NCBI RefSeq assembly: GCF_030538495.1
Contig: NZ_JAUNTW010000010.1
Location: forward strand, 1-64,000
Length of the DNA: 64,000 bases
Direction: 5' to 3'
From: Paracoccus sp. (in: a-proteobacteria)
GTDB lineage: Bacteria; Pseudomonadota; Alphaproteobacteria; Rhodobacterales; Rhodobacteraceae
A program made the translations under genes and the position numbers. Of the stretch, positions 1 through 64,000 are shown piece by piece. Under the pieces are notes generated by a model. The model ran no database searches, was not told the origin of the DNA, and saw only the letters and a program-made list of their open reading frames with translations. Position 1 is the first letter of the stretch, and each line of letters begins with the position of its first letter.

Positions 1-2483
1 GGGTCGATACGGCCATGATCGGCCCGGTGGCTGACCACGGTGCGATCAAGCTGCGCCTTGAGGGCGTCGCGGAATCCGCCCCATGGCGGCGGGATCGAGC
101 CGGCCAGTTCGTCCAGCCCGTTTTCAACATTGGCCTTGGCGATATCGGCGATGCGTTTGACCATGCTTTGATCGGTTGCGCCGATCACGGCGGCGTCGAT
201 CATGTGGTGACGATGATCCTGACGGTTCTTGGCCTTTGACGTGCCGCGATGGGCGTCCGGCAGCAGGCTGTTCAGCTCCCAATGACGGCGCAGCAATTCC
301 GTCAGCTTGCCCGCGACAACCCAGATCGGGCGGCGGCCTTCATGCAGGGCATCGGCATACAGGCTTTCCAGATATTCCCGCGCCAGCCGCGACAGATATT
401 GCGTATCAACCAAGGCGCGGGCGGTGAAATCGCGCGTGCCTTCGAATTTTTCCATGGCATCCGGCTGAAAGCGCCAGCGTTTGCCATCGGGCAGGTTTTT
501 CAGATTGGCCTCGATGATCGACCATTTCGATGTGCCGCCCCACGCCTCCCACGGGGTTTGGTTGCGTTTGTCGCGGTTTGCGGATTTCAGGCAGATGGTG
601 CGATTGTTAAAGCTGTCGTCCAGCGTGCGGGAATAGGGCAGGATGTGGTCGATGTCGCAACTGCCGTCGAACAGCATCGCCGCCGAAATCATCGTGCCGG
701 TATATGGGCAGCAGCGTTTCAGCGCATCGGCCGACGATTCTTCCCAGACCCGCAAAATGGCGCGATTGCGGCCGTTATCTTCGACCTTTAATTCCTCGAT
801 CAGCTTTTGACTGCGCGATTCGGCGGCCTTTTGGTTTTTCGTGTTTTTCTGCGCCAGTTCGCGTTTTTGATCCTCGCTCATCTTCAGATTGCGGGCCAGC
901 TCCAGCACGATCTGATAGGGGCGGCCATAGATGTCGATGATCCGGTTCACCAGCCGCCGGATTTGGCCCAGGCCGATATGCACCGTCGGGTTGGTGATCC
1001 GGCCAAAGCGGGTGACATCGTCATCGCTTTCTTCGCCCGTGCCGGGCAGGACGTGACGGTCAAGGATTTGCCCGTAATAGGGCAGCCGGTCCAGCACCTC
1101 GCCGGTGGCAAGATGCGAATGGTTCCAGCCGCAAAATTCGACGGCCTCGTTATAGGTGGCGACCTCTTGATCCGCCGTGCCGCCAATCAGCGCGGCAAGA
1201 ATGCGGCGGGTGGCGGTTTCGCCAAGGCGCCCGAAGCCTTCGGGCAAGGGGGCGTCGGCGATCGCGCGGGCGCGTTCCCGGTCAAAGCCGGTGCGGTCCA
1301 CCAGCCAGTTCACCAGCTTTTCGCCGTCCTGTTCGTCGCGCAGGTGCTGGATGATCTCCCATTGCTGATCGGGGTTCAGGGTGGACCAGCCGGGACCATA
1401 GCGGTCAGGATGGGCAAGGCTCATCCGAACCGGATCGCAGGCAATCGCATCGCGCATCGCCGTTTCCAGAGAGAAGCTTTCATCCGGGCGCAGCTTGATC
1501 ACCTTTTTCAGCGCAACCAGCGTCAGCTTGTTCGCTCCGGGGCTTTTGGCAGGGGCCTTGCCGTTCAGCGCGGTGATGATCTTGTCGCGCTCCTCGCGGG
1601 TCAGGCGGCGCTTGGGCTGACCGGGCGCGGTGACGCGCAGCATGTTCACGGTCTCATACATCGTTCGCTGTTGGGTCAGCGGATGGGCCTTTGGCAAGCG
1701 GCGTTCAGGCAGGAACAGGCACCGCCCGATGGCGGGGGCTTTCAGTGGGCGCTGATAAAAGATCGTCTCGAAAATCTGGTCGCGCAGCTCCTCGGTCAGT
1801 TCAGGGTGATGCGGGGCCTGCGCCTGCCAGATCTTGTGGAACTCTTCCTCCAGATGGCGGCGGTCGGGATAGAAATCGTAACCCGGCGTTTCTTTACCAT
1901 CCTCGCCGGTCATATGCGGGTTGATGCGCGTGCGGACCGAGGGCACCGCGCGGGCGTCATCCGCACTGGCACGGCGTTTGTGCAGGAACTCGCCATAGCT
2001 GCGCGCGCCCGCCGCCATCATGGCCTGATCCAGCCGGGCCGAGCCATCCGCAATCAACCCGCCTTCGTTGCTGCCCTTGTCCGTGCGGCGGTTCGATTTA
2101 AACCCGCGCCGCTGGTTCAAATGGAACAGGGCGCGGCCCAGATGCGTCAGGGGCAGCGCCTGATCCAGCCCGGAGGCCCGCAGCGCATAGGGATCAAGCG
2201 CGGTCAGCGCCGCCGCTTCATCGGGATTTTGCGGCATCAGTCCGGCTTCAGCCATGCGCTTCATCAGCATGGTCCGGCGGCGCAGATAACGATCACGCCG
2301 CCGCCGCATAGCGCGGGCCGTGCGCCGCCCGACGGCCAGCGACTGCCCGGTCTTGGCTTCGCGCCCATCGCCAGAAATCCGCACGCCGCCGTCGATAATG
2401 CGCGCGGGGCGGCCGTTGACGATCTCGTAGAGGATCCACCCGATGGATGAGGTGCCGACGTCAAGGGCAAGGCGTGTGAGCAT
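1..2483 (-). CDS. cas9: Type II-C Cas9 endonuclease, C-terminus cut by window edge
   Basis: RNA-guided DNA endonuclease, effector of a type II CRISPR-Cas system. The 827 visible residues contain, in order: RuvC-I with the motif ALDVGTSSIGW (Asp8), an Arg-rich bridge helix at about residues 50-75, a helical recognition lobe with the family phrase EEEFHKIW, RuvC-II (IVLELARN, Glu528), an HNH domain with CDIDHILP (Asp612, His613) followed by the N-containing second half, and RuvC-III (RHHMIDAAVIG, Asp763). All nuclease residues are intact, so the enzyme should cut both strands. The REC lobe is short, as in compact II-C proteins. The start ATG is preceded by AAGGA at a good distance. The PAM-interacting domain, and presumably cas1, cas2 and the array, lie beyond position 1. 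The frame stays open to the edge. The adjacent tracrRNA at 2847-2930 supports the call. Confidence 0.96.
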   Translation of the reverse strand, partial: MLTRLALDVGTSSIGWILYEIVNGRPARIIDGGVRISGDGREAKTGQSLAVGRRTARAMRRRRDRYLRRRTMLMKRMAEAGLMPQNPDEAAALTALDPYALRASGLDQALPLTHLGRALFHLNQRRGFKSNRRTDKGSNEGGLIADGSARLDQAMMAAGARSYGEFLHKRRASADDARAVPSVRTRINPHMTGEDGKETPGYDFYPDRRHLEEEFHKIWQAQAPHHPELTEELRDQIFETIFYQRPLKAPAIGRCLFLPERRLPKAHPLTQQRTMYETVNMLRVTAPGQPKRRLTREERDKIITALNGKAPAKSPGANKLTLVALKKVIKLRPDESFSLETAMRDAIACDPVRMSLAHPDRYGPGWSTLNPDQQWEIIQHLRDEQDGEKLVNWLVDRTGFDRERARAIADAPLPEGFGRLGETATRRILAALIGGTADQEVATYNEAVEFCGWNHSHLATGEVLDRLPYYGQILDRHVLPGTGEESDDDVTRFGRITNPTVHIGLGQIRRLVNRIIDIYGRPYQIVLELARNLKMSEDQKRELAQKNTKNQKAAESRSQKLIEELKVEDNGRNRAILRVWEESSADALKRCCPYTGTMISAAMLFDGSCDIDHILPYSRTLDDSFNNRTICLKSANRDKRNQTPWEAWGGTSKWSIIEANLKNLPDGKRWRFQPDAMEKFEGTRDFTARALVDTQYLSRLAREYLESLYADALHEGRRPIWVVAGKLTELLRRHWELNSLLPDAHRGTSKAKNRQDHRHHMIDAAVIGATDQSMVKRIADIAKANVENGLDELAGSIPPPWGGFRDALKAQLDRTVVSHRADHGRID

Positions 2484-2566
2484 GGTCGTGTCCTTATTCT
2501 TGCGATGGTGGTGGCAGGTTAGCGTGGGGTTGGGGTAAATCGATTTGTTTGGGCGTGTTAATTAAA

Positions 2567-2576
2567 TATCATTGAG
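2567..2576 (+). promoter_or_regulatory. Putative self-target in the cas9 upstream region
   Basis: The decamer TATCATTGAG lies 84 bp upstream of the cas9 ATG, inside the most AT-rich stretch of the intergenic region (about 2555-2590), where the leftward cas9 promoter probably sits. The same decamer occurs at 2764-2773, directly abutting a degenerate CRISPR repeat inside the tracrRNA precursor. If that RNA acts as a natural single guide, this site is its protospacer, and the 3' flank GAAATTTT on the + strand would hold the PAM. The PAM of this Cas9 is unknown and no clean -35/-10 pair for cas9 can be assigned, so the regulatory role is inference. Confidence 0.5.
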
Positions 2577-2682
2577 GAAATTTTATTTGCGTGTGCGTGG
2601 TGGCCTTGGCAAGCTTAATTGTTCGTATTTCCTTGGCGGACTGATCCCAGCATGTTCGTGGGGGCTGGCACATGACACGCGG

Positions 2683-2710
2683 TTGCTGGTAAGTGGAGAC
2701 AGGCTAAAGT
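2683..2710 (+). promoter_or_regulatory. Candidate promoter of the long tracrRNA form
   Basis: TTGCTG (2683-2688) and TAAAGT (2705-2710) are separated by 16 bp, a plausible sigma-70-type pair. It would start a rightward transcript near 2717, running through the guide, pseudo-repeat, anti-repeat and terminator. The match is modest and other starts closer to 2764 are possible. Confidence 0.3.
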
Positions 2711-2812
2711 GCGCAACTGAACGAAAATCTCAATGCCTTCCGAGACTTTTTCAGACCCGGCAGTATCATTGAGTTCCCGCTGGACCGCGTTTCATGACGG
2801 CGAATATTGTGC

Positions 2813-2842
2813 TTGACTATGTGGCCAAGCTGCTGGTAAGGC
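2813..2842 (+). promoter_or_regulatory. Candidate promoter of the short tracrRNA
   Basis: TTGACT at 2813-2818 is a strong -35 hexamer. A weak -10 (TAAGGC, 2837-2842) follows after 18 bp. Transcription would begin at about 2848, exactly where the anti-repeat region starts, giving an 80-nt tracrRNA. The promoter lies in the loop between pseudo-repeat and anti-repeat, so long and short forms could be made from nested promoters. Confidence 0.5.
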
Positions 2843-2846
2843 AAAA

Positions 2847-2930
2847 AATATTCAGAAATCGTTGGTCGAGTGGCTAACAAGCTCGACAGAGCACCACATT
2901 AAAACACGGGCTACGGCCCGTGTTTTCATT
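2847..2930 (+). ncRNA. tracrRNA (short form)
   Basis: The segment has the standard tracrRNA order. An anti-repeat (about 2847-2878) is followed by a small nexus-like stem-loop, GCTC-GACA-GAGC (2881-2892), a short linker, and a perfect 11-bp terminator hairpin (2901-2926) ending in a T-run. It lies upstream of and divergent from cas9, a common place for tracrRNA in type II-C loci. The anti-repeat pairs with the degenerate repeat 55-85 bp upstream, which supports its identity even though the true array is outside the window. The RNA would pair with pre-crRNA, allow RNase III processing and anchor crRNA in Cas9. The 5' end is estimated from the promoter at 2813-2842. Confidence 0.82.
2901..2928 (+). 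terminator. Rho-independent terminator of the tracrRNA
   Basis: A perfect 11-bp stem (AAAACACGGGC with GCCCGTGTTTT) with a TACG loop is followed by CATTT. It closes the tracrRNA. Because the stem ends in A/T runs on both sides it could also act on the other strand. Confidence 0.85.
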
Positions 2931-3068
2931 TGTGTGCGGATCAGCGTTCTAAGCCAAGCCGGTCTCGTTCGAACGCGCGCGACCCCACCGGCCCTACTCC
3001 CGAATTGAAACACCTCGCCCGCGATGCTAAGCCTGCCTGCGTCGCATAACCAAGACGGGGGCAGCAGC

Positions 3069-3902
3069 ATGAACCTTGACCGCGGGCCGCGTGTTCCTGC
3101 CGATCCTCGGCTGTCGGTTGTGGTGATGTCGGTGGATTGCGACCCGAACGCGCTGCTGGCGGTTCAGTCGATCCCCGGCGGGTTTGAGAAAATTCTGGTC
3201 AATACCGGGCAGGGCAGCTTTCGCGGCGCGGTCGGTCTGGATGACGTGATTCTGGTCGAAGATGATCGCAAAGCCTTGCCCGGCCGCACCCGCAATCTGG
3301 GGATTGCGCAGGCAAGCGCGCCGATCATTGCCTTTCTGGCGGCCGATTGTGTCATGCCGGCGGCGGCCTATGACCGGCGGATGGTGGCGCATCGGGACGG
3401 CTATGATCTGGTGTCGTCCACGCTGCGGCCTTATGGCGATTCGTTGGCGTCCTGGGCGTCGTATCTTTATCTGCACAAAAGCCGGATGCCCGAATTTCAG
3501 AAACCGGGCAGTTCGCTGTTCGGCGTGTCCTATCGCCGCGATGTATTCGACCGGCTGGGCCTGTTCCGCGAAGATATGCGCATCGCCGAAGATACCGAAT
3601 TCAACGCGCGCTGCACCGGGTTGCGGTCGTTGCTGGCGCGCGATGTGGTGACCTATCATCGTTACCCCGAAACGCTGCGCGAAGCCTGTCGCGATGTGGC
3701 GCGGCGCGCAGTGATTGAAATGCGGTCACGGCAGCGCAGCGGGCTGCGTCAGGCGCGGGGTGAGGCTCTGAAATCGCTGAAGCTGTCTCTGGGGATAATG
3801 CTGTCGCCCAAGGCCCCGATGCGCGCACGGATGGCGGCGTTTTTGGTGCCGGTGCTGGGCATGGCCGCGATGATGGCGGCGCTGATCGCGCGCAACGCAT
3901 AA
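3069..3902 (+). CDS. Glycosyltransferase family 2-like protein
   Basis: A 277-residue protein that resembles GT-A fold family 2 glycosyltransferases. Near the N-terminus the strand LSVVVMSVDCDP is followed by a NTGQGS loop, and a conserved R-N-L-G-I segment (NLGIAQASAPIIAFL) precedes AADC, which takes the place of the metal-binding DxD. Later RIAEDTEFNAR matches the acidic ED motif of the acceptor site. A hydrophobic helix near the C-terminus (LVPVLGMAAMMAALI) may tether it to the membrane. The start at 3069 has GGGGG upstream; an in-frame ATG at 3024 is also possible. The missing canonical DxD and unknown sugar donor leave the substrate open. It stands alone between the tracrRNA and tRNA-Lys. 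Confidence 0.7.
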   Translation: MNLDRGPRVPADPRLSVVVMSVDCDPNALLAVQSIPGGFEKILVNTGQGSFRGAVGLDDVILVEDDRKALPGRTRNLGIAQASAPIIAFLAADCVMPAAAYDRRMVAHRDGYDLVSSTLRPYGDSLASWASYLYLHKSRMPEFQKPGSSLFGVSYRRDVFDRLGLFREDMRIAEDTEFNARCTGLRSLLARDVVTYHRYPETLREACRDVARRAVIEMRSRQRSGLRQARGEALKSLKLSLGIMLSPKAPMRARMAAFLVPVLGMAAMMAALIARNA

Positions 3903-3927
3903 AGCGCCCCTAACGGTCGCTGCGTCG

Positions 3928-3948
3928 GTATTTATGCGGAATAAATAC
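3928..3948. other. AT-rich perfect hairpin between glycosyltransferase and tRNA-Lys
   Basis: GTATTTAT and ATAAATAC form a perfect 8-bp stem around a GCGGA loop. It lies just downstream of both converging genes. It could end or process either transcript, but there is no T-run, so terminator function is uncertain. Confidence 0.35.
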
Positions 3949-3950
3949 AA

Positions 3951-4026
3951 TGGTGAGCCCGACAGGATTCGAACCTGTGACCCACTGATTAAAAGTCAGT
4001 TGCTCTACCAACTGAGCTACGGGCCC
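3951..4026 (-). tRNA. tRNA-Lys (anticodon TTT)
   Basis: On the minus strand the 76-nt segment begins GGGCCCGTAGCTCAGTTGG, has the anticodon loop CTTTTAA with anticodon TTT, the T-arm GGTTCGAATCC, and an encoded 3' CCA. The acceptor stem pairs fully with one G-U. It should decode AAA and AAG. Confidence 0.98.
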
Positions 4027-4131
4027 ACTCTGTGAGGGGGGTGTTTAGGGATATGTGCCGGGGGGGTCAAGCGCAAAAAACAGGTTTTTGCGCCTCTGGT
4101 GAAAAAAAACCGGGCGCATTATATCGGGGGC

Positions 4132-4941
4132 ATGGAAAACACCGCCCCCCTTTCGCTCAGCTTTATGAAAATGCACGGGCTTGGCAATGATTTTGTCGTC
4201 CTTGATTCACGTCACCGCGATGCGGTGGTGACGCCGGACCTGGCGCGCGCCATGGGCGACCGGCATCGCGGCGTGGGCTTTGACCAACTGGCCGAAATTC
4301 GCGCCAGCGACCGCGCCACGATTGCGCTGGATTTCTGGAACAGCGACGGATCGCGGGCGGGGGCCTGTGGCAACGCGACCCGCTGCGTGGGCGATTTTAT
4401 CCTGTGTGATCTGGGGCTTGGCGATATGACCATCGAAACGCAACGCGGCATTTTGCAGGTGCGGCGTGACGGGGATCTGGTCGCGGTGAATATGGGCGCG
4501 CCGATTCTGGACTGGCAGGGGGTGCCGCTGGCGCAGCCCGTGGACCCCGCGCATCTGCCGATTGCGGGCGATCCGGTGGCGGTCGGCATGGGCAACCCGC
4601 ATTGCGTGTTTTTCGTGCCGGATGCCGACGCCGTGGACCTGCCGCGCGACGGGGCGGCGCATGAACATCACCCTTTGTTCCCCGAATCAACCAATGTGGA
4701 ATATGCCAGCCTGACTGCGCCGGACCGGCTGCGGATGCGGGTCTGGGAACGCGGTGCGGGGATCACGCAGGCCTGCGGGTCGGGCGCCTGCGCGGCGGCG
4801 GTTGCGGCGCATCGGCGCGGGTTGACGGGGCGGCGGGTTGCGGTCGATCTGGACGGCGGGCGGCTGGACATTGACTGGCGCGATGACGGCGTGTGGATGA
4901 CCGGCCCGGTCGCCTATGTGTTCAACGGGGTGTGGCTGTGA
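4132..4941 (+). CDS. dapF: Diaminopimelate epimerase
   Basis: Cytoplasmic PLP-independent epimerase converting LL- to meso-diaminopimelate, for lysine and peptidoglycan synthesis. The 269-residue protein starts with the family signature [15 protein letters not shown]. It has the two catalytic cysteines: Cys79 in GACGNATRC, and Cys215 in [12 protein letters not shown]. The middle contains MGNPHCVFF, a conserved substrate-binding strand. The ATG at 4132 is chosen because it sits just after GGGGG and before the conserved N-terminus; an upstream ATG-like start would add an unconserved lead. The stop overlaps the GTG of mtaB by four bases, so the two genes are translationally coupled, an order common in Rhodobacterales. 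Confidence 0.95.
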
Positions 4942-6188
4942 AACCGCCGGTGTTTTCAACGCTGGGCTGCCGCCTGAACGCCTACGAAACCGAGGCGATG
5001 CGCGAAATGGCGCAGGCGGCGGGCTTGGATGGCGCGGTCGTCGTGAACACCTGCGCGGTGACGGCCGAGGCGGTGCGCAAAGCCCGTCAGGAAATCCGCC
5101 GTCTTGCGCGCGAAAACCCCGGCGCGGCGGTGATCGTGACCGGCTGCGCGGCGCAGACCGAACCCGAAACATTCGCCGCCATGCCCGAGGTGACCCGCGT
5201 CATCGGCAACCACGAAAAGATGCAGCCCGAAACCTGGGCCGCGATGGGGCCGGATTTTATCGGAGACACCGAACGGGTGCAGGTCAACGACATCATGTCG
5301 GTGCAGGAAACGGCGGGGCATCTGATCGACGGGTTCGGGCGGCACCGCGCCTATGTTCAGGTGCAGAATGGCTGCGATCACCGTTGCACATTCTGCATCA
5401 TCCCCTTTGGTCGTGGCAATTCGCGCAGCGTCCCGGCGGGCGTTGTCGTGGAACAAATCAAACGTCTGGTCGGGCGCGGCTTTCACGAAGTCGTCCTGAC
5501 CGGGGTTGACCTTACGTCATGGGGCGCGGATTTGCCGGGCGAACCGCGTCTGGGCGATCTGGTCATGCGGATTTTGCGGCTGGTTCCCGATCTGCCGCGC
5601 CTGCGCATCAGCAGCATCGACAGCATCGAGGCTGACGACAACCTGATGCTGGCCATTGCGACCGAACCCCGCCTGATGCCGCATCTGCATCTGTCGCTGC
5701 AATCGGGCGATGACATGATCCTGAAACGGATGAAGCGCCGCCACCTGCGCGATGACGCGATCCGGTTCTGCAACGACGCGCGGCGGCTGCGCCCGGATAT
5801 GGTCTTTGGCGCTGATATTATTGCCGGATTTCCGACGGAAACGGATGCGATGTTCGAAAACTCGGTCCGGTTGGTGGATGATTGCGGGCTGACCTTTTTG
5901 CATGTGTTTCCGTTCAGCGCGCGTCAGGGAACGCCCGCGGCGCGGATGCCGCGCGTGCCGGGCGCGGCGATCAAGGACCGCGCCGCGCGTCTGCGGGCGG
6001 CGGGGGATCGCGCGCTGCGCCGCCATCTGGACGCGCAGATCGGCGCCTCGCATCGCATCCTGACCGAAGGCCCACGTCTGGGCCGGACCGAACAATTCAC
6101 CGAGGTCGCCTTTGACCGCGACATGCCCGAAGGTGCGTTGATGACGTTGACCATTTCGGGACATGATGGGGCGCGGCTGACGGTCTAA
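4938..6188 (+). CDS. mtaB: tRNA t6A37 methylthiotransferase MtaB
   Basis: Radical-SAM methylthiotransferase that converts t6A to ms2t6A at position 37 of ANN-decoding tRNAs. The 416-residue protein has an N-terminal UPF0004 domain with cluster cysteines ([22 protein letters not shown]), then the radical-SAM motif at Cys146, Cys150 and Cys153 ([13 protein letters not shown]). The radical-SAM barrel continues through [11 protein letters not shown] and [15 protein letters not shown] start at 4938 overlapping the dapF stop is preferred over an in-frame ATG inside dapF. MtaB is favoured over MiaB and RimO by STLGCRLN and by pairing with dapF. Confidence 0.92.
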
Positions 6189-6248
6189 CGGGGGTTTTCC
6201 CGGCGCGGGTTTCGTGAAACGCTGCCCCGATCCGCGAAAGGAGTCCTG

Positions 6249-7175
6249 ATGACATTGCTGTTCACCCATCCCAGTGCCTCGGATCACGTCACCCCGGGCG
6301 GCCACCCCGAACAGGTCGCGCGTTACCGGGCGGTGATAGAGGCGCTGGCCGATCTGCCCCTGACCCGGCGTGATGCGCCGCTGGCCGATGACGCGCAGGT
6401 GCTGCGCTGTCACCCGGCGGATTATCTGGCGCGCATCCGGGCGGCGGTTCCGGCGCAGGGTCTGGCGATGCTGGACGCCGACACGCATCTGTCGCCGGGC
6501 AGTTTGACCGCCGCGCTGCATGGCGTCGGCGGGGCTTGCGCGGCGGTCGATGCGGTGCTGTCGGGGGATGCGCGCACAGCCTTTGTCGCCATGCGCCCGC
6601 CGGGGCATCACGCCGAAACCGATACGGCGATGGGGTTTTGTCTGTTCGGCAACACCGCGATTGCGGCGAAATATGCGCTGGATCATCACGGGCTGGAACG
6701 GGTCGCGGTGCTGGATTTCGACGTGCATCACGGCAACGGCACGCAGGATCTGCTGTGGACCGAATCGCGGGTGTTTTTCGCATCCACCCATCAGATGCCG
6801 CTGTATCCGGGCAGCGGAGCGACGGATGAACGCGGCGCACATGGGCAGATCGTGAACTGGCCTCTGCGCCCCGGATCGGATGGCGGTGATGCGTGGGCGG
6901 CGTGGTCCGCGATCCTGACCCGGTGCCGCGAATTTTCGCCGCAACTGGTCATCATTTCCGCCGGTTTTGATGCGCATACCGATGATCCGCTGGCCGAACT
7001 GAACTGGACCGACGGCGATTTTGCCGCAATCACCCGCGCAATCTGCGAAATGGCGGCGCAGTGCGGTGCGCCGGTGGTATCCTGTCTGGAAGGTGGCTAT
7101 GATCTGGCAGCTTTGGGCCGGTCTTGCCGCGCCCATGTTCAGGAATTGATAGGGGCCGACCGTGACCGCGATTGA
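6249..7175 (+). CDS. Histone deacetylase family protein
   Basis: Zinc-dependent deacetylase of the arginase/HDAC superfamily; in bacteria these act on acetylated polyamines, acetoin-related substrates or proteins. In 308 residues it shows the catalytic set: RPPGHHAE (tandem His), DFDVHHGNGT (zinc-binding Asp and His), GFDAHTDDP (second zinc Asp), and a late EGGYD glycine-rich turn. GHPE near residue 19 is also typical. AGGAG lies upstream of the ATG. It overlaps the GTG of xseB by 14 bp and begins the xseB-ispA-dxs run, an arrangement frequent in alphaproteobacteria. The true substrate cannot be told from sequence. Confidence 0.9.
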   Translation: MTLLFTHPSASDHVTPGGHPEQVARYRAVIEALADLPLTRRDAPLADDAQVLRCHPADYLARIRAAVPAQGLAMLDADTHLSPGSLTAALHGVGGACAAVDAVLSGDARTAFVAMRPPGHHAETDTAMGFCLFGNTAIAAKYALDHHGLERVAVLDFDVHHGNGTQDLLWTESRVFFASTHQMPLYPGSGATDERGAHGQIVNWPLRPGSDGGDAWAAWSAILTRCREFSPQLVIISAGFDAHTDDPLAELNWTDGDFAAITRAICEMAAQCGAPVVSCLEGGYDLAALGRSCRAHVQELIGADRDRD

Positions 7176-7398
7176 AAGCATGTCCTTTGAGGACGCGATG
7201 AAGGAATTGGAATCCACCGTGGCCAAGCTGGAAACCGGCCAAGCCACGCTGGAGGAATCCATTGCGCTGTATGAACGCGGCGCGGCCCTGCGCGCGCATT
7301 GCGAAAAACGCCTGCGCGCCGCCGAAGAACGCGTCGAAAAAATCACGCTGGCCGCGAATGGCCAACCCACCGGCACGGAACCCGCCGGGGGGCTGTGA
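7162..7398 (+). CDS. xseB: Exodeoxyribonuclease VII small subunit
   Basis: Accessory subunit of exonuclease VII, which degrades single-stranded DNA to oligonucleotides; several XseB copies bind each XseA. The 78-residue protein carries the family core FEDAMKELESTVAKLETG followed by LEESIALYERG, a helical hairpin of the usual length. The start is GTG, with AGGGG seven bases upstream and within the end of the deacetylase gene. Its stop overlaps the ispA ATG. The large subunit xseA is not in this window. Confidence 0.93.
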   Translation: MTAIESMSFEDAMKELESTVAKLETGQATLEESIALYERGAALRAHCEKRLRAAEERVEKITLAANGQPTGTEPAGGL

Positions 7399-8261
7399 TG
7401 GACGACCGGCTGGAACAGGTCAAAACGCAGGTGCAAGTCGCGTTGGATCAGGTGCTGGACACCTATCCGGCGGGCGATTTACGCGATGCGATGCGGTATG
7501 CGGTGACGGGCGGCAAACGTCTGCGCGCGTTTCTGGTGATGGAATCGGCGCGGCTGCACGGGATCCGCGATGCCGCCGCCCTGCCGGTCGCGGCGGCGGT
7601 CGAGGCGCTGCACGCCTATTCGCTGGTCCATGACGATCTGCCCGCGATGGATAACGACGATCTGCGCCGGGGCCAGCCCACGGTTCATATCCGCTGGTCC
7701 GAGGCGACCGCGATTCTGGCCGGTGACGCGCTGCAATCGCTGGCGTTTCAGATGCTGGCTGATCCGGTGATCGGCGATGCCGATGCGCGGCTGCGGCTGA
7801 TTTCGGCCTTTGGCGATGCGGTGGGCGCGCGCGGCATGGTCTGGGGGCAGGCGCTTGATATTGCGGCCGAAACCGCCGCTACGCCGCTGACGCTGGACGC
7901 GATCACCGAATTGCAGGGCGGCAAAACCGGCGCGCTGATCCGCTTTGCTGCGGTCGTTGGGCCTCTGATCGCGGGCGATGATCCGACCCTGCTGGACCGT
8001 TACGCCGATGCGCTGGGGCTGGCCTTTCAGATTGCCGACGACATTCTGGACGTGACCGGGGATGAGGCCGTGACCGGCAAGCGCGTGGGCAAAGATGGCG
8101 CGGCGGGCAAGGCGACCTTCGTGTCGCTGCTGGGGCTGAATGGCGCGCGCGATGCGGCGCAGGCGCAGGTTCAGGCCGGTATTGCCGCGCTGCACCCCTA
8201 TGGCGAGGCCGCCGACAACTTGCGCGTGTTGGCCCGTTTCGTTATCGACCGCGACACCTGA
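7398..8261 (+). CDS. ispA: Geranyl/farnesyl diphosphate synthase
   Basis: Prenyltransferase that condenses IPP with DMAPP and GPP to give farnesyl diphosphate for quinones, undecaprenyl-P and other isoprenoids. The 287-residue protein has GGKRLRAFL near residue 40, the first Asp-rich motif DDLPAMDNDD and the second, DDILD, with QGGKTGALI between them. The start ATG overlaps the xseB stop (TGATG), indicating coupling. It is followed 18 bp later by dxs, which supplies its precursors. Confidence 0.95.
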   Translation: MDDRLEQVKTQVQVALDQVLDTYPAGDLRDAMRYAVTGGKRLRAFLVMESARLHGIRDAAALPVAAAVEALHAYSLVHDDLPAMDNDDLRRGQPTVHIRWSEATAILAGDALQSLAFQMLADPVIGDADARLRLISAFGDAVGARGMVWGQALDIAAETAATPLTLDAITELQGGKTGALIRFAAVVGPLIAGDDPTLLDRYADALGLAFQIADDILDVTGDEAVTGKRVGKDGAAGKATFVSLLGLNGARDAAQAQVQAGIAALHPYGEAADNLRVLARFVIDRDT

Positions 8262-8279
8262 CGCGAAAGGCCGCCCGTT

Positions 8280-10178
8280 ATGACCGACCGCCCCCATACT
8301 CCGATGCTGGACCGAGTGCATCTGCCTGCGGATTTGAAATCCATGACCGACCGCGAATTGCGGCAGGTCGCGGATGAATTGCGCACGGAAACCATCAGCG
8401 CGGTCAGCGTGACCGGCGGGCATCTGGGCGCGGGTCTGGGCGTGGTGGAACTGACCGTCGCGCTGCACGCGGTGTTTGACACGCCGCGCGACAAAATCAT
8501 CTGGGATGTCGGGCATCAATGTTACCCGCATAAAATCCTGACCGGGCGGCGCGACCGTATCCGCACGCTGCGCACCGGCGGGGGCTTGGCCGGGTTTACC
8601 AAACGCAGCGAAAGCGATTTTGACCCGTTCGGGGCGGGCCATTCCAGCACATCCATTTCGGCCGGGCTGGGCTTTGCCGTGGCGCGCGATCTGGGCGGCG
8701 ATCCGGGCGATGCGATCGCCGTGATCGGTGATGGTTCGATGAGCGCGGGCATGGCGTTCGAGGCGCTGAACAATGCCGGTCATCTGGGAACGCGCATGTT
8801 CGTGATCCTGAACGACAACGAAATGTCGATTGCGCCGCCGGTGGGGGCGATGTCGTCCTATCTGACGCGTTTGTATGCGGGCAACCCGTTCCAGGATCTG
8901 AAGGCCGCGGCCAAGGGCGCCGTTGGCCTGTTGCCCGAACCCCTGCAAGAAGGCGCGCGCCGCGCGAAAGAAATGCTGAAAGGCATGACCGTTGGCGGCA
9001 CCCTGTTCGAAGAATTGGGCTTTTCCTATGTCGGGCCGGTCGATGGGCATGATCTGGATCAGCTTTTGCCGCTGCTCCGCATGGTCAAGGCGCGGGCGAC
9101 CGGCCCGGTTCTGATCCACGCGGTGACGAAAAAGGGCAAAGGTTACGCCCCCGCCGAAAACGCCGCCGACCGGGGCCATGCGACCGCGACATTCGACGTT
9201 GTGTCGGGCAAGCAGGCTAAGGCGCCGTCGAACGCGCCCAGCTATACCAACGTCTTCGCGCAGGCGCTGATGGATCAGGCCGCGCGCGATGACCGGATTG
9301 TCGGGATCACGGCGGCGATGCCCGACGGCACGGGGCTGGCGAAATTCGCGCAGACCTATCCCCGGCGGTGCTTCGATGTGGGGATCGCGGAACAACATGC
9401 GGTGACCTTCAGCGCGGGTCTGGCGGCGGGCGGGATGAAGCCGTTCTGCGCCATTTATTCCACCTTTTTGCAGCGCGGCTATGATCAGGTTGTGCATGAT
9501 GTGGCGGTGCAGGGCCTGCCGGTGCGGTTTGCCATCGACCGCGCGGGACTGGTGGGCCAAGACGGGCCGACCCATGCCGGGGCCTATGACATCGCGTTTC
9601 TGGCAAATCTGCCCGGCATGGTCGTGATGGCCGCCGCGGATGAGGCCGAACTGGTCCATATGGTTGCAACCGCCGCTGCCTATGACGCTGGCCCGATTGC
9701 GTTTCGTTTCCCGCGCGGCGAAGGCACGGGCGTTGATCTGCCCGAACGCGGTCAGGTGCTGGAAATCGGGCGCGGGCGCATTGTCGCGCCGGGGCAGGGG
9801 GTGGCGATTTTGTCCTTTGGCACGCGGCTGGGGCAGGTCATGGCCGCGCGCGAATCGCTGATGACGCAGGGGATTACGCCGACCGTGGCCGATGCCCGTT
9901 TCGCCAAACCGCTGGACCGCGACCTGATCCTGAAGCTGGCCGCCGAACACGACGCCCTGATCACGATCGAGGAAGGCGCCGTCGGCGGTTTCGGCAGCCA
10001 TGTGGCGCAATTGTTGGCGGATGAGGGCGTTTTTGACCGGGGCCTGCGGTTCCGGTCGATGGTCTTGCCCGACGAATTTGTCGATCACGACGCGCCTTAT
10101 GCGATGTATGATCATTCCGGACTGAACGCCGCCCAGATCGAGGCAAAAGTGCGCCAAGTTCTTGGCACCCCTGACTAA
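8280..10178 (+). CDS. dxs: 1-deoxy-D-xylulose-5-phosphate synthase
   Basis: Thiamin-diphosphate enzyme that condenses pyruvate and glyceraldehyde-3-phosphate, the first step of the MEP isoprenoid route. At 632 residues it has the usual length. The N-terminal half shows [15 protein letters not shown] with the ThDP/Mg motif GDG and the downstream N. The transketolase pyrimidine-binding domain contains [16 protein letters not shown], with the catalytic Glu, and the protein ends in the C-terminal transketolase domain (VGGFGSHV). GAAAGG precedes the ATG. It is linked to ispA and completes an isoprenoid supply operon; ispH lies at 51577. Confidence 0.97.
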
Positions 10179-10190
10179 AGGCCGCGTTTC

Positions 10191-10892
10191 ATGCGTGAAA
10201 TCCACAGCGGCGACCCCCATTATATCACGCGCAGCGGCTGGCTGCGGGCGGCGGTTTTGGGGGCCAATGACGGCATCGTGTCGATCAGTTCGCTGATCGT
10301 AGGGGTGGCTGCGGCTGAGCCGTCGCATAATGCGGTGATGCTGGCCGGTCTGGCCGGGCTGACCGCTGGGGCGATGTCGATGGCGGCGGGGGAATATGTC
10401 TCGGTCAGTTCGCAATCGGATACCGAACGCGCCGATATGCTGCGCGAACAGGCGGCCCTGCGTGATACTCCGGATCAGGAATTGCACGAACTGGCCCTGA
10501 TTTATCAGGATCGTGGCCTGTCGCCGGAAACCGCGATGCAGGTGGCGCAGGAACTGACCGCGCATGACGCGCTGGGCGCGCATATGCGGGACGAACTGGG
10601 CCTGTCCGAGGTTCACGCCGCCAACCCCCTGCAAGCGGCCTTGGCCTCGGGCGCGACCTTTACCGTGGCGGGCGCGATGCCGTTGATCGCGGCGTATCTG
10701 GCCCCGGCGGGCGCGATTATCCCCGTGGTTCTGGTCGCCACGCTGATGGCCTTGGTTGTGCTGGGCGCGGCGGGCGCGCGGACCGGAGGCGCACCGATGG
10801 CACGCGCGATTGGCCGCGTCGTGATCTGGGGCGCGTTTGCGATGGGGGTCACCGCCCTGATCGGGCGGCTGTTTGGTGTGGCGGTCGGCTGA
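10191..10892 (+). CDS. VIT1/CCC1-family iron/manganese transporter
   Basis: Integral membrane protein of the vacuolar iron transporter family, likely exporting Fe2+ or Mn2+ from the cytoplasm. The 233 residues include GANDGIVSISSLIVGVAA in the first transmembrane segment, the family motif GAMSMAAGEYVSVSSQ in the second, a soluble Glu-rich helical insert at about residues 78-145 that binds metal in this family, and three C-terminal membrane segments. It starts 12 bp after the dxs stop. It is probably cotranscribed, but the functional link is unclear. Confidence 0.88.
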   Translation: MREIHSGDPHYITRSGWLRAAVLGANDGIVSISSLIVGVAAAEPSHNAVMLAGLAGLTAGAMSMAAGEYVSVSSQSDTERADMLREQAALRDTPDQELHELALIYQDRGLSPETAMQVAQELTAHDALGAHMRDELGLSEVHAANPLQAALASGATFTVAGAMPLIAAYLAPAGAIIPVVLVATLMALVVLGAAGARTGGAPMARAIGRVVIWGAFAMGVTALIGRLFGVAVG

Positions 10893-10896
10893 TCCG

Positions 10897-11592
10897 TCAT
10901 TGATAACTGCGCACCAATGCCGCCGCGATCATCGCCCAGCCGTCCACGGCCACGAAAAAGGCCAGCTTGAACGGCAGCGACACCACAACCGGCGGCACCA
11001 TCATCATGCCCATCGACATCAGCACCGCTGACACGACCAGATCAATGATCAAAAACGGCAGCGCGATCAGAAAGCCAATTTCAAACGCGCGCTGAATTTC
11101 GGACAGCATAAAGGCCGGAACCAGCACCGACAGCCGATCCGGCGCGCCATCCGTTCCGGGCGCAATATCGCCCATCGTGGCCAGCGTGCCGGGATCGGTG
11201 CGCGCCATCATAAAGGACTGAAACGGGACGATGCCGCGTTCAAACGCCTCGGCGATGCCAATGGTGCCGGCTTGCAGAGGCGCACCGGCCACGTCCCACG
11301 CGTCGCGCAGAACCGGGTCCATGATGAACCAGGTCAGGAAAATCGCGAGGCTGACGATCAGCATATTCGGAGGGGCCTGTTGCAGGCCAATCGCCTGACG
11401 CAGAATCGACAGCACCGTCACGATGAACGGAAAGGCCGTGACCATAATCGCAATCGCCGGGGCCAGCGACAGCGCGGTCATCGCCACCATCAGCAGCACC
11501 GCGTTTTCGCCCAAACCGCCCGCCAGATCGGGCAGACCTTGCGCAAACGCAGCCTGCGGCAGCAGCGCGGCCAGCAGGATCAGCCGTTTCAC
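10897..11592 (-). CDS. fliP: Flagellar export gate protein FliP
   Basis: Core inner-membrane subunit of the flagellar type III export gate, which assembles with FliQ and FliR. The 231-residue protein has a cleavable signal (LILLAALLPQAAFAQ), then TAFPFIVTVLSILRQAIG with PPNMLIVSLAIFLTWF, both hallmark FliP segments, and the C-terminal pair SEIQRAFEIGFLIALPFLII and MGMMMVPPVVVSLPFK. GTG is chosen as start because it overlaps the fliN stop (GTGA), like the other junctions of this operon. An upstream start would run into fliN. fliP is the last gene of the leftward operon; fliQ is not seen. Confidence 0.95.
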   Translation of the reverse strand: MKRLILLAALLPQAAFAQGLPDLAGGLGENAVLLMVAMTALSLAPAIAIMVTAFPFIVTVLSILRQAIGLQQAPPNMLIVSLAIFLTWFIMDPVLRDAWDVAGAPLQAGTIGIAEAFERGIVPFQSFMMARTDPGTLATMGDIAPGTDGAPDRLSVLVPAFMLSEIQRAFEIGFLIALPFLIIDLVVSAVLMSMGMMMVPPVVVSLPFKLAFFVAVDGWAMIAAALVRSYQ

Positions 11593-11855
11593 GCCGCACC
11601 CGCCTGACCGATGATGCGCACGCACAGACGATCATCGCCCGACCCGTCGCCGGTCAATTCGCCCCGGGCGATGACTTTGTCGCCGACGCAGATTTCGACG
11701 CCGTCTTCGATCGTTTGGTCCAGAACCAGCACGTCATCGGCCCGCAGCGCGGATAATTGCGCGACGGTCTGGCGGGTGCGGCCAAGGCGGATGGTGACTT
11801 CGACCTGAATGTGGTCGGTGTTAATCAGGTGGTTCAGGTTGTCCATTCTGGTCAT
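11589..11855 (-). CDS. fliN: Flagellar motor switch protein FliN
   Basis: C-ring component that binds CheY-P and helps recruit export substrates. The 88-residue protein is a single SpoA domain: IQVEVTIRLGRTRQTVAQL, then LVLDQTIEDGVEICVGDKVIARGEL. It lacks the N-terminal extension of enterobacterial FliN, which is usual in alphaproteobacteria. It overlaps fliH upstream by an ATGA and fliP downstream by a GTGA. Confidence 0.92.
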   Translation of the reverse strand: MTRMDNLNHLINTDHIQVEVTIRLGRTRQTVAQLSALRADDVLVLDQTIEDGVEICVGDKVIARGELTGDGSGDDRLCVRIIGQAGAA

Positions 11856-12403
11856 GCTCCGGTCATTTCGGCGATCAGCGCGCGGATGTTGGCGGCTGTC
11901 TGTTCGGGGGAAAATTCGATGCGTCCGGCACCCATGGTCAGGGTGACGGCGGTGTGGTCGCTGTCGGTGACGGTCACGCCGTCCATGCCCGACTGGGCCA
12001 GACAGCGATCCACCAACCCACGCAGCGCGGGCGGACAGGCGATGTCCGCTGTCAGGGGGCGCGCGCGTCCGGCCAGATGATGCAGTTCATCCAGCAGGGT
12101 TTTTTCCAGTCGCGCGGCCTCGGCTGATGGGGTCAGCGCGTCCAGAATCTGCGTCAGGACCGGGGCGAGCGCCGCCACAGCCTCGCGCCGCAGATCGGCG
12201 CGGCGCGCTTCGTCATCGCGCAGCGTGTCGCGCAGGCTGGTGATGGCGGCGGTCAGGTCACGAAACTGCGCGTCATCAGCGCGGGCCAGCCCCTGCGCCA
12301 GCCCGTCCGCATGGGCCTGATCCACGGCGTCACGGCTGAACATTTGTTCCACCGGCGCGCGGGTTTCCGCGAAGGATTCCAGTTTCAGCACGGCAAGGGT
12401 CAC
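11852..12403 (-). CDS. fliH: FliH-like flagellar export ATPase regulator
   Basis: This 183-residue protein lies between fliF and fliN, the usual place for FliH, which regulates the export ATPase FliI and docks it to the C-ring. The N-terminus has an aromatic- and acid-containing lead. A long Ala/Arg/Asp-rich helix (about 35-110) follows, then a compact C-terminal domain (DGVTVTDSDHTAVTLTMGAGRIEFS) resembling the V-ATPase E-subunit-like end of FliH. Sequence identity to enteric FliH is low, so position in the operon carries much of the call. Confidence 0.72.
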   Translation of the reverse strand: MTLAVLKLESFAETRAPVEQMFSRDAVDQAHADGLAQGLARADDAQFRDLTAAITSLRDTLRDDEARRADLRREAVAALAPVLTQILDALTPSAEAARLEKTLLDELHHLAGRARPLTADIACPPALRGLVDRCLAQSGMDGVTVTDSDHTAVTLTMGAGRIEFSPEQTAANIRALIAEMTGA

Positions 12404-13980
12404 TGCGCTTTCTCCTTATTATCAATCCAGCCCGACAGGATTTTCACGCTTTCGTCGTGGCGTTCGCGCATCAGGTTGCGCAGGCGCGCGACCGGATCGG
12501 CGGATGGCAGCGACAGCGTTTCCGGGCGCGGCTGGTCGGGCGAGATGTCACGCACATCGGCAGGCGGCGGCGTGTCGGCGGTTTCGATCACCCCCGGAGT
12601 CATGGCGGGCGTCAGCGCGGGCGGCGTGCTGTCATCCAGTTCGGGCGCGGCTGCGGGGTCACGGCCACGCAGCACCGGGCGCAGAATGGCGAACAACACC
12701 AGCAACGCAAACAGCCCGATCAGCGCAATCCGCGTCAGTGCGTTCAGATCCAACCGATCCATCAGGCCCGGCGCGGCCAGCGTGCCAGCTCCGCCCATAT
12801 CGGCAAAGGGCAGCGATTTCACGGTCAGCAGATCGCCGCGCCCCTGATCCAAGCCAACGGCCGACGCAACCAGTTCGCGCAGCACCTCCAGCTCCGAATC
12901 GGGGCGGGGGACCAGCACTGTCTGGCCATCCGCGCCGGTTTGCGGCACGCCGTTGACCAGAACCGCGACGGTCAGGCGGCGGGTGGACCCCGGCTGGCGC
13001 TGAATTTCGCGGGTCAGGCGGCTGACTTCGTAATTGGTTTGCTGGCGATTTTCGGACCGCGCGCTTTGGGTGCTGTCACCGGCCTGCGCCGCCGTATCGG
13101 GCAGGTTCGACGCCGCCGTCACCGCGCCAGAGCCGGTGGAATTGCTTTCGTCCTGCGTTTCCTCGGTCACTTGGGAAATCAGGGCGCGCTGTTCGGGATC
13201 GAATCGCTGTTCGGTCAGCAATTCGGTTTCGGTCACCAGTTCCAGATTCAGTTCAACAATCGCGTTCCCGATGCCGACATGCGGTTCCAGAATCCGTTCG
13301 ACATTGCGCTTCATCTCGGCGGCGCGGTCGGCGCCGGTGCTGTCTTCGGACGCGGACACAATCCCGCGCGCCGAATCAATCACCGTCACCGCGTCGGGTT
13401 GCAGCCCCGGAACGCCCGATGAAATCAGATAACGCAGCGCGGCGGCCTGTTCGCGGGTCAGCGCCGCGCCAGACGTGGTTAACGTGACCGAGGCGCTGCC
13501 CCCCGAATCGCGGCGATAACCGCGCCCGGTTTCCACGGCCAGATGCACCCGCGCTGTCTGCACATTCGGCAGCGCCAGAATGGTGCGGGCCAGTTCGCCT
13601 TCTTTCGCGCGCCAATAGGCGGCGTCGAACATTTGCGCGGTCGTGCCAAAGCCCGACATGCCATCCAGCAATTCGTAACCACTGCTGCCTTGCGCGGGCA
13701 ACCCTTGGGCCGCCATTTCCATGCGCAGCCGGTCGCGTTGATCGGCGGCAACCCAGATCGAATCACCGCGAACCTCATATTTTACCCCGCTGCGTTCGAT
13801 GCCGGCGATCACCTCGCCCGCCTGTGCAGCGTCCAGACCGCCATAGATCATGGCCATCTGGGTACGGCTGGCCATCCAGCCAAACCCAATAATCATTAGG
13901 AAACTGGCCAGAAATGCCCCCGCAAGGATCATTTTCTGCTGCGAGCTTCGCTCATTCCAATAGTCCTGCATTTTTTGCAA
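12400..13980 (-). CDS. fliF: Flagellar MS-ring protein FliF
   Basis: Forms the MS ring in the inner membrane, the base of the flagellar motor. The 526 residues begin with a membrane segment at about 15-38 and the ring-building domain YGGLDAAQAGEVIAGIERSGVKYEVRGDSIWV. They include QGLPAQGSSGYELLDGMSGFG, KEGELARTILALPNVQTARVHLA and the second ring domain with HVGIGNAIVELNLEL. A second membrane segment lies near 425-445, followed by a cytoplasmic tail ending VKILSGWIDN that should bind FliG. It is the first gene of the leftward operon, divergent from fliL. Confidence 0.95.
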   Translation of the reverse strand: MQKMQDYWNERSSQQKMILAGAFLASFLMIIGFGWMASRTQMAMIYGGLDAAQAGEVIAGIERSGVKYEVRGDSIWVAADQRDRLRMEMAAQGLPAQGSSGYELLDGMSGFGTTAQMFDAAYWRAKEGELARTILALPNVQTARVHLAVETGRGYRRDSGGSASVTLTTSGAALTREQAAALRYLISSGVPGLQPDAVTVIDSARGIVSASEDSTGADRAAEMKRNVERILEPHVGIGNAIVELNLELVTETELLTEQRFDPEQRALISQVTEETQDESNSTGSGAVTAASNLPDTAAQAGDSTQSARSENRQQTNYEVSRLTREIQRQPGSTRRLTVAVLVNGVPQTGADGQTVLVPRPDSELEVLRELVASAVGLDQGRGDLLTVKSLPFADMGGAGTLAAPGLMDRLDLNALTRIALIGLFALLVLFAILRPVLRGRDPAAAPELDDSTPPALTPAMTPGVIETADTPPPADVRDISPDQPRPETLSLPSADPVARLRNLMRERHDESVKILSGWIDNKEKAQ

Positions 13981-14039
13981 AACTGCCCCCTTCGAATCGG
14001 CGCTTTATTTTCGTCACCCCCTTCATTGCACGCCGCCTA

Positions 14040-14054
14040 TTAAGAATTGGTTAG
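14040..14054 (+). promoter_or_regulatory. CtrA-like box between divergent flagellar operons
   Basis: TTAA-N7-TTAG sits between the fliF and fliL starts, matching the alphaproteobacterial CtrA consensus TTAA-N7-TTAA(C) at seven of eight bases. CtrA controls flagellar genes in Caulobacter and in several Rhodobacterales. The single box could serve both operons; there is no other strong promoter motif in this 116-bp gap. Confidence 0.45.
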
Positions 14055-14096
14055 TGCGAAGCTGTTATTTCCGTCTTGTCACGACGGAGAATCACC

Positions 14097-14564
14097 ATGA
14101 GCCAAGCGGCAGTCGCCACCGAAGATAAGGCGCCAAAGAAAAAAGGAATGCTGGTCGCGCTGTTGGGCGCGCTGGTTTTGGGGGGCGGGGGGTTCGCCTC
14201 GACCTATATGGGGATGTGGTCGCCGGGGGCGTTGATGACGCCCGCGCCGGCGGCAGCATCCCTGCCGGATGTCGCCTTTATCGACATTCCGGTGATTGAA
14301 CTGGCCGTGCCGGGGCCGCGTGCGCGCACGCTGATTCTGGCCGCGTCGATTGAAACCGACGCCACGCATCGCGCCGCCATCGACCATCTGATGCCGCGCC
14401 TGTTGGACGCGTTCACCACGTTTTTGTCTGATGTGGACCCCGCCGCCTATGAACGGCGCGGTGTCTTGGAAATCATCCGCGCCGAATTACTGAACCGCGC
14501 GCGTCTGGTGTTGGGCAACGACGCCGCCCACAACCTGTTGATTACGGAGTTTCGCTTCAAATGA
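14097..14564 (+). CDS. fliL: Flagellar basal body-associated protein FliL
   Basis: Single-pass inner-membrane protein that surrounds and stabilises the stator at the flagellar motor. The 155 residues have a short cytoplasmic start, a membrane segment at about 20-40 (MLVALLGALVLGGGG), and a periplasmic SPFH-like domain ending in ELLNRARLVLGNDAAHNLLITEFRFK. The closing aromatic-rich strand is typical of FliL. ATG 14097 has GGAGA upstream; an earlier non-ATG start is less likely. It opens the rightward operon, and its stop overlaps the next gene by ATGA. Confidence 0.88.
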   Translation: MSQAAVATEDKAPKKKGMLVALLGALVLGGGGFASTYMGMWSPGALMTPAPAAASLPDVAFIDIPVIELAVPGPRARTLILAASIETDATHRAAIDHLMPRLLDAFTTFLSDVDPAAYERRGVLEIIRAELLNRARLVLGNDAAHNLLITEFRFK

Positions 14565-14917
14565 CCCTTGAATCTGTTTTGCAAATCGCCCTGCTGGCGG
14601 CGTCTGTGGGTTTGGCCGTGTTTTGCCTGTCGCTGTCGCGGCGGTTGCGGAAACTGAACGATCTGGAAACGGGCCTGGGCGGCGCAATCGCCGTCATGGC
14701 GGCCGAGGTGGACCGACTGGAACAGGCCATCCGCACCGCGCGGGACGAAGCCACGACCGCCAGCGAATCGCTGTCATCGGAAATCGAACGCGCGCGCAAA
14801 GAACGCGCGTTGTGGGAACTGCGTCAGCGCATCAACAATGCTGCCGCCCCCGCGCCCGAACCCGCAGCCCCCGCCGCCGCGCGCCGCCTGCGCAAACGCG
14901 AGGTGTCGCATGTCTAA
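14561..14917 (+). CDS. DUF6468 flagellar-operon protein
   Basis: A 118-residue membrane protein with one N-terminal transmembrane helix (LLAASVGLAVFCLSLSRRL), the segment LRKLNDLETGLGGAIAVMAAEVDRLEQAI, then a coiled-coil region and a Pro/Ala-rich end. This arrangement matches DUF6468 proteins found in flagellar clusters of alphaproteobacteria. The function is not established. The position between fliL and the MotE-like gene, with overlapping stops and starts on both sides, suggests a motor- or stator-associated role. Confidence 0.75.
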   Translation: MTLESVLQIALLAASVGLAVFCLSLSRRLRKLNDLETGLGGAIAVMAAEVDRLEQAIRTARDEATTASESLSSEIERARKERALWELRQRINNAAAPAPEPAAPAAARRLRKREVSHV

Positions 14918-15452
14918 ATCCGCGCTGTCCATTCTGACGCTGGCCTTTGGCCTGCCCGCCGCCGCCGCGCTGTGGCAAGGGCAGGATATGGCCCGCTTTT
15001 TCGCAGCCGAGGCCGAGCCGACCACCCTGTTGCAGGGCTGCGGCGACGTCCCCGAGGCCGTCGCTTTGGCCGAAGAACTCCGCGACCGCGCCCTGCGGAT
15101 TGAACGCTATATGGTGGCGATGGACGATAAAAAGGCCGAATTGGCCACGTCGCAGGCCAGTTTGCGCGAATATCTGGCGCAATTGCGCGCCATTCGCGAC
15201 AGCCAGCACCGCGCGACCAGCGGCGAATCCGAAGCCGTGCGCAGCGATATTGAAAAGCTGGTCGCCGTTTACGACCGCATGAAACCGGCCGAGGCAGCGG
15301 CGGTTCTGACGAACCTTCCCGCTGATTTCGCCGCTGAAATTCTGATGCGGGTGCAGCCGGAAAACGGCGCGCGCATCATTGCCAATGTCGAACCGCGTCA
15401 GGCGGCATTGCTGACCGCACAAATGGGCGCGCGCAGCGTCCGCAACCCATAA
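14910..15452 (+). CDS. MotE-like periplasmic chaperone, MgtE N-domain protein
   Basis: The 180 residues contain a signal-like N-terminus (LSILTLAFGLPAAAALW), a coiled coil at about 55-115, and a helical MgtE N-terminal-type domain KLVAVYDRMKPAEAAAVLTNLPADFAAEILMRVQPENGARIIANV. Such proteins are called MotE in rhizobia, where MotE is a chaperone for the periplasmic motility protein MotC. The start ATG lies inside the end of the DUF6468 gene. It is followed 10 bp later by motA, which fits a stator-related job. Confidence 0.72.
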   Translation: MSKSALSILTLAFGLPAAAALWQGQDMARFFAAEAEPTTLLQGCGDVPEAVALAEELRDRALRIERYMVAMDDKKAELATSQASLREYLAQLRAIRDSQHRATSGESEAVRSDIEKLVAVYDRMKPAEAAAVLTNLPADFAAEILMRVQPENGARIIANVEPRQAALLTAQMGARSVRNP

Positions 15453-15462
15453 GGAGCCGCAG

Positions 15463-16329
15463 ATGTTCGGTTTTGTCGGTATTATCGTGACGATGGTGAT
15501 GGTCTTTGGTGGCTATCTGCTGGCGGGCGGTAAGATGGGGGTGATCCTTGCATCGCTGCCGTTTGAAATGATGATGATTATGGGGGCCGCGATTGGCGCC
15601 TATGTGCTGGCCAATGATGGTCACACGCTCAAGGCGACGGTCGGCGGGCTGGTCCGCGCGTTCAAGGGGCCGAAATGGACCGCGCAGGATCATCAGGATG
15701 TGCTGTGCCTGCTGTTTCAGTTGCTGAAAATCGCGCGCGACAACCCCGTCGCACTGGAAGGACATATCGAAAACCCCGCCGAATCGCCGGTGTTCAGCGC
15801 CTATCCCCGGCTGGTGGCGGATCATAACATCGTGTCGCTGATCGCCGACACCATGCGGTCGGCCAGCCTGAATTACGACGACCCCTATCAGGTCGAAGAC
15901 ATGCTGAACCGCCGCATCGCCACCCTGCGCGAAGAGGAAATGCACGTCCCCCACGCCTTGCAAAACATGGCCGACGCGCTGCCCGCGCTGGGCATCGTTG
16001 CCGCCGTTCTGGGTGTGATCAAAACCATGAGCTCGATTGACCAACCGCCTGAAATTCTGGGGAAAATGATCGGTGGGGCCTTGGTTGGCACGTTTTTGGG
16101 CGTGTTCTTGTCCTATGGCTTTGTGGCGCCTTTGGCGAACCGTCTGGGCGGCGTCGTTAAGCAGGATTTGGGGTTTTACGACGTGATCAAATCCGTGCTG
16201 ATCGCCGGGATGCACCAACACGCCACGAATCTGTGCGTCGAGGTGGGTCGCCAGACCACGCCCGAACATTTTCGCCCCAGCTTTGACGTGCTGGAAACCG
16301 CGCTGCGCGATCTGAAAAAGGCCGCATGA
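15463..16329 (+). CDS. motA: Flagellar motor stator protein MotA
   Basis: Proton-channel stator subunit that with MotB converts ion flow to torque. The 288 residues match MotA: N-terminal membrane segment GIIVTMVMVFGGYLLAGG, second segment FEMMMIMGAAIGAYVLAN, a cytoplasmic loop with conserved charges that contact FliG (about 75-160), and the last two segments. These carry ALPALGIVAAVLGVIKTM and GALVGTFLGVFLSYGFVAPL, the proton-channel helices. AGGAG precedes the ATG. motB is not in this operon and must lie elsewhere. Confidence 0.95.
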   Translation: MFGFVGIIVTMVMVFGGYLLAGGKMGVILASLPFEMMMIMGAAIGAYVLANDGHTLKATVGGLVRAFKGPKWTAQDHQDVLCLLFQLLKIARDNPVALEGHIENPAESPVFSAYPRLVADHNIVSLIADTMRSASLNYDDPYQVEDMLNRRIATLREEEMHVPHALQNMADALPALGIVAAVLGVIKTMSSIDQPPEILGKMIGGALVGTFLGVFLSYGFVAPLANRLGGVVKQDLGFYDVIKSVLIAGMHQHATNLCVEVGRQTTPEHFRPSFDVLETALRDLKKAA

Positions 16330-16592
16330 TGGGACCGGAACTGGTTCTGATGGCGGCCTTGGCGGGGGAACCGGACCCGCTGACCGCGTTCACCAATGAC
16401 GCAACCGAATGGCTGCTGGCGGGGGAATCGCTGCCGCGCGATTACCGCCTGCGCCTGCTGGCGATGGACCCGGCGGACCGGATTCAGGCCATTGTTTTCC
16501 TTCGTCGCGCGGGTCTGTTGACGGACCGGGCGTGGCCTCTTGACGATCTGCTGCGCGATACGCCAGCCCCCACGGAGAACCGTGAAAAATGA
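16326..16592 (+). CDS. Unknown small protein in flagellar operon
   Basis: An 88-residue protein of unknown function, starting on an ATGA overlap with motA and ending on an overlap with flhA, so it is almost certainly translated. It is acidic and mostly helical by composition, without a signal peptide or membrane segment. It has the phrase DRIQAIVFLRRAGLLTDRAWPLDDLL. I do not recognise the family. Position suggests a cytoplasmic helper for motor or export-gate assembly; this is inference. Confidence 0.7.
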   Translation: MMGPELVLMAALAGEPDPLTAFTNDATEWLLAGESLPRDYRLRLLAMDPADRIQAIVFLRRAGLLTDRAWPLDDLLRDTPAPTENREK

Positions 16593-18685
16593 CCCCAATC
16601 GGCGCCGTTCAGGCCAAATCATCGCGTTTTCTGGACGCGCCCATTCTGATCACCGGCGGGCTGGTGCTGGTCGTTGTGTCCATGGTCATCCCCCTGCCGC
16701 CGGGGATGCTGGATTTCGGCATTGCTTTGTCGATCGCCACGGCCACGCTGGTGCTGGTCATGGCGTCGCTGGTGGATAAACCCACGGATTTTCAGGCGTT
16801 TCCGGTGCTGCTGCTGGTTACGCTGGTGATCCGGCTGTCGCTGAATGTGTCATCCACCCGCCTGATCCTGACCGAAGGCCATAACGGCAAAGACGCCGCC
16901 GGGCAGGTGATTAACGGCTTTGCCGATTTTGTCGCGGGCGGGTCGCTGTTGATCGGTCTGACGGTCTTTGCGGTGATTTCGGTGGTGAACTTTATGGTCA
17001 TCACCAAAGGCTCGGGGCGCATGGCCGAGGTGGCCGCTCGTTTCGCGCTGGATTCGCTGCCCGGCAAACAGCTGGCCATCGACGGCGACCTGAACGCCGG
17101 CGCCATCGACCACCAAGAGGCCAAACGCCGCCGCGCGCAGGAACAGCGCGAGATCAGCTTTTTCGGGTCGCTGGATGGCGCGTCGAAATTCGTCAAAGGC
17201 GATGCGATTGCGGGCATTGTGATCACATTCATCAACCTGATCGTCGGGCTGACGGTCGGGATTATGGTGCATGGAATGCCGGTCGGGCAGGCGATGGCGA
17301 CCTATTCGCATCTGACGATTGGCGACGGGCTGGTGACGCAAATTCCCGCTCTGATCACGTCGATGGCGGCGGCGCTGCTGCTGTCGCGCGGCGGGGCGAC
17401 GGATACCACGTCGAAGCTGTTGTCGAACGAACTGACGCGCAGCTGGCAACCGGCGGCGGTGGTGGCGGCCACGCTGGCGGTGATTTCCTTTGTGCCGGGG
17501 ATGCCGCGCCTGCTGTTTCTGATGATGGCGGCAGGGCTGGCGGCTGCGGCGTGGTTTATTGCGCAAAAACGCGCGCGCTATGATGCGGCGCTGCCCGATC
17601 TGCCGGCGGATGACGCGGAACCGGCCCCGGCGGCGCGGATTGGCGATGTGCTGGACACTGACGAATTGTCGGTCGAACTCGGCCCCGATCTGGTGCTGCC
17701 TGCGCTGGATCAGGCGCGCGGTTTGGGCAGCCGGATCAACAACTTGCGCATCCATATCGCGCGAACCTATGGCCTGATCTTGCCTGATGTGCGCATCACC
17801 GACACCGACGATCTGCTGCCCGGCGATTATCAGATCCGGGTGCAGGGGGTGCTGCGCGGGCGTGGCACGCTGCGTCCGGCGCAGATTCTGGCCTTGGGCG
17901 GCGATGACACGCTGCGCAGCCTGCCGGGTGATGCCGTGAAGGAACCCGTTTACGGCAGCCCCGCGCGCTGGATCCCGCCCTCGCAACAGGATGAGGCCGC
18001 GACGCTGGGTGCCACCGTCGTTTCCCCGATGGAGGTTCTGTCCACCCATCTGATGGAGGTCGTGAAAACCAACCTGCCCGCCCTGCTGACCATGGGCGCG
18101 ATGCAGCGCCAGTTGGACGAATTGAAAAACCTGTCGGATGGTGCGCGTGCCGAACGCTATCGCAAATATTTCGACAGCGTGATCCCGGATAAGGTGACGC
18201 CGGAACTGCTGCTGGCGATCCTGCGCGCGTTGCTGGAGGAACGGATTTCCATTCGCAACCTGCCTCTGATCGTTGATGCCATCAGCGAATTCCGCCACAT
18301 CGAATCGGTGGAAACGGTGTATGAACTGGTGCGCAAACGCCTGCGCGGCCAGATCACGCAGCAGTTTTCCGATGACGGCCGCATCGCCGCGCTGCAACTG
18401 CATCCGGGATGGGAGGCCGAATTTGTCCGTGCCGATGCCGAAACCGGGCGCGCGGGGGGCGGCGCGCTGACGCCCGCCATGTCGCGCAAACTGGTAGAGG
18501 CCACGCGCAAGGCGCTGACCCTGACCGACCCGGCCGAACGCATGGTCGTGATCGCCCCCGACCACCGCCGCCGCATGGTCCGCGCGGTGCTGGGGTCCAA
18601 TGGCATCGCGCTGCCCGTTCTGGGGCTAGAGGAAGTCGACCCCGCCGCCGATCTGCGCCTGCTTGGCACGGTCGAGGCCGCGTGA
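16589..18685 (+). CDS. flhA: Flagellar biosynthesis protein FlhA
   Basis: Largest subunit of the flagellar type III export gate; its cytoplasmic ring receives chaperone-substrate complexes. The 698 residues include eight membrane segments in the first half, with the FHIPEP-family phrases FPVLLLVTLVIRLSLNVSST and GQVINGFADFVAGGS, and a conserved charged loop ending EISFFGSLDGASKFVKGDAI. The C-terminal cytoplasmic domain has LLEERISIRNLPLIVDAI. The length is normal. The ATG overlaps the preceding stop; the stop overlaps fliR (TGATG). Confidence 0.97.
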   Translation: MTPIGAVQAKSSRFLDAPILITGGLVLVVVSMVIPLPPGMLDFGIALSIATATLVLVMASLVDKPTDFQAFPVLLLVTLVIRLSLNVSSTRLILTEGHNGKDAAGQVINGFADFVAGGSLLIGLTVFAVISVVNFMVITKGSGRMAEVAARFALDSLPGKQLAIDGDLNAGAIDHQEAKRRRAQEQREISFFGSLDGASKFVKGDAIAGIVITFINLIVGLTVGIMVHGMPVGQAMATYSHLTIGDGLVTQIPALITSMAAALLLSRGGATDTTSKLLSNELTRSWQPAAVVAATLAVISFVPGMPRLLFLMMAAGLAAAAWFIAQKRARYDAALPDLPADDAEPAPAARIGDVLDTDELSVELGPDLVLPALDQARGLGSRINNLRIHIARTYGLILPDVRITDTDDLLPGDYQIRVQGVLRGRGTLRPAQILALGGDDTLRSLPGDAVKEPVYGSPARWIPPSQQDEAATLGATVVSPMEVLSTHLMEVVKTNLPALLTMGAMQRQLDELKNLSDGARAERYRKYFDSVIPDKVTPELLLAILRALLEERISIRNLPLIVDAISEFRHIESVETVYELVRKRLRGQITQQFSDDGRIAALQLHPGWEAEFVRADAETGRAGGGALTPAMSRKLVEATRKALTLTDPAERMVVIAPDHRRRMVRAVLGSNGIALPVLGLEEVDPAADLRLLGTVEAA

Positions 18686-19431
18686 TGTGGGACGATCTGG
18701 CGCAGCTGATGCCGGGGCTGAATTGGGGCGTGGTTCTGGTCTATGTCCGGGTGCAGGCCAGTTTGCTGGTGCTGCCCGGATTTGGCGAACGCGTCATTCC
18801 GGGCCGGGTCAAGGTCGCGCTGGCGATGGCAATTGCGCCGCTGTTGGCGGTTCACGCGCCTGCGCCGGTGCATGGCACGGGCTATCTGGCGCAGATCGCG
18901 GGTGAAATGCTGATCGGGTTCATGATCGGCGGGCTGCTGCGTCTCTTGGCTCTGGCGATTGATATTGCCACGACCGCGATTGCGACCACGGCGTCGCTGT
19001 CGCAGGTGGTGGGGGTGCAGAACGAATCCGCCCCTCATCCCATCGGGAACATGCTGCATCTGGGCGGCATCGCGATTCTGATGGCGCTGGGCCTGCCGAT
19101 CATGGTGGTGCAGATGCTGGCTGACAGTCTGCTGTTATGGCCGCCCGCGTCCTGGCCTGATCCGACTTACGCTGCGTCACAGGGCGCGCGGATGGTGGCG
19201 CAGACATTCTGGCTGGCGATGGTGCTGGCCGCGCCGTTCAGTCTGGGCGGGTTTTTGTATCAGGCGCTGCTGGGGCTGATCAGCCGGGTGATGCCCGCGC
19301 TGCCGGTGGTGTTTATCGGCTCACCCGCGGCGATTTTTCTGGCGCTGTCGGGGCTGGCTTTGCTGGCGCCGATGCTGGTCGGTCTCTGGGTCGACGCCGT
19401 GCTGTCATTTACCCTGCCGAGGCCATCATGA
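18685..19431 (+). CDS. fliR: Flagellar biosynthetic protein FliR
   Basis: Inner-membrane core of the export gate with FliP and FliQ. The 248 residues comprise about six hydrophobic segments and contain the FliR features RVQASLLVLPGFGERVIPGRVKVALA, split here by its own turn, and FSLGGFLYQALLGLISRVMPALPV near the C-terminus. The ATG at 18685 overlaps the flhA stop. A longer reading starting inside flhA is rejected because it adds a charged, unconserved lead. The stop overlaps flhB by ATGA. Confidence 0.93.
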   Translation: MWDDLAQLMPGLNWGVVLVYVRVQASLLVLPGFGERVIPGRVKVALAMAIAPLLAVHAPAPVHGTGYLAQIAGEMLIGFMIGGLLRLLALAIDIATTAIATTASLSQVVGVQNESAPHPIGNMLHLGGIAILMALGLPIMVVQMLADSLLLWPPASWPDPTYAASQGARMVAQTFWLAMVLAAPFSLGGFLYQALLGLISRVMPALPVVFIGSPAAIFLALSGLALLAPMLVGLWVDAVLSFTLPRPS

Positions 19432-20489
19432 GCGAGGATAAAGACGACAAACAGTTCGAGGCGTCGGAACAAAAGCTGCGCCGCGCGCGGGAAAAGGGCG
19501 ACATCCCCCGATCCACCGAACTGAACGTCGTGATGATGTATCTGGGCGCGTGGCTGGCGCTGATGGTGGGGGCGGGCTTTGCGGTGAAACAATGGCTGTC
19601 GATGGCCGGGCGCGCGCTGGGGGCCGGGGGGTGGCAACCCGGCGGGACCGGCGTCTTGGCCGCGTCGCTGGGCCAATATGCGGCGGTGGCGGTCGTGGTG
19701 CTGATGCTGGTGCCGGGGGTGGCGATCCTGCTGGGGCTGGTCGGGCAACGCGCGCTGATCTTTTCCCCGCAAAAGCTGGCGCCGGATTTTAACCGCTTGA
19801 ATCCGTTCAAAAACGCGAAACAGAAATTTGGCACGCAGGGGCTGGTGCAATTCGCGATCAATACCGGCAAGGCCAGCTTTGTCTGCATCGGCGGCTGGCT
19901 GATGTTTCGCAGCTTTACCGACCGGCTGGCGGCCAGTGCGATGACGGATGGCGCGTGGATCACCGGTTTGTCGGTGCTGATGGGGCAGGTTCTGGCCATG
20001 GGAATCGGCATTTCCATCCTGTTCACCGTCCCCGATATGGCGTGGAAATGGTTCGATCACCGCCGCAAAAACCGCATGTCGCGCAAAGAAATGCAGGACG
20101 AACACAAAGATTCCGAAGGCGATCCGCATATGAAGGCCGCGCGCCGCCAAAAGGCCGTCGATCTGGCGATGAAGCAGATGCTGAACGACGTGGCCGACGC
20201 GGATGTGATCATCGTGAACCCCACGCATTACGCCGTCGCGCTGAAATGGCAACGCGGCAGCGGGCGCGCGCCGGTCTGCGTGGCCAAGGGCGTGGACGAC
20301 ATCGCCGCGCGCATCCGTGAACGGGCGAACAAACATGACGTGCCGATCTGGTCGGACCCGCCCTGTGCGCGTGCGATCTTTGCCACGGTCAAAATTGGTG
20401 ATGAAATTCAACGGGATCATTTCGGCCCGGTCGCGGCGGCGATCCGGTTTGCCGAACAGATGCGGGCAAAGGCGCGGAACGGATGGTAA
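19428..20489 (+). CDS. flhB: Flagellar export switch protein FlhB
   Basis: Substrate-specificity switch of flagellar export. The 353 residues start with the family signature TEASEQKLRRAREKGDIPRS-like phrase (SEQKLRRAREKGDIPRSTEL), followed by four membrane segments to about residue 215. The cytoplasmic domain carries the self-cleaving motif NPTHYAVAL (cleavage between Asn and Pro) at about 265. The C-terminus is short. It follows fliR with an ATGA overlap and is itself overlapped by the fliJ-like gene. Confidence 0.96.
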   Translation: MSEDKDDKQFEASEQKLRRAREKGDIPRSTELNVVMMYLGAWLALMVGAGFAVKQWLSMAGRALGAGGWQPGGTGVLAASLGQYAAVAVVVLMLVPGVAILLGLVGQRALIFSPQKLAPDFNRLNPFKNAKQKFGTQGLVQFAINTGKASFVCIGGWLMFRSFTDRLAASAMTDGAWITGLSVLMGQVLAMGIGISILFTVPDMAWKWFDHRRKNRMSRKEMQDEHKDSEGDPHMKAARRQKAVDLAMKQMLNDVADADVIIVNPTHYAVALKWQRGSGRAPVCVAKGVDDIAARIRERANKHDVPIWSDPPCARAIFATVKIGDEIQRDHFGPVAAAIRFAEQMRAKARNGW

Positions 20490-20827
20490 AGGCAAAGGAT
20501 CTGGCCGCTTTGGAACGCATTGCGCGGATCAAGGCGGATATAGAGCTGAAAAAGCTGGCGAATTTCAGCCAATATGTGAACGCCGCGCGTGCGCGCGTGG
20601 CCGAAACGCAGGCGGCGATGACGCAAAGCTATGCCAGTGCTGCGCCGCTGACGGTGGCCGATGCGCGCACGGCGAACGCGCAGGCGGGGCGGGCGGCGCG
20701 CGAACTGGCGCGCGCGCAGCAGGATCTGGCGCAGATGATGCCGAAATACGACGCCGCGCGAAAACAGGCCGCGCGCGAATTTGGCCGGGCCGAGGCGCTG
20801 CGCCGTCTGACCCAGAACCGCCATTAG
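20483..20827 (+). CDS. FliJ-like coiled-coil protein
   Basis: A 114-residue, almost entirely helical, Ala/Arg/Gln-rich protein whose start lies inside the end of flhB. Length, coiled-coil composition and placement at the end of a flagellar operon fit FliJ, the central stalk-like partner of the export ATPase FliI, but FliJ sequences are too divergent for certainty. There is no membrane segment. It ends the flagellar cluster 53 bp before bioB. Confidence 0.55.
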
Positions 20828-20879
20828 ACAGCGCGCCCGCAAGGTGATAAAGAACGTCGATCATTTGACGAGGGATGAC

Positions 20880-21929
20880 ATGCTGCTGACCGATCCGACG
20901 ACCCAAGCGACGCGCAAAATCTGGACCGCGGCCGAGGCGCGCGCTCTGTTCGATCAGCCCTTTATGGATCTGTTGTTTCAGGCGCAGACCGTCCACCGTC
21001 AGAACTTTGACCCCAACCGCGTGCAGATGAGCCGGCTTTTGTCGATCAAAACCGGCGGTTGCCCCGAAGATTGCACTTATTGCAGCCAGTCGGCGCGCTA
21101 TGATTCCGGGCTGTCGGCGTCGAAATTGCTGGAAGTTCAGCGTGTTATCGCCGAGGCGCGTCGCGCCCGTGATGCCGGGGCCACCCGTTACTGCATGGGC
21201 GCCGCGTGGCGCAGCCCCAAAGAACGCGACATGCCGCAGATCATTGCCATGGTCGAAGGGGTCAAGGCTTTGGGCATGGAAACCTGCATGACGCTGGGGA
21301 TGCTGGACGGCGATCAGGCCCGCCAGTTGAAAGATGCGGGGCTGGATTATTACAACCACAACATCGACACATCGGAATCGCATTACGGAAATGTGATCAC
21401 AACGCGCAGCTTTGCCGACCGTCTGGAAACGCTGGAAAATGTCCGCAAATCGGGGATCAAGGTGTGTTCGGGCGGGATTTTGGGCTTGGGTGAGGGCAAT
21501 CAGGATCGCGTCGATATGCTGGTCACGCTGGCCAATCTGCCTGAGCCGCCCGACAGCGTGCCGATCAACATGCTGATCCCGGTCGAAGGCACGCCTCTGG
21601 CCGACGCAGCACCGGTTGATCCGATTGATTTCGTTCGCACAATCGCCGTCGCGCGCATCATGATGCCCGCCAGCCATGTGCGCCTGTCCGCCGGTCGCAC
21701 GGGCATGAGCGATGAGATGCAGGCGATGTGTTTCTTTGCCGGCGCGAATTCGATCTTTGTCGGCGACACGCTGTTGACCAAGGATAATCCGGGCGAAGAT
21801 CAGGATATGCGGTTGTTTGCGAAACTGGGCCTGTCGCCGATGGCGGTGCATGAACATATGCCCGACCCGAACGAAGCGCGCCGCGAGGCCGCCCGTGCCG
21901 CTGACCCCGCCATTCCGGTTTTGCGCTGA
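20880..21929 (+). CDS. bioB: Biotin synthase
   Basis: Radical-SAM enzyme inserting sulfur into dethiobiotin, the last biotin step. In the 349-residue reading from ATG 20880, the 4Fe-4S cysteines are Cys61, Cys65 and Cys68 ([13 protein letters not shown]). The 2Fe-2S site residues follow in TCMTLGML and [12 protein letters not shown], with the conserved Arg in [15 protein letters not shown] lies just upstream of this ATG; a GTG at 20844 is the alternative. It is the first gene of the biotin operon, followed by an extragenic hairpin element and bioF. Confidence 0.96.
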
Positions 21930-21982
21930 CAGGCCGGGGGTTTCACCCCCGGACCCCCAGGATATTTTCGCACAGAAGAAAG
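21930..21982 (+). repeat. Extragenic GC-hairpin plus GGATATTT tail, copy 1
   Basis: CCGGGGG-TTTCA-CCCCCGG forms a perfect hairpin (21934-21952), followed by ACCCCCAGGATATTTTCGCA and CAGAAGAAAG. The same order (G-rich hairpin, CCCCC, GGATATTT, a short spacer, A-G-A-rich end) occurs at 47211, 52532 and, inverted, 47380. It separates bioB from bioF and may attenuate the transcript. Confidence 0.65.
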
Positions 21983-21989
21983 GCCGGGC

Positions 21990-23123
21990 GTGGACAGGCT
22001 GACGCGGTATCGTGACGATCTGGCAGATTTGGCGGGGCAGTCGCGGTTGCGGGTTTTGGCGCCGCGCGCGGGGATTGATTTTGCGTCGAATGATTATCTG
22101 GGGCTGGCGGGATCGGATCGTCTGGCCCGCGCCGCCCGTGCCGCGATTGATGCGGGCGTTCCGGTGGGGGCAGCCGGGTCGCGTCTGCTGCGCGGCAATA
22201 CCGATGCCCAAGCCTGTTTTGAAGATGAGGCCGCGCGGTATTTCGGGGCGGGGGCTGCGTTGGGCTTTGGCGGGGGGTATGTTGCGAATTTCGCGGTGTT
22301 AACCACGCTGCCGCAGCGGGGCGATTTGCTGCTGATGGATGAGTTATCCCATGCCAGCACGCATGAAGGCGCGCGGGCGGGCCGGGCCGAGGTGGCCGGG
22401 TTTCGTCATGGCGATGTTGGCCACGCGGCGGATGTGATCACAAAATGGCGGGCGGGGGGCGCGACCGGGGCGGTTTGGATCGCGGTTGAGAGTCTGTATA
22501 GCATGGATGGCGACCGTGCGCCTTTGGCTGAACTGGCGCAACTGGCGGATGATCATGGGTTTTTGTTGGTGGACGAAGCCCATGCCACCGGCGTTTACGG
22601 TCCCGGCGGGCGCGGTCTGGCGCATGATCTGGAGGGGCGCGACAATGTGATCACGTTGCACACTCTGGGCAAAGCTTTGGGCGGGTCGGGCGCGTTGATC
22701 TGTGGTGCGCGGGTGTTGATTGATGTTCTGATCAACCGCTGCCGTCCGTTTATCTTTGCCACGGCACCTTCGCCTTTGATGGCGGAAATCGGGCGGGAAT
22801 CGCTGCGGATGCTGGCGGATGAGCCGTGGCGTCAGGCCGAATTGCAGGGGCATATTGCGGCGTTTAACGCGCGTTTGGCGCAGCATGTGCCGCATGTTCC
22901 GGTCAGCGGCAGCCAGATTGTGCCGCTGATTGTGGGTGGAAATGCGGAAACGATGGCGCTGGCTGCGGCGGTGCAGGCGCGTGGATTTGACGTGCGCGGC
23001 ATCCGTCCGCCGACAGTGCCGGATGGCACATCGCGGTTGCGGGTGTCGCTGACGCTGAATGTCTGCCGCGAACAGGTGGAGTCTCTGGCGGAAACCTTGG
23101 GGGAATTGTGGCCCGATTTGTGA
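21990..23123 (+). CDS. bioF: 8-amino-7-oxononanoate synthase
   Basis: PLP enzyme joining pimeloyl-ACP or -CoA and L-alanine in biotin synthesis. The 377 residues show FASNDYLGLAG at the N-terminus, AGSRLLRGN, LLMDELSHAS, the cofactor Asp in LLVDEAHATGVYGPGG, and the lysine strand ITLHTLGKALGGSGALI (PLP lysine). The GTG start has AAAGG upstream. It overlaps bioD by 16 bp, so bioFDA are translationally coupled. Confidence 0.95.
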   Translation: MDRLTRYRDDLADLAGQSRLRVLAPRAGIDFASNDYLGLAGSDRLARAARAAIDAGVPVGAAGSRLLRGNTDAQACFEDEAARYFGAGAALGFGGGYVANFAVLTTLPQRGDLLLMDELSHASTHEGARAGRAEVAGFRHGDVGHAADVITKWRAGGATGAVWIAVESLYSMDGDRAPLAELAQLADDHGFLLVDEAHATGVYGPGGRGLAHDLEGRDNVITLHTLGKALGGSGALICGARVLIDVLINRCRPFIFATAPSPLMAEIGRESLRMLADEPWRQAELQGHIAAFNARLAQHVPHVPVSGSQIVPLIVGGNAETMALAAAVQARGFDVRGIRPPTVPDGTSRLRVSLTLNVCREQVESLAETLGELWPDL

Positions 23124-23710
23124 TCACAGGCACCGGCACCGATATTGGCAAGACGGTGTTCGCCGCAGGTCTCTGCGGGCTGATGGGGGCGGATTATTGG
23201 AAACCCGTGCAATCCGGCCAGCCCAGTGACGCGGATCAGGTTGCCGCGCTGTCCGGGGCGCGGGTGCATCCCGGCGCGTATCACCTGATCCAGCCGTTAT
23301 CGCCGCATCGCGCGGCGGAACTGGACGGCGTGACCATTGATCCCGCGCGTTTGATCCCGCCTGACAGTCCCATCGTGATCGAAGGGGCGGGCGGCGTTCT
23401 GGTCCCTCTGACCCGCCAAAAATTGTTCGCCGATCTGTTCGCCGATTGGGGCATCCCGGTGATCGTGGTGGCGCGCACCGGGCTGGGGACGATCAGCCAC
23501 AGCCTGACCGCATTGGAATCGCTGCGCGCGCGGGGGGTGCCGGTGCATGGCGTCGCGTTCATTGGCGACGACAACCCCGACAACATCGCCACCATCGGGC
23601 AGCTGGGCCGCGTCCGCATTTTGGGCCGGCTGCCGATGCTGCCCACGCTGAGCCGCGCGACCCTGACCGCCGCCATGGCCACCCATTTCAACCCGCAGGA
23701 TTTCGCATGA
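23108..23710 (+). CDS. bioD: Dethiobiotin synthetase
   Basis: ATP-dependent carboxylase closing the ureido ring of dethiobiotin. The 200-residue protein begins with the P-loop FVITGTGTDIGKTVFAAGL and has YWKPVQSG, then IEGAGGVLVPL, all typical of BioD. A GTG inside the end of bioF is the start; the stop overlaps the bioA ATG. It is slightly shorter than the enteric enzyme but the motifs are complete. Confidence 0.95.
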   Translation: MARFVITGTGTDIGKTVFAAGLCGLMGADYWKPVQSGQPSDADQVAALSGARVHPGAYHLIQPLSPHRAAELDGVTIDPARLIPPDSPIVIEGAGGVLVPLTRQKLFADLFADWGIPVIVVARTGLGTISHSLTALESLRARGVPVHGVAFIGDDNPDNIATIGQLGRVRILGRLPMLPTLSRATLTAAMATHFNPQDFA

Positions 23711-24942
23711 GCGCCGTCTGGCATCCGTTTTTTCAGCACGCGACCGAACCCGCGCCGTGGCGCGTGACCGGGACCGAAGGCGCGTATATTCAGACCGAAA
23801 ACGGGCCGCTGCTGGACGGGATTTCCAGCTGGTGGGTGGTCACGCATGGGCATCGTCCGCCGGAAATCGTGCAGGCGATCACCGACACCGCCGCGCGCAT
23901 GGATCAGGTGATTTTCGCCGGTCTGACCCACCCCCCGGCCGAAGAACTGGCCGATGCGCTGATCCAGATGGCGCCGCGCGGGCTGTCTCGGGTCTTTTTC
24001 AGCGACAGCGGGTCAACGGCGGTCGAGGTCGCGCTGAAGATGGCGCTGGGCTATTGGCGGCATACCGGCGACGGGCGGCATCGCATCGCGGTGATGCAGG
24101 ACAGTTACCACGGCGACACCATCGGCACCATGAGCATGGGCGAACGTGGCGTGTTCAACGCCGCCTATGACCCGCTGATGTTTTCGGTGGACACGCTGCC
24201 CTTTCCGGTGGGGGATGGGCAGGCGACGTTGGACGCGTTCGAAAAGCTGGCCGCGACGGGGCAGATGGCGGCGCTGATTTTGGAACCCTTGGTGCTGGGC
24301 GCGGGGGGGATGCGGATCTATGCGCCGCAGGTGCTGGCCGGGTTGCGCGCCATCTGTGATCGCCATGATGTGTTGCTGATCGCGGATGAAGTTATGACCG
24401 GATGGGGGCGCACCGGGCGGTTATGGGCCTGTGATCACGCCGGGATTGCGCCGGATATTTTATGCACGTCCAAGGGCTTAACCGGCGGCGTCGTGCCTCT
24501 GGCGGCGACGCTGGCCAGCGACCGCATTTTCGACGCGCATTATTCCACCGACCGGCGGCGGACGTTTTTCCATTCGTCATCCTATACCGCGAACCCGATT
24601 GCCTGCGCGGCGGCTTTGGCGCAAATCCGGCTGTGGCAGGCGCGCCCGATGGCGGATGTGCTGGCCAATGTGGCCGCGATGCAGGCCGAACGTCTGGCGC
24701 ATTTGGCCCGCGATGCGCGGTTCGAACAGGCCCGCCAATGCGGCACGATTGCGGCGATTGATCTGCGCGTCGATCAGGCCGGTTATCTGGCCGAGGCTGG
24801 CCCCCGGATGCGCGCGCATTTCATGGCGCAGGGGGTGTTGCTGCGTCCGTTGGGGAACACGGTTTACATCCTGCCGCCTTATTGCGTGACAGGGGATGAT
24901 CTGGACCGGGCCTATGGCGCGATTGCGTCGTTTTCGGGGTAA
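23707..24942 (+). CDS. bioA: Adenosylmethionine-8-amino-7-oxononanoate aminotransferase
   Basis: PLP aminotransferase converting KAPA to DAPA with SAM as amino donor. The 411 residues carry WHPFFQH and GISSWWVVTHGH, the BioA-specific N-terminal pocket, then FFSDSGSTAVEVALKMALGY, ADEVMTGWGRTG (PLP Asp) and TSKGLTGGVVPLAATL (PLP Lys). It starts on the bioD stop. Its last 31 bp overlap the end of the convergent nuclease-fold gene. No bioC or bioH follows, so pimeloyl formation is encoded elsewhere. Confidence 0.95.
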   Translation: MSAVWHPFFQHATEPAPWRVTGTEGAYIQTENGPLLDGISSWWVVTHGHRPPEIVQAITDTAARMDQVIFAGLTHPPAEELADALIQMAPRGLSRVFFSDSGSTAVEVALKMALGYWRHTGDGRHRIAVMQDSYHGDTIGTMSMGERGVFNAAYDPLMFSVDTLPFPVGDGQATLDAFEKLAATGQMAALILEPLVLGAGGMRIYAPQVLAGLRAICDRHDVLLIADEVMTGWGRTGRLWACDHAGIAPDILCTSKGLTGGVVPLAATLASDRIFDAHYSTDRRRTFFHSSSYTANPIACAAALAQIRLWQARPMADVLANVAAMQAERLAHLARDARFEQARQCGTIAAIDLRVDQAGYLAEAGPRMRAHFMAQGVLLRPLGNTVYILPPYCVTGDDLDRAYGAIASFSG

Positions 24943-25976
24943 AGGTCAACCCAAACCAGCCGCCGATGCGATGCCGCCGCGACCGCCGGGGCCAGCGGAT
25001 CATCGGGGGCGGGCCACACCACGCCGCTGTCGGTGACGCGCGCGCCGCGGGATGGCAGGATGTAATCCAGCCGCAGATTGCCCGGCGCGCGGGCATATTC
25101 CGCCGTGTCCTGCGCCGGATCGCCGCGATGCCCGACATTCGGGCCGTCCTGCACGGGTTGCCACGCGCCGCGCGGGGCGGGGTCTTGGGTCACGGATAAC
25201 AGCGCGGTCAGGGCGGCGGGGTCTCCGTCGCCATCAACGGGGTCGAGGTTCAGGTTCCCCACCACGGCAAAGGGCGCGTCGGGCAGATGCGCCAGCCAGA
25301 AGGTGATTTCGTCGTGATTGCGGGGGATGTTGCGCGGTTCAAATGCGGGCGGAGTGGCCGACAGCACCAGCAGATGCAGCGGCCCGTTCGGGGTCAGCAC
25401 CGGCACATCCCAATGCGCGGTCGTGGACAGGCGCTGAATATCGGCTCCGGGCATATCGTCGGGGATGCGGCTGCCCGGCATGTCGCGCCACAGCATCGCG
25501 CTGTAATCCGTGACCGGACCCAAGGGCAGGCGCGACAGAACCGCCATCCCCGCCTGACCGCGAAACCGCCCGTAACCTTGGGCGTCGCGCGCGCGGCCCA
25601 GACGCCCGTCTCTGTCCATATCGCGCCCGGTCGGCACGCCGGTATTCGGCGGTCCGGCGAATCGGTGCGGCATGTCGTGGCCCTGCGCGGCCAGCACGTC
25701 GCCAAACGCCGCCAAGGCGCGCCCGTCATAATCCCAGTCAAACCCGGTCAGCACAATCACATCCGGCGCAACCGCCGCAATGACGGTCGCCGCCGCGGTG
25801 ACCTGCGCGTCACCCCGCGCAATGTCGCGCAACAAAAGCCCCGGCCCGTCGCGCATCAATCCGGGGTTCCATGTCGCCACGCGAACGGGGTCAGCCGCCG
25901 CCGGTCCCGCCAGCAGCAGCGCAACAAAAAAGGGACGCCAAAGCGCCCCTTTCGTGATTTTTGCCTGAAAAATCAA
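24912..25976 (-). CDS. Exported endonuclease/exonuclease/phosphatase-fold protein
   Basis: The 354 residues begin with a signal-like stretch (LWRPFFVALLLAGPAAADP) and then an EEP-fold domain: VRVATWNPGLM, APDVIVLTGFDWDYDG, a loop with GYGRFRGQAGMAVLSRLP, LLVLSATPP, AVVGNLNLDP, LRLDYILPS, and AASHRRLVWVDL at the end, where the catalytic D/H pair of the fold lies. It is probably periplasmic, acting on nucleic acid or phospho-ester substrates. The classic Glu of the second motif is a Gly or Asp here, so activity is uncertain. TTG at 25976 is the likely start, overlapping the upstream VPLPA gene's stop. No ATG fits upstream of the signal. Confidence 0.75.
   Translation of the reverse strand: MIFQAKITKGALWRPFFVALLLAGPAAADPVRVATWNPGLMRDGPGLLLRDIARGDAQVTAAATVIAAVAPDVIVLTGFDWDYDGRALAAFGDVLAAQGHDMPHRFAGPPNTGVPTGRDMDRDGRLGRARDAQGYGRFRGQAGMAVLSRLPLGPVTDYSAMLWRDMPGSRIPDDMPGADIQRLSTTAHWDVPVLTPNGPLHLLVLSATPPAFEPRNIPRNHDEITFWLAHLPDAPFAVVGNLNLDPVDGDGDPAALTALLSVTQDPAPRGAWQPVQDGPNVGHRGDPAQDTAEYARAPGNLRLDYILPSRGARVTDSGVVWPAPDDPLAPAVAAASHRRLVWVDLYPENDAIAP
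25926..25952 (-). terminator. Terminator of the VPLPA-CTERM gene, inside the next gene's start
   Basis: On the minus strand AAAGGGGCG-CTTTGG-CGTCCCTTT is a stem-loop followed by TTTG, 20 bp after the stop of the 25973-26707 gene. It lies within the first codons of the nuclease-fold gene, so expression of that gene from the upstream promoter would be reduced. Confidence 0.6.
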
Positions 25977-26707
25977 GCTTTTTTGCGGCGGCGCAGAGCG
26001 GCAAAGCCACCCAGACCAGCAACCAGCAGCGCAGCCGAAGCCGGCAGCGGGACCGGGGCCACATCCGCGATTTCGATGAACTGCGCGGTCAGCGACACGC
26101 GGGTTTGCAGTTCTTCGGCGGTCCAGATGGTCGGGATGCCGTCGGCGTCCAGATCAAAGCCAAAGTGGTCGATGTCGAACACAAAGGTTTTGCCGCCGAT
26201 TTCAAAGGTTTCCGACACGTCGGCATTGTGGATCGCCTGCATGCGGTCGGCACAGCCATTGATGTTGATGCCCTGACGGTTCGGTTCGCCATTGTCGCAG
26301 ATGCGCGAATTGTTGCGCGTTTCCAGCAGCGTAAAGTCATACGCATTCGTCACGGTGCGCAGTTCGCCGTCGATGCGCACATCAAAGCTGAGGTTCAGGC
26401 GCGCGGCCGACACCGGCGTGCCAACGGTGAAAAAGTTGTGATGCGTCAGCGAGCCAAGCTCGGCGACGGTGCCAGCGGTCATGGCTTTGTTGGAAACGCC
26501 CGCAAAGGACAGGCCGCTTTTCGGGGTGGCGGTTTGCACGCCCCAGAAGATTTCGTTGGTGTTACGACCGGTCACAGCGGTGCCGCCGCCAACAATATTG
26601 GTCCACGCACCGGTGACATTTTCGACAACAACGGTGGCTGCGGATGCGCCAGCCGTTGCACCCAGCAGGGCAACCAAGGCGCCTGCGATTGCATTTTTAG
26701 TGCTCAT
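25973..26707 (-). CDS. VPLPA-CTERM sorting domain protein
   Basis: A 244-residue exported protein with a signal peptide (AIAGALVALLGATAGASAA) and a C-terminal VPLPASAALLVAGLGGFAAL followed by RRRKKA. That end is the VPLPA-CTERM signal, which is recognised by a dedicated exosortase in Rhodobacterales and then cut and anchored at the cell surface. The middle is a beta-rich domain with NEIFWG and DFTLLETRNN and a Cys pair (ICDNGEP, NGCADRM). It lacks a recognised enzyme motif, so the role is likely structural. The start ATG is chosen by the GGAG just upstream. No exosortase gene is in this window. Confidence 0.85.
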   Translation of the reverse strand: MSTKNAIAGALVALLGATAGASAATVVVENVTGAWTNIVGGGTAVTGRNTNEIFWGVQTATPKSGLSFAGVSNKAMTAGTVAELGSLTHHNFFTVGTPVSAARLNLSFDVRIDGELRTVTNAYDFTLLETRNNSRICDNGEPNRQGININGCADRMQAIHNADVSETFEIGGKTFVFDIDHFGFDLDADGIPTIWTAEELQTRVSLTAQFIEIADVAPVPLPASAALLVAGLGGFAALRRRKKA

Positions 26708-26846
26708 GAACATCTCCATCATGAAACATGTACCGCAGGCATCCGCACCACACAGACCTCTGCTGATCGGGGGATGCCAGCAATCCCACATCTATTCAAG
26801 ACAATTTTATGTAAAAAATGCACGACAGCGCAATGACTGTTGCAAA

Positions 26847-27452
26847 TCACACCCATGGGGCAGTCTGCGACAGTTCAACCTCGAATTGTGTTATCGCAGA
26901 AGCTTTTTCCATGGTCAAGCCGATATCGTCCAGCCCGTTCAACAAACAGTGTTTGCGAAACGGGTCCACGTCAAAGGCAAAGCTGACCCCGTCTGATGTC
27001 GTCACCGTCTGCGCATCCAGATCAACCGTCAGGCGAGCATTCGCGCCTTTTCCCGCGTCCTGCATCAGCGCGTCCACGGCATCCTGCGGCAGAACGACCG
27101 GCAAGATTCCGTTTTTAAAACAGTTGTTAAAGAAAATATCGGCAAAGCTGGTGGAAATTACGCAGCGAATCCCGAAATCCAGCAATGCCCAAGGCGCATG
27201 TTCGCGCGATGATCCGCAGCCGAAATTATCGCCCGCCACGATGATCTGCGCATCGCGATAGGCGGGTTGGTTCAGCACGAAATCGGGCAATTCGTTGCCG
27301 TCGCGGTCATAACGCATTTCGTCGAACAGATTGACGCCCAGCCCCGACCGCTGAATCGTTTTCAGAAATTGCTTGGGGATGATCATATCGGTGTCGATAT
27401 TAACCAACGGCATGGGGGCCGCGATCCCGGTCAGGGTGGTGAATTTGTCCAT
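26847..27452 (-). CDS. leuD: 3-isopropylmalate dehydratase small subunit
   Basis: Swivel-domain subunit that with LeuC isomerises 2- to 3-isopropylmalate in leucine synthesis. The 201 residues have [30 protein letters not shown] (substrate loop) and [21 protein letters not shown], all hallmarks. The length is normal. leuC and leuB are not seen here, so the operon is either split or extends elsewhere. It is preceded by a PPC-repeat exoprotein in the same direction, 63 bp upstream. Confidence 0.96.
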
Positions 27453-27515
27453 GACATGTCCTCTGGGCGTCGTATTCTTGGCGATTTATGCGTGCGGGGC
27501 GTGCGTGGCGCAACC

Positions 27516-28730
27516 TTATTCTGCGCGCAGCCAGCGGTCAAAGGCCAGCCCCACCGGGCGGGTGCGTCCCGTGGGCTGGCCATTGGCCTCAACATCCGTC
27601 AGCGCCATGCGATAGGTTGCGGGGTTCAGCACAATCGGCCCGATCTGGGCGTTTGTGCCGTCATAATCATCGTTTTCGGTCAGCATGTAGCCGTTGTCGT
27701 CAAACAGCGCCAGCCCGGTGTCGATCCCCACCGCGGAACCCAGCGTTTTGACGATCAGCACCGTGGGCCGGTCCAGCGTAAAGGTAAACCACTGCGCCGT
27801 GCCGTCATGCAGCACAACGGTTTCGCGGGCCTCGGTCAGGTCCAGTTCCTGCATCGGATAGGCACCGGCTTCGGGCGCGGTGTTGCCCCGGCGGAACGCG
27901 TCGCTGCGATACGCGTCCATGTCCAGCGTTTCGGCCGACAGGGTGATCGCCCCCGCGCCCGGCGTCACCGCCGCCACGCCGATGCAGTATTCCCCCGACC
28001 ACAGCGCATCGGGAAAATCCAGCCGCGCGTTCAGACCATCGGCATCGTCATTCGACGCGATTTCATCGCCGTAATCGTCAAACACCGTCATATGCGGGTC
28101 CAGATCGTCGCTGGTCGCGCGCAGGGTCAGCGGCGTGTCGGTGTCCAGCCGGAACCGGTAATACTGCGCGCGGCTGCCATCCAGTTCATGCGTCACCGGA
28201 CCATCGGCCAGCACCGCGTCCAGAACCGCGTCGGTCAGGTTGATGGCCGGGTCGTTCGATGAACAGGGGTGGATCTGGGTGTCATCGCGTTCGATCAATT
28301 CGGGATGATCCGGGCGGCCCACGCGCACCGTCGCGTCAAAGCCGTGATCGCCATAGCCTTCCACCCGCAGGCAGTAATCTCCGGCGGGCAGTGACTCATC
28401 AATCCGCGATGCCAGCGTGCCTGGGGCGTCGTCGTTAAAGGCCAGATCGTCGCCCGTGGCCGTCATCAGGGTTAACATCGTGTCGCCGTCATCGGTCGGG
28501 ACAGCCTCGGACCGGACGCGCTGATCGGCGCTGACGCGGAACAGCAGATAGACGGCATCGGTCACGGTCACGGTCGCGTCGATCGCATCCGTGCTGGTGC
28601 TGATGTCGGACGCCTCGGCATTGCCGCCAATCCACGCGGCGGGTTCGCCCGCACAGGTCGGCGCATCCGCAAAGGCAGGCAGCGACAGGATCAGGCCAAG
28701 GGTCGTGGCCCCCCAGAATATGTGCGACAT
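27516..28730 (-). CDS. Exported protein with three PPC-like domains
   Basis: A 404-residue secreted or outer-envelope protein. A signal peptide (IFWGATTLGLILSLPAFA) is followed by three similar beta-sandwich units of about 90-110 residues, each with a Y/W-x-F-R/T strand, a D-rich turn (TGDDLAFNDDA, YGDEIASNDDA, NGYMLTENDDY) and a closing Y-C/R-x-x-V/A strand (DYCLRVEGY, EYCIGVAAV, TYRMALTD). This is the pre-peptidase C-terminal (PPC) domain pattern, often calcium- or carbohydrate-binding. No catalytic domain is present. The ATG at 28730 fits the signal peptide; an upstream start is unlikely. Confidence 0.75.
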   Translation of the reverse strand: MSHIFWGATTLGLILSLPAFADAPTCAGEPAAWIGGNAEASDISTSTDAIDATVTVTDAVYLLFRVSADQRVRSEAVPTDDGDTMLTLMTATGDDLAFNDDAPGTLASRIDESLPAGDYCLRVEGYGDHGFDATVRVGRPDHPELIERDDTQIHPCSSNDPAINLTDAVLDAVLADGPVTHELDGSRAQYYRFRLDTDTPLTLRATSDDLDPHMTVFDDYGDEIASNDDADGLNARLDFPDALWSGEYCIGVAAVTPGAGAITLSAETLDMDAYRSDAFRRGNTAPEAGAYPMQELDLTEARETVVLHDGTAQWFTFTLDRPTVLIVKTLGSAVGIDTGLALFDDNGYMLTENDDYDGTNAQIGPIVLNPATYRMALTDVEANGQPTGRTRPVGLAFDRWLRAE

Positions 28731-28870
28731 GGTAAACCCCTGTTGAATCGCGGCGCAGTATAGGCGCACAGACGCCCGAAACCACCCAAAACCGCTTGAC
28801 CCCGCGCGCGCAGGGCGGTTCAAGGCAGGAAACAGACGGCCCCGATGGGCCACACGGGAAGGCCGCGCAC

Positions 28871-31258
28871 ATGAAATTCACGCTCTCTTGGTTGAAAGAT
28901 CATCTGGATACCACCGCAACCGTCCATGAAATCGCGGATGCGCTGACTGATCTGGGGCTCGAGGTCGAGGAACTGACCGATCCGGCGGCGAAACTGGCGG
29001 GCTTTACGCTGGCGCGCGTCGACCACGCCGAACAGCATCCCGACGCCGACCGCCTGCGCGTCTGCCGCGTCATGACGGACGAAGGCGAAAAGCAGATCGT
29101 TTGCGGCGCCCCGAACGCGCGGGCGGGCATCACCGTGGTTCTGTGCAAACCCGGCGATTATGTGCCGGGCATTGATACCACGCTGGGCGTCGGCAAAATC
29201 CGCGGCATCGAAAGCCACGGTATGATGGCGTCGGAACGCGAATTGGAACTGTCCGACGAACATAACGGCATCATCGAATTGCCGTCGGGCGATGTGGGGC
29301 AGCGGTTTGTTGACTGGCTGGCGGAACATCAGCCCGAAAAAATCGACCCGATGATCCATATCAAGATCACGCCGAACCGTCCCGATGCGCTGGGCGTGCG
29401 CGGGATTGCGCGCGATCTGGCGGCGCGGGGCTTGGGCGTGCTGAAACCGCTGCGGGGGGCGGATGTGACGGCGGCGTTCCCCTGTCCGATCAATGTGACG
29501 ATTGCGCCGGATGTTGCGGAAAAAGCGCCGTTTTTCGCCGGTCGCGTGGTGCGCGGTCTGAAAAACGGCCCCAGCCCCGAATGGCTGCAAAAACGCCTGC
29601 GCGCGATTGGCCTGCGCCCGATCAATGCGCTGGTGGACATCACGAATTACATGACCTTTGACCTGAACCGCCCGCTGCATGTCTTTGATGCGGATAAGGT
29701 TTCGGGCGATCTGACCCTGCGCGGTGCGGCGGATGGCGAAACGCTGACGGCTTTGGATGACAAAACCTATGCGCTGCCGGCGGGGGCTGTGGTGATCTGC
29801 GACGATCACGGCCCCGACAGCATCGCGGGGATCATGGGCGGCGCGCGCAGCGGGTCGCAGGACGACACGACATCCGTATTCATCGAGGCCGCGTATTTCG
29901 ACCCGATCAGCACCGCCACCACCGGCCGCGCGTTAAAGATGAATTCCGACGCGCGCTATCGGTTCGAACGCGGGATCGACCCGGAGTTTACGTTACAGGG
30001 GCTGGATCTGGCCACGCAGATGGTGCTGGACCTGTGCGGGGGCGAGCCGTCGGACATCGTGACCGCCGGTGTCGTGCCGGTAACCGACCGCGCCTATCGT
30101 CTGGACACTGCGCGCACGGCCAGCCTTGTGGGGCTGGACATTCCCGCCGATGTTCAACGCAGCACGTTGGAATCGCTGGGCTTTCGGATGGAGGGCGACA
30201 TGGCGCATGTGCCGTCATGGCGCCCCGATGTGCTGGGTCAGGCCGATCTGGTCGAAGAAATCGCCCGCATTGCCAGCCTGACCAAATTGCAGGGCAAACC
30301 CCTGCCGCGTCCGCGCGCGGGCGTGCCGCAGCCGGTGCTGACCCCGTTGCAGGTGCGCGAAAAGGCGGCGCGGCGGATGGCGGCGTCGCTGGGCTATAAC
30401 GAATGTGTGACCTACAGTTTCATTGATGCGGGGGCGGCGGCGCTGTTCGGCGGCGGATCGGACGCGGTGCGCGTCGAAAACCCGATCAGCAGCGAAATGA
30501 CCCATCTTCGCCCCGATTTGCTGCCCGGTCTGTTGGCGGCGGCGGCGCGCAATCAGGCGCGCGGCTTTGCCGATCTGGCGCTGTTCGAACTGGGGCCGGT
30601 CTTTTCGGGCGGCGAACCCGGCGAACAGGTGGTGCAGATCAGCGGGTTGCTGGTCGGCCATATCGCCCCGCGCGACCCGTTCGGCAGCCGCCGCAAGGTC
30701 GATCTGTATGACGCCAAAGCCGATGCCGAGGCGATCCTGAACATCCTTGGCGCCCCCGCCAAGGCGCAGATCAACCGAAAACTGGACGCATGGTGGCATC
30801 CGGGCCGGGCGGGGAATGTCGCGCTGGGTCCGAACAAACTGGCGACGTTTGGCGAAATCCACCCCAAGGTTCTGCGCGACATGGATGTGAAGGGGCCTGC
30901 GGTCGGGTTCACCATTTATCTGACCGCGATTCCGTTCCCCAAGGTGAAAACGCCCACCCGTCCGGCGCTGAATATGTCGGAATTGCAGGCGGTTGAACGC
31001 GATTTCGCGTTCGTGGTGGATCCGGCAGTTGAGGCGCTGACCCTGGTCAACGCCGCCGCCGGTGCGGATAAGGCGTTGATCCAGCAGGTGACGGTGTTTG
31101 ACCAATTCACCGGGCTGGACGGCGGCCAGAAATCCATCGGCATCACCGCTCGCCTGCAACCGCGCGACAAAACCCTGACCGACGCCGAGATCGAGGCCGT
31201 TAGCCAGAAGATCATCGACAAGGTGCAAAAGGCGACCGGCGGCACGCTGCGCGGCTAA
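28871..31258 (+). CDS. pheT: Phenylalanyl-tRNA synthetase beta chain
   Basis: Large subunit of PheRS, responsible for tRNA recognition and for editing Tyr-tRNA(Phe). The 795 residues start MKFTLSWLKDHLDTTATVHE. They contain a tRNA-binding domain (ARVDHAEQHPDADRLRVCRV, CGAPNARAG), the B3/B4 editing domain with NRPLHVFDADKV, the B5 domain, the catalytic-like fold with YSFIDAGAA, and a C-terminal anticodon-binding FDX-ACB domain. The start is chosen at the conserved N-terminus. pheS is not adjacent within the window; DUF1345 follows 18 bp later. Confidence 0.96.
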   Translation: MKFTLSWLKDHLDTTATVHEIADALTDLGLEVEELTDPAAKLAGFTLARVDHAEQHPDADRLRVCRVMTDEGEKQIVCGAPNARAGITVVLCKPGDYVPGIDTTLGVGKIRGIESHGMMASERELELSDEHNGIIELPSGDVGQRFVDWLAEHQPEKIDPMIHIKITPNRPDALGVRGIARDLAARGLGVLKPLRGADVTAAFPCPINVTIAPDVAEKAPFFAGRVVRGLKNGPSPEWLQKRLRAIGLRPINALVDITNYMTFDLNRPLHVFDADKVSGDLTLRGAADGETLTALDDKTYALPAGAVVICDDHGPDSIAGIMGGARSGSQDDTTSVFIEAAYFDPISTATTGRALKMNSDARYRFERGIDPEFTLQGLDLATQMVLDLCGGEPSDIVTAGVVPVTDRAYRLDTARTASLVGLDIPADVQRSTLESLGFRMEGDMAHVPSWRPDVLGQADLVEEIARIASLTKLQGKPLPRPRAGVPQPVLTPLQVREKAARRMAASLGYNECVTYSFIDAGAAALFGGGSDAVRVENPISSEMTHLRPDLLPGLLAAAARNQARGFADLALFELGPVFSGGEPGEQVVQISGLLVGHIAPRDPFGSRRKVDLYDAKADAEAILNILGAPAKAQINRKLDAWWHPGRAGNVALGPNKLATFGEIHPKVLRDMDVKGPAVGFTIYLTAIPFPKVKTPTRPALNMSELQAVERDFAFVVDPAVEALTLVNAAAGADKALIQQVTVFDQFTGLDGGQKSIGITARLQPRDKTLTDAEIEAVSQKIIDKVQKATGGTLRG

Positions 31259-31276
31259 GATGGGCGCGGTTTCGCC

Positions 31277-31891
31277 ATGACCCTGACCCATCCGCGCATC
31301 TGGCTGTTTGCGGCGGTGTTTTTGGCCGTCACCTGCGGGGCGCTGCTGCTGACCGATCCGGCGCGGGCCTTTGTTCTGGGGTTCGATGCGGGGGCCTGTG
31401 CGTTCATTCTGTCGCTGTGGCCGTTATGGCACCGGGCGGATGCAGCGCGGTTGCGGGTCACGGCGGCGCGCGACGATAGCGGGCGGGCGCTGACCCTGAC
31501 GCTGGCGGTTGCGGCCTTGGGGGCGGTGATGGTTGCGCTGGGGCTGGTTCTGCGGCAGAGCAGCGACGGCAATGTCGTGATGGTGGTGGCCACGCTGGTT
31601 CTGGCATGGCTGTTCGGCAATCTGATCTGCGCCATCCATTACGCGCATTTTTATTATGACCAGAGGCACGGCGACGACCGGCGCGGGTTGCAATTTCCCG
31701 ATGACGCGCCGCCGGTCTTTTCCGATTTCTGTTATTTCTCGCTGGCGGTGGGGATGACGTTTCAGGCGCCGGATGTGGTGATCTGCGATGCGGCGCTGCG
31801 TCGGTTTGCGACGGTTCATTCGCTGGTGGCGTTTGCGTTCAATATCGGGCTGCTGGGGCTGTCGGTGAATGTGCTGGCGGGCGTGGTCTAG
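31277..31891 (+). CDS. DUF1345 membrane protein
   Basis: A 204-residue inner-membrane protein with about five hydrophobic segments. It has the DUF1345 features LGFDAGACAFI, FGNLICAIHYAHFYY and a FPDDAPPVFSDFCYFSLAVGMTFQ segment with aromatic and acidic residues, then ALRRFATVHSLVAF. The function is unknown. It is downstream of pheT and converges on secA, separated by a shared terminator hairpin. Confidence 0.85.
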   Translation: MTLTHPRIWLFAAVFLAVTCGALLLTDPARAFVLGFDAGACAFILSLWPLWHRADAARLRVTAARDDSGRALTLTLAVAALGAVMVALGLVLRQSSDGNVVMVVATLVLAWLFGNLICAIHYAHFYYDQRHGDDRRGLQFPDDAPPVFSDFCYFSLAVGMTFQAPDVVICDAALRRFATVHSLVAFAFNIGLLGLSVNVLAGVV

Positions 31892-31915
31892 CCCGCCCCA
31901 CCGATCCCGCACATG

Positions 31916-31938
31916 AAAAACGGGGCCGAAGCCCCGTT
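31916..31938 (-). terminator. Terminator of secA
   Basis: AACGGGGC-CGAA-GCCCCGTT with a T-run on the minus strand (A-run 31916-31920 on +), two bases past the secA stop. It may also slow the convergent DUF1345 transcript. Confidence 0.8.
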
Positions 31939-31940
31939 CA

Positions 31941-34643
<2,703 letters not shown>

Positions 34644-34845
34644 GTTACCTTCACAATCCCATGGGTGGGAAGATGCGGCCCGCCGGGCCACTTGCCCGCA
34701 CCCCGCGCCTTGCCGTATCACGGGCGTAACGAAAGCGGCGGCACCTTCCACAAAGTTGCCTGCGGATGTAGGCCCCGCCCGCCCGACTGTCAATGTTCGC
34801 CCCCGGTTCGGACCCCGTGGGGCAGCGAAAAGCAAAGGATTTTCC

Positions 34846-35682
34846 ATGCTCAGATCATCATTTCTGGCCGCAGCCCTTGCCGCGCCGCTGTTGTTGCCGG
34901 GCGTCGCGGGCGCGCAGGACGCCGATACCGTGGTCGCCACCGTCAACGGTCAGGACATCACGCTGGGCCAGATGATCGTGATGCGTCAGTCGCTGGCCGA
35001 TCCGAATGTGGACGGTATGCCGGACGCCGCGCTGTGGGATATGATGCTGGATCAGTTGATCCGGCAAACCGCCGTGGCCTCGGCCGGGGTCGAAAATGCG
35101 GGCGTGCGCGCGCAGCTGGAATTGCAGCGCCGCAACACGCTGGCGACCGCCGCCGTCAGCCGTCTGGCCGATGTGGAACCGTCGGATGATGAAATCCGCG
35201 AAACCTATGACCGGCTGATGGGCGATGTGGGCGGCGCGACCGAATACAACGCCGCGCATATTCTGGTGGACAGCCCGGAAAAAGCGGCCGAGGTTCGCGC
35301 GGAACTGGACGCGGGCGCTGATTTTGGCGAACTGGCCGAGGCGTATTCCACCGGACCCAGCGGCCCGAACCGGGGCGATCTGGGCTGGTTCACCGCCGAT
35401 CAGATGGTCACGCCCTTTGCCGATGCGGTGATGGCGATGCAGCCGGGGCAGATCAGCGACCCGGTGCAGACCGATTTCGGCTGGCACATCATCCAGTTGA
35501 ACGACACCCGGATGCAAGAGGCCCCGCCGCTGGCCGATGTCCGCGACCAGATCGCGCAACTGGTCCGCCGCACCAAGGTGGAAGACGACATCGAACGTCT
35601 GGTTCACGAAGCGGACGTGACCCGCGATGACAGCATCAACCCCGCATTGATGAACAACCTGACTTTGTTAGAGGCTGAATAA
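34846..35682 (+). CDS. Periplasmic parvulin-type peptidyl-prolyl isomerase
   Basis: Folding catalyst of SurA/PpiC type in the periplasm. The 278 residues begin with a signal peptide ([20 protein letters not shown]). A SurA-like N-domain follows ([17 protein letters not shown]), then a rotamase PPIC domain ([53 protein letters not shown]) and a helical end. AAAGGA precedes the ATG. Divergent from secA and directly followed by argJ, one base apart. Confidence 0.9.
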
Positions 35683-35683
35683 C

Positions 35684-36937
35684 ATGGGCAAAGCTGGACT
35701 TCCTGTTTCGCCGCTGGCTCCGGCCAGCTTTCCCGATCTGCCGGTCATTGACGGCGTGGATTTCGCCAGTGCTGCGGCGGGCGTGAAATATCAGGGCCGC
35801 ACCGATGTGACGCTGATCCGCGTGGCTCCGGGGGCCAGCATTGCGGGCGCGTTCACGCGGTCTTCGACCCGCGCGGCCTGTGTGCTGGACAATCAGGCAA
35901 AACTGGCCGCAGGCGGGCATGATGACGCAGGCGCCGCGATCATCGTTAATTCGGGCAACGCAAACGCCTTTACCGGCGCGCGGGGGCAGGAATCGGTCGA
36001 TGCCGTTACCGGGGCCGTGGCCGATGCGCTGAACCTGCCGCGCGCGCGGGTGTTTTCGTCATCGACCGGCGTCATCGGCGAACCGCTGCCGCATGACCGG
36101 ATTGTTGCCGTGGTGGGCGATCTGGCCGCCGGGCTGGACGCCAACGGAGCCGCAGCGGCAGCGCGCGCGATCATGACGACCGACACCTTTCCCAAAGGGG
36201 CCAGTGCCGTGATCGCCGGGCAGGGCGGCGATATTCGCATCACCGGCATTGCCAAGGGATCAGGCATGATTGCGCCCGATATGGCCACGATGCTGGTGTA
36301 TATCTTTACCGATGCCCGGATTTCTGCGCCCCTGCTGCAACAGGCGCTGAGCGGCGGGCTGGATGCCACCTTCAACGCGATCACGGTGGACAGCGACACA
36401 TCCACATCGGACGCGCTGATTCTGGCCGCGACCGGGCGCAGCGACGCCGCCGAGATCACCACGCTGGACAGCGGCACCGGCGCGGAATTTGTCGCGGCGC
36501 TGCATGGCGTGATGCGCGAATTGGCGCAACTGGTCGTGCGCGACGGCGAAGGCGCGACGAAGTTTGTCGAAATCCAAGTCACCGGCGCGGCCTCGACCGA
36601 TGACGCGCATCGCGTGGCCATGTCGATCGCCAATTCGCCGCTGGTGAAAACCGCGATTGCGGGGCAGGACGCGAATTGGGGCCGCATCGTCGCCGCCGTG
36701 GGGAAATCGGGGGCGCAGGCGGACCGCGACCGGCTGACGATCCGCTTTGGCGATCTGGTCGTGGCCGAAAACGGCTGGCGCGCGCCGGGTTATGACGAAG
36801 CCGCCGCCAGCGACTATATGACGCGGGCGGAACTGGTCATCGGTGTGGATCTGGGCTTGGGCGACGGTGCGCGGACCGTGTGGACCTGCGATTTGACGCA
36901 TGGTTACATCGACATCAACGCGGATTATCGGTCGTGA
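35684..36937 (+). CDS. argJ: Glutamate N-acetyltransferase / amino-acid acetyltransferase
   Basis: Bifunctional ornithine acetyltransferase recycling acetyl groups in arginine synthesis. The 417 residues include AAGVKYQGRTDVTLI at the N-terminus, NSGNANAFTGARG, and the self-cleavage site KGSGMIAPDMATMLVYIFTD, where Thr in MAT becomes the nucleophile and the new N-terminus. The C-terminal half has VDSDTSTSDALILAATG. One base separates it from the PPIase gene, and its stop overlaps the mutT start, so the three are one transcript. Confidence 0.96.
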   Translation: MGKAGLPVSPLAPASFPDLPVIDGVDFASAAAGVKYQGRTDVTLIRVAPGASIAGAFTRSSTRAACVLDNQAKLAAGGHDDAGAAIIVNSGNANAFTGARGQESVDAVTGAVADALNLPRARVFSSSTGVIGEPLPHDRIVAVVGDLAAGLDANGAAAAARAIMTTDTFPKGASAVIAGQGGDIRITGIAKGSGMIAPDMATMLVYIFTDARISAPLLQQALSGGLDATFNAITVDSDTSTSDALILAATGRSDAAEITTLDSGTGAEFVAALHGVMRELAQLVVRDGEGATKFVEIQVTGAASTDDAHRVAMSIANSPLVKTAIAGQDANWGRIVAAVGKSGAQADRDRLTIRFGDLVVAENGWRAPGYDEAAASDYMTRAELVIGVDLGLGDGARTVWTCDLTHGYIDINADYRS

Positions 36938-37332
36938 AAACGGTTCTGGTTTCTGCCGTTGCGCTGATCGACCCGGACGGGCGGGTGTTGCTGGCGCAGC
37001 GCCCCCCCGGCAAATCCATGGCCGGCCTGTGGGAATTTCCGGGCGGCAAGGTTGAGCCCGGCGAAACCCCCGAAGCCGCGCTGATCCGCGAATTGCACGA
37101 AGAACTGGGGATCGAAACCTGGCAATCCTGCCTTGCGCCGCTGACCTTCGCCAGCCACAGCTATGACGATTTTCATTTGCTGATGCCGCTGTTTGCCTGC
37201 CGCAAATGGCAGGGGATCATTCAGCCGCGCGAAGGCCAGCAATTCGCCTGGGTGCGCGCGAATGATTTGCGCAATTACCCTATGCCCGCCGCCGATATTC
37301 CGCTGATCCCGGCGCTGCAATTGTGGCTGTGA
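36934..37332 (+). CDS. mutT: 8-oxo-dGTP diphosphatase MutT
   Basis: Nudix hydrolase that removes 8-oxo-dGTP and so prevents A:T to C:G transversions. The 132 residues hold the full Nudix box (GKVEPGETPEAALIRELHEE with LGI), preceded by RPPGKSMAGLWEFPGGK, the nucleotide-binding face typical of MutT. The GTG start overlaps the argJ stop; an in-frame ATG earlier lies inside argJ. Confidence 0.9.
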   Translation: MKTVLVSAVALIDPDGRVLLAQRPPGKSMAGLWEFPGGKVEPGETPEAALIRELHEELGIETWQSCLAPLTFASHSYDDFHLLMPLFACRKWQGIIQPREGQQFAWVRANDLRNYPMPAADIPLIPALQLWL

Positions 37333-37412
37333 CATAAAAATGCAATAATCACGCGAAATGAAGTGACACTATACCACCCTTGCGTGTAGCTTTGTTCCAA
37401 AGGGAGGCGCGC

Positions 37413-37538
37413 ATGATTCGCACAATTCAAATCGCAAAGCATATTCTGGTGCAGGGTGTTGTGGAATCCACAGCCGCGAACGGGCAGATTTGCGTTCGCG
37501 TGGGGGACAAAACCTATACCGGGTGGCCGGTGTCGTAA
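37413..37538 (+). CDS. Small 41-residue protein with strong ribosome site
   Basis: AGGGAGG lies six bases before an ATG that opens a 41-codon frame: MIRTIQIAKHILVQGVVEST, then a V-C-V-R-V-G-D-K pattern and TGWPVS. It reads as a compact beta-type small protein. It sits between mutT and a shared terminator. I have no function for it; a short strand-rich fold is my guess from the alternating pattern. The strong Shine-Dalgarno and the terminator 23 bp after the stop are the best evidence that it is real. Confidence 0.65.
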   Translation: MIRTIQIAKHILVQGVVESTAANGQICVRVGDKTYTGWPVS

Positions 37539-37560
37539 CGCCGGGTCACGCATATGCAGA

Positions 37561-37587
37561 AAAAAGGGGCCGTTCGGCCCCTTTTTT
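37561..37587. terminator. Bidirectional terminator
   Basis: AAAAAGGGGCC-GTTC-GGCCCCTTTTT, with T-runs on both strands, ends the small-protein transcript rightward and the hydroxybutyryl-CoA dehydrogenase transcript leftward. Confidence 0.88.
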
Positions 37588-38462
37588 TATCGCGTCGGAA
37601 CGGGTTCGTCGCCGCGATAGTCGTAAAATCCGCGCCCGGTTTTGCGGCCCAGCCAGCCCGCTTCGACATATTTCGTCAACAACGGGCAGGGGCGGTATTT
37701 CGTATCGGCCAGCCCGTCATGCAGCACGTTCATAATCGCCAGACAGGTGTCCAGCCCGATGAAATCGGCCAGTTCCAGCGGCCCCATCGGGTGATTGGTC
37801 CCCAGCTTCATCGCGCTGTCGATGGATTTGACCGACCCCACGCCTTCGTAGAGGGTATAGACCGCCTCATTGATCATCGGCATCAGGATACGGTTCACGA
37901 TAAAGGCGGGGAAATCCTCGGCGCTTGCGGCGGTTTTGCCCAGCTTTTCAACGACCTGAAGCATCAGCTGATAGGTGTCTTCGTCGGTCGCAATGCCACG
38001 GATCAGTTCGACCAGCTGCATCACCGGCACGGGGTTCATGAAGTGGAACCCCATGAATTTTTCCGGGCGGTCGGTGCGGCTGGCCAGTCGCGTGATCGAA
38101 ATCGACGACGTGTTGGATGTCAGGATCGTGTTCGGTTTCAGATGCGGAACCAGATCTTCGAAAATGGCGTGTTTGACGGTTTCGCGTTCGGTCGCGGCTT
38201 CGATCACCAGATCGGTCTGGCCCAGATCGGCCAGCTTCAGCGTGGTTTTGATGCGGCCCATGGCGGCCGCCTTATCTTCGGCGGATACTTTGCCGCGGCT
38301 GACCTGACGTTCGATGTTGCGGTCGATCAGGGCGACCGCCTTATTCAGCGCATCCTGGCTGATGTCGGTCATCAGCACGTCATAGCCCGCCAATGCAAAG
38401 ACATGCGCGATGCCGTTGCCCATCTGCCCGGCGCCGATGACGCCCACCGATTGAATTGCCAT
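37587..38462 (-). CDS. 3-hydroxybutyryl-CoA dehydrogenase
   Basis: NAD(P)-dependent dehydrogenase interconverting 3-hydroxybutyryl-CoA and acetoacetyl-CoA, in butyrate, PHB or fatty-acid metabolism. The 291 residues carry a Rossmann motif VGVIGAGQMGNGIAHVFA, TSNTSSISITRLA, FHFMNPVPVMQLVELI (catalytic His region), VNRILMPMINEAV and the C-terminal NHPMGPLELADFIGLDT. The ATG at 38462 is preceded by AGGGGA. It shows high similarity in layout to the PaaH/HbdA family. A typical length. Confidence 0.94.
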   Translation of the reverse strand: MAIQSVGVIGAGQMGNGIAHVFALAGYDVLMTDISQDALNKAVALIDRNIERQVSRGKVSAEDKAAAMGRIKTTLKLADLGQTDLVIEAATERETVKHAIFEDLVPHLKPNTILTSNTSSISITRLASRTDRPEKFMGFHFMNPVPVMQLVELIRGIATDEDTYQLMLQVVEKLGKTAASAEDFPAFIVNRILMPMINEAVYTLYEGVGSVKSIDSAMKLGTNHPMGPLELADFIGLDTCLAIMNVLHDGLADTKYRPCPLLTKYVEAGWLGRKTGRGFYDYRGDEPVPTR

Positions 38463-38623
38463 CACTGTCCCCTGTTCAGGTGTCGCCGCGACGATAGAGC
38501 GGCCCGCGCGCGGGATCAATGCGGAATACGGGCGGCGTCGATTTCGCGGCACATCCATCAGTTGTTAGCATTGGTTAAGTTTCAGCTATGCACCCCGCGC
38601 TTTACCGTGTTAGCGTCTTCATG

Positions 38624-38638
38624 TTGACCATAGGTCAA
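38624..38638. promoter_or_regulatory. Perfect palindrome upstream of VWA protein gene
   Basis: TTGACCATAGGTCAA is an inverted repeat with 6-bp arms and a 3-bp centre, 31 bp before the ATG at 38670. It may be an operator for a dimeric regulator or overlap a -35 (TTGACC). No partner regulator is known. Confidence 0.4.
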
Positions 38639-38669
38639 AAAGGTTGTGAATGTTTTAATGAGGACGGCT

Positions 38670-39755
38670 ATGAAAACAAACGTAAAAACGGCCGCGTTTG
38701 CGGCTGGTCTGGCACTGATCGGCGGAGCTGCCGCCGCTGATTCTCTGTCGCCTGAGAATCTTCGCGTTACGCTCAGCTATGGGGAATCGGTCACGGTCAA
38801 CCGTACGGTGACGGTTGATGCCGGGTCGCTGACCACGGGCAAGGTCGATGTGTTCTTTCTGGCTGACACGACCGGGTCGATGGGCAGCTATATCAACACC
38901 GTGCGCACCTACGCCGACAACATTTTCGCCGGCACCCAGAACTTTGGCGATGTGGCTTGGGGTGTGGGCGAATACAAAGATTTTCCGCAAGGGTCATGGG
39001 GTGATCCCACTGACTTTCCGTGGCGCTTGAATCAGGCGGTGACCCAAGACACCGACGCCCTGCGCACCGGTCTGGGGCAATGGTCGCCGTCGGGTGGCCA
39101 CGACTGGCCCGAATCGAACCTGTATGCGCTGCAACAGGTCGCGACGGACCCGGCTGTGGGCTGGCGCGACGGGGCCAGCAGATTTGCTGTGTGGTTCGGT
39201 GATGCGCCGGGACATGATCCTGTCAGCACCGACGGTTATCCGGGGCCGAATCTGGCGACGACCATCAGCGATCTGAACGACGCCGATATTACGGTGTTTG
39301 CTGTGGGATCGTATGATTTGAACATTAACAATCAGGCAACCGACATCACGGGGGCGACCGGCGGCGCGGCCTTTCTGTCGGGCGATCCGGGCGGTTCGAT
39401 CACCGACCTGATCCGTGGCGCTTTGGATGACGCCTTTGCCAGCTATCGCAGCGTGTCGGTGCTGCCTTCGGGCGATCTGGACGGGCTGGATGTTGTGGTT
39501 TCGGCGGCGCATACGGGGTCGTTTGATCGTTCGACCACGCGCAGCTTTGACTTTCAGATCACCTACACGGCGCAGCGCGCAGGCAATTGGGATGTGATGC
39601 TGACGACCTTTGTGGACCGCAACAGCGTCGCGCAAGGTCTGGACAGCATTACCGCATCCGGCGCGCTCAGCCCGGCACCCGTGCCGCTGCCGGCTGCGGG
39701 GTGGCTGTTGGTCGCGGGCTTGGGCGGCATGGCTGCGCTGCGCCGCCGCCGCTGA
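38670..39755 (+). CDS. von Willebrand factor A-type VPLPA-CTERM protein
   Basis: A 361-residue exported protein. A signal peptide (AAFAAGLALIGGAAAADS) is followed by a VWA fold with the metal-site phrase FFLADTTGSMGSYIN, a DxTGS variant of the MIDAS motif. Later come FAVWFGDAPGHD and ITVFAVGSYD, strands of the same fold. A short beta region precedes the C-terminal VPLPAAGWLLVAGLGGMAAL and RRRR, the VPLPA-CTERM anchor signal. It is likely a surface protein in adhesion or matrix. The start at 38670 follows AGGAC; an upstream ATG at 38658 is possible. A terminator follows directly. Confidence 0.88.
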   Translation: MKTNVKTAAFAAGLALIGGAAAADSLSPENLRVTLSYGESVTVNRTVTVDAGSLTTGKVDVFFLADTTGSMGSYINTVRTYADNIFAGTQNFGDVAWGVGEYKDFPQGSWGDPTDFPWRLNQAVTQDTDALRTGLGQWSPSGGHDWPESNLYALQQVATDPAVGWRDGASRFAVWFGDAPGHDPVSTDGYPGPNLATTISDLNDADITVFAVGSYDLNINNQATDITGATGGAAFLSGDPGGSITDLIRGALDDAFASYRSVSVLPSGDLDGLDVVVSAAHTGSFDRSTTRSFDFQITYTAQRAGNWDVMLTTFVDRNSVAQGLDSITASGALSPAPVPLPAAGWLLVAGLGGMAALRRRR

Positions 39756-39775
39756 TCCGGGGGAGACGAACGCGA

Positions 39776-39804
39776 AACGCCGTCCCATCGGGGCGGCGTT
39801 TTTT
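39776..39804 (+). terminator. Terminator of the VWA protein gene
   Basis: AACGCCGTCCC-ATCG-GGGCGGCGTT, a stem with one mismatch, is followed by TTTT, 21 bp past the stop. Confidence 0.8.
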
Positions 39805-39815
39805 ATGCGCGATCC

Positions 39816-39880
39816 GGCGGGGCTGTCACGCCCCGCCGGATGATGTCAGGGGTTAACCCCCAGAAATCGCAGCCTTTCGC
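39816..39880. repeat. Two-hairpin repeat, copy A
   Basis: GGCGGGGC-TGTCAC-GCCCCGCC followed by GGATGATGTC and a second small hairpin AGGGG-TTAA-CCCCC. The same 62-bp sequence recurs at 40831 with about six differences, in the same orientation. It lies just past the stop of the 39882-40697 gene and can act as its terminator on the minus strand. Confidence 0.75.
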
Positions 39881-39881
39881 C

Positions 39882-40697
39882 TTACGCCCGGCGACGCAGC
39901 GCCGCAAAGGCCCCTAGCCCGGCCAGCAGCAACGCCCCACCGGCAGGCAGCGGAACGGGGGCGGGTTGGGGCGCGTCGTTCAGGACGGTGACGGCCAGGG
40001 TTTCGACGCGATAACGGAATTGCGTATCGGTCAGCGTTTGCAGCGTGGTCCAATCCATGCGGGTGTGGTATTCGCCGGTAGCTTCATCATATTCTTCGAC
40101 CTCATGTGTTTCGCCGATATAATGATAATCTGCGAACCAACCGTCGCTGTTTCGTGCATACAGCACGGCTGTCAGGTCAACGTGATCCCACAGGCTAAAC
40201 GGATTGTCGAAAATCGTATTTGCCCAGACGTAAAGCCCGCTGCCGGAAAAAAGGCGCGAGGTCGGAGTAGATGATGTCTCGGCACTTCTAAGTATATACA
40301 TGGATTGGTGGTAATAATAACCACCGTCATAATAAACATCCTGATTTACCGACCACCTGTCGAGATTTACAACGGTGCTGAATTCAGCGTCACCCACCCA
40401 AACATGCGTCGGAATAGCGGCCGAGCTTTGGGCAATCTCATCGTTGAATACCGGCTTTCCGCCCGCGTAAGAATCAACCTGCGGGGGCGTATAGCGATAA
40501 TTCTCGAAGGTTGCAGAATCAATAATCCATTCCGCGCGCACGCTTTCGCCGATTATATTACGTCCCGCCTCGCCAAAAATGCCGGTCAGGTCATGGCCGC
40601 GGGTCACGGTCCCCGTCGCGGTCACTTTGACCACGGCGGCGGATGCGGCGGATGACAGCAGGGCGGCGGTTAAGGTTAATGTGGCGAATTTAAGCAT
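39882..40697 (-). CDS. VPLPA-CTERM sorting domain protein, AT-rich
   Basis: A 271-residue exported protein with a signal peptide (LTLTAALLSSAASAA) and a C-terminal VPLPAGGALLLAGLGAFAAL plus RRRA sorting signal. The body is rich in Tyr, Asp and Ser (DVYYDGGYYYHQ, HEVEEYDEATGEYHTR) and has no recognised enzyme motif. The coding sequence from about 40080 to 40560 is clearly more AT-rich than its neighbours. The gene is bracketed by two near-identical repeats, both suggesting acquisition or recent movement. AAAGGG lies before the ATG at 40697. Confidence 0.82.
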   Translation of the reverse strand: MLKFATLTLTAALLSSAASAAVVKVTATGTVTRGHDLTGIFGEAGRNIIGESVRAEWIIDSATFENYRYTPPQVDSYAGGKPVFNDEIAQSSAAIPTHVWVGDAEFSTVVNLDRWSVNQDVYYDGGYYYHQSMYILRSAETSSTPTSRLFSGSGLYVWANTIFDNPFSLWDHVDLTAVLYARNSDGWFADYHYIGETHEVEEYDEATGEYHTRMDWTTLQTLTDTQFRYRVETLAVTVLNDAPQPAPVPLPAGGALLLAGLGAFAALRRRA

Positions 40698-40824
40698 ATA
40701 ATACCCTTTCACAGAAAACATTCACGCGGAATTGTTATCAGGGGGCCGGGGCGTCACAAAGCCCTTTTTGCGCTGATTGCGCGGCGGTCGTATTCGGGTT
40801 ACGTCGCCGTCACGCGCCGCCAAT

Positions 40825-40852
40825 AAAAAAGGCGGGGCTGTGACGCCCCGCC
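40825..40852 (-). terminator. Terminator of etfBA, within repeat copy B
   Basis: On the minus strand GGCGGGGC-GTCACA-GCCCCGCC is followed by TTTTTT. It lies 30 bp past the etfA stop. Confidence 0.85.
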
Positions 40853-40892
40853 GGATGATGTCAGGGGGTAATCCCCCGAAATCACAGCTTTT
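40831..40892. repeat. Two-hairpin repeat, copy B
   Basis: About 90% identical to copy A at 39816-39880, same orientation, about 1.0 kb away. Its right end runs into the last three codons of etfA. Hairpins and the link GGATGATGTCAGGGG are conserved. Confidence 0.75.
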
Positions 40893-41808
40893 CAGTCAGT
40901 TCCGGCACGACGGTGAACAGGTCGCCGACCAGCCCGTAATCCGCGACTTGGAAAATCGGGGCTTCTTCGTCTTTGTTGATCGCGACGATGACTTTGCTGT
41001 CTTTCATCCCGGCAAGGTGCTGAATCGCGCCGGAAATACCGACGGCGACATACAGTTCCGGGGCCACGACTTTACCGGTCTGGCCGACCTGCCAATCGTT
41101 CGGGGCATAGCCCGAATCGACCGCTGCGCGCGATGCGCCAACGGCGGCGCCCAGCTTGTCGGCCAGCGTTTCGATCAGCGCGAACTGTTCCTTGGACCCC
41201 AAAGCGCGACCGCCCGAGACCACACGCCCGGCCGAGGTCAGCTCGGGGCGGTCGGATTTCGCCACTTCGTCCGCGACCCAGGCCGACAGCGCCGGATCAT
41301 CGGCCAGCGTCGCATCCGACACGGCGGCGTCCGCGCCAGCACCGGCGGCGTCAAACGACGCGGTGCGGATGGTCATGACCTTTTTCGCGTCCGACGATTT
41401 CACCGTCTGGATCGCGTTGCCCGCGTAAACGGGGCGTTCAAAGGTATCGGCGTCCACCACGCCCGACACGTCCGAAATCACCATCACATCCAGCAGCGCG
41501 GCCACGCGCGGCATGACGTTTTTCGCATCAGTCGTCGCCGGGGCGACGATATGCGAATAATCGCCCGCCAGCGACACGATCAGCGCAGCGGTCGGTTCAG
41601 CCAGACGGTGACCGTAACGCGCATCTTCGGCGACCAGCACGCGGGCCACGCCGTCGATTTTCGCAGCTTCTGCCGCGGCGTCGCGCGCGGATGCACCGGC
41701 GCACAGCACGGTGACATCGCCCAAGCCTTTGACGGCATTCACAGCTTTCGCCGTGGCATCGCGGTTCAGAACGCCGCCGGTAACCTCACCCAGAAGAAGA
41801 ACAGCCAT
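40882..41808 (-). CDS. etfA: Electron transfer flavoprotein alpha subunit
   Basis: FAD-carrying subunit that passes electrons from acyl-CoA and other dehydrogenases to ETF-ubiquinone oxidoreductase. The 308 residues have the ETF-alpha C-terminal FAD domain: GRALGSKEQFALIETLADKL, VGASRAAVDSGY, QTGKVVAPELYVAVGISGAI and VAINKDEEAPIFQVADYG. The ATG overlaps the etfB stop (ATGA). It is transcribed with etfB. Confidence 0.97.
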   Translation of the reverse strand: MAVLLLGEVTGGVLNRDATAKAVNAVKGLGDVTVLCAGASARDAAAEAAKIDGVARVLVAEDARYGHRLAEPTAALIVSLAGDYSHIVAPATTDAKNVMPRVAALLDVMVISDVSGVVDADTFERPVYAGNAIQTVKSSDAKKVMTIRTASFDAAGAGADAAVSDATLADDPALSAWVADEVAKSDRPELTSAGRVVSGGRALGSKEQFALIETLADKLGAAVGASRAAVDSGYAPNDWQVGQTGKVVAPELYVAVGISGAIQHLAGMKDSKVIVAINKDEEAPIFQVADYGLVGDLFTVVPELTEKL

Positions 41809-42566
41809 CACACAACCCCCGCTTCTTTCAGTTTCGCGACCAGTTCGTCAACCGAACCCACCTTGATGCCCGCCTTGCGGCCTTCGGGTTCCTTGGTGGA
41901 AACCACGGTCAGGCGCGGGGTGACATCGACGCCGTAATCGGCGGCGGTTTTTTCGTCCAACGGCTTTTTCTTGGCCTTCATGATGTTGGGCAGCGACGCA
42001 TAGCGCGGTTCGTTCAGGCGCAGGTCCGCCGTCACAATCGCGGGCAGGGTGACGCTGATCGTTTGCAGACCGCCGTCCACTTCGCGGGTCACAACGGCTT
42101 TGTCGCCGTCGATGTCCACCTTGCTGGCAAAGGTCGCCTGACCCCAGCCCAACAGAGCGGCCAGCATCTGACCCGTCGCGTTCATGTCGTTGTCGATCGC
42201 CTGTTTCCCGGCGATGACCAGTTGCGGCTGTTCGGCATCAACCACGGCTTTCAGGATTTTGGCGACGGCCAGCGGTTCGATGTCCTGATGCACATCATCG
42301 GCGGCGACGACCAGAATCGCGCGGTCGGCCCCCATGGCCAAGGCGGTGCGCAGCGTTTCGGCGGCCTGTTTCACGCCGATGCTGACGGCAACGACCTCGG
42401 TCGCGGCGCCTTTTTCTTTCAGGCGGATCGCCTCTTCCACGGCGATTTCGTCAAAGGGGTTCATCGACATTTTGACATTCGCCAGATCAACACCCGATCC
42501 GTCCGCTTTGACACGGGCCTTCACGTTATAGTCGATCACGCGCTTGACCGGCACGAGGACTTTCAT
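41808..42566 (-). CDS. etfB: Electron transfer flavoprotein beta subunit
   Basis: AMP-binding subunit of ETF. The 252 residues start [20 protein letters not shown] and have [18 protein letters not shown], then [20 protein letters not shown] and the dehydrogenase-docking/recognition segment [20 protein letters not shown], the ETF-beta signature. GGAGAG precedes the ATG. It is the first gene of etfBA. Confidence 0.97.
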
Positions 42567-42686
42567 GCGCCTCTCTCCCTAAATTGCGTCATATCTGCGA
42601 CATTTTTTAACGGTGGTCGCGCCGCAATAACAGGGGAAAAATGCGATTTGGCCTAATGGGTCAGCCCATCTGCCCTTTTGTGGGCG

Positions 42687-43259
42687 CTAACGGCTGCCGC
42701 CCGGCACCCATAACACGTCATTGGTGCCGTTTTCATTGGCCACACGCGCGGCCACGAACAGCCAATCCGACAGCCGGTTCAGATACCGAATCGCCGCAGG
42801 GTTCGCGTCATCGGCCTGTGCCAGCCGCGTGGCGCAGCGTTCGGCGCGGCGCGCGACGGTGCGCGACAGATGCAGATGCGCGGCCAGAACCGACCCTCCG
42901 GGCAGGATGAAACTGCGCAGAGGTTCCAGTGGCGCGTTCATCGCGTCGATTTCGGTTTCCAGCCGGTCCACCTGCGCGTCGATCATGCGCAGCACCGGAT
43001 AGCCCGCGTCAGAGTCGGCGGCCATGTTCGGGCGCGACAGATCCGCGCCCAGATCGAACAGGTCGTTCTGAATCACCGCCAGCCGGTCGCCCATGGTCAC
43101 ATCGGCGTGCAACCGGCACAGGCCCAGCGTCGCGTTCAGTTCGTCCACCGTGCCATAGGCTTCGACCCGCGCGTCATGTTTCGCCACCCGGCTGCCATCC
43201 GACAGCGCGGTGTCGCCCTTATCCCCGGTGCGGGTATAGATTTTGTTCAGAACAACCAT
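42687..43259 (-). CDS. PduO-type cob(I)alamin adenosyltransferase
   Basis: Forms adenosylcobalamin from cob(I)alamin and ATP. The 190 residues have the N-terminal ATP loop IYTRTGDKGDTALSDGSRV, DELNATLG with catalytic-pocket residues, FILPGGSVLAAHLHLSRTVARRAER and the C-terminal LNRLSDWLFVAAR. The start ATG overlaps the stop of the HIG1 gene (ATGA). cobQ at 50122 suggests cobalamin synthesis in this organism. Confidence 0.92.
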   Translation of the reverse strand: MVVLNKIYTRTGDKGDTALSDGSRVAKHDARVEAYGTVDELNATLGLCRLHADVTMGDRLAVIQNDLFDLGADLSRPNMAADSDAGYPVLRMIDAQVDRLETEIDAMNAPLEPLRSFILPGGSVLAAHLHLSRTVARRAERCATRLAQADDANPAAIRYLNRLSDWLFVAARVANENGTNDVLWVPGGSR

Positions 43260-43459
43260 CAGCCTGCCGCCAGATAGGAAATGAGGATTAACAACACCAC
43301 GGCCCCCGCCTGTAAAATCAGACGCCACCGCATCATTTTGTTGCTGGCGGATGGGTTCGCGCCTTTGTTGCGCATGAATTTTCCGATGCCCAGAACCAGC
43401 ACCGCGACAACGGCGGCGCACAGAATGGCAACCGCGATCAGGCCAATATTGGTGGACAT
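43259..43459 (-). CDS. HIG1-type twin-transmembrane protein
   Basis: A 66-residue membrane protein with two hydrophobic segments (GLIAVAILCAAVVAVLVLGI and LQAGAVVLLILISYLA). They are separated by a basic loop with NKMMRWRLILQ, which is the HIG_1_N family pattern. Members of this family in mitochondria associate with respiratory complexes. In Rhodobacterales a copy commonly precedes the PduO-type adenosyltransferase, as here. GAAAGG-type site upstream. Confidence 0.8.
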   Translation of the reverse strand: MSTNIGLIAVAILCAAVVAVLVLGIGKFMRNKGANPSASNKMMRWRLILQAGAVVLLILISYLAAG

Positions 43460-43485
43460 ATGCACCGCCTTTCGATGCGGATAAC

Positions 43486-44319
43486 CTAGCCGCGCCGGGC
43501 GATGACGTCCAGTATGCGCGTGGACAGCACCCGCCGCCCAATCCCGGCAAGCCATGTCGGCGTGGTGACGTAATACCGGGGCGAGGGGTTGCGCGCGGTC
43601 AAGGCGCGGATAATCCGGTCGCTGACCGCGGATGCGGGCAGTTGAAAGCGGTCCTTTTTGCCGCTGTTGTCATACAGCCGCGCCAGCAACCCGCCGCGAT
43701 ATTGATCGGCGCGCGCGCTGTTTTGCCAATCAACCCAGCGTTCAAAATGCGGGATGGCGTTTGCGCGAATATGGCTGGCAATGGGGCCGGGGGCGATCAG
43801 AATGACCTTGACCGGGGTGTCGTGCATTTCCAGCCGCAGAACATCGGTCAGCCCTTCAAGCGCGAATTTCGTCGCGACATAGGGGCCGCGCCATGTGATC
43901 CCGACCATGCCCAGAACCGAACTGATGCTGATGATTCGCCCGCCATGGTCACGAAAATGCGGGATCAGCCGGGTGGTCAGGTCATGAGTGCCGAACAGAT
44001 TCGCTTCGAATATCGCGCGCAGGCCGTCGCGGGGAATATCCTCGACCGCGCCGGGCAGGGCAAAGGCCGCGTTGTTGATCAGCGCGTCGATCCGCCCCCC
44101 AGCCAAGGCCGCCTGCGCACAGGCCGCCACGCTGTCCGGGTCGGACAATTCCAGATGCAAACACTCCATCCCTTCGGCCCGGCGGGCGGCGATGTCATCG
44201 GGTTTGCGGCAGGTGGCAACGACCTGCCAACCTAAATGATGCAGACGCCGTGCGGCGTCCAGCCCGATGCCCGACGAACAGCCGGTGATCAGAACGCGGC
44301 CCTTGGGCTTGGTTGTCAT
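43486..44319 (-). CDS. Short-chain dehydrogenase/reductase
   Basis: NAD(P)-dependent oxidoreductase of classical SDR type. The 277 residues have VLITGCSSGIGLDAARRL (TGxxxGIG), NNAAFALPGAVED, the Ser in ISISSVLGMVG and the catalytic YVATK. A C-terminal basic tail follows. Cofactor preference is probably NADPH because of the Arg-rich second strand (TCRKPDD). The substrate is unknown. It is transcribed with the SH3 protein gene upstream, overlapping it by ATGA. Confidence 0.9.
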   Translation of the reverse strand: MTTKPKGRVLITGCSSGIGLDAARRLHHLGWQVVATCRKPDDIAARRAEGMECLHLELSDPDSVAACAQAALAGGRIDALINNAAFALPGAVEDIPRDGLRAIFEANLFGTHDLTTRLIPHFRDHGGRIISISSVLGMVGITWRGPYVATKFALEGLTDVLRLEMHDTPVKVILIAPGPIASHIRANAIPHFERWVDWQNSARADQYRGGLLARLYDNSGKKDRFQLPASAVSDRIIRALTARNPSPRYYVTTPTWLAGIGRRVLSTRILDVIARRG

Positions 44320-44801
44320 TGCAGGGACAGAAACTGGCTGGACATGAACCCCTCGCGTCCTTGTGCGTCACGAATATTGACCCAAGCGGCATCGGTTGGC
44401 CCAATTGCGTGAACCCGTGCGCCATTTGTCAAGGCGCCCACTACGCCATCATTCGTCGATGGACCAGAGCGGAAATTCACCCGATTGCCTGTGACCATCA
44501 TCACCGGCAAATCACTGTCGGGCAGGGCGGTGACGGCGGCAGCGGGTGCCACATCGCGGCCCGCATATTCCGGCGATGACCGCAGGGCCGGGCCGGGGAA
44601 TTGCTGCACCTGTTCCGGCGTCTGTTCGGTCGTGACAACTTCAGGTTCGGCCACAGGTGCGGGAACCGGCGTGGTTTCCACAACCGGCACCGGTTCTGGC
44701 GCGGGGCGACGCGCGGATCGCAGATCATCGCCCCCCATCACCGACAGAACGCCAAACATCGCCACCAAAGTGACCACCAGCAATAGACCCAATCGCAACA
44801 T
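44316..44801 (-). CDS. Membrane-anchored bacterial SH3 protein
   Basis: 161 residues: one N-terminal membrane segment (LGLLLVVTLVAMFGVLSVM), a Pro/Val/Glu-rich linker (about 30-90), and a C-terminal SH3b domain (VTGNRVNFRSGPSTNDGVVGAL to AWVNIRDAQGREGFMSSQFLSL). Such domains bind peptidoglycan or proteins in the periplasm. It is divergent from parC and followed by the SDR gene. Confidence 0.85.
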   Translation of the reverse strand: MLRLGLLLVVTLVAMFGVLSVMGGDDLRSARRPAPEPVPVVETTPVPAPVAEPEVVTTEQTPEQVQQFPGPALRSSPEYAGRDVAPAAAVTALPDSDLPVMMVTGNRVNFRSGPSTNDGVVGALTNGARVHAIGPTDAAWVNIRDAQGREGFMSSQFLSLQ

Positions 44802-44942
44802 GTCCCGTCCTGCATTTCTTGGCGGATATCCCGCCGCTTTACCGTGCCTGCGGTCCTAACGCGACATCTGGTGTGATGTTCCGCTGCGTATCGGCGGAAA
44901 TTGATCTGGACCGGGGCGGTCCGGGCGCGTATTCCCCCGCCT

Positions 44943-47186
44943 ATGTCTGATGATCTGCCCACCGAACCCGACGATAGCCTGCATTCTGAACCGCTCAGCC
45001 GCGCGATTGGCGAACGGTATCTGACCTATGCGCTGTCCACGATCATGCACCGCGCCTTGCCCGATGCCCGCGACGGGCTGAAGCCTGTGCATCGCCGCAT
45101 CCTGTTTGCAATGCGCGAATTGCGGCTGGCCCCGAACGGCGCGTTCCGTAAATCGGCGAAAATTACCGGCGATGTGATGGGCAACTATCACCCGCATGGC
45201 GATGCCGCGATTTACGACGCCATGGCGCGGTTGGCGCAGGATTTTGCCATGCGCTATCCTCTGGTGGACGGGCAGGGCAACTTTGGCAATATCGACGGCG
45301 ACAACCCCGCCGCCGCCCGCTATACCGAGGCGCGACTGGCCCAGACATCGGAAACCCTGATGGATGGTTTGGCCGAAGATGCGGTTGATTTCCGCGCCAA
45401 TTACGACGGCACGCTGACCGAACCCGTTGTTTTGCCGTCGGCTTTTCCGAACCTGTTGGCGAATGGCGCGTCGGGCATTGCGGTGGGTATGGCCACCAAC
45501 ATCCCGCCCCATAACCTGCACGAAGTCATCGACGCCTGCCTGCATCTGATCAAAACGCCCGATGCCCGCGACGACACGCTGGCCGGGATCATCAACGGCC
45601 CCGACTTTCCAACTGGCGGCGTGCTGGTCGAAAGCCGCGATTCGATTGCCGAAACCTATCGCACCGGGCGCGGCGCGTTCCGCCTGCGCGCCCGTTGGGA
45701 ACAAGAGGATCTGGGCCGCGGTCAGTGGCAGATCGTCGTCACCGAAATCCCCTATCAGGTGCAGAAATCCAAGCTGATCGAACGGCTGGCCGAACTGATC
45801 CAGACGCGGAAAATCCCGATCCTTGCCGATGTCCGCGACGAATCCGCCGAAGATATTCGTATCGTTCTGGAACCCAAAACCCGCGCGGTTGACCCCGATC
45901 AACTGATGGCCGCGCTGTTCCGGGTCAGCGATCTGGAAATCCGCTTTAACCTGAATATGAACGTGCTGATCGACGGGCGCGTGCCGCAGGTGTGCAGCCT
46001 GAAACAGGTGCTGCGCGCGTTTCTCGATCACCGCCGCGAGGTGCTGATCCGGCGCGCGAATTACCGGCTGGACAAAATCGCCGCGCGTCTGACCGTTCTG
46101 GAAGGCTATCTGGTCGCCTATCTGAACCTTGACCGCGTGATCGAGATTATCCGGCACGAAGACGATCCCAAAGCCGTGATGATGGCCGAATTTGGCCTGT
46201 CCGATGTTCAGGTCGAGGCGATCCTGAACATGCGCCTGCGCGCCCTGCGCAAGCTGGAAGAAATCGAACTGCGCGCCGAACGCGACAACCTGATGGCGGA
46301 ACGCGACGAATTGCGCGCGATGCTGGCCGATGACGGCGCGCAATGGTCCCGCATCAGCGATCAGTTGCGCGATGTGCGCACCATGTTCGGCAAATCCACC
46401 CCCGCCGGTCAGCGCCGCACCACCTTGGCCGAGGCCAGCGACACCCCCGTCATTGATCTGGATTCGATGATCGAACGCGAACCTCTGACGGTGATCTTGT
46501 CGAAAATGGGCTGGATCCGGTCGATGAAGGGGCATCAGCCGCTGGACGCCGAACTGAAATTCAAAGACGGCGACGGCCCCGGTTTCGCCATCCACGCCGA
46601 AACCACCGACAAACTGATGGTGTTCGCGTCGAATGGCCGGTTCTATACCTTGCCCGCCACGAACCTGCCCGGCGGGCGCGGCATGGGCGAGCCTCTGCGC
46701 CTGATGATCGACCTGCCGAACGAGGCCGAGGTGATCGCCATGTTCCCGTGGCGCGAGGGTGAAAAATATCTGGTCGCCTCGCGCGCGGGGGACGGGTTTA
46801 TCGTCGGCGCGGGCGATATTCTGGCGCAGACCAAAACCGGCAAACAGGTGCTGAACGGTGATGCGCTGCTGTGCCGCGCGGTGTCGGGCGATCACGTCGC
46901 CGTCATCGGCAGCAACCGCAAAATGCTGGTGTTCCCGCTGTCGGACCTGCCCGAAATGGCGCGGGGCAAGGGCGTGCGGCTGCAAAAATACCGCGACGGC
47001 GGCGGTTTGCTGGCCGACAGCCAATTGTCGGATGCCTGTTTCGTGACGCTGGAACAGGGGCTGAGCTGGCCGATGACCGGCGGCAAAACCCGCACGGAAT
47101 CGGATCTGACGGAATGGCTGGGCAAACGCGCCAGTGCCGGGCGCATGGCCCCGCGCGGGTTTCCGCGGGATAATCGGTTCGCGTGA
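44943..47186 (+). CDS. parC: DNA topoisomerase IV subunit A
   Basis: DNA-cleaving subunit of topoisomerase IV, decatenating chromosomes. The 747 residues include [50 protein letters not shown] and the active-site Tyr in [11 protein letters not shown] coiled-coil gate and the C-terminal beta-pinwheel follow. ParC rather than GyrA is favoured by the GyrA-box being absent and by ARYTEARL. The ATG at 44943 is preceded by a weak ribosome site; an upstream start (44901) is less likely. Confidence 0.95.
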
Positions 47187-47210
47187 CGCTGACGGATAGC
47201 GGGCTGGGGG

Positions 47211-47274
47211 CGTTGCCCCCACCTGCCGCGGGCGCGGCAGGTTCCCCCAGGATATTTGCACCAAGATGAAAGAG
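47211..47274 (+). repeat. Extragenic GC-hairpin plus GGATATTT tail, copy 2
   Basis: GGGGGC-GTT-GCCCCC and a perfect CCTGCCGC-GGGC-GCGGCAGG hairpin are followed by CCCCCAGGATATTTGCACCA and AGATGAAAG. It lies 25 bp past the parC stop. It is in the same family as 21930 and 52532, and faces the inverted copy at 47380. Confidence 0.65.
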
Positions 47275-47379
47275 GGGATCACGCCCGGCCTTGGGCGTCA
47301 GACGCATCGGCCGGGCGCTTTCACCTTGGGCGGTCATCGGCGTCCCCGCCTGTACCGCCCATTCGGTATGGCAGGTAAA

Positions 47380-47410
47380 CCTTTCATCTTGGTTAAAATA
47401 TCCCCGCCGG
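47380..47410 (-). repeat. Extragenic GGGGATATTT tail, copy 3 (inverted)
   Basis: On the minus strand CCGGCGGGGATATTTTAACC and AAGATGAAAGG repeat the tail of copy 2, with opposite orientation. Copies 2 and 3 are separated by about 105 bp of unremarkable sequence. The GC hairpin is reduced here to a short CGG/CCG stem. Confidence 0.6.
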
Positions 47411-47436
47411 AGGCAAAAAAGTTCGGCGCTGCGGGG

Positions 47437-47832
47437 TTATTTGTAACGGCCGGCGCGTTGCAGCACCTCGATTTCGTATCCGTCGGGGTCTTGGATGAAA
47501 AAGAACCGGGCGATCACCTCGCCACCCGGGGCAAAATCCACCGGCTTGCGCGGGTTCAGACCTTCGGCCGTCATGCGCGCATGTTCGGCGTCCAGATTGG
47601 CGACCGAAAACGCGATATGGCCATAGCCGTCGCCCAGATCATAGGGTTCGGTCCGCCCTTTATTGATCGTCAGTTCCAGTTCGGTTTCGCTGTCGTCATT
47701 GGCCAGATAGACCAGCGTAAAGGCGTCAAAATCCAGCCGCTGCGCTACGCGCAAGCCGAAGGCGCGTTCATAAAACGCGACCGAGCGGGTCTCATCCAGA
47801 ACGCGGATCATGCTGTGGATGTATTTTGCCAT
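47437..47832 (-). CDS. gloA: Lactoylglutathione lyase (glyoxalase I)
   Basis: Metal-dependent lyase that converts the hemithioacetal of methylglyoxal and glutathione to S-lactoylglutathione. The 131 residues form two VOC-fold halves: HSMIRVLDETRSVAFYERAFG, with a metal His, LELTINKG (Glu), GHIAFSV (His) and FFFIQDPDGYEIEVLQ (Glu). The start overlaps the pyrG stop (TGATG), an order seen in other Rhodobacterales. Confidence 0.9.
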   Translation of the reverse strand: MAKYIHSMIRVLDETRSVAFYERAFGLRVAQRLDFDAFTLVYLANDDSETELELTINKGRTEPYDLGDGYGHIAFSVANLDAEHARMTAEGLNPRKPVDFAPGGEVIARFFFIQDPDGYEIEVLQRAGRYK

Positions 47833-49475
47833 CAGACCAGCCGCCCTTCGTCCATGGCGGCGCGGATAAAGCCCGCGAACAGAGGGGCGGGTTCAAACGG
47901 TTTGGATTTCAGTTCGGGATGCGATTGCACACCGATGAACCACGGGTGATCGGCGTATTCGACCACCTCGGGCAGTTTGCCATCGGGCGACATGCCGGAA
48001 AAGCGCAGGCCCGCTTGTTCCAGCTGTTCGCGATATTTCGCGTCCACTTCATACCGGTGACGGTGGCGGTCTTCGATTTCCAAAGCGCCGTCATAGACTT
48101 GCGACACGCGCGAATCGGGGGTCAGCACGGCGGTATAGGCGCCCAGCCGCATCGTGCCGCCTTTGTCGTCGCCAACCTTGCGTTTCACGGTGTAATTGCC
48201 CTGCACCCATTCCTTGAGGTGATACACCACGGGGGTGAAACGGGTTTCGCCAGCTTCGTGGTCGAATTCTTCGGAACCGGCGTCGGGCATATTGGCCAGA
48301 TTGCGCGCGGCCTCGATCACGGCCATTTGCATCCCCAGACAGATGCCCAGATACGGCACCTTTTTTTCGCGGGCGTATTTCGCGGCGGCGATCATGCCTT
48401 CGGTGCCGCGTTCGCCAAAGCCTCCGGGAACGATGATGCCGTGGAACCCGTCCAGCAGCCGCGCGCCGTCGCGTTCCAGTTTTTCGCTGTCCACCCATTC
48501 GGTTTTGACGCGCACGCGGTTGGCCATACCGCCATGGGTCAGCGCCTCGGAGATCGACTTATAGGCGTCCTCAAGCTGGGTGTATTTGCCGACCACGGCG
48601 ATGCGCACCTGACCTTCGGCATTGTCCAGCCGGTCCATCACGTCTTCCCATTTCGACAGGTCGGGACGAGGGGCGGGGCTGATCTGGAACGCGTCCAGAA
48701 CCGCCCGGTCCAGCCCGACCCGGTGATAGGCCAAGGGCGCTTCGTAAATGGATTTCAGGTCATAGGCGGGGATCACGGCATCCGGGCGCACATTGCAGAA
48801 CAGCGCGATTTTCGCGCGTTCCTTTTCCGGGATCGGCTGTTCGCTGCGGCAGACCAGAACATCGGGGGCAATGCCGATGCTGCGCAATTCCTTGACGCTG
48901 TGCTGGGTCGGTTTGGTTTTCAATTCGCCCGACGCGGCCAGCCACGGAAGCAGGGTCAGATGCATGAAAATGCACTGACCACGGGGGCGGTCTTGGGCGA
49001 ATTGGCGGATCGCTTCGAAAAAGGGCAGGCCTTCGATGTCGCCCACGGTGCCGCCGATTTCGCACAGCATGAAATCAACTTCGTCTTCGCCAATGGCCAG
49101 AAAGTCTTTGATTTCATTGGTGACATGCGGGATCACCTGAATGGTTTTGCCCAGATATTCGCCGCGGCGTTCCTTTTCCAGAACGGTGGAATAGATGCGG
49201 CCCGACGATACCGAATCGGTGCGGCGCGCGGAAACGCCGGTAAAGCGTTCGTAATGGCCCAGATCCAGATCGGTTTCGGCGCCGTCATCGGTCACGAAGA
49301 CTTCGCCATGTTCGAACGGCGACATGGTGCCGGGGTCCACATTCAGATAGGGGTCCAGTTTGCGCAGCCGCACCGTGTAGCCGCGGGCCTGCAACAGCGC
49401 GCCCAAGGCGGCCGATGCCAGCCCCTTGCCAAGCGATGAAACCACGCCGCCGGTGATGAAAACATAACGCGCCAT
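47832..49475 (-). CDS. pyrG: CTP synthase
   Basis: Converts UTP to CTP with glutamine as nitrogen donor. The 547 residues include the synthetase domain with [20 protein letters not shown] and [20 protein letters not shown]. The C-terminal class-I glutaminase has [11 protein letters not shown], the nucleophile in [11 protein letters not shown], and FIGVQSHPE. The ATG at 49475 fits the conserved N-terminus and follows GGGGG. It forms an operon with gloA; secG lies 147 bp upstream in the same direction. Confidence 0.98.
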
Positions 49476-49622
49476 GCTGGCCCCCGTGATGGAATTTCGA
49501 ATCAATGCGGACCGTCCGAACGCACGGTATCACGGGGCTTAGATCCTAACCGATTTACCCCGTGGTCGCAACGGACCGCAAAATGCAACAGGGGCGGATC
49601 GCGCCGCCCCGACAGGATGGGT

Positions 49623-50048
49623 TCAGTTGGCCGGCGGCGGCGTCAGCGGATCACCCGCCGGAGCCGGAGCCGTCGCCGCAGGTGCCGGCGCGTCGGGCGC
49701 GGGCGGGGTCAGCGGATCACCGCTGGTTGCGGGCGGGGGCGTATAGGTCGGCAGCGACGGCACGGTTTGCGTGGCCGGAGCCGGAGCGCCCAGCTGATCC
49801 ATGATCGACGTGCCGGTCGCCTGACGCGCCGCCATCACCGTCAACCCGATCGAGGTGCAGAAAATCGCGATCCCGAACACCCAGGTCAGTTTGGTCAGCG
49901 TATTCGCCGCCTGACGGCCGGTCATGACGCCACCGGCGCCGCCGCCGCCCCCCATGCCAAGCCCACCACCTTCGGAGCGTTGCAGCAACACAACCCCGGT
50001 CAGCAGGACTGCCAGAATCAGGTGAACGGTCAACAGGACGTTTTCCAC
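49623..50048 (-). CDS. secG: Preprotein translocase subunit SecG
   Basis: Small subunit of SecYEG. The 141 residues have two membrane helices (LLTVHLILAVLLTGVVLLQ and LTWVFGIAIFCTSIGLTVM), linked by the Gly-rich QRSEGGGLGMGGGGG. This matches SecG. A long Pro/Ala/Thr-rich C-terminal tail (about 80-141), with the repeat GDPLTPP seen twice, is common in alphaproteobacterial SecG. GGAAA precedes the ATG. Confidence 0.94.
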   Translation of the reverse strand: MENVLLTVHLILAVLLTGVVLLQRSEGGGLGMGGGGGAGGVMTGRQAANTLTKLTWVFGIAIFCTSIGLTVMAARQATGTSIMDQLGAPAPATQTVPSLPTYTPPPATSGDPLTPPAPDAPAPAATAPAPAGDPLTPPPAN

Positions 50049-50121
50049 GGAAATGGGCCTTTCATTTGCGGACGCGCCTATCTAGTCATCGAAACGGGTG
50101 AAGGCAAGCAAAGTGTCGAAA

Positions 50122-51567
50122 ATGGTTGCGGTGATGATACAGGGGACCGGCTCGAATGTCGGGAAATCGCTGCTGGTGGCGGGTTTATGCCGTTGCGCGC
50201 GGCGTCGCGGGTTGTCGGTTGCGCCCTTTAAACCGCAAAATATGTCGAACAATGCCGCTGTGACGGTGGATGGCGGCGAAATTGGTCGCGCGCAGGCGTT
50301 GCAGGCGCGGGCCTGCGGGTTGGACGCGCATACCGATATGAACCCGGTGCTGCTGAAGCCCGAAACCGACACCGGGTCGCAGGTCATCGTTCAGGGCCGC
50401 GCCATTGGCCGGGCGCAGGCGCGCGATTATGCGGCGCTGAAACCGCAATTGCTGGGCGCGGTGCTGGACAGTTTTCACCGCCTGTCTGCCGCGCATGATC
50501 TGGTGATTGTCGAAGGCGCAGGCAGCCCGGCGGAAATCAACCTGCGTCCCCGCGACATTGCCAATATGGGATTTGCCCGCGCCGCCGGGGTGCCGGTGGT
50601 GCTGGCCGGGGACATCGACCGGGGCGGAGTCATCGCGCAGATCGTTGGCACTCAGGCCGTCATGGATGCGGACGACGCGGCCATGGTGCGCGGGTTTTTG
50701 GTGAACAAATTTCGCGGCGATCCCCGGCTGTTTGACGACGGCTATCAGATGATTGCCGACCGCACCGGCTGGCGCGGCTTTGGCGTTTTGCCGTGGTTTC
50801 CCGGCGCGCATCGCCTGCCCGCCGAGGACGCCGTGGATCTGCGCGGCGCGTCGGGGCAGGGGGTGCATGTCGTTTGCCTGACCCTGTCGCGAATCGCCAA
50901 TTTCGACGATCTGGACCCTCTGGCCGCTGAACCGGGGGTGCGGTTAACCATGCTGCGCGCGGGTCAGGCGATCCCCGGCGATGCCGCGCTGGTCATCATT
51001 CCGGGCAGCAAATCCACGCTGGGCGATCTGGCCTTTCTGCGCGCGCAGGGCTGGGACATTGATCTGGCCGCGCATATCCGGCGGGGCGGGCATGTGCTGG
51101 GAATCTGCGGCGGCTATCAGATGCTGGGGCGCAGCATTACCGATGCAGGCGGCGCGGACGGAGCGGCGGGGCAGGTCGCGGGGCTGGGCCTGTTGGCCGT
51201 CGATACCGTCATGGCGGCGGACAAACGCGTGACGCGCGCGACGGGTCAGGCGCTGGGCCAGCCGGTCGCGGGATACGAAATCCATATCGGGCGCAGCGAC
51301 GGCCCCGATTGCGCGCGGCCTTTCGCGCATATCCCCCACCCGGACGGCGCGATCAGCGGGGACGGGCGCATCTGCGGCACCTATCTGCATGGGCTGTTTT
51401 CGGATGACGCGTTCCGCGCGGCCTATCTGGCGCGGCTGGGGGTGGCATCCGCCCCCGGTTACGAAATGGGGGTTGATCAGGCGCTGAATGATCTGGCCGA
51501 TCATATCGACGCACATATGGATGTGGACGGCTTGCTGTCGGTTGCACAGCAAGCCGCGCCGGGTTAG
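50122..51567 (+). CDS. cobQ: Cobyric acid synthase
   Basis: ATP- and glutamine-dependent amidotransferase that amidates four side chains of adenosylcobyrinic a,c-diamide. The 481 residues have the dethiobiotin-synthetase-like P-loop [45 protein letters not shown], and the glutaminase half with [12 protein letters not shown] (Cys) and [11 protein letters not shown] (His). ATG 50122 is preferred; GTG 50098 and ATG 50134 are alternatives, as the ribosome site is weak. Most other cobalamin genes lie outside the window. Confidence 0.95.
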
Positions 51568-51576
51568 GGCAGGGAC

Positions 51577-52530
51577 ATGGAACACGCTAAGCCCCCTCTG
51601 ACCCTGTATCTGGCCGCGCCGCGCGGGTTTTGCGCCGGTGTCGATCGCGCCATCAAAATCGTAGAGATGGCCCTGCAAAAATGGGGCGCTCCGGTCTTTG
51701 TCCGCCACGAAATCGTGCATAACAAATATGTCGTGGACAGCCTGCGCGACAAAGGCGCGGTCTTTGTCGAGGAATTGGACGAATGCCCCGATGACCGCCC
51801 GGTGATATTCTCGGCGCATGGCGTGCCGAAATCCGTCCCGGCCGAGGCCCGCCGCCGCGACATGGTGTTCGTGGACGCCACCTGTCCGCTGGTCAGCAAA
51901 GTGCATGTCGAGGCCGAACGCCATCACGCCGATGGCCTGCAAATGGTGATGATCGGCCATGCCGGCCACCCCGAGGTGTTGGGCACCATGGGCCAACTGC
52001 CCGATGGCGAAGTGATCTTGGTCGAAACCGTCGCCGATGTCGCCGTGATTGAACCGCGCGACCCGCAGCGTCTGGCCTTTATCACGCAAACCACCTTGTC
52101 GGTGGACGATACGGCGGCCATCGTCGCGGCCTTGCACGCGCGGTTCCCGGCCATCGTCGGCCCCGCGAAAGAGGATATTTGCTATGCCACGACCAACCGT
52201 CAGGCGGCCGTCAAGGCGGTTGCGCCCCTGATCGACGCGCTGCTGGTCATTGGCGCGCCCAATTCGTCAAATTCAAAACGGCTGGTCGAGGTGGGCCGCG
52301 CCGAAGGCTGCGCCTATTCCCAACTGGTGATGCGCGCGGATGAAATCGACTGGCGCGCCATGTCCGGCGCACGCGCGGTCGGCGTCACCGCCGGGGCAAG
52401 CGCGCCCGAGGTCTTGGTGAATGAGGTCATCGACGCTTTTCGCGATCGTTACGATTTATCGGTCGAAATCGTCGAAACCGCGCAGGAAAACATCGAATTC
52501 AAAGTGCCGCGCGTGTTGCGCGAAACCTGA
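51577..52530 (+). CDS. ispH: 4-hydroxy-3-methylbut-2-enyl diphosphate reductase
   Basis: Iron-sulfur enzyme at the end of the MEP pathway, giving IPP and DMAPP. The 317 residues carry the three cluster cysteines in [12 protein letters not shown] (Cys19), [11 protein letters not shown] and [10 protein letters not shown]. They also have [25 protein letters not shown] (Thr167-type motif) and [11 protein letters not shown]. The length is normal. It starts 10 bp after cobQ and is followed by an extragenic hairpin. Confidence 0.97.
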
Positions 52531-52531
52531 C

Positions 52532-52580
52532 GCCGCGGGGGCCAGCCCCCGCACCCCCGGGATATTTATGCACAGAAGAT
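52532..52580 (+). repeat. Extragenic GC-hairpin plus GGATATTT tail, copy 4
   Basis: GCGGGGGC-CA-GCCCCCGC is followed by ACCCCCGGGATATTTATGCA and CAGAAG. The tail is closest to copy 1 at 21930, differing at three or four bases. It sits directly after the ispH stop and may end the cobQ-ispH transcript. Confidence 0.65.
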
Positions 52581-52657
52581 AACCATGACGCTGTATTCCA
52601 TGCGACATTTATTCAGCGGCTGTGTGATCGCAAACGGTTCAAGAGGTGTGGCCGCGC

Positions 52658-53107
52658 ATGGCTGAGTTATTCGCATGGACCGATGGCGCGTGCAGCGGCA
52701 ATCCCGGCCCCGGTGGCTGGGGCGTGTTGATGCGCGCGCTGGACGGGGACCGTATTGTCAAGGAACGCGAATTGCAGGGCGGCGAGCCTGACACCACCAA
52801 CAACCGGATGGAGCTGATGGCCGCGATTTCGGCCCTTGAGGCGCTGACCCGGTCCAGCGACATCGTGGTGGTGACCGACAGCGCCTATGTCAAAAATGGT
52901 GTGACGCAGTGGATCCATGGCTGGAAACGCAATGGCTGGCGCACGGCGGATCGTAAGCCCGTGAAAAACGTCGAATTATGGCAGCGGCTGGACGCGGCTC
53001 AGGCCCAGCATCGCGTTGAATGGCGCTGGATCAAGGGGCACGCCGGTCATGCGGAAAACGAACGCGCCGACGAATTGGCGCGCGCCGGGATGGAGCCGTT
53101 CAAATGA
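52658..53107 (+). CDS. rnhA: Ribonuclease HI
   Basis: Removes RNA from RNA-DNA hybrids. The 149 residues have [20 protein letters not shown] (first Asp), [16 protein letters not shown] (Glu), [19 protein letters not shown] (Asp) and [16 protein letters not shown] with His and the fourth Asp. The start ATG is near AGAGG. The stop overlaps the TRIC-family gene by ATGA. Confidence 0.97.
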
Positions 53108-53736
53108 CCGCCGCCGGGCTGGTTCTGGCGTTGGATTATGCGTCGGCGTTGATTTTTGCCCTGACCGGTGCCTTGGTCGCCAGCCGCAAGCAGTTGGATG
53201 TGACGGGCTTTGTGTTCATGGCGGCGTTAACCGCGTTGGGGGGCGGCACGCTGCGCGATTTGATGCTGGATCGCGATGTGTTGGTCTGGGTCGCGCGACC
53301 GTCGCTGATTGTCATGGCGGCGGCGGCGGCGATTGTGGTGTTTTGGACCGCGCATTTGCTGGAAAGTCGCGCGAAAACATTGGTTTGGCTGGATGCTTTT
53401 GCGCTGGCGATTGCGGTGCCTGCGGGGGTTGGGGTCGCGCTGGGTATGGGCGTTCCGGCGGTGATCGTGGTGATTATGGGGATCGCGACCGGCACCTTTG
53501 GCGGGCTGATGCGCGATGTGGTCGGCAACGAAGTTCCGGTGATTTTCCGGCAGGGCGAATTGTATATCACCGCGGCCTTTGGCGGGGCAATGATGGCGGT
53601 GGGGCTGGTCTGGCTGGGGCTGCCGCAGCCGGTGGCGCTGTTGGGTTGCGGGCTGGCCACGCTGGCGCTGCGGCTGGGCAGTATGATCTGGGGGTGGTCG
53701 CTGCCGCTGTATAAGCCGCGCCCACCCCGCGTTTAA
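53104..53736 (+). CDS. TRIC/UPF0126-family membrane protein
   Basis: 210 residues with seven hydrophobic segments in two related halves. Both show the family motif: [16 protein letters not shown] in the first and [18 protein letters not shown] in the second. Members of this UPF0126 (YadS/YicG) family are relatives of trimeric intracellular cation channels; some have been linked to glycine uptake. The substrate is not known here. It starts on the rnhA stop. Confidence 0.88.
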
Positions 53737-54033
53737 TCAGCGTTTGCGCAGAAATTCCGTGCGCAGGACAAGACCGCGGATACTGTCATGGCGGCAATCC
53801 ACTTCGTCCGGGTTGTCGGTTAGGCGGATCGATCGGATCACCGTGCCTTGTTTTAGCGTGGTGCTGGTGCCTTTGACCTTGAGGTCTTTGATCAGCGTGA
53901 CCTGATCGCCGTCGGCCAGTTCATTGCCGGCGCTGTCGCGGACGATACCCGCCGCCGCAGCCTCGGCCGCCAGTTCAGAGGCGGGGCGCCATTCGCCGGT
54001 TACCTCGTCATAGACATAATCATCATCGGCCAT
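53737..54033 (-). CDS. PhnA/YjdM-like protein
   Basis: A 98-residue protein with a C-terminal PhnA/YjdM domain: VRDSAGNELADGDQVTLIKDLKVKGTS, LKQGTVIRSIRLTDN and DEVDCRHDSIRGLVLRTEFLRK. YjdM was named for alkylphosphonate use but has no shown enzymatic role. The N-terminal zinc ribbon of longer homologues is missing, replaced by an acidic lead (DDDYVYDEVTGEW). AAAGGA precedes the ATG at 54033. It abuts the TRIC gene tail to tail. Confidence 0.82.
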   Translation of the reverse strand: MADDDYVYDEVTGEWRPASELAAEAAAAGIVRDSAGNELADGDQVTLIKDLKVKGTSTTLKQGTVIRSIRLTDNPDEVDCRHDSIRGLVLRTEFLRKR

Positions 54034-54053
54034 GTGGTATCCTTTCTGTCGGC

Positions 54054-56498
54054 TTAGTCGTCGTCGGGCAGTTCGCGCTGCGCGGGCTGAACCCATTGTT
54101 TTGACCGGGTTTCGCCCAGATCCTTTAAGATGTCCTTGGCCTGCGGGTTGTCGATGGCGTGGGATGCCATGGCCAGATCTTCGGGGTTGCGAATCCACAG
54201 GTCGCGCTGCGGGTGGGGCAGCTCGATGCCTTCGGCGGTGAATCGTTCGGCGATCTGGTGCAGCACCTCGGAGGTGACGCCCATGCCCGACCCGATATCG
54301 GACAGAATCGCCCGAACCTCAAAATTGATGGAATCCGCACCGAAGGACCGCAGCAGCACAAAGGGCGGTGGATCAATCGTGACCAGCGGGTGATCCGCGA
54401 TGATCGACAGCAAGATGTCCTGAACCCGGCGGGTGTCGCTGCCATAGGCGACGCCCACGGGGATGATGATCCGGCCCATCGTATTGCCGCGCGTCCAGTT
54501 GGTCACGGGCTGGCTGATCAGGTCGCTGTTGGGGACGATCACCTCGGTCCGGTCAAAGGTTTCGACGCGGGTGGATCGCACCGAAATTTGCTTCACGATG
54601 CCCTGCTGGCCGCCCGCGCTGATCCAGTCGCCGACGCTGACCGGGCGTTCGATCAGCAGAATGATCCCGGAAATAAAGTTCGACACGATGTTTTGCAGGC
54701 CAAAGCCGATGCCCACCGACAGCGCACCCGCAACCAGTGCGATGCCCGACAGGTCGATCCCCGCGGATGTGATTGCCAGCAGTGCCGCAACCACAATCCC
54801 GATGTAACCCACGCCCGCGACGACTGCGTTTTGCCCGCCCGCATCCAGCCGCGTTTTGGGCAGGATGGATCCGCGCAACCCGCCCTGCACGGCGCGGGTA
54901 ATCGTGTAACCGATTGAAAAGATGATCAGAAATGTCAGGATCGCACTGGGAGACAGCCGCACCCCGCCCAGATTGAACCCGGCCAGAAAGCGGATCCAGT
55001 ATTCGCCCAATTCGTCAATCGTGGCGCCCCAGATCATCATGAACAGCGGCACCGAGGCCAACATCAGCGACAGCCCGATCAGCAGCGGTGCCAGACCGTC
55101 GCGCGCGCCGTCGCGGTCACGTTGCAGCGCGCCAAAGACATCCGACGTGAAATCCTGCAACAAAATCAACGCACCAACCAAGGCCAGCGTCATCAGCCAC
55201 GGCCACAGGATAAAATTGCCCAGATTGATCAGACCGAATGCGGTGATGACCACGGCCACAACGGCCACCAACCGCGAAATCGCGCCGCACCATGCCAGTG
55301 CCTTGTGCCGATACAGCGTGTCGGCCACGTCGCCCTGATCCAGCTTGCGCATCAGCGTTCCCAGACGGAACAGCGCCAGAGCCGCCAGCACGATCAGCAC
55401 CAGATGCCAGACCGCCGCGCCGGTTTCGGTAAACTGCATCGGCACGCGGTCCGATGTGGTTGTGCCGCGTTCCAACAGGCCCGACAGGGGCAGCACCGCG
55501 CGGCCCAGAATATAGTGCAGCGCCAGCAGCCCCGACAGAGTTTTCACCATCCGCCCCGCAGCGATCCGGGGTTTTTGCGCCATCTTAACTGTGTCGTAAA
55601 CCACGGCATCGGCGGGGAAAATCTGGCGCGCCAGCCACAGCCCGCTGAACAAAATCACCCCGGCAACGGGCAGCACCTGCAAAATCGGTGTGGTCCACGG
55701 ACCCGACAGCCCGGTTGCGCGCACAGCGTTGATGGCCAGTGCCACCCCCAGCATCGGCAACGCAATCTGGCCCAGCGATACGATAAAGGCCACCACGGCC
55801 CGCGTATGGGCCGAGGTCTGGACTGACAGCCGCGAGGGCAGCGATTGCACCCATTGCCGCCCATAGGTCAGCAGCAGAATCGCGGAAAACAAAAACGCCA
55901 GAACGCGCGGCATCCGGGGGCGCAAATCCTGCCAGCGATTTGCGTCAATGCTGGTTAATTCGTCCGCCACGCCTGCGGTCAGACGCGCGCCATCAGTCAG
56001 CGCATCGGGCCAACTGGACGGCATCAGCGGCGATTCGACCATGCGGGCCAGTTCGAATGCCTGACGGGTGCGAATCACTTCGTCAATTTGGGCGATGATG
56101 GTGTTGGCACGGCTTAGCGCCTCGGTCGCGGTGGTGCGGGGGGCGCTTGCCGTGGCCAGCTGTTCGGTCAGCTCGGCGCGGCGGGCGGCGACGTCCTCGG
56201 CCTCGGGGGTGCCGTCTTCGGGTGCGGGGCCAAGCGCATCCAGTTGATTTCGCAGCAAAGTGATGCGTTCAGAATTGATCGTTTGGGCGGCCTGAAAATC
56301 CGCCCGCCAGTTCACCATCCGCGCCCGCGCCCGCGCCAGATCCTGCGATGACGCATCGGGATCCAGCACCATCGCTTCGGCCCGGTCGGCCAGCAATTGC
56401 CATGCCGGATAATTCGGCCCCAGCGATTGTTGCGCCAAAACCGGGGTGGACATCAGGGCCAGAACCGTCAGCAGAACGGCGATCAGCGAACGCATCAT
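54054..56498 (-). CDS. Large MscS-family mechanosensitive channel (DUF3772 N-domain)
   Basis: An 814-residue inner-membrane protein. It has a signal peptide (SLIAVLLTVLALMSTPVLAQ) and a helical periplasmic DUF3772-like region (about 25-180). About ten membrane helices follow, then the MscS pore/beta domain: GALSVGIGFGLQNIVSNFISGIILLIERP, VGDWISAGGQQGIVKQISVRST and VIVPNSDLISQPVTNW. It probably releases solutes on osmotic downshock, as in the larger MscK/MscM-type channels. It ends in an Asp-rich C-terminus. Four bases separate it from cysK. Confidence 0.9.
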   Translation of the reverse strand: MMRSLIAVLLTVLALMSTPVLAQQSLGPNYPAWQLLADRAEAMVLDPDASSQDLARARARMVNWRADFQAAQTINSERITLLRNQLDALGPAPEDGTPEAEDVAARRAELTEQLATASAPRTTATEALSRANTIIAQIDEVIRTRQAFELARMVESPLMPSSWPDALTDGARLTAGVADELTSIDANRWQDLRPRMPRVLAFLFSAILLLTYGRQWVQSLPSRLSVQTSAHTRAVVAFIVSLGQIALPMLGVALAINAVRATGLSGPWTTPILQVLPVAGVILFSGLWLARQIFPADAVVYDTVKMAQKPRIAAGRMVKTLSGLLALHYILGRAVLPLSGLLERGTTTSDRVPMQFTETGAAVWHLVLIVLAALALFRLGTLMRKLDQGDVADTLYRHKALAWCGAISRLVAVVAVVITAFGLINLGNFILWPWLMTLALVGALILLQDFTSDVFGALQRDRDGARDGLAPLLIGLSLMLASVPLFMMIWGATIDELGEYWIRFLAGFNLGGVRLSPSAILTFLIIFSIGYTITRAVQGGLRGSILPKTRLDAGGQNAVVAGVGYIGIVVAALLAITSAGIDLSGIALVAGALSVGIGFGLQNIVSNFISGIILLIERPVSVGDWISAGGQQGIVKQISVRSTRVETFDRTEVIVPNSDLISQPVTNWTRGNTMGRIIIPVGVAYGSDTRRVQDILLSIIADHPLVTIDPPPFVLLRSFGADSINFEVRAILSDIGSGMGVTSEVLHQIAERFTAEGIELPHPQRDLWIRNPEDLAMASHAIDNPQAKDILKDLGETRSKQWVQPAQRELPDDD

Positions 56499-56502
56499 AG
56501 GA

Positions 56503-57534
56503 TCAATCTTGGTAAACTTCGGGCAGGGTGGGCGTGTCTTTGGTCAGCCAATCCGGCACCGGCAGTCCCTTGGCGCGCAGAAATTCCGGGTTGAACAATT
56601 TCGTCTGATAGCGCGTGCCGTAATCGCACAGGATCGTCACAATGGTGTGGCCCGGCCCCATTTCGCGCGCCATGCGAACCGCGCCCGCAATGTTGATGCC
56701 GGACGAGCCGCCCAGACACAAACCTTCGTATTTCAGCAGGTCAAAGACGATGGGCAACGCCTCGGCATCGCTGATTCGCCAGCTGAAATCGGGGGTCAGG
56801 CCGTCCAGATTCGCGGTAATGCGGCCTTGGCCGATTCCTTCGGTGATCGAACTGCCGGGCGCGTCGAATTCGCCGGTGGTATAGAACGAATGCAGCGCCG
56901 CGCCTTCGGGATCGGCCAGACCGATTTTCACGCCGCGCGGTTGCAGCGCCATGGCGACCCCGGCCAGCGTGCCGCCCGAGCCGACCGCGCAGACGAAACC
57001 GTCCACCTTACCGCCGGTCTGTTCCCAGATTTCCGGCCCCGTGGTTTCGATATGGGCCTGACGGTTGGCGGTGTTGTCAAACTGGTTCGCCCAGATCGCG
57101 CCATTGGGTTCGGTTTTCGCCAGCTCTGCCGCTAACCGCCCGGAATAATGCACATAATTATTGGGGTTTTTGTAGGGGGCGGCCGGCACCTCGACCAAGG
57201 TTGCGCCGGCCAGACGCAGCATGTCTTTCTTTTCCTGACTTTGGGTTTCGGGGATCACGATCACCGATTTGAACCCCATCGAGGCCCCGACAAGCGCCAG
57301 CCCGATGCCGGTATTGCCCGCCGTTCCTTCGACAATCGTTCCGCCCGGTTTCAGCAGCCCACGCGCCACGGCGTCGCGGATGATATACAGCGCCGCGCGG
57401 TCCTTAACCGATTGGCCGGGATTCATGAATTCGGCCTTGCCCAAGATGTCGCAGCCCGTTTCATCGCTGGCGCGATTCAGGCGGATAAGAGGGGTGTTGC
57501 CGATGGCGTCGGCCAGATCAGAACAGATTCGCAT
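56503..57534 (-). CDS. Cysteine synthase A-type protein
   Basis: PLP beta-replacement enzyme that makes cysteine from O-acetylserine and sulfide. The 343 residues have IGNTPLIRLN, the PLP lysine Lys44 in NPGQSVKDRAAL, the phosphate loop EGTAGNTGIGLALVGA, and AVGSGGTLAGVAM for the cofactor phosphate. The insert SGRLAAELAKTEPNGAIWANQFDN makes it longer than enteric CysK. This type is common in alphaproteobacteria. Cystathionine beta-synthase-like activity cannot be excluded. It is upstream of the MscS gene. Confidence 0.9.
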   Translation of the reverse strand: MRICSDLADAIGNTPLIRLNRASDETGCDILGKAEFMNPGQSVKDRAALYIIRDAVARGLLKPGGTIVEGTAGNTGIGLALVGASMGFKSVIVIPETQSQEKKDMLRLAGATLVEVPAAPYKNPNNYVHYSGRLAAELAKTEPNGAIWANQFDNTANRQAHIETTGPEIWEQTGGKVDGFVCAVGSGGTLAGVAMALQPRGVKIGLADPEGAALHSFYTTGEFDAPGSSITEGIGQGRITANLDGLTPDFSWRISDAEALPIVFDLLKYEGLCLGGSSGINIAGAVRMAREMGPGHTIVTILCDYGTRYQTKLFNPEFLRAKGLPVPDWLTKDTPTLPEVYQD

Positions 57535-57613
57535 AAGGCCGTTCCTGCATCAAAAGGGTTAAGATTTCGCAAACACCTACACATTCAACGGCCTTGGGGG
57601 CAACCCCGGCCCA

Positions 57614-58651
57614 TCAGCCGCGCAGCCGCGCATGGTTGGCGTCCAGCCACAGCGACAACAGCGCCAGCGGGCCGTTGCTGACCTGTCCCGCTGCCAGCAT
57701 ATCCGACAAATCCCGCCGGTTCAGCAGATGGCCGCGAATATCCTCGGCCTCTGATTCCAGACCGTAAACGCCGGTGGCATCGTCTGGCAAATCCGTAATA
57801 CCTACAAATTGATACAGATATTCCGTAACCGTTCCGGGGCTGGCATAGACATGCGCCGCAGGGATCAGGTCGCGGATGGTTAACGCGGCCTCTTCGCGGG
57901 CTTCGCGGATACCGGCCTGTTCCGGGGTTTCCCCTGCGTCAATGCGGCCCGCGATCGCTTCGATCTGCCACGGCTGAGGGTCGCCGCGCAGGGCCGGAAT
58001 AACGCGGAATTGTTCGATGACCAGCACCCGATCCCGCACCGGATCCCATGGCAGAATGACAACGGCATCGCCGGAAATAAACGCCTCTCGCTTCACGACC
58101 GGACCCATTTTTCCGTTGTGAAAACGGTGGGATAGCTGCCATTCCTGCGCGGTAAAGAACCCCTGATAGGTGGTTTTACAGGCGTGCCATTGCACATCGT
58201 CGGCGCCCCGTGGGGCCACCACCGGCGCGCCCGATCCCGGCCCGTTCATGGCGCGCAACCGGCTGCTGGCCCATGTCCCGATCATCGGCAGACGCGCGGC
58301 CAGCAGATCAGGCGGCGTCAGCGCGGGCGCGGCCAGCAGCTGGCGCGCGATCTCGACCGCCAGATCGCGGTGCCACGGCCCATCCGCCCCGCCACAGCCC
58401 AGCCCCAGAACCGGCCCCTGCGCGGTGTCGCGCGGCGTCAGCCCCATCACGGCGGCATAGCGCGCCACGGCCAGATTCGGCACCACCCGCACCGCCGCCG
58501 TCTGCCCGCCGGGTGCCAGCGTGGGCCAGCCCTGACGCGCCAGCCCCGACCGCGCGCCCCCGCGCAGATGCCCGTCGATCATCACCGCATCGCCCGACAG
58601 ACCCAGCACAGCCAGCATCGCCGGTTCCGCCAGAATACCGCATAGAATCAT
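57614..58651 (-). CDS. Two-domain Nudix protein (ADP-ribose pyrophosphatase-like)
   Basis: The 345 residues show an N-terminal region of about 150 residues with features of gamma-glutamylcyclotransferase-like folds (LCGILAEPAMLAVLGL, GHLRGG, AVARYAAVMGL). The C-terminal Nudix domain has GRIDAGETPEQAGIREAREE within EAIAGRIDAGE and the acceptor loop YASPGTVTEYLYQFVG, as in ADP-ribose pyrophosphatases. The combination suggests hydrolysis of ADP-ribose or related sugars. The start overlaps the DUF2059 gene stop. N-domain identity is tentative. Confidence 0.75.
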   Translation of the reverse strand: MILCGILAEPAMLAVLGLSGDAVMIDGHLRGGARSGLARQGWPTLAPGGQTAAVRVVPNLAVARYAAVMGLTPRDTAQGPVLGLGCGGADGPWHRDLAVEIARQLLAAPALTPPDLLAARLPMIGTWASSRLRAMNGPGSGAPVVAPRGADDVQWHACKTTYQGFFTAQEWQLSHRFHNGKMGPVVKREAFISGDAVVILPWDPVRDRVLVIEQFRVIPALRGDPQPWQIEAIAGRIDAGETPEQAGIREAREEAALTIRDLIPAAHVYASPGTVTEYLYQFVGITDLPDDATGVYGLESEAEDIRGHLLNRRDLSDMLAAGQVSNGPLALLSLWLDANHARLRG

Positions 58652-59502
58652 AGGTCTTGTCCCTGCATATGCACCGCCGCCGCCATCCCCATATCAAAGG
58701 ACAGCCGCGTGAACACCGCGTCATAGCCCATAAACAGCGCATCCATCAGCGCGCGGCTGTCCGCCGTTTCGGCAAAGGCGATGATCTGGTCCAGTTCCGC
58801 ATCGTCCAGCGGCGAATAGGCCAGCATGAAATAGGCCGTCAGCCAGTCGCGGGCCTGCGTTTCGATGTCGGCGCGCTGCGCCCAGGTGTCGTTCAGCAAC
58901 TGCTCCAGCGTCAGGGGCATGTCCTGCGCGCCGCCACGGGCCAGACCGCGCGAAAAGGCGATGCTGGAATTCATCGCCGACGCGGTGTTGGCGTCAACCA
59001 GATCGGCCGCGTCGATCAGCGCGCGAATCTGCGCCAGACGGGGGGCGTTCGTCAGATCGGCCAAGGCGACCTGCGCGCGGGCCTGATCGTCGATGTCAGG
59101 GTCCAGCATCGCGCGGCGCGTCGATGTTTCCAGCCCGATCACGCGCCGTCCCAAGGCGCTGTCATAGAAATGCAGCGCCGCATCGGTCTGCGCGGCGTTA
59201 ACCGTCTGCAAAGCATGGTGAAATTCCTGCCGCAGCAGGGCGCGCAACCGGTCGGGCGCATGAATCCGCGCGACGCTGTCCATCCACGGGCCGGGATCGC
59301 CGCGAATGAAATCATCCGCAATGGCGCGCGCCTCGGTTTCCGCTTCCTGTTGAAAAATGGCGATAATATCGTCAAACTCCATGACCGACCACAGCCGATC
59401 TAGTTGAAGCTGCGCCTGTTCGCGCGACGGCGGCGCGGCCTGCGCAGGCATGGCCAGCCCCGCGCCCAAGATCACCGCCAGCAGCAAAATCACCCGTATC
59501 AT
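58648..59502 (-). CDS. Exported DUF2059 protein
   Basis: A 284-residue periplasmic protein: signal peptide (VILLLAVILGAGLAMPAQAA) followed by an all-helical region with the DUF2059 phrase ALHFYDSALGRRVIGLETSTRRAML and, toward the end, YFMLAYSPLDDAELDQIIAFAETAD. The function is unknown. It overlaps the Nudix gene by ATGA. Confidence 0.8.
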   Translation of the reverse strand: MIRVILLLAVILGAGLAMPAQAAPPSREQAQLQLDRLWSVMEFDDIIAIFQQEAETEARAIADDFIRGDPGPWMDSVARIHAPDRLRALLRQEFHHALQTVNAAQTDAALHFYDSALGRRVIGLETSTRRAMLDPDIDDQARAQVALADLTNAPRLAQIRALIDAADLVDANTASAMNSSIAFSRGLARGGAQDMPLTLEQLLNDTWAQRADIETQARDWLTAYFMLAYSPLDDAELDQIIAFAETADSRALMDALFMGYDAVFTRLSFDMGMAAAVHMQGQDL

Positions 59503-59603
59503 CGCGCGGCACCCCGATCTTTTTGCGTTGCGCGTATTTTTTCGATGAAACCCCCTTGCACTTCAACCCCCATCCCTTTACATCCCCGCCACCACCCAAG
59601 CGC

Positions 59604-59692
59604 GGAGAGGTGCCGGAGTGGTCGAACGGGGCGGTCTCGAAAACCGTTGAGCCTTCACGGGTTCCGTGGGTTCGAATCCCACCCTCTCCGCC
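59604..59692 (+). tRNA. tRNA-Ser (anticodon CGA)
   Basis: 89 nt beginning GGAGAGGTGCCGGAGTGGTC with anticodon loop CTCGAAA, a long variable arm typical of class II tRNA, T-arm GGTTCGAATCC and encoded CCA. It decodes UCG. Confidence 0.97.
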
Positions 59693-59697
59693 ATCAT

Positions 59698-60255
59698 TCA
59701 TTTATATGTGCTGGCAACAGTTGTGCGCGATGTTGCAGCCTGTCTGCCAAGGCTGCGGCGCGTATTTTCATTGATGTTGCTTGGATCACGCGAATGGCTC
59801 AGCCAATCAGGCGGCGTGGTGCCCGGCCAAAATCCGGTCGCATCCCGAACCGACCTGATCCATTGCTGAAAATGCGGCACAGCGCGGGGATGGGCCAGAT
59901 AATCCGCGATGGGCATCATACGCCAGAATTGGCCTTCGTCCCCGAACCGGATGGCGGCAATGTCGGCCGCCGTCAGATTGCCCCAAAACAGCCACGACAC
60001 CATCCCCGGCGCCTGATGCGACGGAAAGGGGCGGCCCTGCACGCGATCCGGGGGCAGGGTCAGGCCGAATTCCTCGGTCAGTTCGCGCAGGGCGCAGCTG
60101 CGCGCATCCTCGGTCCCTTCGCGGCCGCCGCCGGGCAAATCCCAATGCGCGGGAAAGGGAATGTCGGGTCGTTCATCGCGTAAATAGGTTAACAGCGCCC
60201 CATCATGGCACAGCAACAGTTTCGCACCGTGAAAGGGGGCTTCTTCTGTGTCCAA
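59698..60255 (-). CDS. Nudix hydrolase with extended C-terminus
   Basis: The 185 residues carry HWDLPGGGREGTEDARSCAL with RELTEEFGL, a full Nudix box, and FGDEGQFWRMMPIADYLAHPRAVPHFQQWI, typical of small Rhodobacterales Nudix proteins of about 140-150 residues. Here the frame runs about 40 residues further with low-complexity S/T/R sequence. It ends six bases from the tRNA-Ser 3' end, so the natural stop may have been lost. The substrate is unknown. Confidence 0.85.
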   Translation of the reverse strand: MDTEEAPFHGAKLLLCHDGALLTYLRDERPDIPFPAHWDLPGGGREGTEDARSCALRELTEEFGLTLPPDRVQGRPFPSHQAPGMVSWLFWGNLTAADIAAIRFGDEGQFWRMMPIADYLAHPRAVPHFQQWIRSVRDATGFWPGTTPPDWLSHSRDPSNINENTRRSLGRQAATSRTTVASTYK

Positions 60256-60284
60256 ATACTCATCCCCACCCCGCCACGGGGGCG

Positions 60285-60545
60285 TCAGTCATTAATATCG
60301 CGATCCCATATCCGCACATTCCCGCGCGGGCCAGAGAGGCGGCGCAGGGCGAACCAGATAACGGCCGAGAGCAGCGCGGTGATCACCAAGGTCAGCGGCA
60401 GGCCCGCGCCCCAGATGCCGGTCAGCAGCAACAGGCCCATGACCGCAATTGCGCCCGAAATCCCCATCAGCACCCATCCCGGCAACACCAGTTCCAGCCC
60501 CGCCAGAATCAGCGCAAGGATCAGCCACAGCCAGCCATTCATCAT
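60285..60545 (-). CDS. NfeD-like short membrane protein
   Basis: 86 residues with two or three hydrophobic helices (LWLILALILAGLELVLPGWV, GAIAVMGLLLLTG, LVITALLSAVIWFAL) and a short polar tail. This corresponds to the membrane part of NfeD family proteins, lacking the C-terminal OB fold. Partner of the SPFH protein, whose stop it overlaps by ATGA. The pair resembles the qmcA-ybbK arrangement of enteric bacteria. Confidence 0.82.
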   Translation of the reverse strand: MMNGWLWLILALILAGLELVLPGWVLMGISGAIAVMGLLLLTGIWGAGLPLTLVITALLSAVIWFALRRLSGPRGNVRIWDRDIND

Positions 60546-61432
60546 GATGCGCGCCCCCGCATCATTTTGAACGCATCGCCGAACGCCTCAAGAGCGGTTG
60601 CGGGCAGGATGACGGTTTGTTTGCCGTCGCCTTGGCCGACGGTGGTTAATGCCTCGACCTGACGCAGGGCCAGTTGGTATTGCGCGGCTTCCAGCCCGCC
60701 TTTGGCGATCGCCTCGGCAATGGCGGTGGTGGCAAAAGCTTCGGCTTCGGCCATGATGCGTTTGGCCTTGGCGCTTTGTTCGGCGGCATAGAGATCACCG
60801 TCGGCGGCCAGTTCCACGGCGCGGCGTTTGCCCTCGGCCTCGGTCACTTGGGCGCGGCGGGCGCGTTCGGCGTTCAGCTGTTGCAGCATGGCGGCGCGGG
60901 TGGCGTCGTCCAGATTCACGTCCAGAATTTCGGCGCGCGTCACCTCGATCCCCCAATCATCGACGACATTGGCCAGCGATTCGCGGATGCGGTCGATCAG
61001 CGATGCGCGGTTCGATTGCACCTGGTCCAGTTCCATCGTGCCGATTTCCGACCGCACGATCCCGGCCACCGTGGTGGCAATTGCGGCGTCAATATCGCGG
61101 ATCCGGTAAACGGTCTTTTCCGGTTCGATGATGCGATAAAACACAGAGGTTTCCACCTGCACCAGCACGTTATCGGCGGTGATGGCGTCTTGACGATTGG
61201 TCGGCAACTGGCGTTCCAGAACCGAAATCCGATGCGCCACGCGGTCCAGAAACGGCATGGTAAAGTTGATCCCCGGCCCCAGAACCGCGCGCAGCCGCCC
61301 GAACCGTTCCACGACAAACTTTTCCGATTGCGGCACGATGCGCACGGCGGAACTGACCGCCATAAACACCACAATCGCCAGAATAATCAGGGCCAGATTG
61401 CCCCCGATCAGCGAAAAAATCTGATCTTCCAT
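60542..61432 (-). CDS. SPFH/stomatin-family membrane protein (QmcA-like)
   Basis: 296 residues: an N-terminal membrane anchor (LALIILAIVVFMAVSSAV), SPFH domain (VPQSEKFVVERFGRL, GPGINFTMPFLDRV, DAITADNVLVQVETSVFYRI, SEIGTMELDQVQSNR) and a coiled-coil Ala/Glu-rich C-terminus. Stomatin-like proteins form membrane microdomains and may control protein quality or proteases. It lies with the NfeD-like gene downstream. Confidence 0.92.
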   Translation of the reverse strand: MEDQIFSLIGGNLALIILAIVVFMAVSSAVRIVPQSEKFVVERFGRLRAVLGPGINFTMPFLDRVAHRISVLERQLPTNRQDAITADNVLVQVETSVFYRIIEPEKTVYRIRDIDAAIATTVAGIVRSEIGTMELDQVQSNRASLIDRIRESLANVVDDWGIEVTRAEILDVNLDDATRAAMLQQLNAERARRAQVTEAEGKRRAVELAADGDLYAAEQSAKAKRIMAEAEAFATTAIAEAIAKGGLEAAQYQLALRQVEALTTVGQGDGKQTVILPATALEAFGDAFKMMRGRAS

Positions 61433-61444
61433 CCTGTTACCCCT

Positions 61445-62317
61445 TTATTCTGCGGCAACGGCATCCTGAGCGCCGCCGATTCGTGCCAGCCGTTCAATCA
61501 CCCGTGCCAGCCGCGCGGCGAATCGGTCAAAATCCGGGCGCGGCGTCACCTCTGATTCGTTCATATACAGCGAACGGTTAATTTCCAGTTGAAGAACATG
61601 CATATTCTGCGCCGGTCGGCCATAATTTTGCGCGATATAGGCGCCGGAAAACGGCGAGTTGCGCCGGATGGTCCAGCCCTGCGATTCGACGGCCTGACAG
61701 ACGGTGTCGGTGATGCGCGCCGCCGCCGACAGGCCGTGGCGGTTGCCCAGCACCATATCGGGCGGCGCTCCGGTCAGATGGATCAGCGCGTCCTGCGGCA
61801 TGGAATGCATGTCGATCAGCACCGCCTGACCAAAACGCGCCCGCGTCTGCGCCATCAGCGCGGCCAGTGCGGCGTGATAGGGCCGCCAATAGGCGTTTAT
61901 CCGGCGCGTGGCCTCGGGGCGGTCGATGGGGGTCCGGTGAATCGCGCGGCCCTGCGACACGACGCGCGGAATGACACCTAACCCCGCCATCGTGCGCTGA
62001 TTCAGCGGCTGACGCGGCACGCCACGCACGATTTTCGGGTCCATCTCATCGGGGCCGCGATTCAGATCGACCACGGCGCGCGGCATCCGCGCGGTCAGCG
62101 TCACCGCTCCAAAATCCGGCGCGCAGGCGATCAGATCATCGACAAAGGCATCCTCGGACGATCGCAGCACGGGCAGGGATAAGTCCGTGTTTTCCAGGAA
62201 CCAATCGGGATAATCACGGCCCGAATGGGGGGATGCGAAAATCACCCCGCTGGTCCATTCCGCAGGCCGTGTTAAGGTAAAGGGCAGGTCGTTATCCGTC
62301 ACAATCCGGGTCGCCAT
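61445..62317 (-). CDS. N-formylglutamate amidohydrolase
   Basis: Zinc hydrolase of the FGase family. The 290 residues have VIFASPHSGRDYP (metal His), SEDAFVDDL, DLNRGPDEMDP, MHSMPQDALI (His) and QNYGRPAQNMHVLQLEINRSLYMN, all family features. It may act in histidine degradation or on related formyl-amino acids. It lies just upstream of the SPFH pair, with 12 bp between. Confidence 0.88.
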   Translation of the reverse strand: MATRIVTDNDLPFTLTRPAEWTSGVIFASPHSGRDYPDWFLENTDLSLPVLRSSEDAFVDDLIACAPDFGAVTLTARMPRAVVDLNRGPDEMDPKIVRGVPRQPLNQRTMAGLGVIPRVVSQGRAIHRTPIDRPEATRRINAYWRPYHAALAALMAQTRARFGQAVLIDMHSMPQDALIHLTGAPPDMVLGNRHGLSAAARITDTVCQAVESQGWTIRRNSPFSGAYIAQNYGRPAQNMHVLQLEINRSLYMNESEVTPRPDFDRFAARLARVIERLARIGGAQDAVAAE

Positions 62318-62442
62318 TGGGTTGGGTGAATCTTAACGTGAAGATTCTGTGTCGGATAGGGGTTGAAACCCCGATGCCACATCTGTATAGACACCCGAAC
62401 CGAACGGGATTGTGCCGGATTTGGCAGAATCACCCAACGGAC

Positions 62443-62517
62443 GGGCGGTTAGCTCAGCGGTAGAGCACTACGTTGACATCGTAGTGGCCACTGGTTCGAT
62501 CCCAGTACCGCCCACCA
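62443..62517 (+). tRNA. tRNA-Val (anticodon GAC)
   Basis: 75 nt: GGGCGGTTAGCTCAGCGGTA, anticodon loop TTGACAT with GAC, T-arm GGTTCGATCC, encoded CCA. It decodes GUC and GUU. Confidence 0.97.
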
Positions 62518-62599
62518 TTTTATTCGCCGCCCCCGGCTAAGGCGTCGGGGGCATTTCGTTTTCCAATGCGGCTGCGAGCCGCGAGGATGGAGAAAACCG

Positions 62600-62725
62600 A
62601 TGAAGGTTCGCAATTCGCTCCGCTCGCTGAAAAGCCGGCATCGCGACTGTCAAGTGGTGCGCCGCAAAGGCCGCATCTATGTGATCAACAAAACCAACCG
62701 TCGTTTCAAGGCTCGTCAGGGCTGA
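62600..62725 (+). CDS. rpmJ: 50S ribosomal protein L36 (paralogous type)
   Basis: A 41-residue basic protein with [17 protein letters not shown] at the start and [20 protein letters not shown], matching the longer L36 form. The usual four zinc ligands are not all present: only one Cys (Cys17 in HRDC) is seen. This is the zinc-independent (C-minus) type common in alphaproteobacteria. GGAGA lies 8-9 bases upstream. A terminator follows. Confidence 0.95.
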
Positions 62726-62761
62726 TCGGTTGGCCGCATCTGCGGATCGCATGAAAACGAT

Positions 62762-62786
62762 AAGCCCGCCCGATGGCGGGCTTTTT
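62762..62786 (+). terminator. Terminator of rpmJ
   Basis: AAGCCCGCC-CGAT-GGCGGGCTT followed by TTT, 37 bp after the stop. A textbook Rho-independent site. Confidence 0.92.
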
Positions 62787-62799
62787 GCTGTGTAAAACC

Positions 62800-63294
62800 A
62801 TGATCTTTCGCCACCACCACGCCGATGGAATCGCGTCGCGGGCCGGGTTTTCGGACTGTGGCCGGTGGCGTTATCTGCTGGAGCGACGCTGGGCGCCGGG
62901 GTCGGGGCTGGTTTGGGTGATGCTGAACCCCTCAACCGCGGATGAGATGCGCAATGACCCCACGATTGAACGCTGCCAGCGGCGCGCGGTGCGTCTGGGA
63001 TTCGGGGCGATGCGGATCGTCAATTTGTTTGCGTGGCGGGCGACGGATCCGCGCGATTTGCGCCGCGCGGCGGACCCGATTGGGGCGGAAAATGACGCGG
63101 CCTTGCGGGATGCGGCGCTGTGGGGTGACCAGATTTTGTGCGGTTGGGGTGTGCATGGCGCTTATCTGGGGCGTGAGGCGCAGGTGCAGGCAATGCTGGG
63201 CGCGGATCTGTGGCATCTGGGGCTGACGCAGGGCGGACATCCACGCCATCCGCTATATGTCAGCTATGCGGTGGCCCCGCAGCCGTGGCGTTAA
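62800..63294 (+). CDS. DUF1643 protein
   Basis: 164 residues with the DUF1643 layout: CGRWRYLLERRW, VMLNPSTADEMRNDPTIERC, RIVNLFAWRATDPRDLRRAADPIG, and a LGLTQGGHPRHPLYV end. The function of this family is unknown. The start ATG at 62800 lies 14 bp after the rpmJ terminator; an upstream in-frame start would be inside that hairpin and is rejected. Confidence 0.85.
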   Translation: MIFRHHHADGIASRAGFSDCGRWRYLLERRWAPGSGLVWVMLNPSTADEMRNDPTIERCQRRAVRLGFGAMRIVNLFAWRATDPRDLRRAADPIGAENDAALRDAALWGDQILCGWGVHGAYLGREAQVQAMLGADLWHLGLTQGGHPRHPLYVSYAVAPQPWR

Positions 63295-63305
63295 CCCTTT
63301 GCTAA
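63290..63305 (-). promoter_or_regulatory. CtrA-like box before the RTX gene
   Basis: On the minus strand TTAG-N7-TTAAC matches the CtrA consensus TTAA-N7-TTAAC at eight of nine bases. It overlaps the DUF1643 stop and lies 68 bp before the RTX-protein ATG. A similar site lies between the flagellar operons at 14040. Confidence 0.35.
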
Positions 63306-63372
63306 GAAAATGATTTGGAAATCCACGGGCTTGCGGTAATTAGACGTAAAGAGCGTTGCAGGATACAAGCCT

Positions 63373-64000
63373 ATGTTATTACTGAGTGGATTATTGACAT
63401 TGCTGGCGGCGGGGCTGGCATTGGATTTCTCTGCCCCCGAACAGGCTGCCGGTGACGATGACGCCCCGCCCCCCGCCGATGATGATTTGCCGCCGATCCT
63501 GCCCGAACCGCAGGTTCTCTATGGCGATGATGGCGATCAGGAACTGGCCGGTGGGCAGGGGGCCGATACGATTTTCGGCGGTTCGGGCGATGACTGGATT
63601 CAGGGCGACGTGGATTACGGCCCCGGCGGCAATGACGTGATTTATGGCGGTGATGGCGATGATCTGCTGGCCGGGCAGGGCGGCGATGACCTGATCTATG
63701 GCGGCGCGGGCAATGACACGATTCTGGGCGGGCAGGGCAATGACACTCTGTTCGGTGGCGACGGCGACGATTGGCTGTCGGGCAATGATGGCGATGATGT
63801 GCTGATCTCGACTGCCGGGTCCGACGATCTGGACGGCGGCGCGGGCAATGACGTTCTGATCGGGCATAACGGCCCCGAAACCGTCTGGATGAATGGCGGT
63901 GAAGGCGACGACACCCTGATGCCCGGCGCGCATGATTTTGTGTCGGGCAATGCCGGAAATGACGTCTTTGTCCTGCGCCCGGTCCCCGAAGGCATCCCGA
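63373..64000 (+). CDS. RTX calcium-binding repeat protein, C-terminus cut by window edge
   Basis: The 209 visible codons begin with a short hydrophobic stretch (LLLSGLLTLLAAGLALDFSA) and an acidic linker rich in Asp and Pro. They continue with at least nine GGxGxDxhx-type nonapeptides (GGQGADTIF, GGSGDDWIQ, GGDGDDLLA, GGAGNDTIL, GGQGNDTLF). These are RTX repeats, which bind calcium and fold outside the cell after type I secretion. The frame is still open at 64000. The C-terminal function and secretion genes are not visible. The hydrophobic start is unusual for a purely type I substrate and recurs in Rhodobacterales RTX-like proteins. Confidence 0.88.
   Translation, partial: MLLLSGLLTLLAAGLALDFSAPEQAAGDDDAPPPADDDLPPILPEPQVLYGDDGDQELAGGQGADTIFGGSGDDWIQGDVDYGPGGNDVIYGGDGDDLLAGQGGDDLIYGGAGNDTILGGQGNDTLFGGDGDDWLSGNDGDDVLISTAGSDDLDGGAGNDVLIGHNGPETVWMNGGEGDDTLMPGAHDFVSGNAGNDVFVLRPVPEGIP

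What the first reader, a model, noticed from the sequence alone, without database searches (positions are those of the whole stretch)
2567..2930. Candidate natural single-guide RNA (tracr-L-like) for Cas9 autoregulation in a type II-C locus
Seen: a decamer TATCATTGAG at 2567-2576, upstream of cas9, is repeated at 2764-2773. There it directly abuts a degenerate CRISPR repeat (2773-2792). That repeat pairs by hand with the tracrRNA anti-repeat (2856-2878) over 18 base pairs, plus a perfect 7-bp helix (2802-2808 with 2847-2853), all on the same strand and before the same terminator. Known: S. pyogenes tracr-L folds the same way and represses the cas operon with an 11-nt guide too short to allow cleavage. 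Inferred: this II-C locus has its own version. I estimate a chance 10-bp direct match within this region at a few percent, and its position exactly at the repeat boundary lowers that further.
Basis: partly seen in the sequence, partly recalled or inferred. Interest (0 to 1): 0.93.

Follow-up and report, generated by a model that had tools for sequence, protein, structure and literature searches.

The report
Cas9 system's built-in self-repression guide

Summary
TATCATTGAG occurs only twice in the 2.67-Mb assembly, at 2567 and 2764. Read with the array repeat of relatives, the guide is 11 nt (2762-2772) directly 5' of a degenerate repeat; the target is 2565-2575, followed by GGAAATTT. Of 43 relatives' loci with a recognisable tracrRNA core, 29 have a short cas9-tracrRNA gap and 14 a long one. 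In 9 of the 14 long ones the 11 nt before the degenerate repeat match a cas9-proximal site at 10 or 11 of 11, always on the same strand and followed by NGR. The guides differ between loci but follow their own targets (95 of 99 letters; 1 of 200,000 permutations as good). Two of the nine were new loci, examined after the rule was stated. Five long loci show no match. I read this as a tracr-L-like natural single guide of a type II-C Cas9 that likely represses cas9; the text I could read describes tracr-L as II-A only. Transcription, binding and repression are untested, and the PAM rests on little. A conserved leader hairpin with loop GUCCA(C/U)A, in 8 of 14 long loci, is unexplained.

The parts
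3..2483 (-). cas9, 5' 827 codons; runs off the contig start
   Evidence: window is G000:C1 from base 1
2565..2575 (+). predicted target (protospacer sense) of the natural guide, AATATCATTGA, 81 nt from the cas9 start
   Evidence: best match to the guide on either strand, 10/11, 4 of 2000 shuffles; coordinates
2576..2583 (+). PAM-side flank GGAAATTT (NGR type)
   Evidence: relatives' protospacer flanks GGAGATCA, GGACATCA, CGGAAAGC, the last a weak hit
2587..2615 (+). candidate promoter of the long tracrRNA (TTGCGT, 17 nt, CAAGCT); weak, by eye
   Evidence: a TTG element follows the PAM in the relatives listed; the consensus scan found no promoter
2616..2761 (+). predicted leader of the long RNA; a conserved hairpin reaches from 2730 into the guide (to 2772)
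   Evidence: 8 of 19 pairs with two-sided changes over 5 loci; position
2762..2772 (+). 11-nt guide AGTATCATTGA
2773..2793 (+). degenerate CRISPR repeat (GTTCCCGCTGGACCGCGTTTC)
   Evidence: 13 of 14 first bases match an array repeat
2802..2808 (+). 5' arm of 7-bp helix closing the single-guide loop (GAATATT)
2813..2841 (+). candidate promoter of the short tracrRNA inside the loop (TTGACT, 17 nt, GTAAGG)
   Evidence: CTTGAC in 9 of the 10 aligned long-gap loci (in L014 shifted by a base or two); -10 read by eye and weak, none by the scan
2847..2853 (+). 3' arm of 7-bp helix (AATATTC)
2855..2878 (+). tracrRNA anti-repeat
2881..2892 (+). tracrRNA stem after the anti-repeat (nexus-like)
2901..2926 (+). 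intrinsic terminator

Best explanation
The stretch 2762-2930 is predicted to be transcribed as a long tracrRNA that folds on itself, degenerate repeat with anti-repeat, into a natural single-guide RNA whose 11-nt guide would take the likely type II-C Cas9 to 2565-2575 beside the cas9 start, where it likely represses cas9 without cutting. Shown by sequence: the guide, the repeat-like stem, the target, the NGR flank, and their co-variation in nine loci. Inferred: that a transcript runs from near the target through the guide to the shared terminator; that 11 nt permits binding but not cleavage, as reported for S. pyogenes tracr-L; and that the bound complex blocks the cas9 promoter. The candidate promoter of the long RNA starts within about 15 nt of the target, so the complex may also dampen its own guide, closing a feedback loop. 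The short tracrRNA used for defence would start from a second promoter inside the single-guide loop.
For: Own-genome uniqueness of the 10-mer. In Fuscibacter oryzae (L038) the 11-mer AGTGCTTTTGA occurs exactly twice in the genome, as guide and as target. Shuffle tests per locus: window 4, L035 0, L036 7, L037 14, L038 0, L006 0, L014 3 of 2000; L132 4 and L133 3 of 5000. All nine sites are on the tracrRNA-sense strand, 10-81 nt from the cas9 start, followed by NGR. Own guide-target pairing scores 95 of 99, 1 of 200,000 random permutations as good; within the five Paracoccus/Fuscibacter loci only the true pairing of 120 reaches its score. Two of 2 new long-gap loci obeyed the rule (a third, L136, repeats L047). 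A repeat-like 14-mer of 10 or more of 14 is present in 12 of 14 long loci and 1 of 29 short ones. One spacer of L038 matches two phages with flanks GGAGATCA (E 6e-3) and GGACATCA (E 0.8, homologous gene); 18 of 21 IMG/VR stretches found with that protospacer's pattern also have GGA, not independently. Repeat:anti-repeat z is -2.5 or lower in 9 of 11 loci tested. Operon cas9-cas1-cas2-array in L038 with no room for csn2 or cas4 between.
Against: Five of 14 long-gap loci show no match (L024, L042, L043, L044, L047). Four of the nine pairs have one mismatch, the window's included. No promoter passes the consensus scan. The guide is predicted free in the window's single-guide form (mean unpaired probability 0.93) but mostly paired in five matched relatives: L035 0.25, L036 0.19, L037 0.32, L038 0.12, L014 0.05; with 79 nt of leader the window falls to 0.59 and L038 to 0.06. 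PAM evidence is thin: the CGGAAAGC hit of an L036 spacer is weak (E 0.5), two equally weak hits disagree (Pan4 TGCTGTAG, E 0.8; a Rhizobium phage CTTTCC, E 1), and two of the 21 IMG/VR stretches, from one contig, have GAA. The window's own array and PAM are unknown.
Confidence: 0.84

Rival explanations
1. The two copies are binding sites of an ordinary transcription factor that acts at both the cas9 promoter and the tracrRNA region.
For: The sites share TTGA at their end, and GGAAA follows the target, in the five Paracoccus/Fuscibacter loci.
Against: A factor's site should keep its letters across loci; here letters change together within a locus, and the guides of L006, L014, L132 and L133 agree with the targets of the five at only 3 to 6 of 11 letters. 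The second copy ends at the repeat boundary in the matched loci, which a protein site has no reason to do.
Confidence: 0.05
2. The long RNA exists and guides Cas9 to the site, but the main effect is on the long RNA's own promoter or on Cas9 loading (competition with crRNAs), not on cas9 transcription.
For: A candidate promoter of the long RNA begins right after the PAM, so the target would lie between two divergent starts (by eye).
Against: The target is always at the cas9-proximal end of the gap, 10-81 nt from the start codon; in L006 it touches a TATAAT reading toward cas9 (by eye).
Confidence: 0.08
3. The guide is a relic of a lost CRISPR array or self-derived spacer next to the tracrRNA, matching by descent and no longer used.
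For: L047 has two repeat-like copies 57 bp apart, and L024, L043 and L044 keep a repeat without a matching site.
Against: Unused pairs would drift apart; nine pairs keep 95 of 99 letters while the letters themselves differ between loci.
Confidence: 0.02
4. Chance.
For: A single 10-of-11 match alone would be a weak case.
Confidence: 0.01

Closest known systems
tracr-L of type II-A S. pyogenes (Workman et al. 2021, not seen; described in PMC8616872 and PMC11417352, passages seen)
   Same: Long tracrRNA form acting as a natural single guide; 11-nt match next to a PAM at the cas promoter; a short form as well. The divergent layout is recalled.
   Different: Here the Cas9 is of a II-C family in Rhodobacterales, the flank is NGR type, and a conserved stretch of about 150 nt lies before the guide, whereas PMC8616872 puts the match at the 5' end of tracr-L.
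CreR cas-regulating RNAs (types I-B, I-E, V-A; PMC13131331, passage seen)
   Same: Partial match of an RNA to the cas promoter, autorepression.
   Different: CreR is a separate crRNA-like RNA (recalled); here guide, repeat and tracrRNA lie in one predicted transcript, for a type II effector.
scaRNA of Francisella novicida (type II; PMC8616872, passage seen; subtype II-B recalled)
   Same: Cas9 binds DNA without cutting to repress transcription.
   Different: scaRNA pairs with tracrRNA as a hybrid and represses endogenous genes; here the site is beside cas9 and the guide is joined to the tracrRNA.
RNA mechanisms against extraneous crRNAs in II-C (PMC12080349) and Cas13 systems (PMC13187072); search listings with abstract starts only
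   Same: RNA structure around repeats, II-C in one case.
   Different: By title they concern the extra repeat of the array, not cas9 control by a guide.

Membership tests
tracr-L (natural single guide of type II) | degenerate repeat and anti-repeat on one strand before one terminator, able to pair in cis | tested here: met
   (weak in L042 and L047)
tracr-L (natural single guide of type II) | short guide directly 5' of the repeat matching a cas-promoter-proximal site | tested here: met
   10/11 in the window; 9 of 14 long-gap loci
tracr-L (natural single guide of type II) | PAM next to the target | tested here: inconclusive
   NGR at all nine targets; one fairly good and one weak spacer of relatives agree, two weak hits disagree; own PAM unmeasured
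tracr-L (natural single guide of type II) | separate long and short transcripts from two promoters | tested here: inconclusive
   CTTGAC conserved in the loop; consensus scan found no promoter; no RNA data
tracr-L (natural single guide of type II) | Cas9-bound long RNA represses the cas promoter without cleavage | not testable with these tools
   needs bench work
tracr-L as described so far | belongs to a type II-A system | tested here: not met
   relative L038 has cas9-cas1-cas2-array with no gene for csn2 between; nearest solved Cas9s by sequence are about 1,080-1,095 aa (NmeCas9-like is recalled)
Type II-C CRISPR-Cas | cas9, cas1, cas2 and array without csn2 or cas4 | tested here: met
   in L038, between cas9 and the array; in the window itself only part of cas9 is present
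CreR | stand-alone crRNA-like RNA separate from tracrRNA (recalled) | tested here: not met
   guide-repeat and tracrRNA are contiguous on one strand in the 10 aligned long-gap loci

The most novel reading that the evidence does not exclude
Natural-single-guide autoregulation is an old, repeatedly lost module of type II-C systems in Rhodobacterales. It controls both divergent promoters, and its long leader adds a regulatory layer: hairpins whose loop GGUCCA is complementary to the array repeat's UGGACC, and a hairpin that pairs with the guide itself, would let the RNA sense crRNA supply before it represses cas9.
Probability: 0.15. Interest if true: 0.92.

Novelty: new variant of a known kind. 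Interest (0 to 1): 0.82.

Why it matters
[quoted passage not shown] Co-variation in nine II-C-family loci would make RNA-guided autoregulation of Cas9 a property that crosses subtypes. It supplies ready test pairs in environmental bacteria such as Fuscibacter oryzae. Scattered presence and absence (14 long, 29 short gaps) would let one ask what is gained or lost when Cas9 escapes its own control. Those who use II-C Cas9s as tools would also have natural single guides to copy.

Tried and rejected
Rfam gave no family for the region and, for seven relatives' loci, only one tRNA. Own type II array, cas1 and cas2: not found; the one cas1-bearing frame that the Pfam Cas1 model found in the genome lies on C5 beside an array of another repeat, likely type I-E (recalled from the repeat). 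PAM from phages: arrays of L043, L040 and L046 hit nothing; hits of L048 and one of L038's (Mycobacterium phage Isca, 73%) are weak and were not followed. A viral contigs pattern from the L036 spacer found nothing. Plasmid searches gave low-identity repeat-like hits and hits to a sequence at the array's edge; not followed. Genus searches around L006, L014 and L024 found one genome each, their own. A shuffle test of the 60-nt leader plus guide in 11 loci gave clear excess stability only in L014, so the leader hairpin rests on pair changes alone, on a structure derived from the same five rows. A second reading of L024's repeats, and partial matches in L042 and L043 seen by eye, were not counted. 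Of 63 distinct Cas9 loci in the first set, 29 lacked the tracrRNA core pattern and were not classed; of 13 new ones, 3 lacked it and 1 was a repeat.

Full report
Observation. The decamer TATCATTGAG lies at 2567-2576 and 2764-2773 and nowhere else in the 2,674,772-base assembly. cas9 runs leftward from 2483 and is cut by the contig start. The tracrRNA lies on the opposite strand and ends at the terminator 2901-2926. The genome shares its genus group with G487 and G508, which hold the loci of a Paracoccus MAG (L035) and of P. thiocyanatus (L044); these are Rhodobacterales, Paracoccaceae, as is Fuscibacter.

Register. Relatives found with the Cas9 fragment carry arrays whose repeat, in crRNA sense, begins GTTGCCGCTGGACCGCG or GTTGTCGCTGGACCGCG in the close ones. 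Placed on the window, the repeat starts at 2773, so the guide is the 11 nt 2762-2772 and the target 2565-2575. One letter of 11 differs. The sequence 2762-2930 folds as a single-guide RNA with the guide free, z -4.14.

Two classes of locus. I took the cas9-upstream stretch of 63 distinct loci fetched. A strict tracrRNA core pattern was present in 34: 22 with the core within about 170 nt of cas9 and 12 at 193 nt or more. An order-wide search added 10 with the core: 7 short, 2 long and one repeat of L047. The totals are 43 loci, 29 short and 14 long. These include two viral contigs and one MAG labelled as a planctomycete, all three short. A 14-mer with 10 or more matches to a repeat start occurs in 1 of 29 short loci (L127, 10) and in 12 of 14 long ones; L035 and L044 score 9 and were recognised by position and by the TGGACT core.

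Guide and target. For each of the first 12 long loci I took the 11 nt before the degenerate repeat and looked for its best match anywhere between cas9 and the guide, on both strands, against 2000 dinucleotide shuffles. Hits, with the number of shuffles as good: window 10/11 (4), L035 11/11 (0), L036 10/11 (7), L037 10/11 (14), L038 11/11 (0), L006 11/11 (0), L014 11/11 (3). Misses: L043 8/11 (1087), L044 7/11 (1169), L024 7/11 (1908), L042 7/11 (1958), L047 8/11 (710). The boundary of L042 is my choice by eye and uncertain; in L006 and L014 it was recognised together with the direct repeat, so for these two the register is not blind. The two new long loci then gave 11/11 (L132, 4 of 5000) and 10/11 (L133, 3 of 5000). 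All nine sites are on the same strand and are followed by GGAAA (five), AGGAT, GGGGT, AGGGT or GGGGT. In Fuscibacter oryzae the 11-mer occurs exactly twice in the genome.

Co-variation. Scoring every guide against every target, the true pairing has 95 of 99 identical letters, and one of 200,000 random permutations reached that. For the first seven loci, 1 of 5040 did, the true one. Within the five close loci, letters 4-7 change from locus to locus and the target follows, with one exception in L037, while the flanks TTGA and GGAAA stay fixed. Permuting within these five is the control for shared ancestry: 1 of 120, the true one.

PAM. One spacer of L038 matches two phages with flanks GGAGATCA (E 6e-3) and GGACATCA (E 0.8), and one of L036 a phage with CGGAAAGC (E 0.5). 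Of 21 IMG/VR stretches found with a pattern of the first protospacer, 18 have GGA and one TGA, and two from one contig GAA; the closest (1 mismatch) has GGAGATCG. They are not independent of each other. A Pan4 hit (TGCTGTAG, E 0.8) and a Rhizobium phage hit (CTTTCC, E 1) disagree. NGR is therefore likely, not settled.

Type. In L038 the operon is cas9, cas1, cas2 and the array, with Cas1 and Cas2 best matching type II models and no room for csn2 or cas4 between cas9 and the array. For the other loci the type is inferred from Cas9 kinship.

Folding. In 11 long loci (L044 left out) the repeat:anti-repeat stretch has z from -7.5 to -0.5, at or below -2.5 in 9; L042 and L047 are weak. The guide is free in the window's single-guide form (0.93) but mostly paired in L035, L036, L037, L038 and L014 (0.05-0.32) even without the leader. 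Cas9 binding would have to open it; this counts against an easy loading.

Promoters. CTTGAC stands in the loop of 9 of the 10 aligned long loci, with a poor -10; it would drive the short tracrRNA. Just after the PAM the matched loci have a TTG element that could drive the long form (by eye). In L006 a TATAAT reading toward cas9 touches the target's far end (by eye). The consensus scan found no promoter in the window. So the arrangement, target between two divergent starts, is a proposal.

Leader. If the long RNA starts near the target, about 150 nt precede the guide in the window. A hairpin reaching into the guide shows two-sided changes in 8 of 19 pairs over five loci, 0 of 500 shuffles as high on that measure, and sliding the partners destroys it. 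The structure came from the same rows, and none of the five single sequences folds better than its shuffles by much (lowest z -1.2, L038). Part of it pairs the guide's UUGA with the leader's UCAA. Separately, the motif GUCCA(C/U)A, mostly as a hairpin loop, occurs in 8 of 14 long loci (10 copies in 4,213 bases) against 1 of 29 short ones (2,533 bases); 1000 mononucleotide shuffles of the long stretches give 0.43 copies on average, at most 3. Its stems differ while the loop stays, as RNA would; one of the two L133 copies does not fold so. GGUCCA is complementary to UGGACC of the array repeat. The window itself lacks this loop. I have no tested explanation.

History. On a quick Cas9 tree of 35 rows (L030, L033 and L047 left out for short fragments, L132 and L133 not yet found) the seven matched rows fall in three places (a Paracoccus/Fuscibacter clade, L006 and L014), needing at least 4 changes of that label. 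Losses of an old module or repeated gains both fit. L044, inside the first clade, lacks about 200 nt including the target region, which looks like a loss.

Literature. Eight searches of the held library were made; the word tracr-L is in three papers, none of them on II-C by title or by the passages seen. [quoted passage not shown] PMC11417352 treats II-A, with the 11-nt match and a second pair in S. mutans, and does not hold the term II-C (passages). PMC13131331 lists CreR for I-B, I-E and V-A (passages). The tracrRNA passages of PMC10013973 do not mention a long form. PMC12216829 was seen in listings only. Workman et al. 2021 did not appear and was not seen, so the claim of novelty rests on these.

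Verdict. The finding is real and more than chance. The mechanism is known in kind and new, as far as I could see, for type II-C.

Noticed in passing
leaders of L006, L014, L024 (2), L035, L036, L037, L132, L133 (2): Hairpin loop GUCCA(C/U)A with changing stems, in 8 of 14 long-gap loci and 1 of 29 short-gap ones; the GGUCCA is complementary to UGGACC of the array repeat. Function unknown.
   Followed up: partly
L004 5989-6992 (G000:C5): The same genome holds a second CRISPR array of another repeat near a cas1 frame (likely type I-E, recalled from the repeat), with a block of several spacers present twice.
   Followed up: no
L047 (positions 234 and 291 of its upstream stretch): Two copies of GGTTGCCGCTG, repeat-like, 57 bp apart before the tracrRNA: perhaps the relic of a small array.
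   Followed up: no
L025 and L080 upstream stretches: Exact direct repeats of 31 nt and 20 nt, about 340-370 bp apart and tracr-like, in two more distant loci.
   Followed up: no
L044: Paracoccus thiocyanatus keeps the degenerate repeat but lacks about 200 bp with the target and leader: a likely loss of the module.
   Followed up: partly
L059, L060, L062 (IMG/VR) and L039 (a 'Planctomycetaceae' MAG): cas9 of this family on contigs classed as viral, and on a planctomycete MAG contig that groups with L059 in the Cas9 tree; mis-binning or transfer.
   Followed up: no
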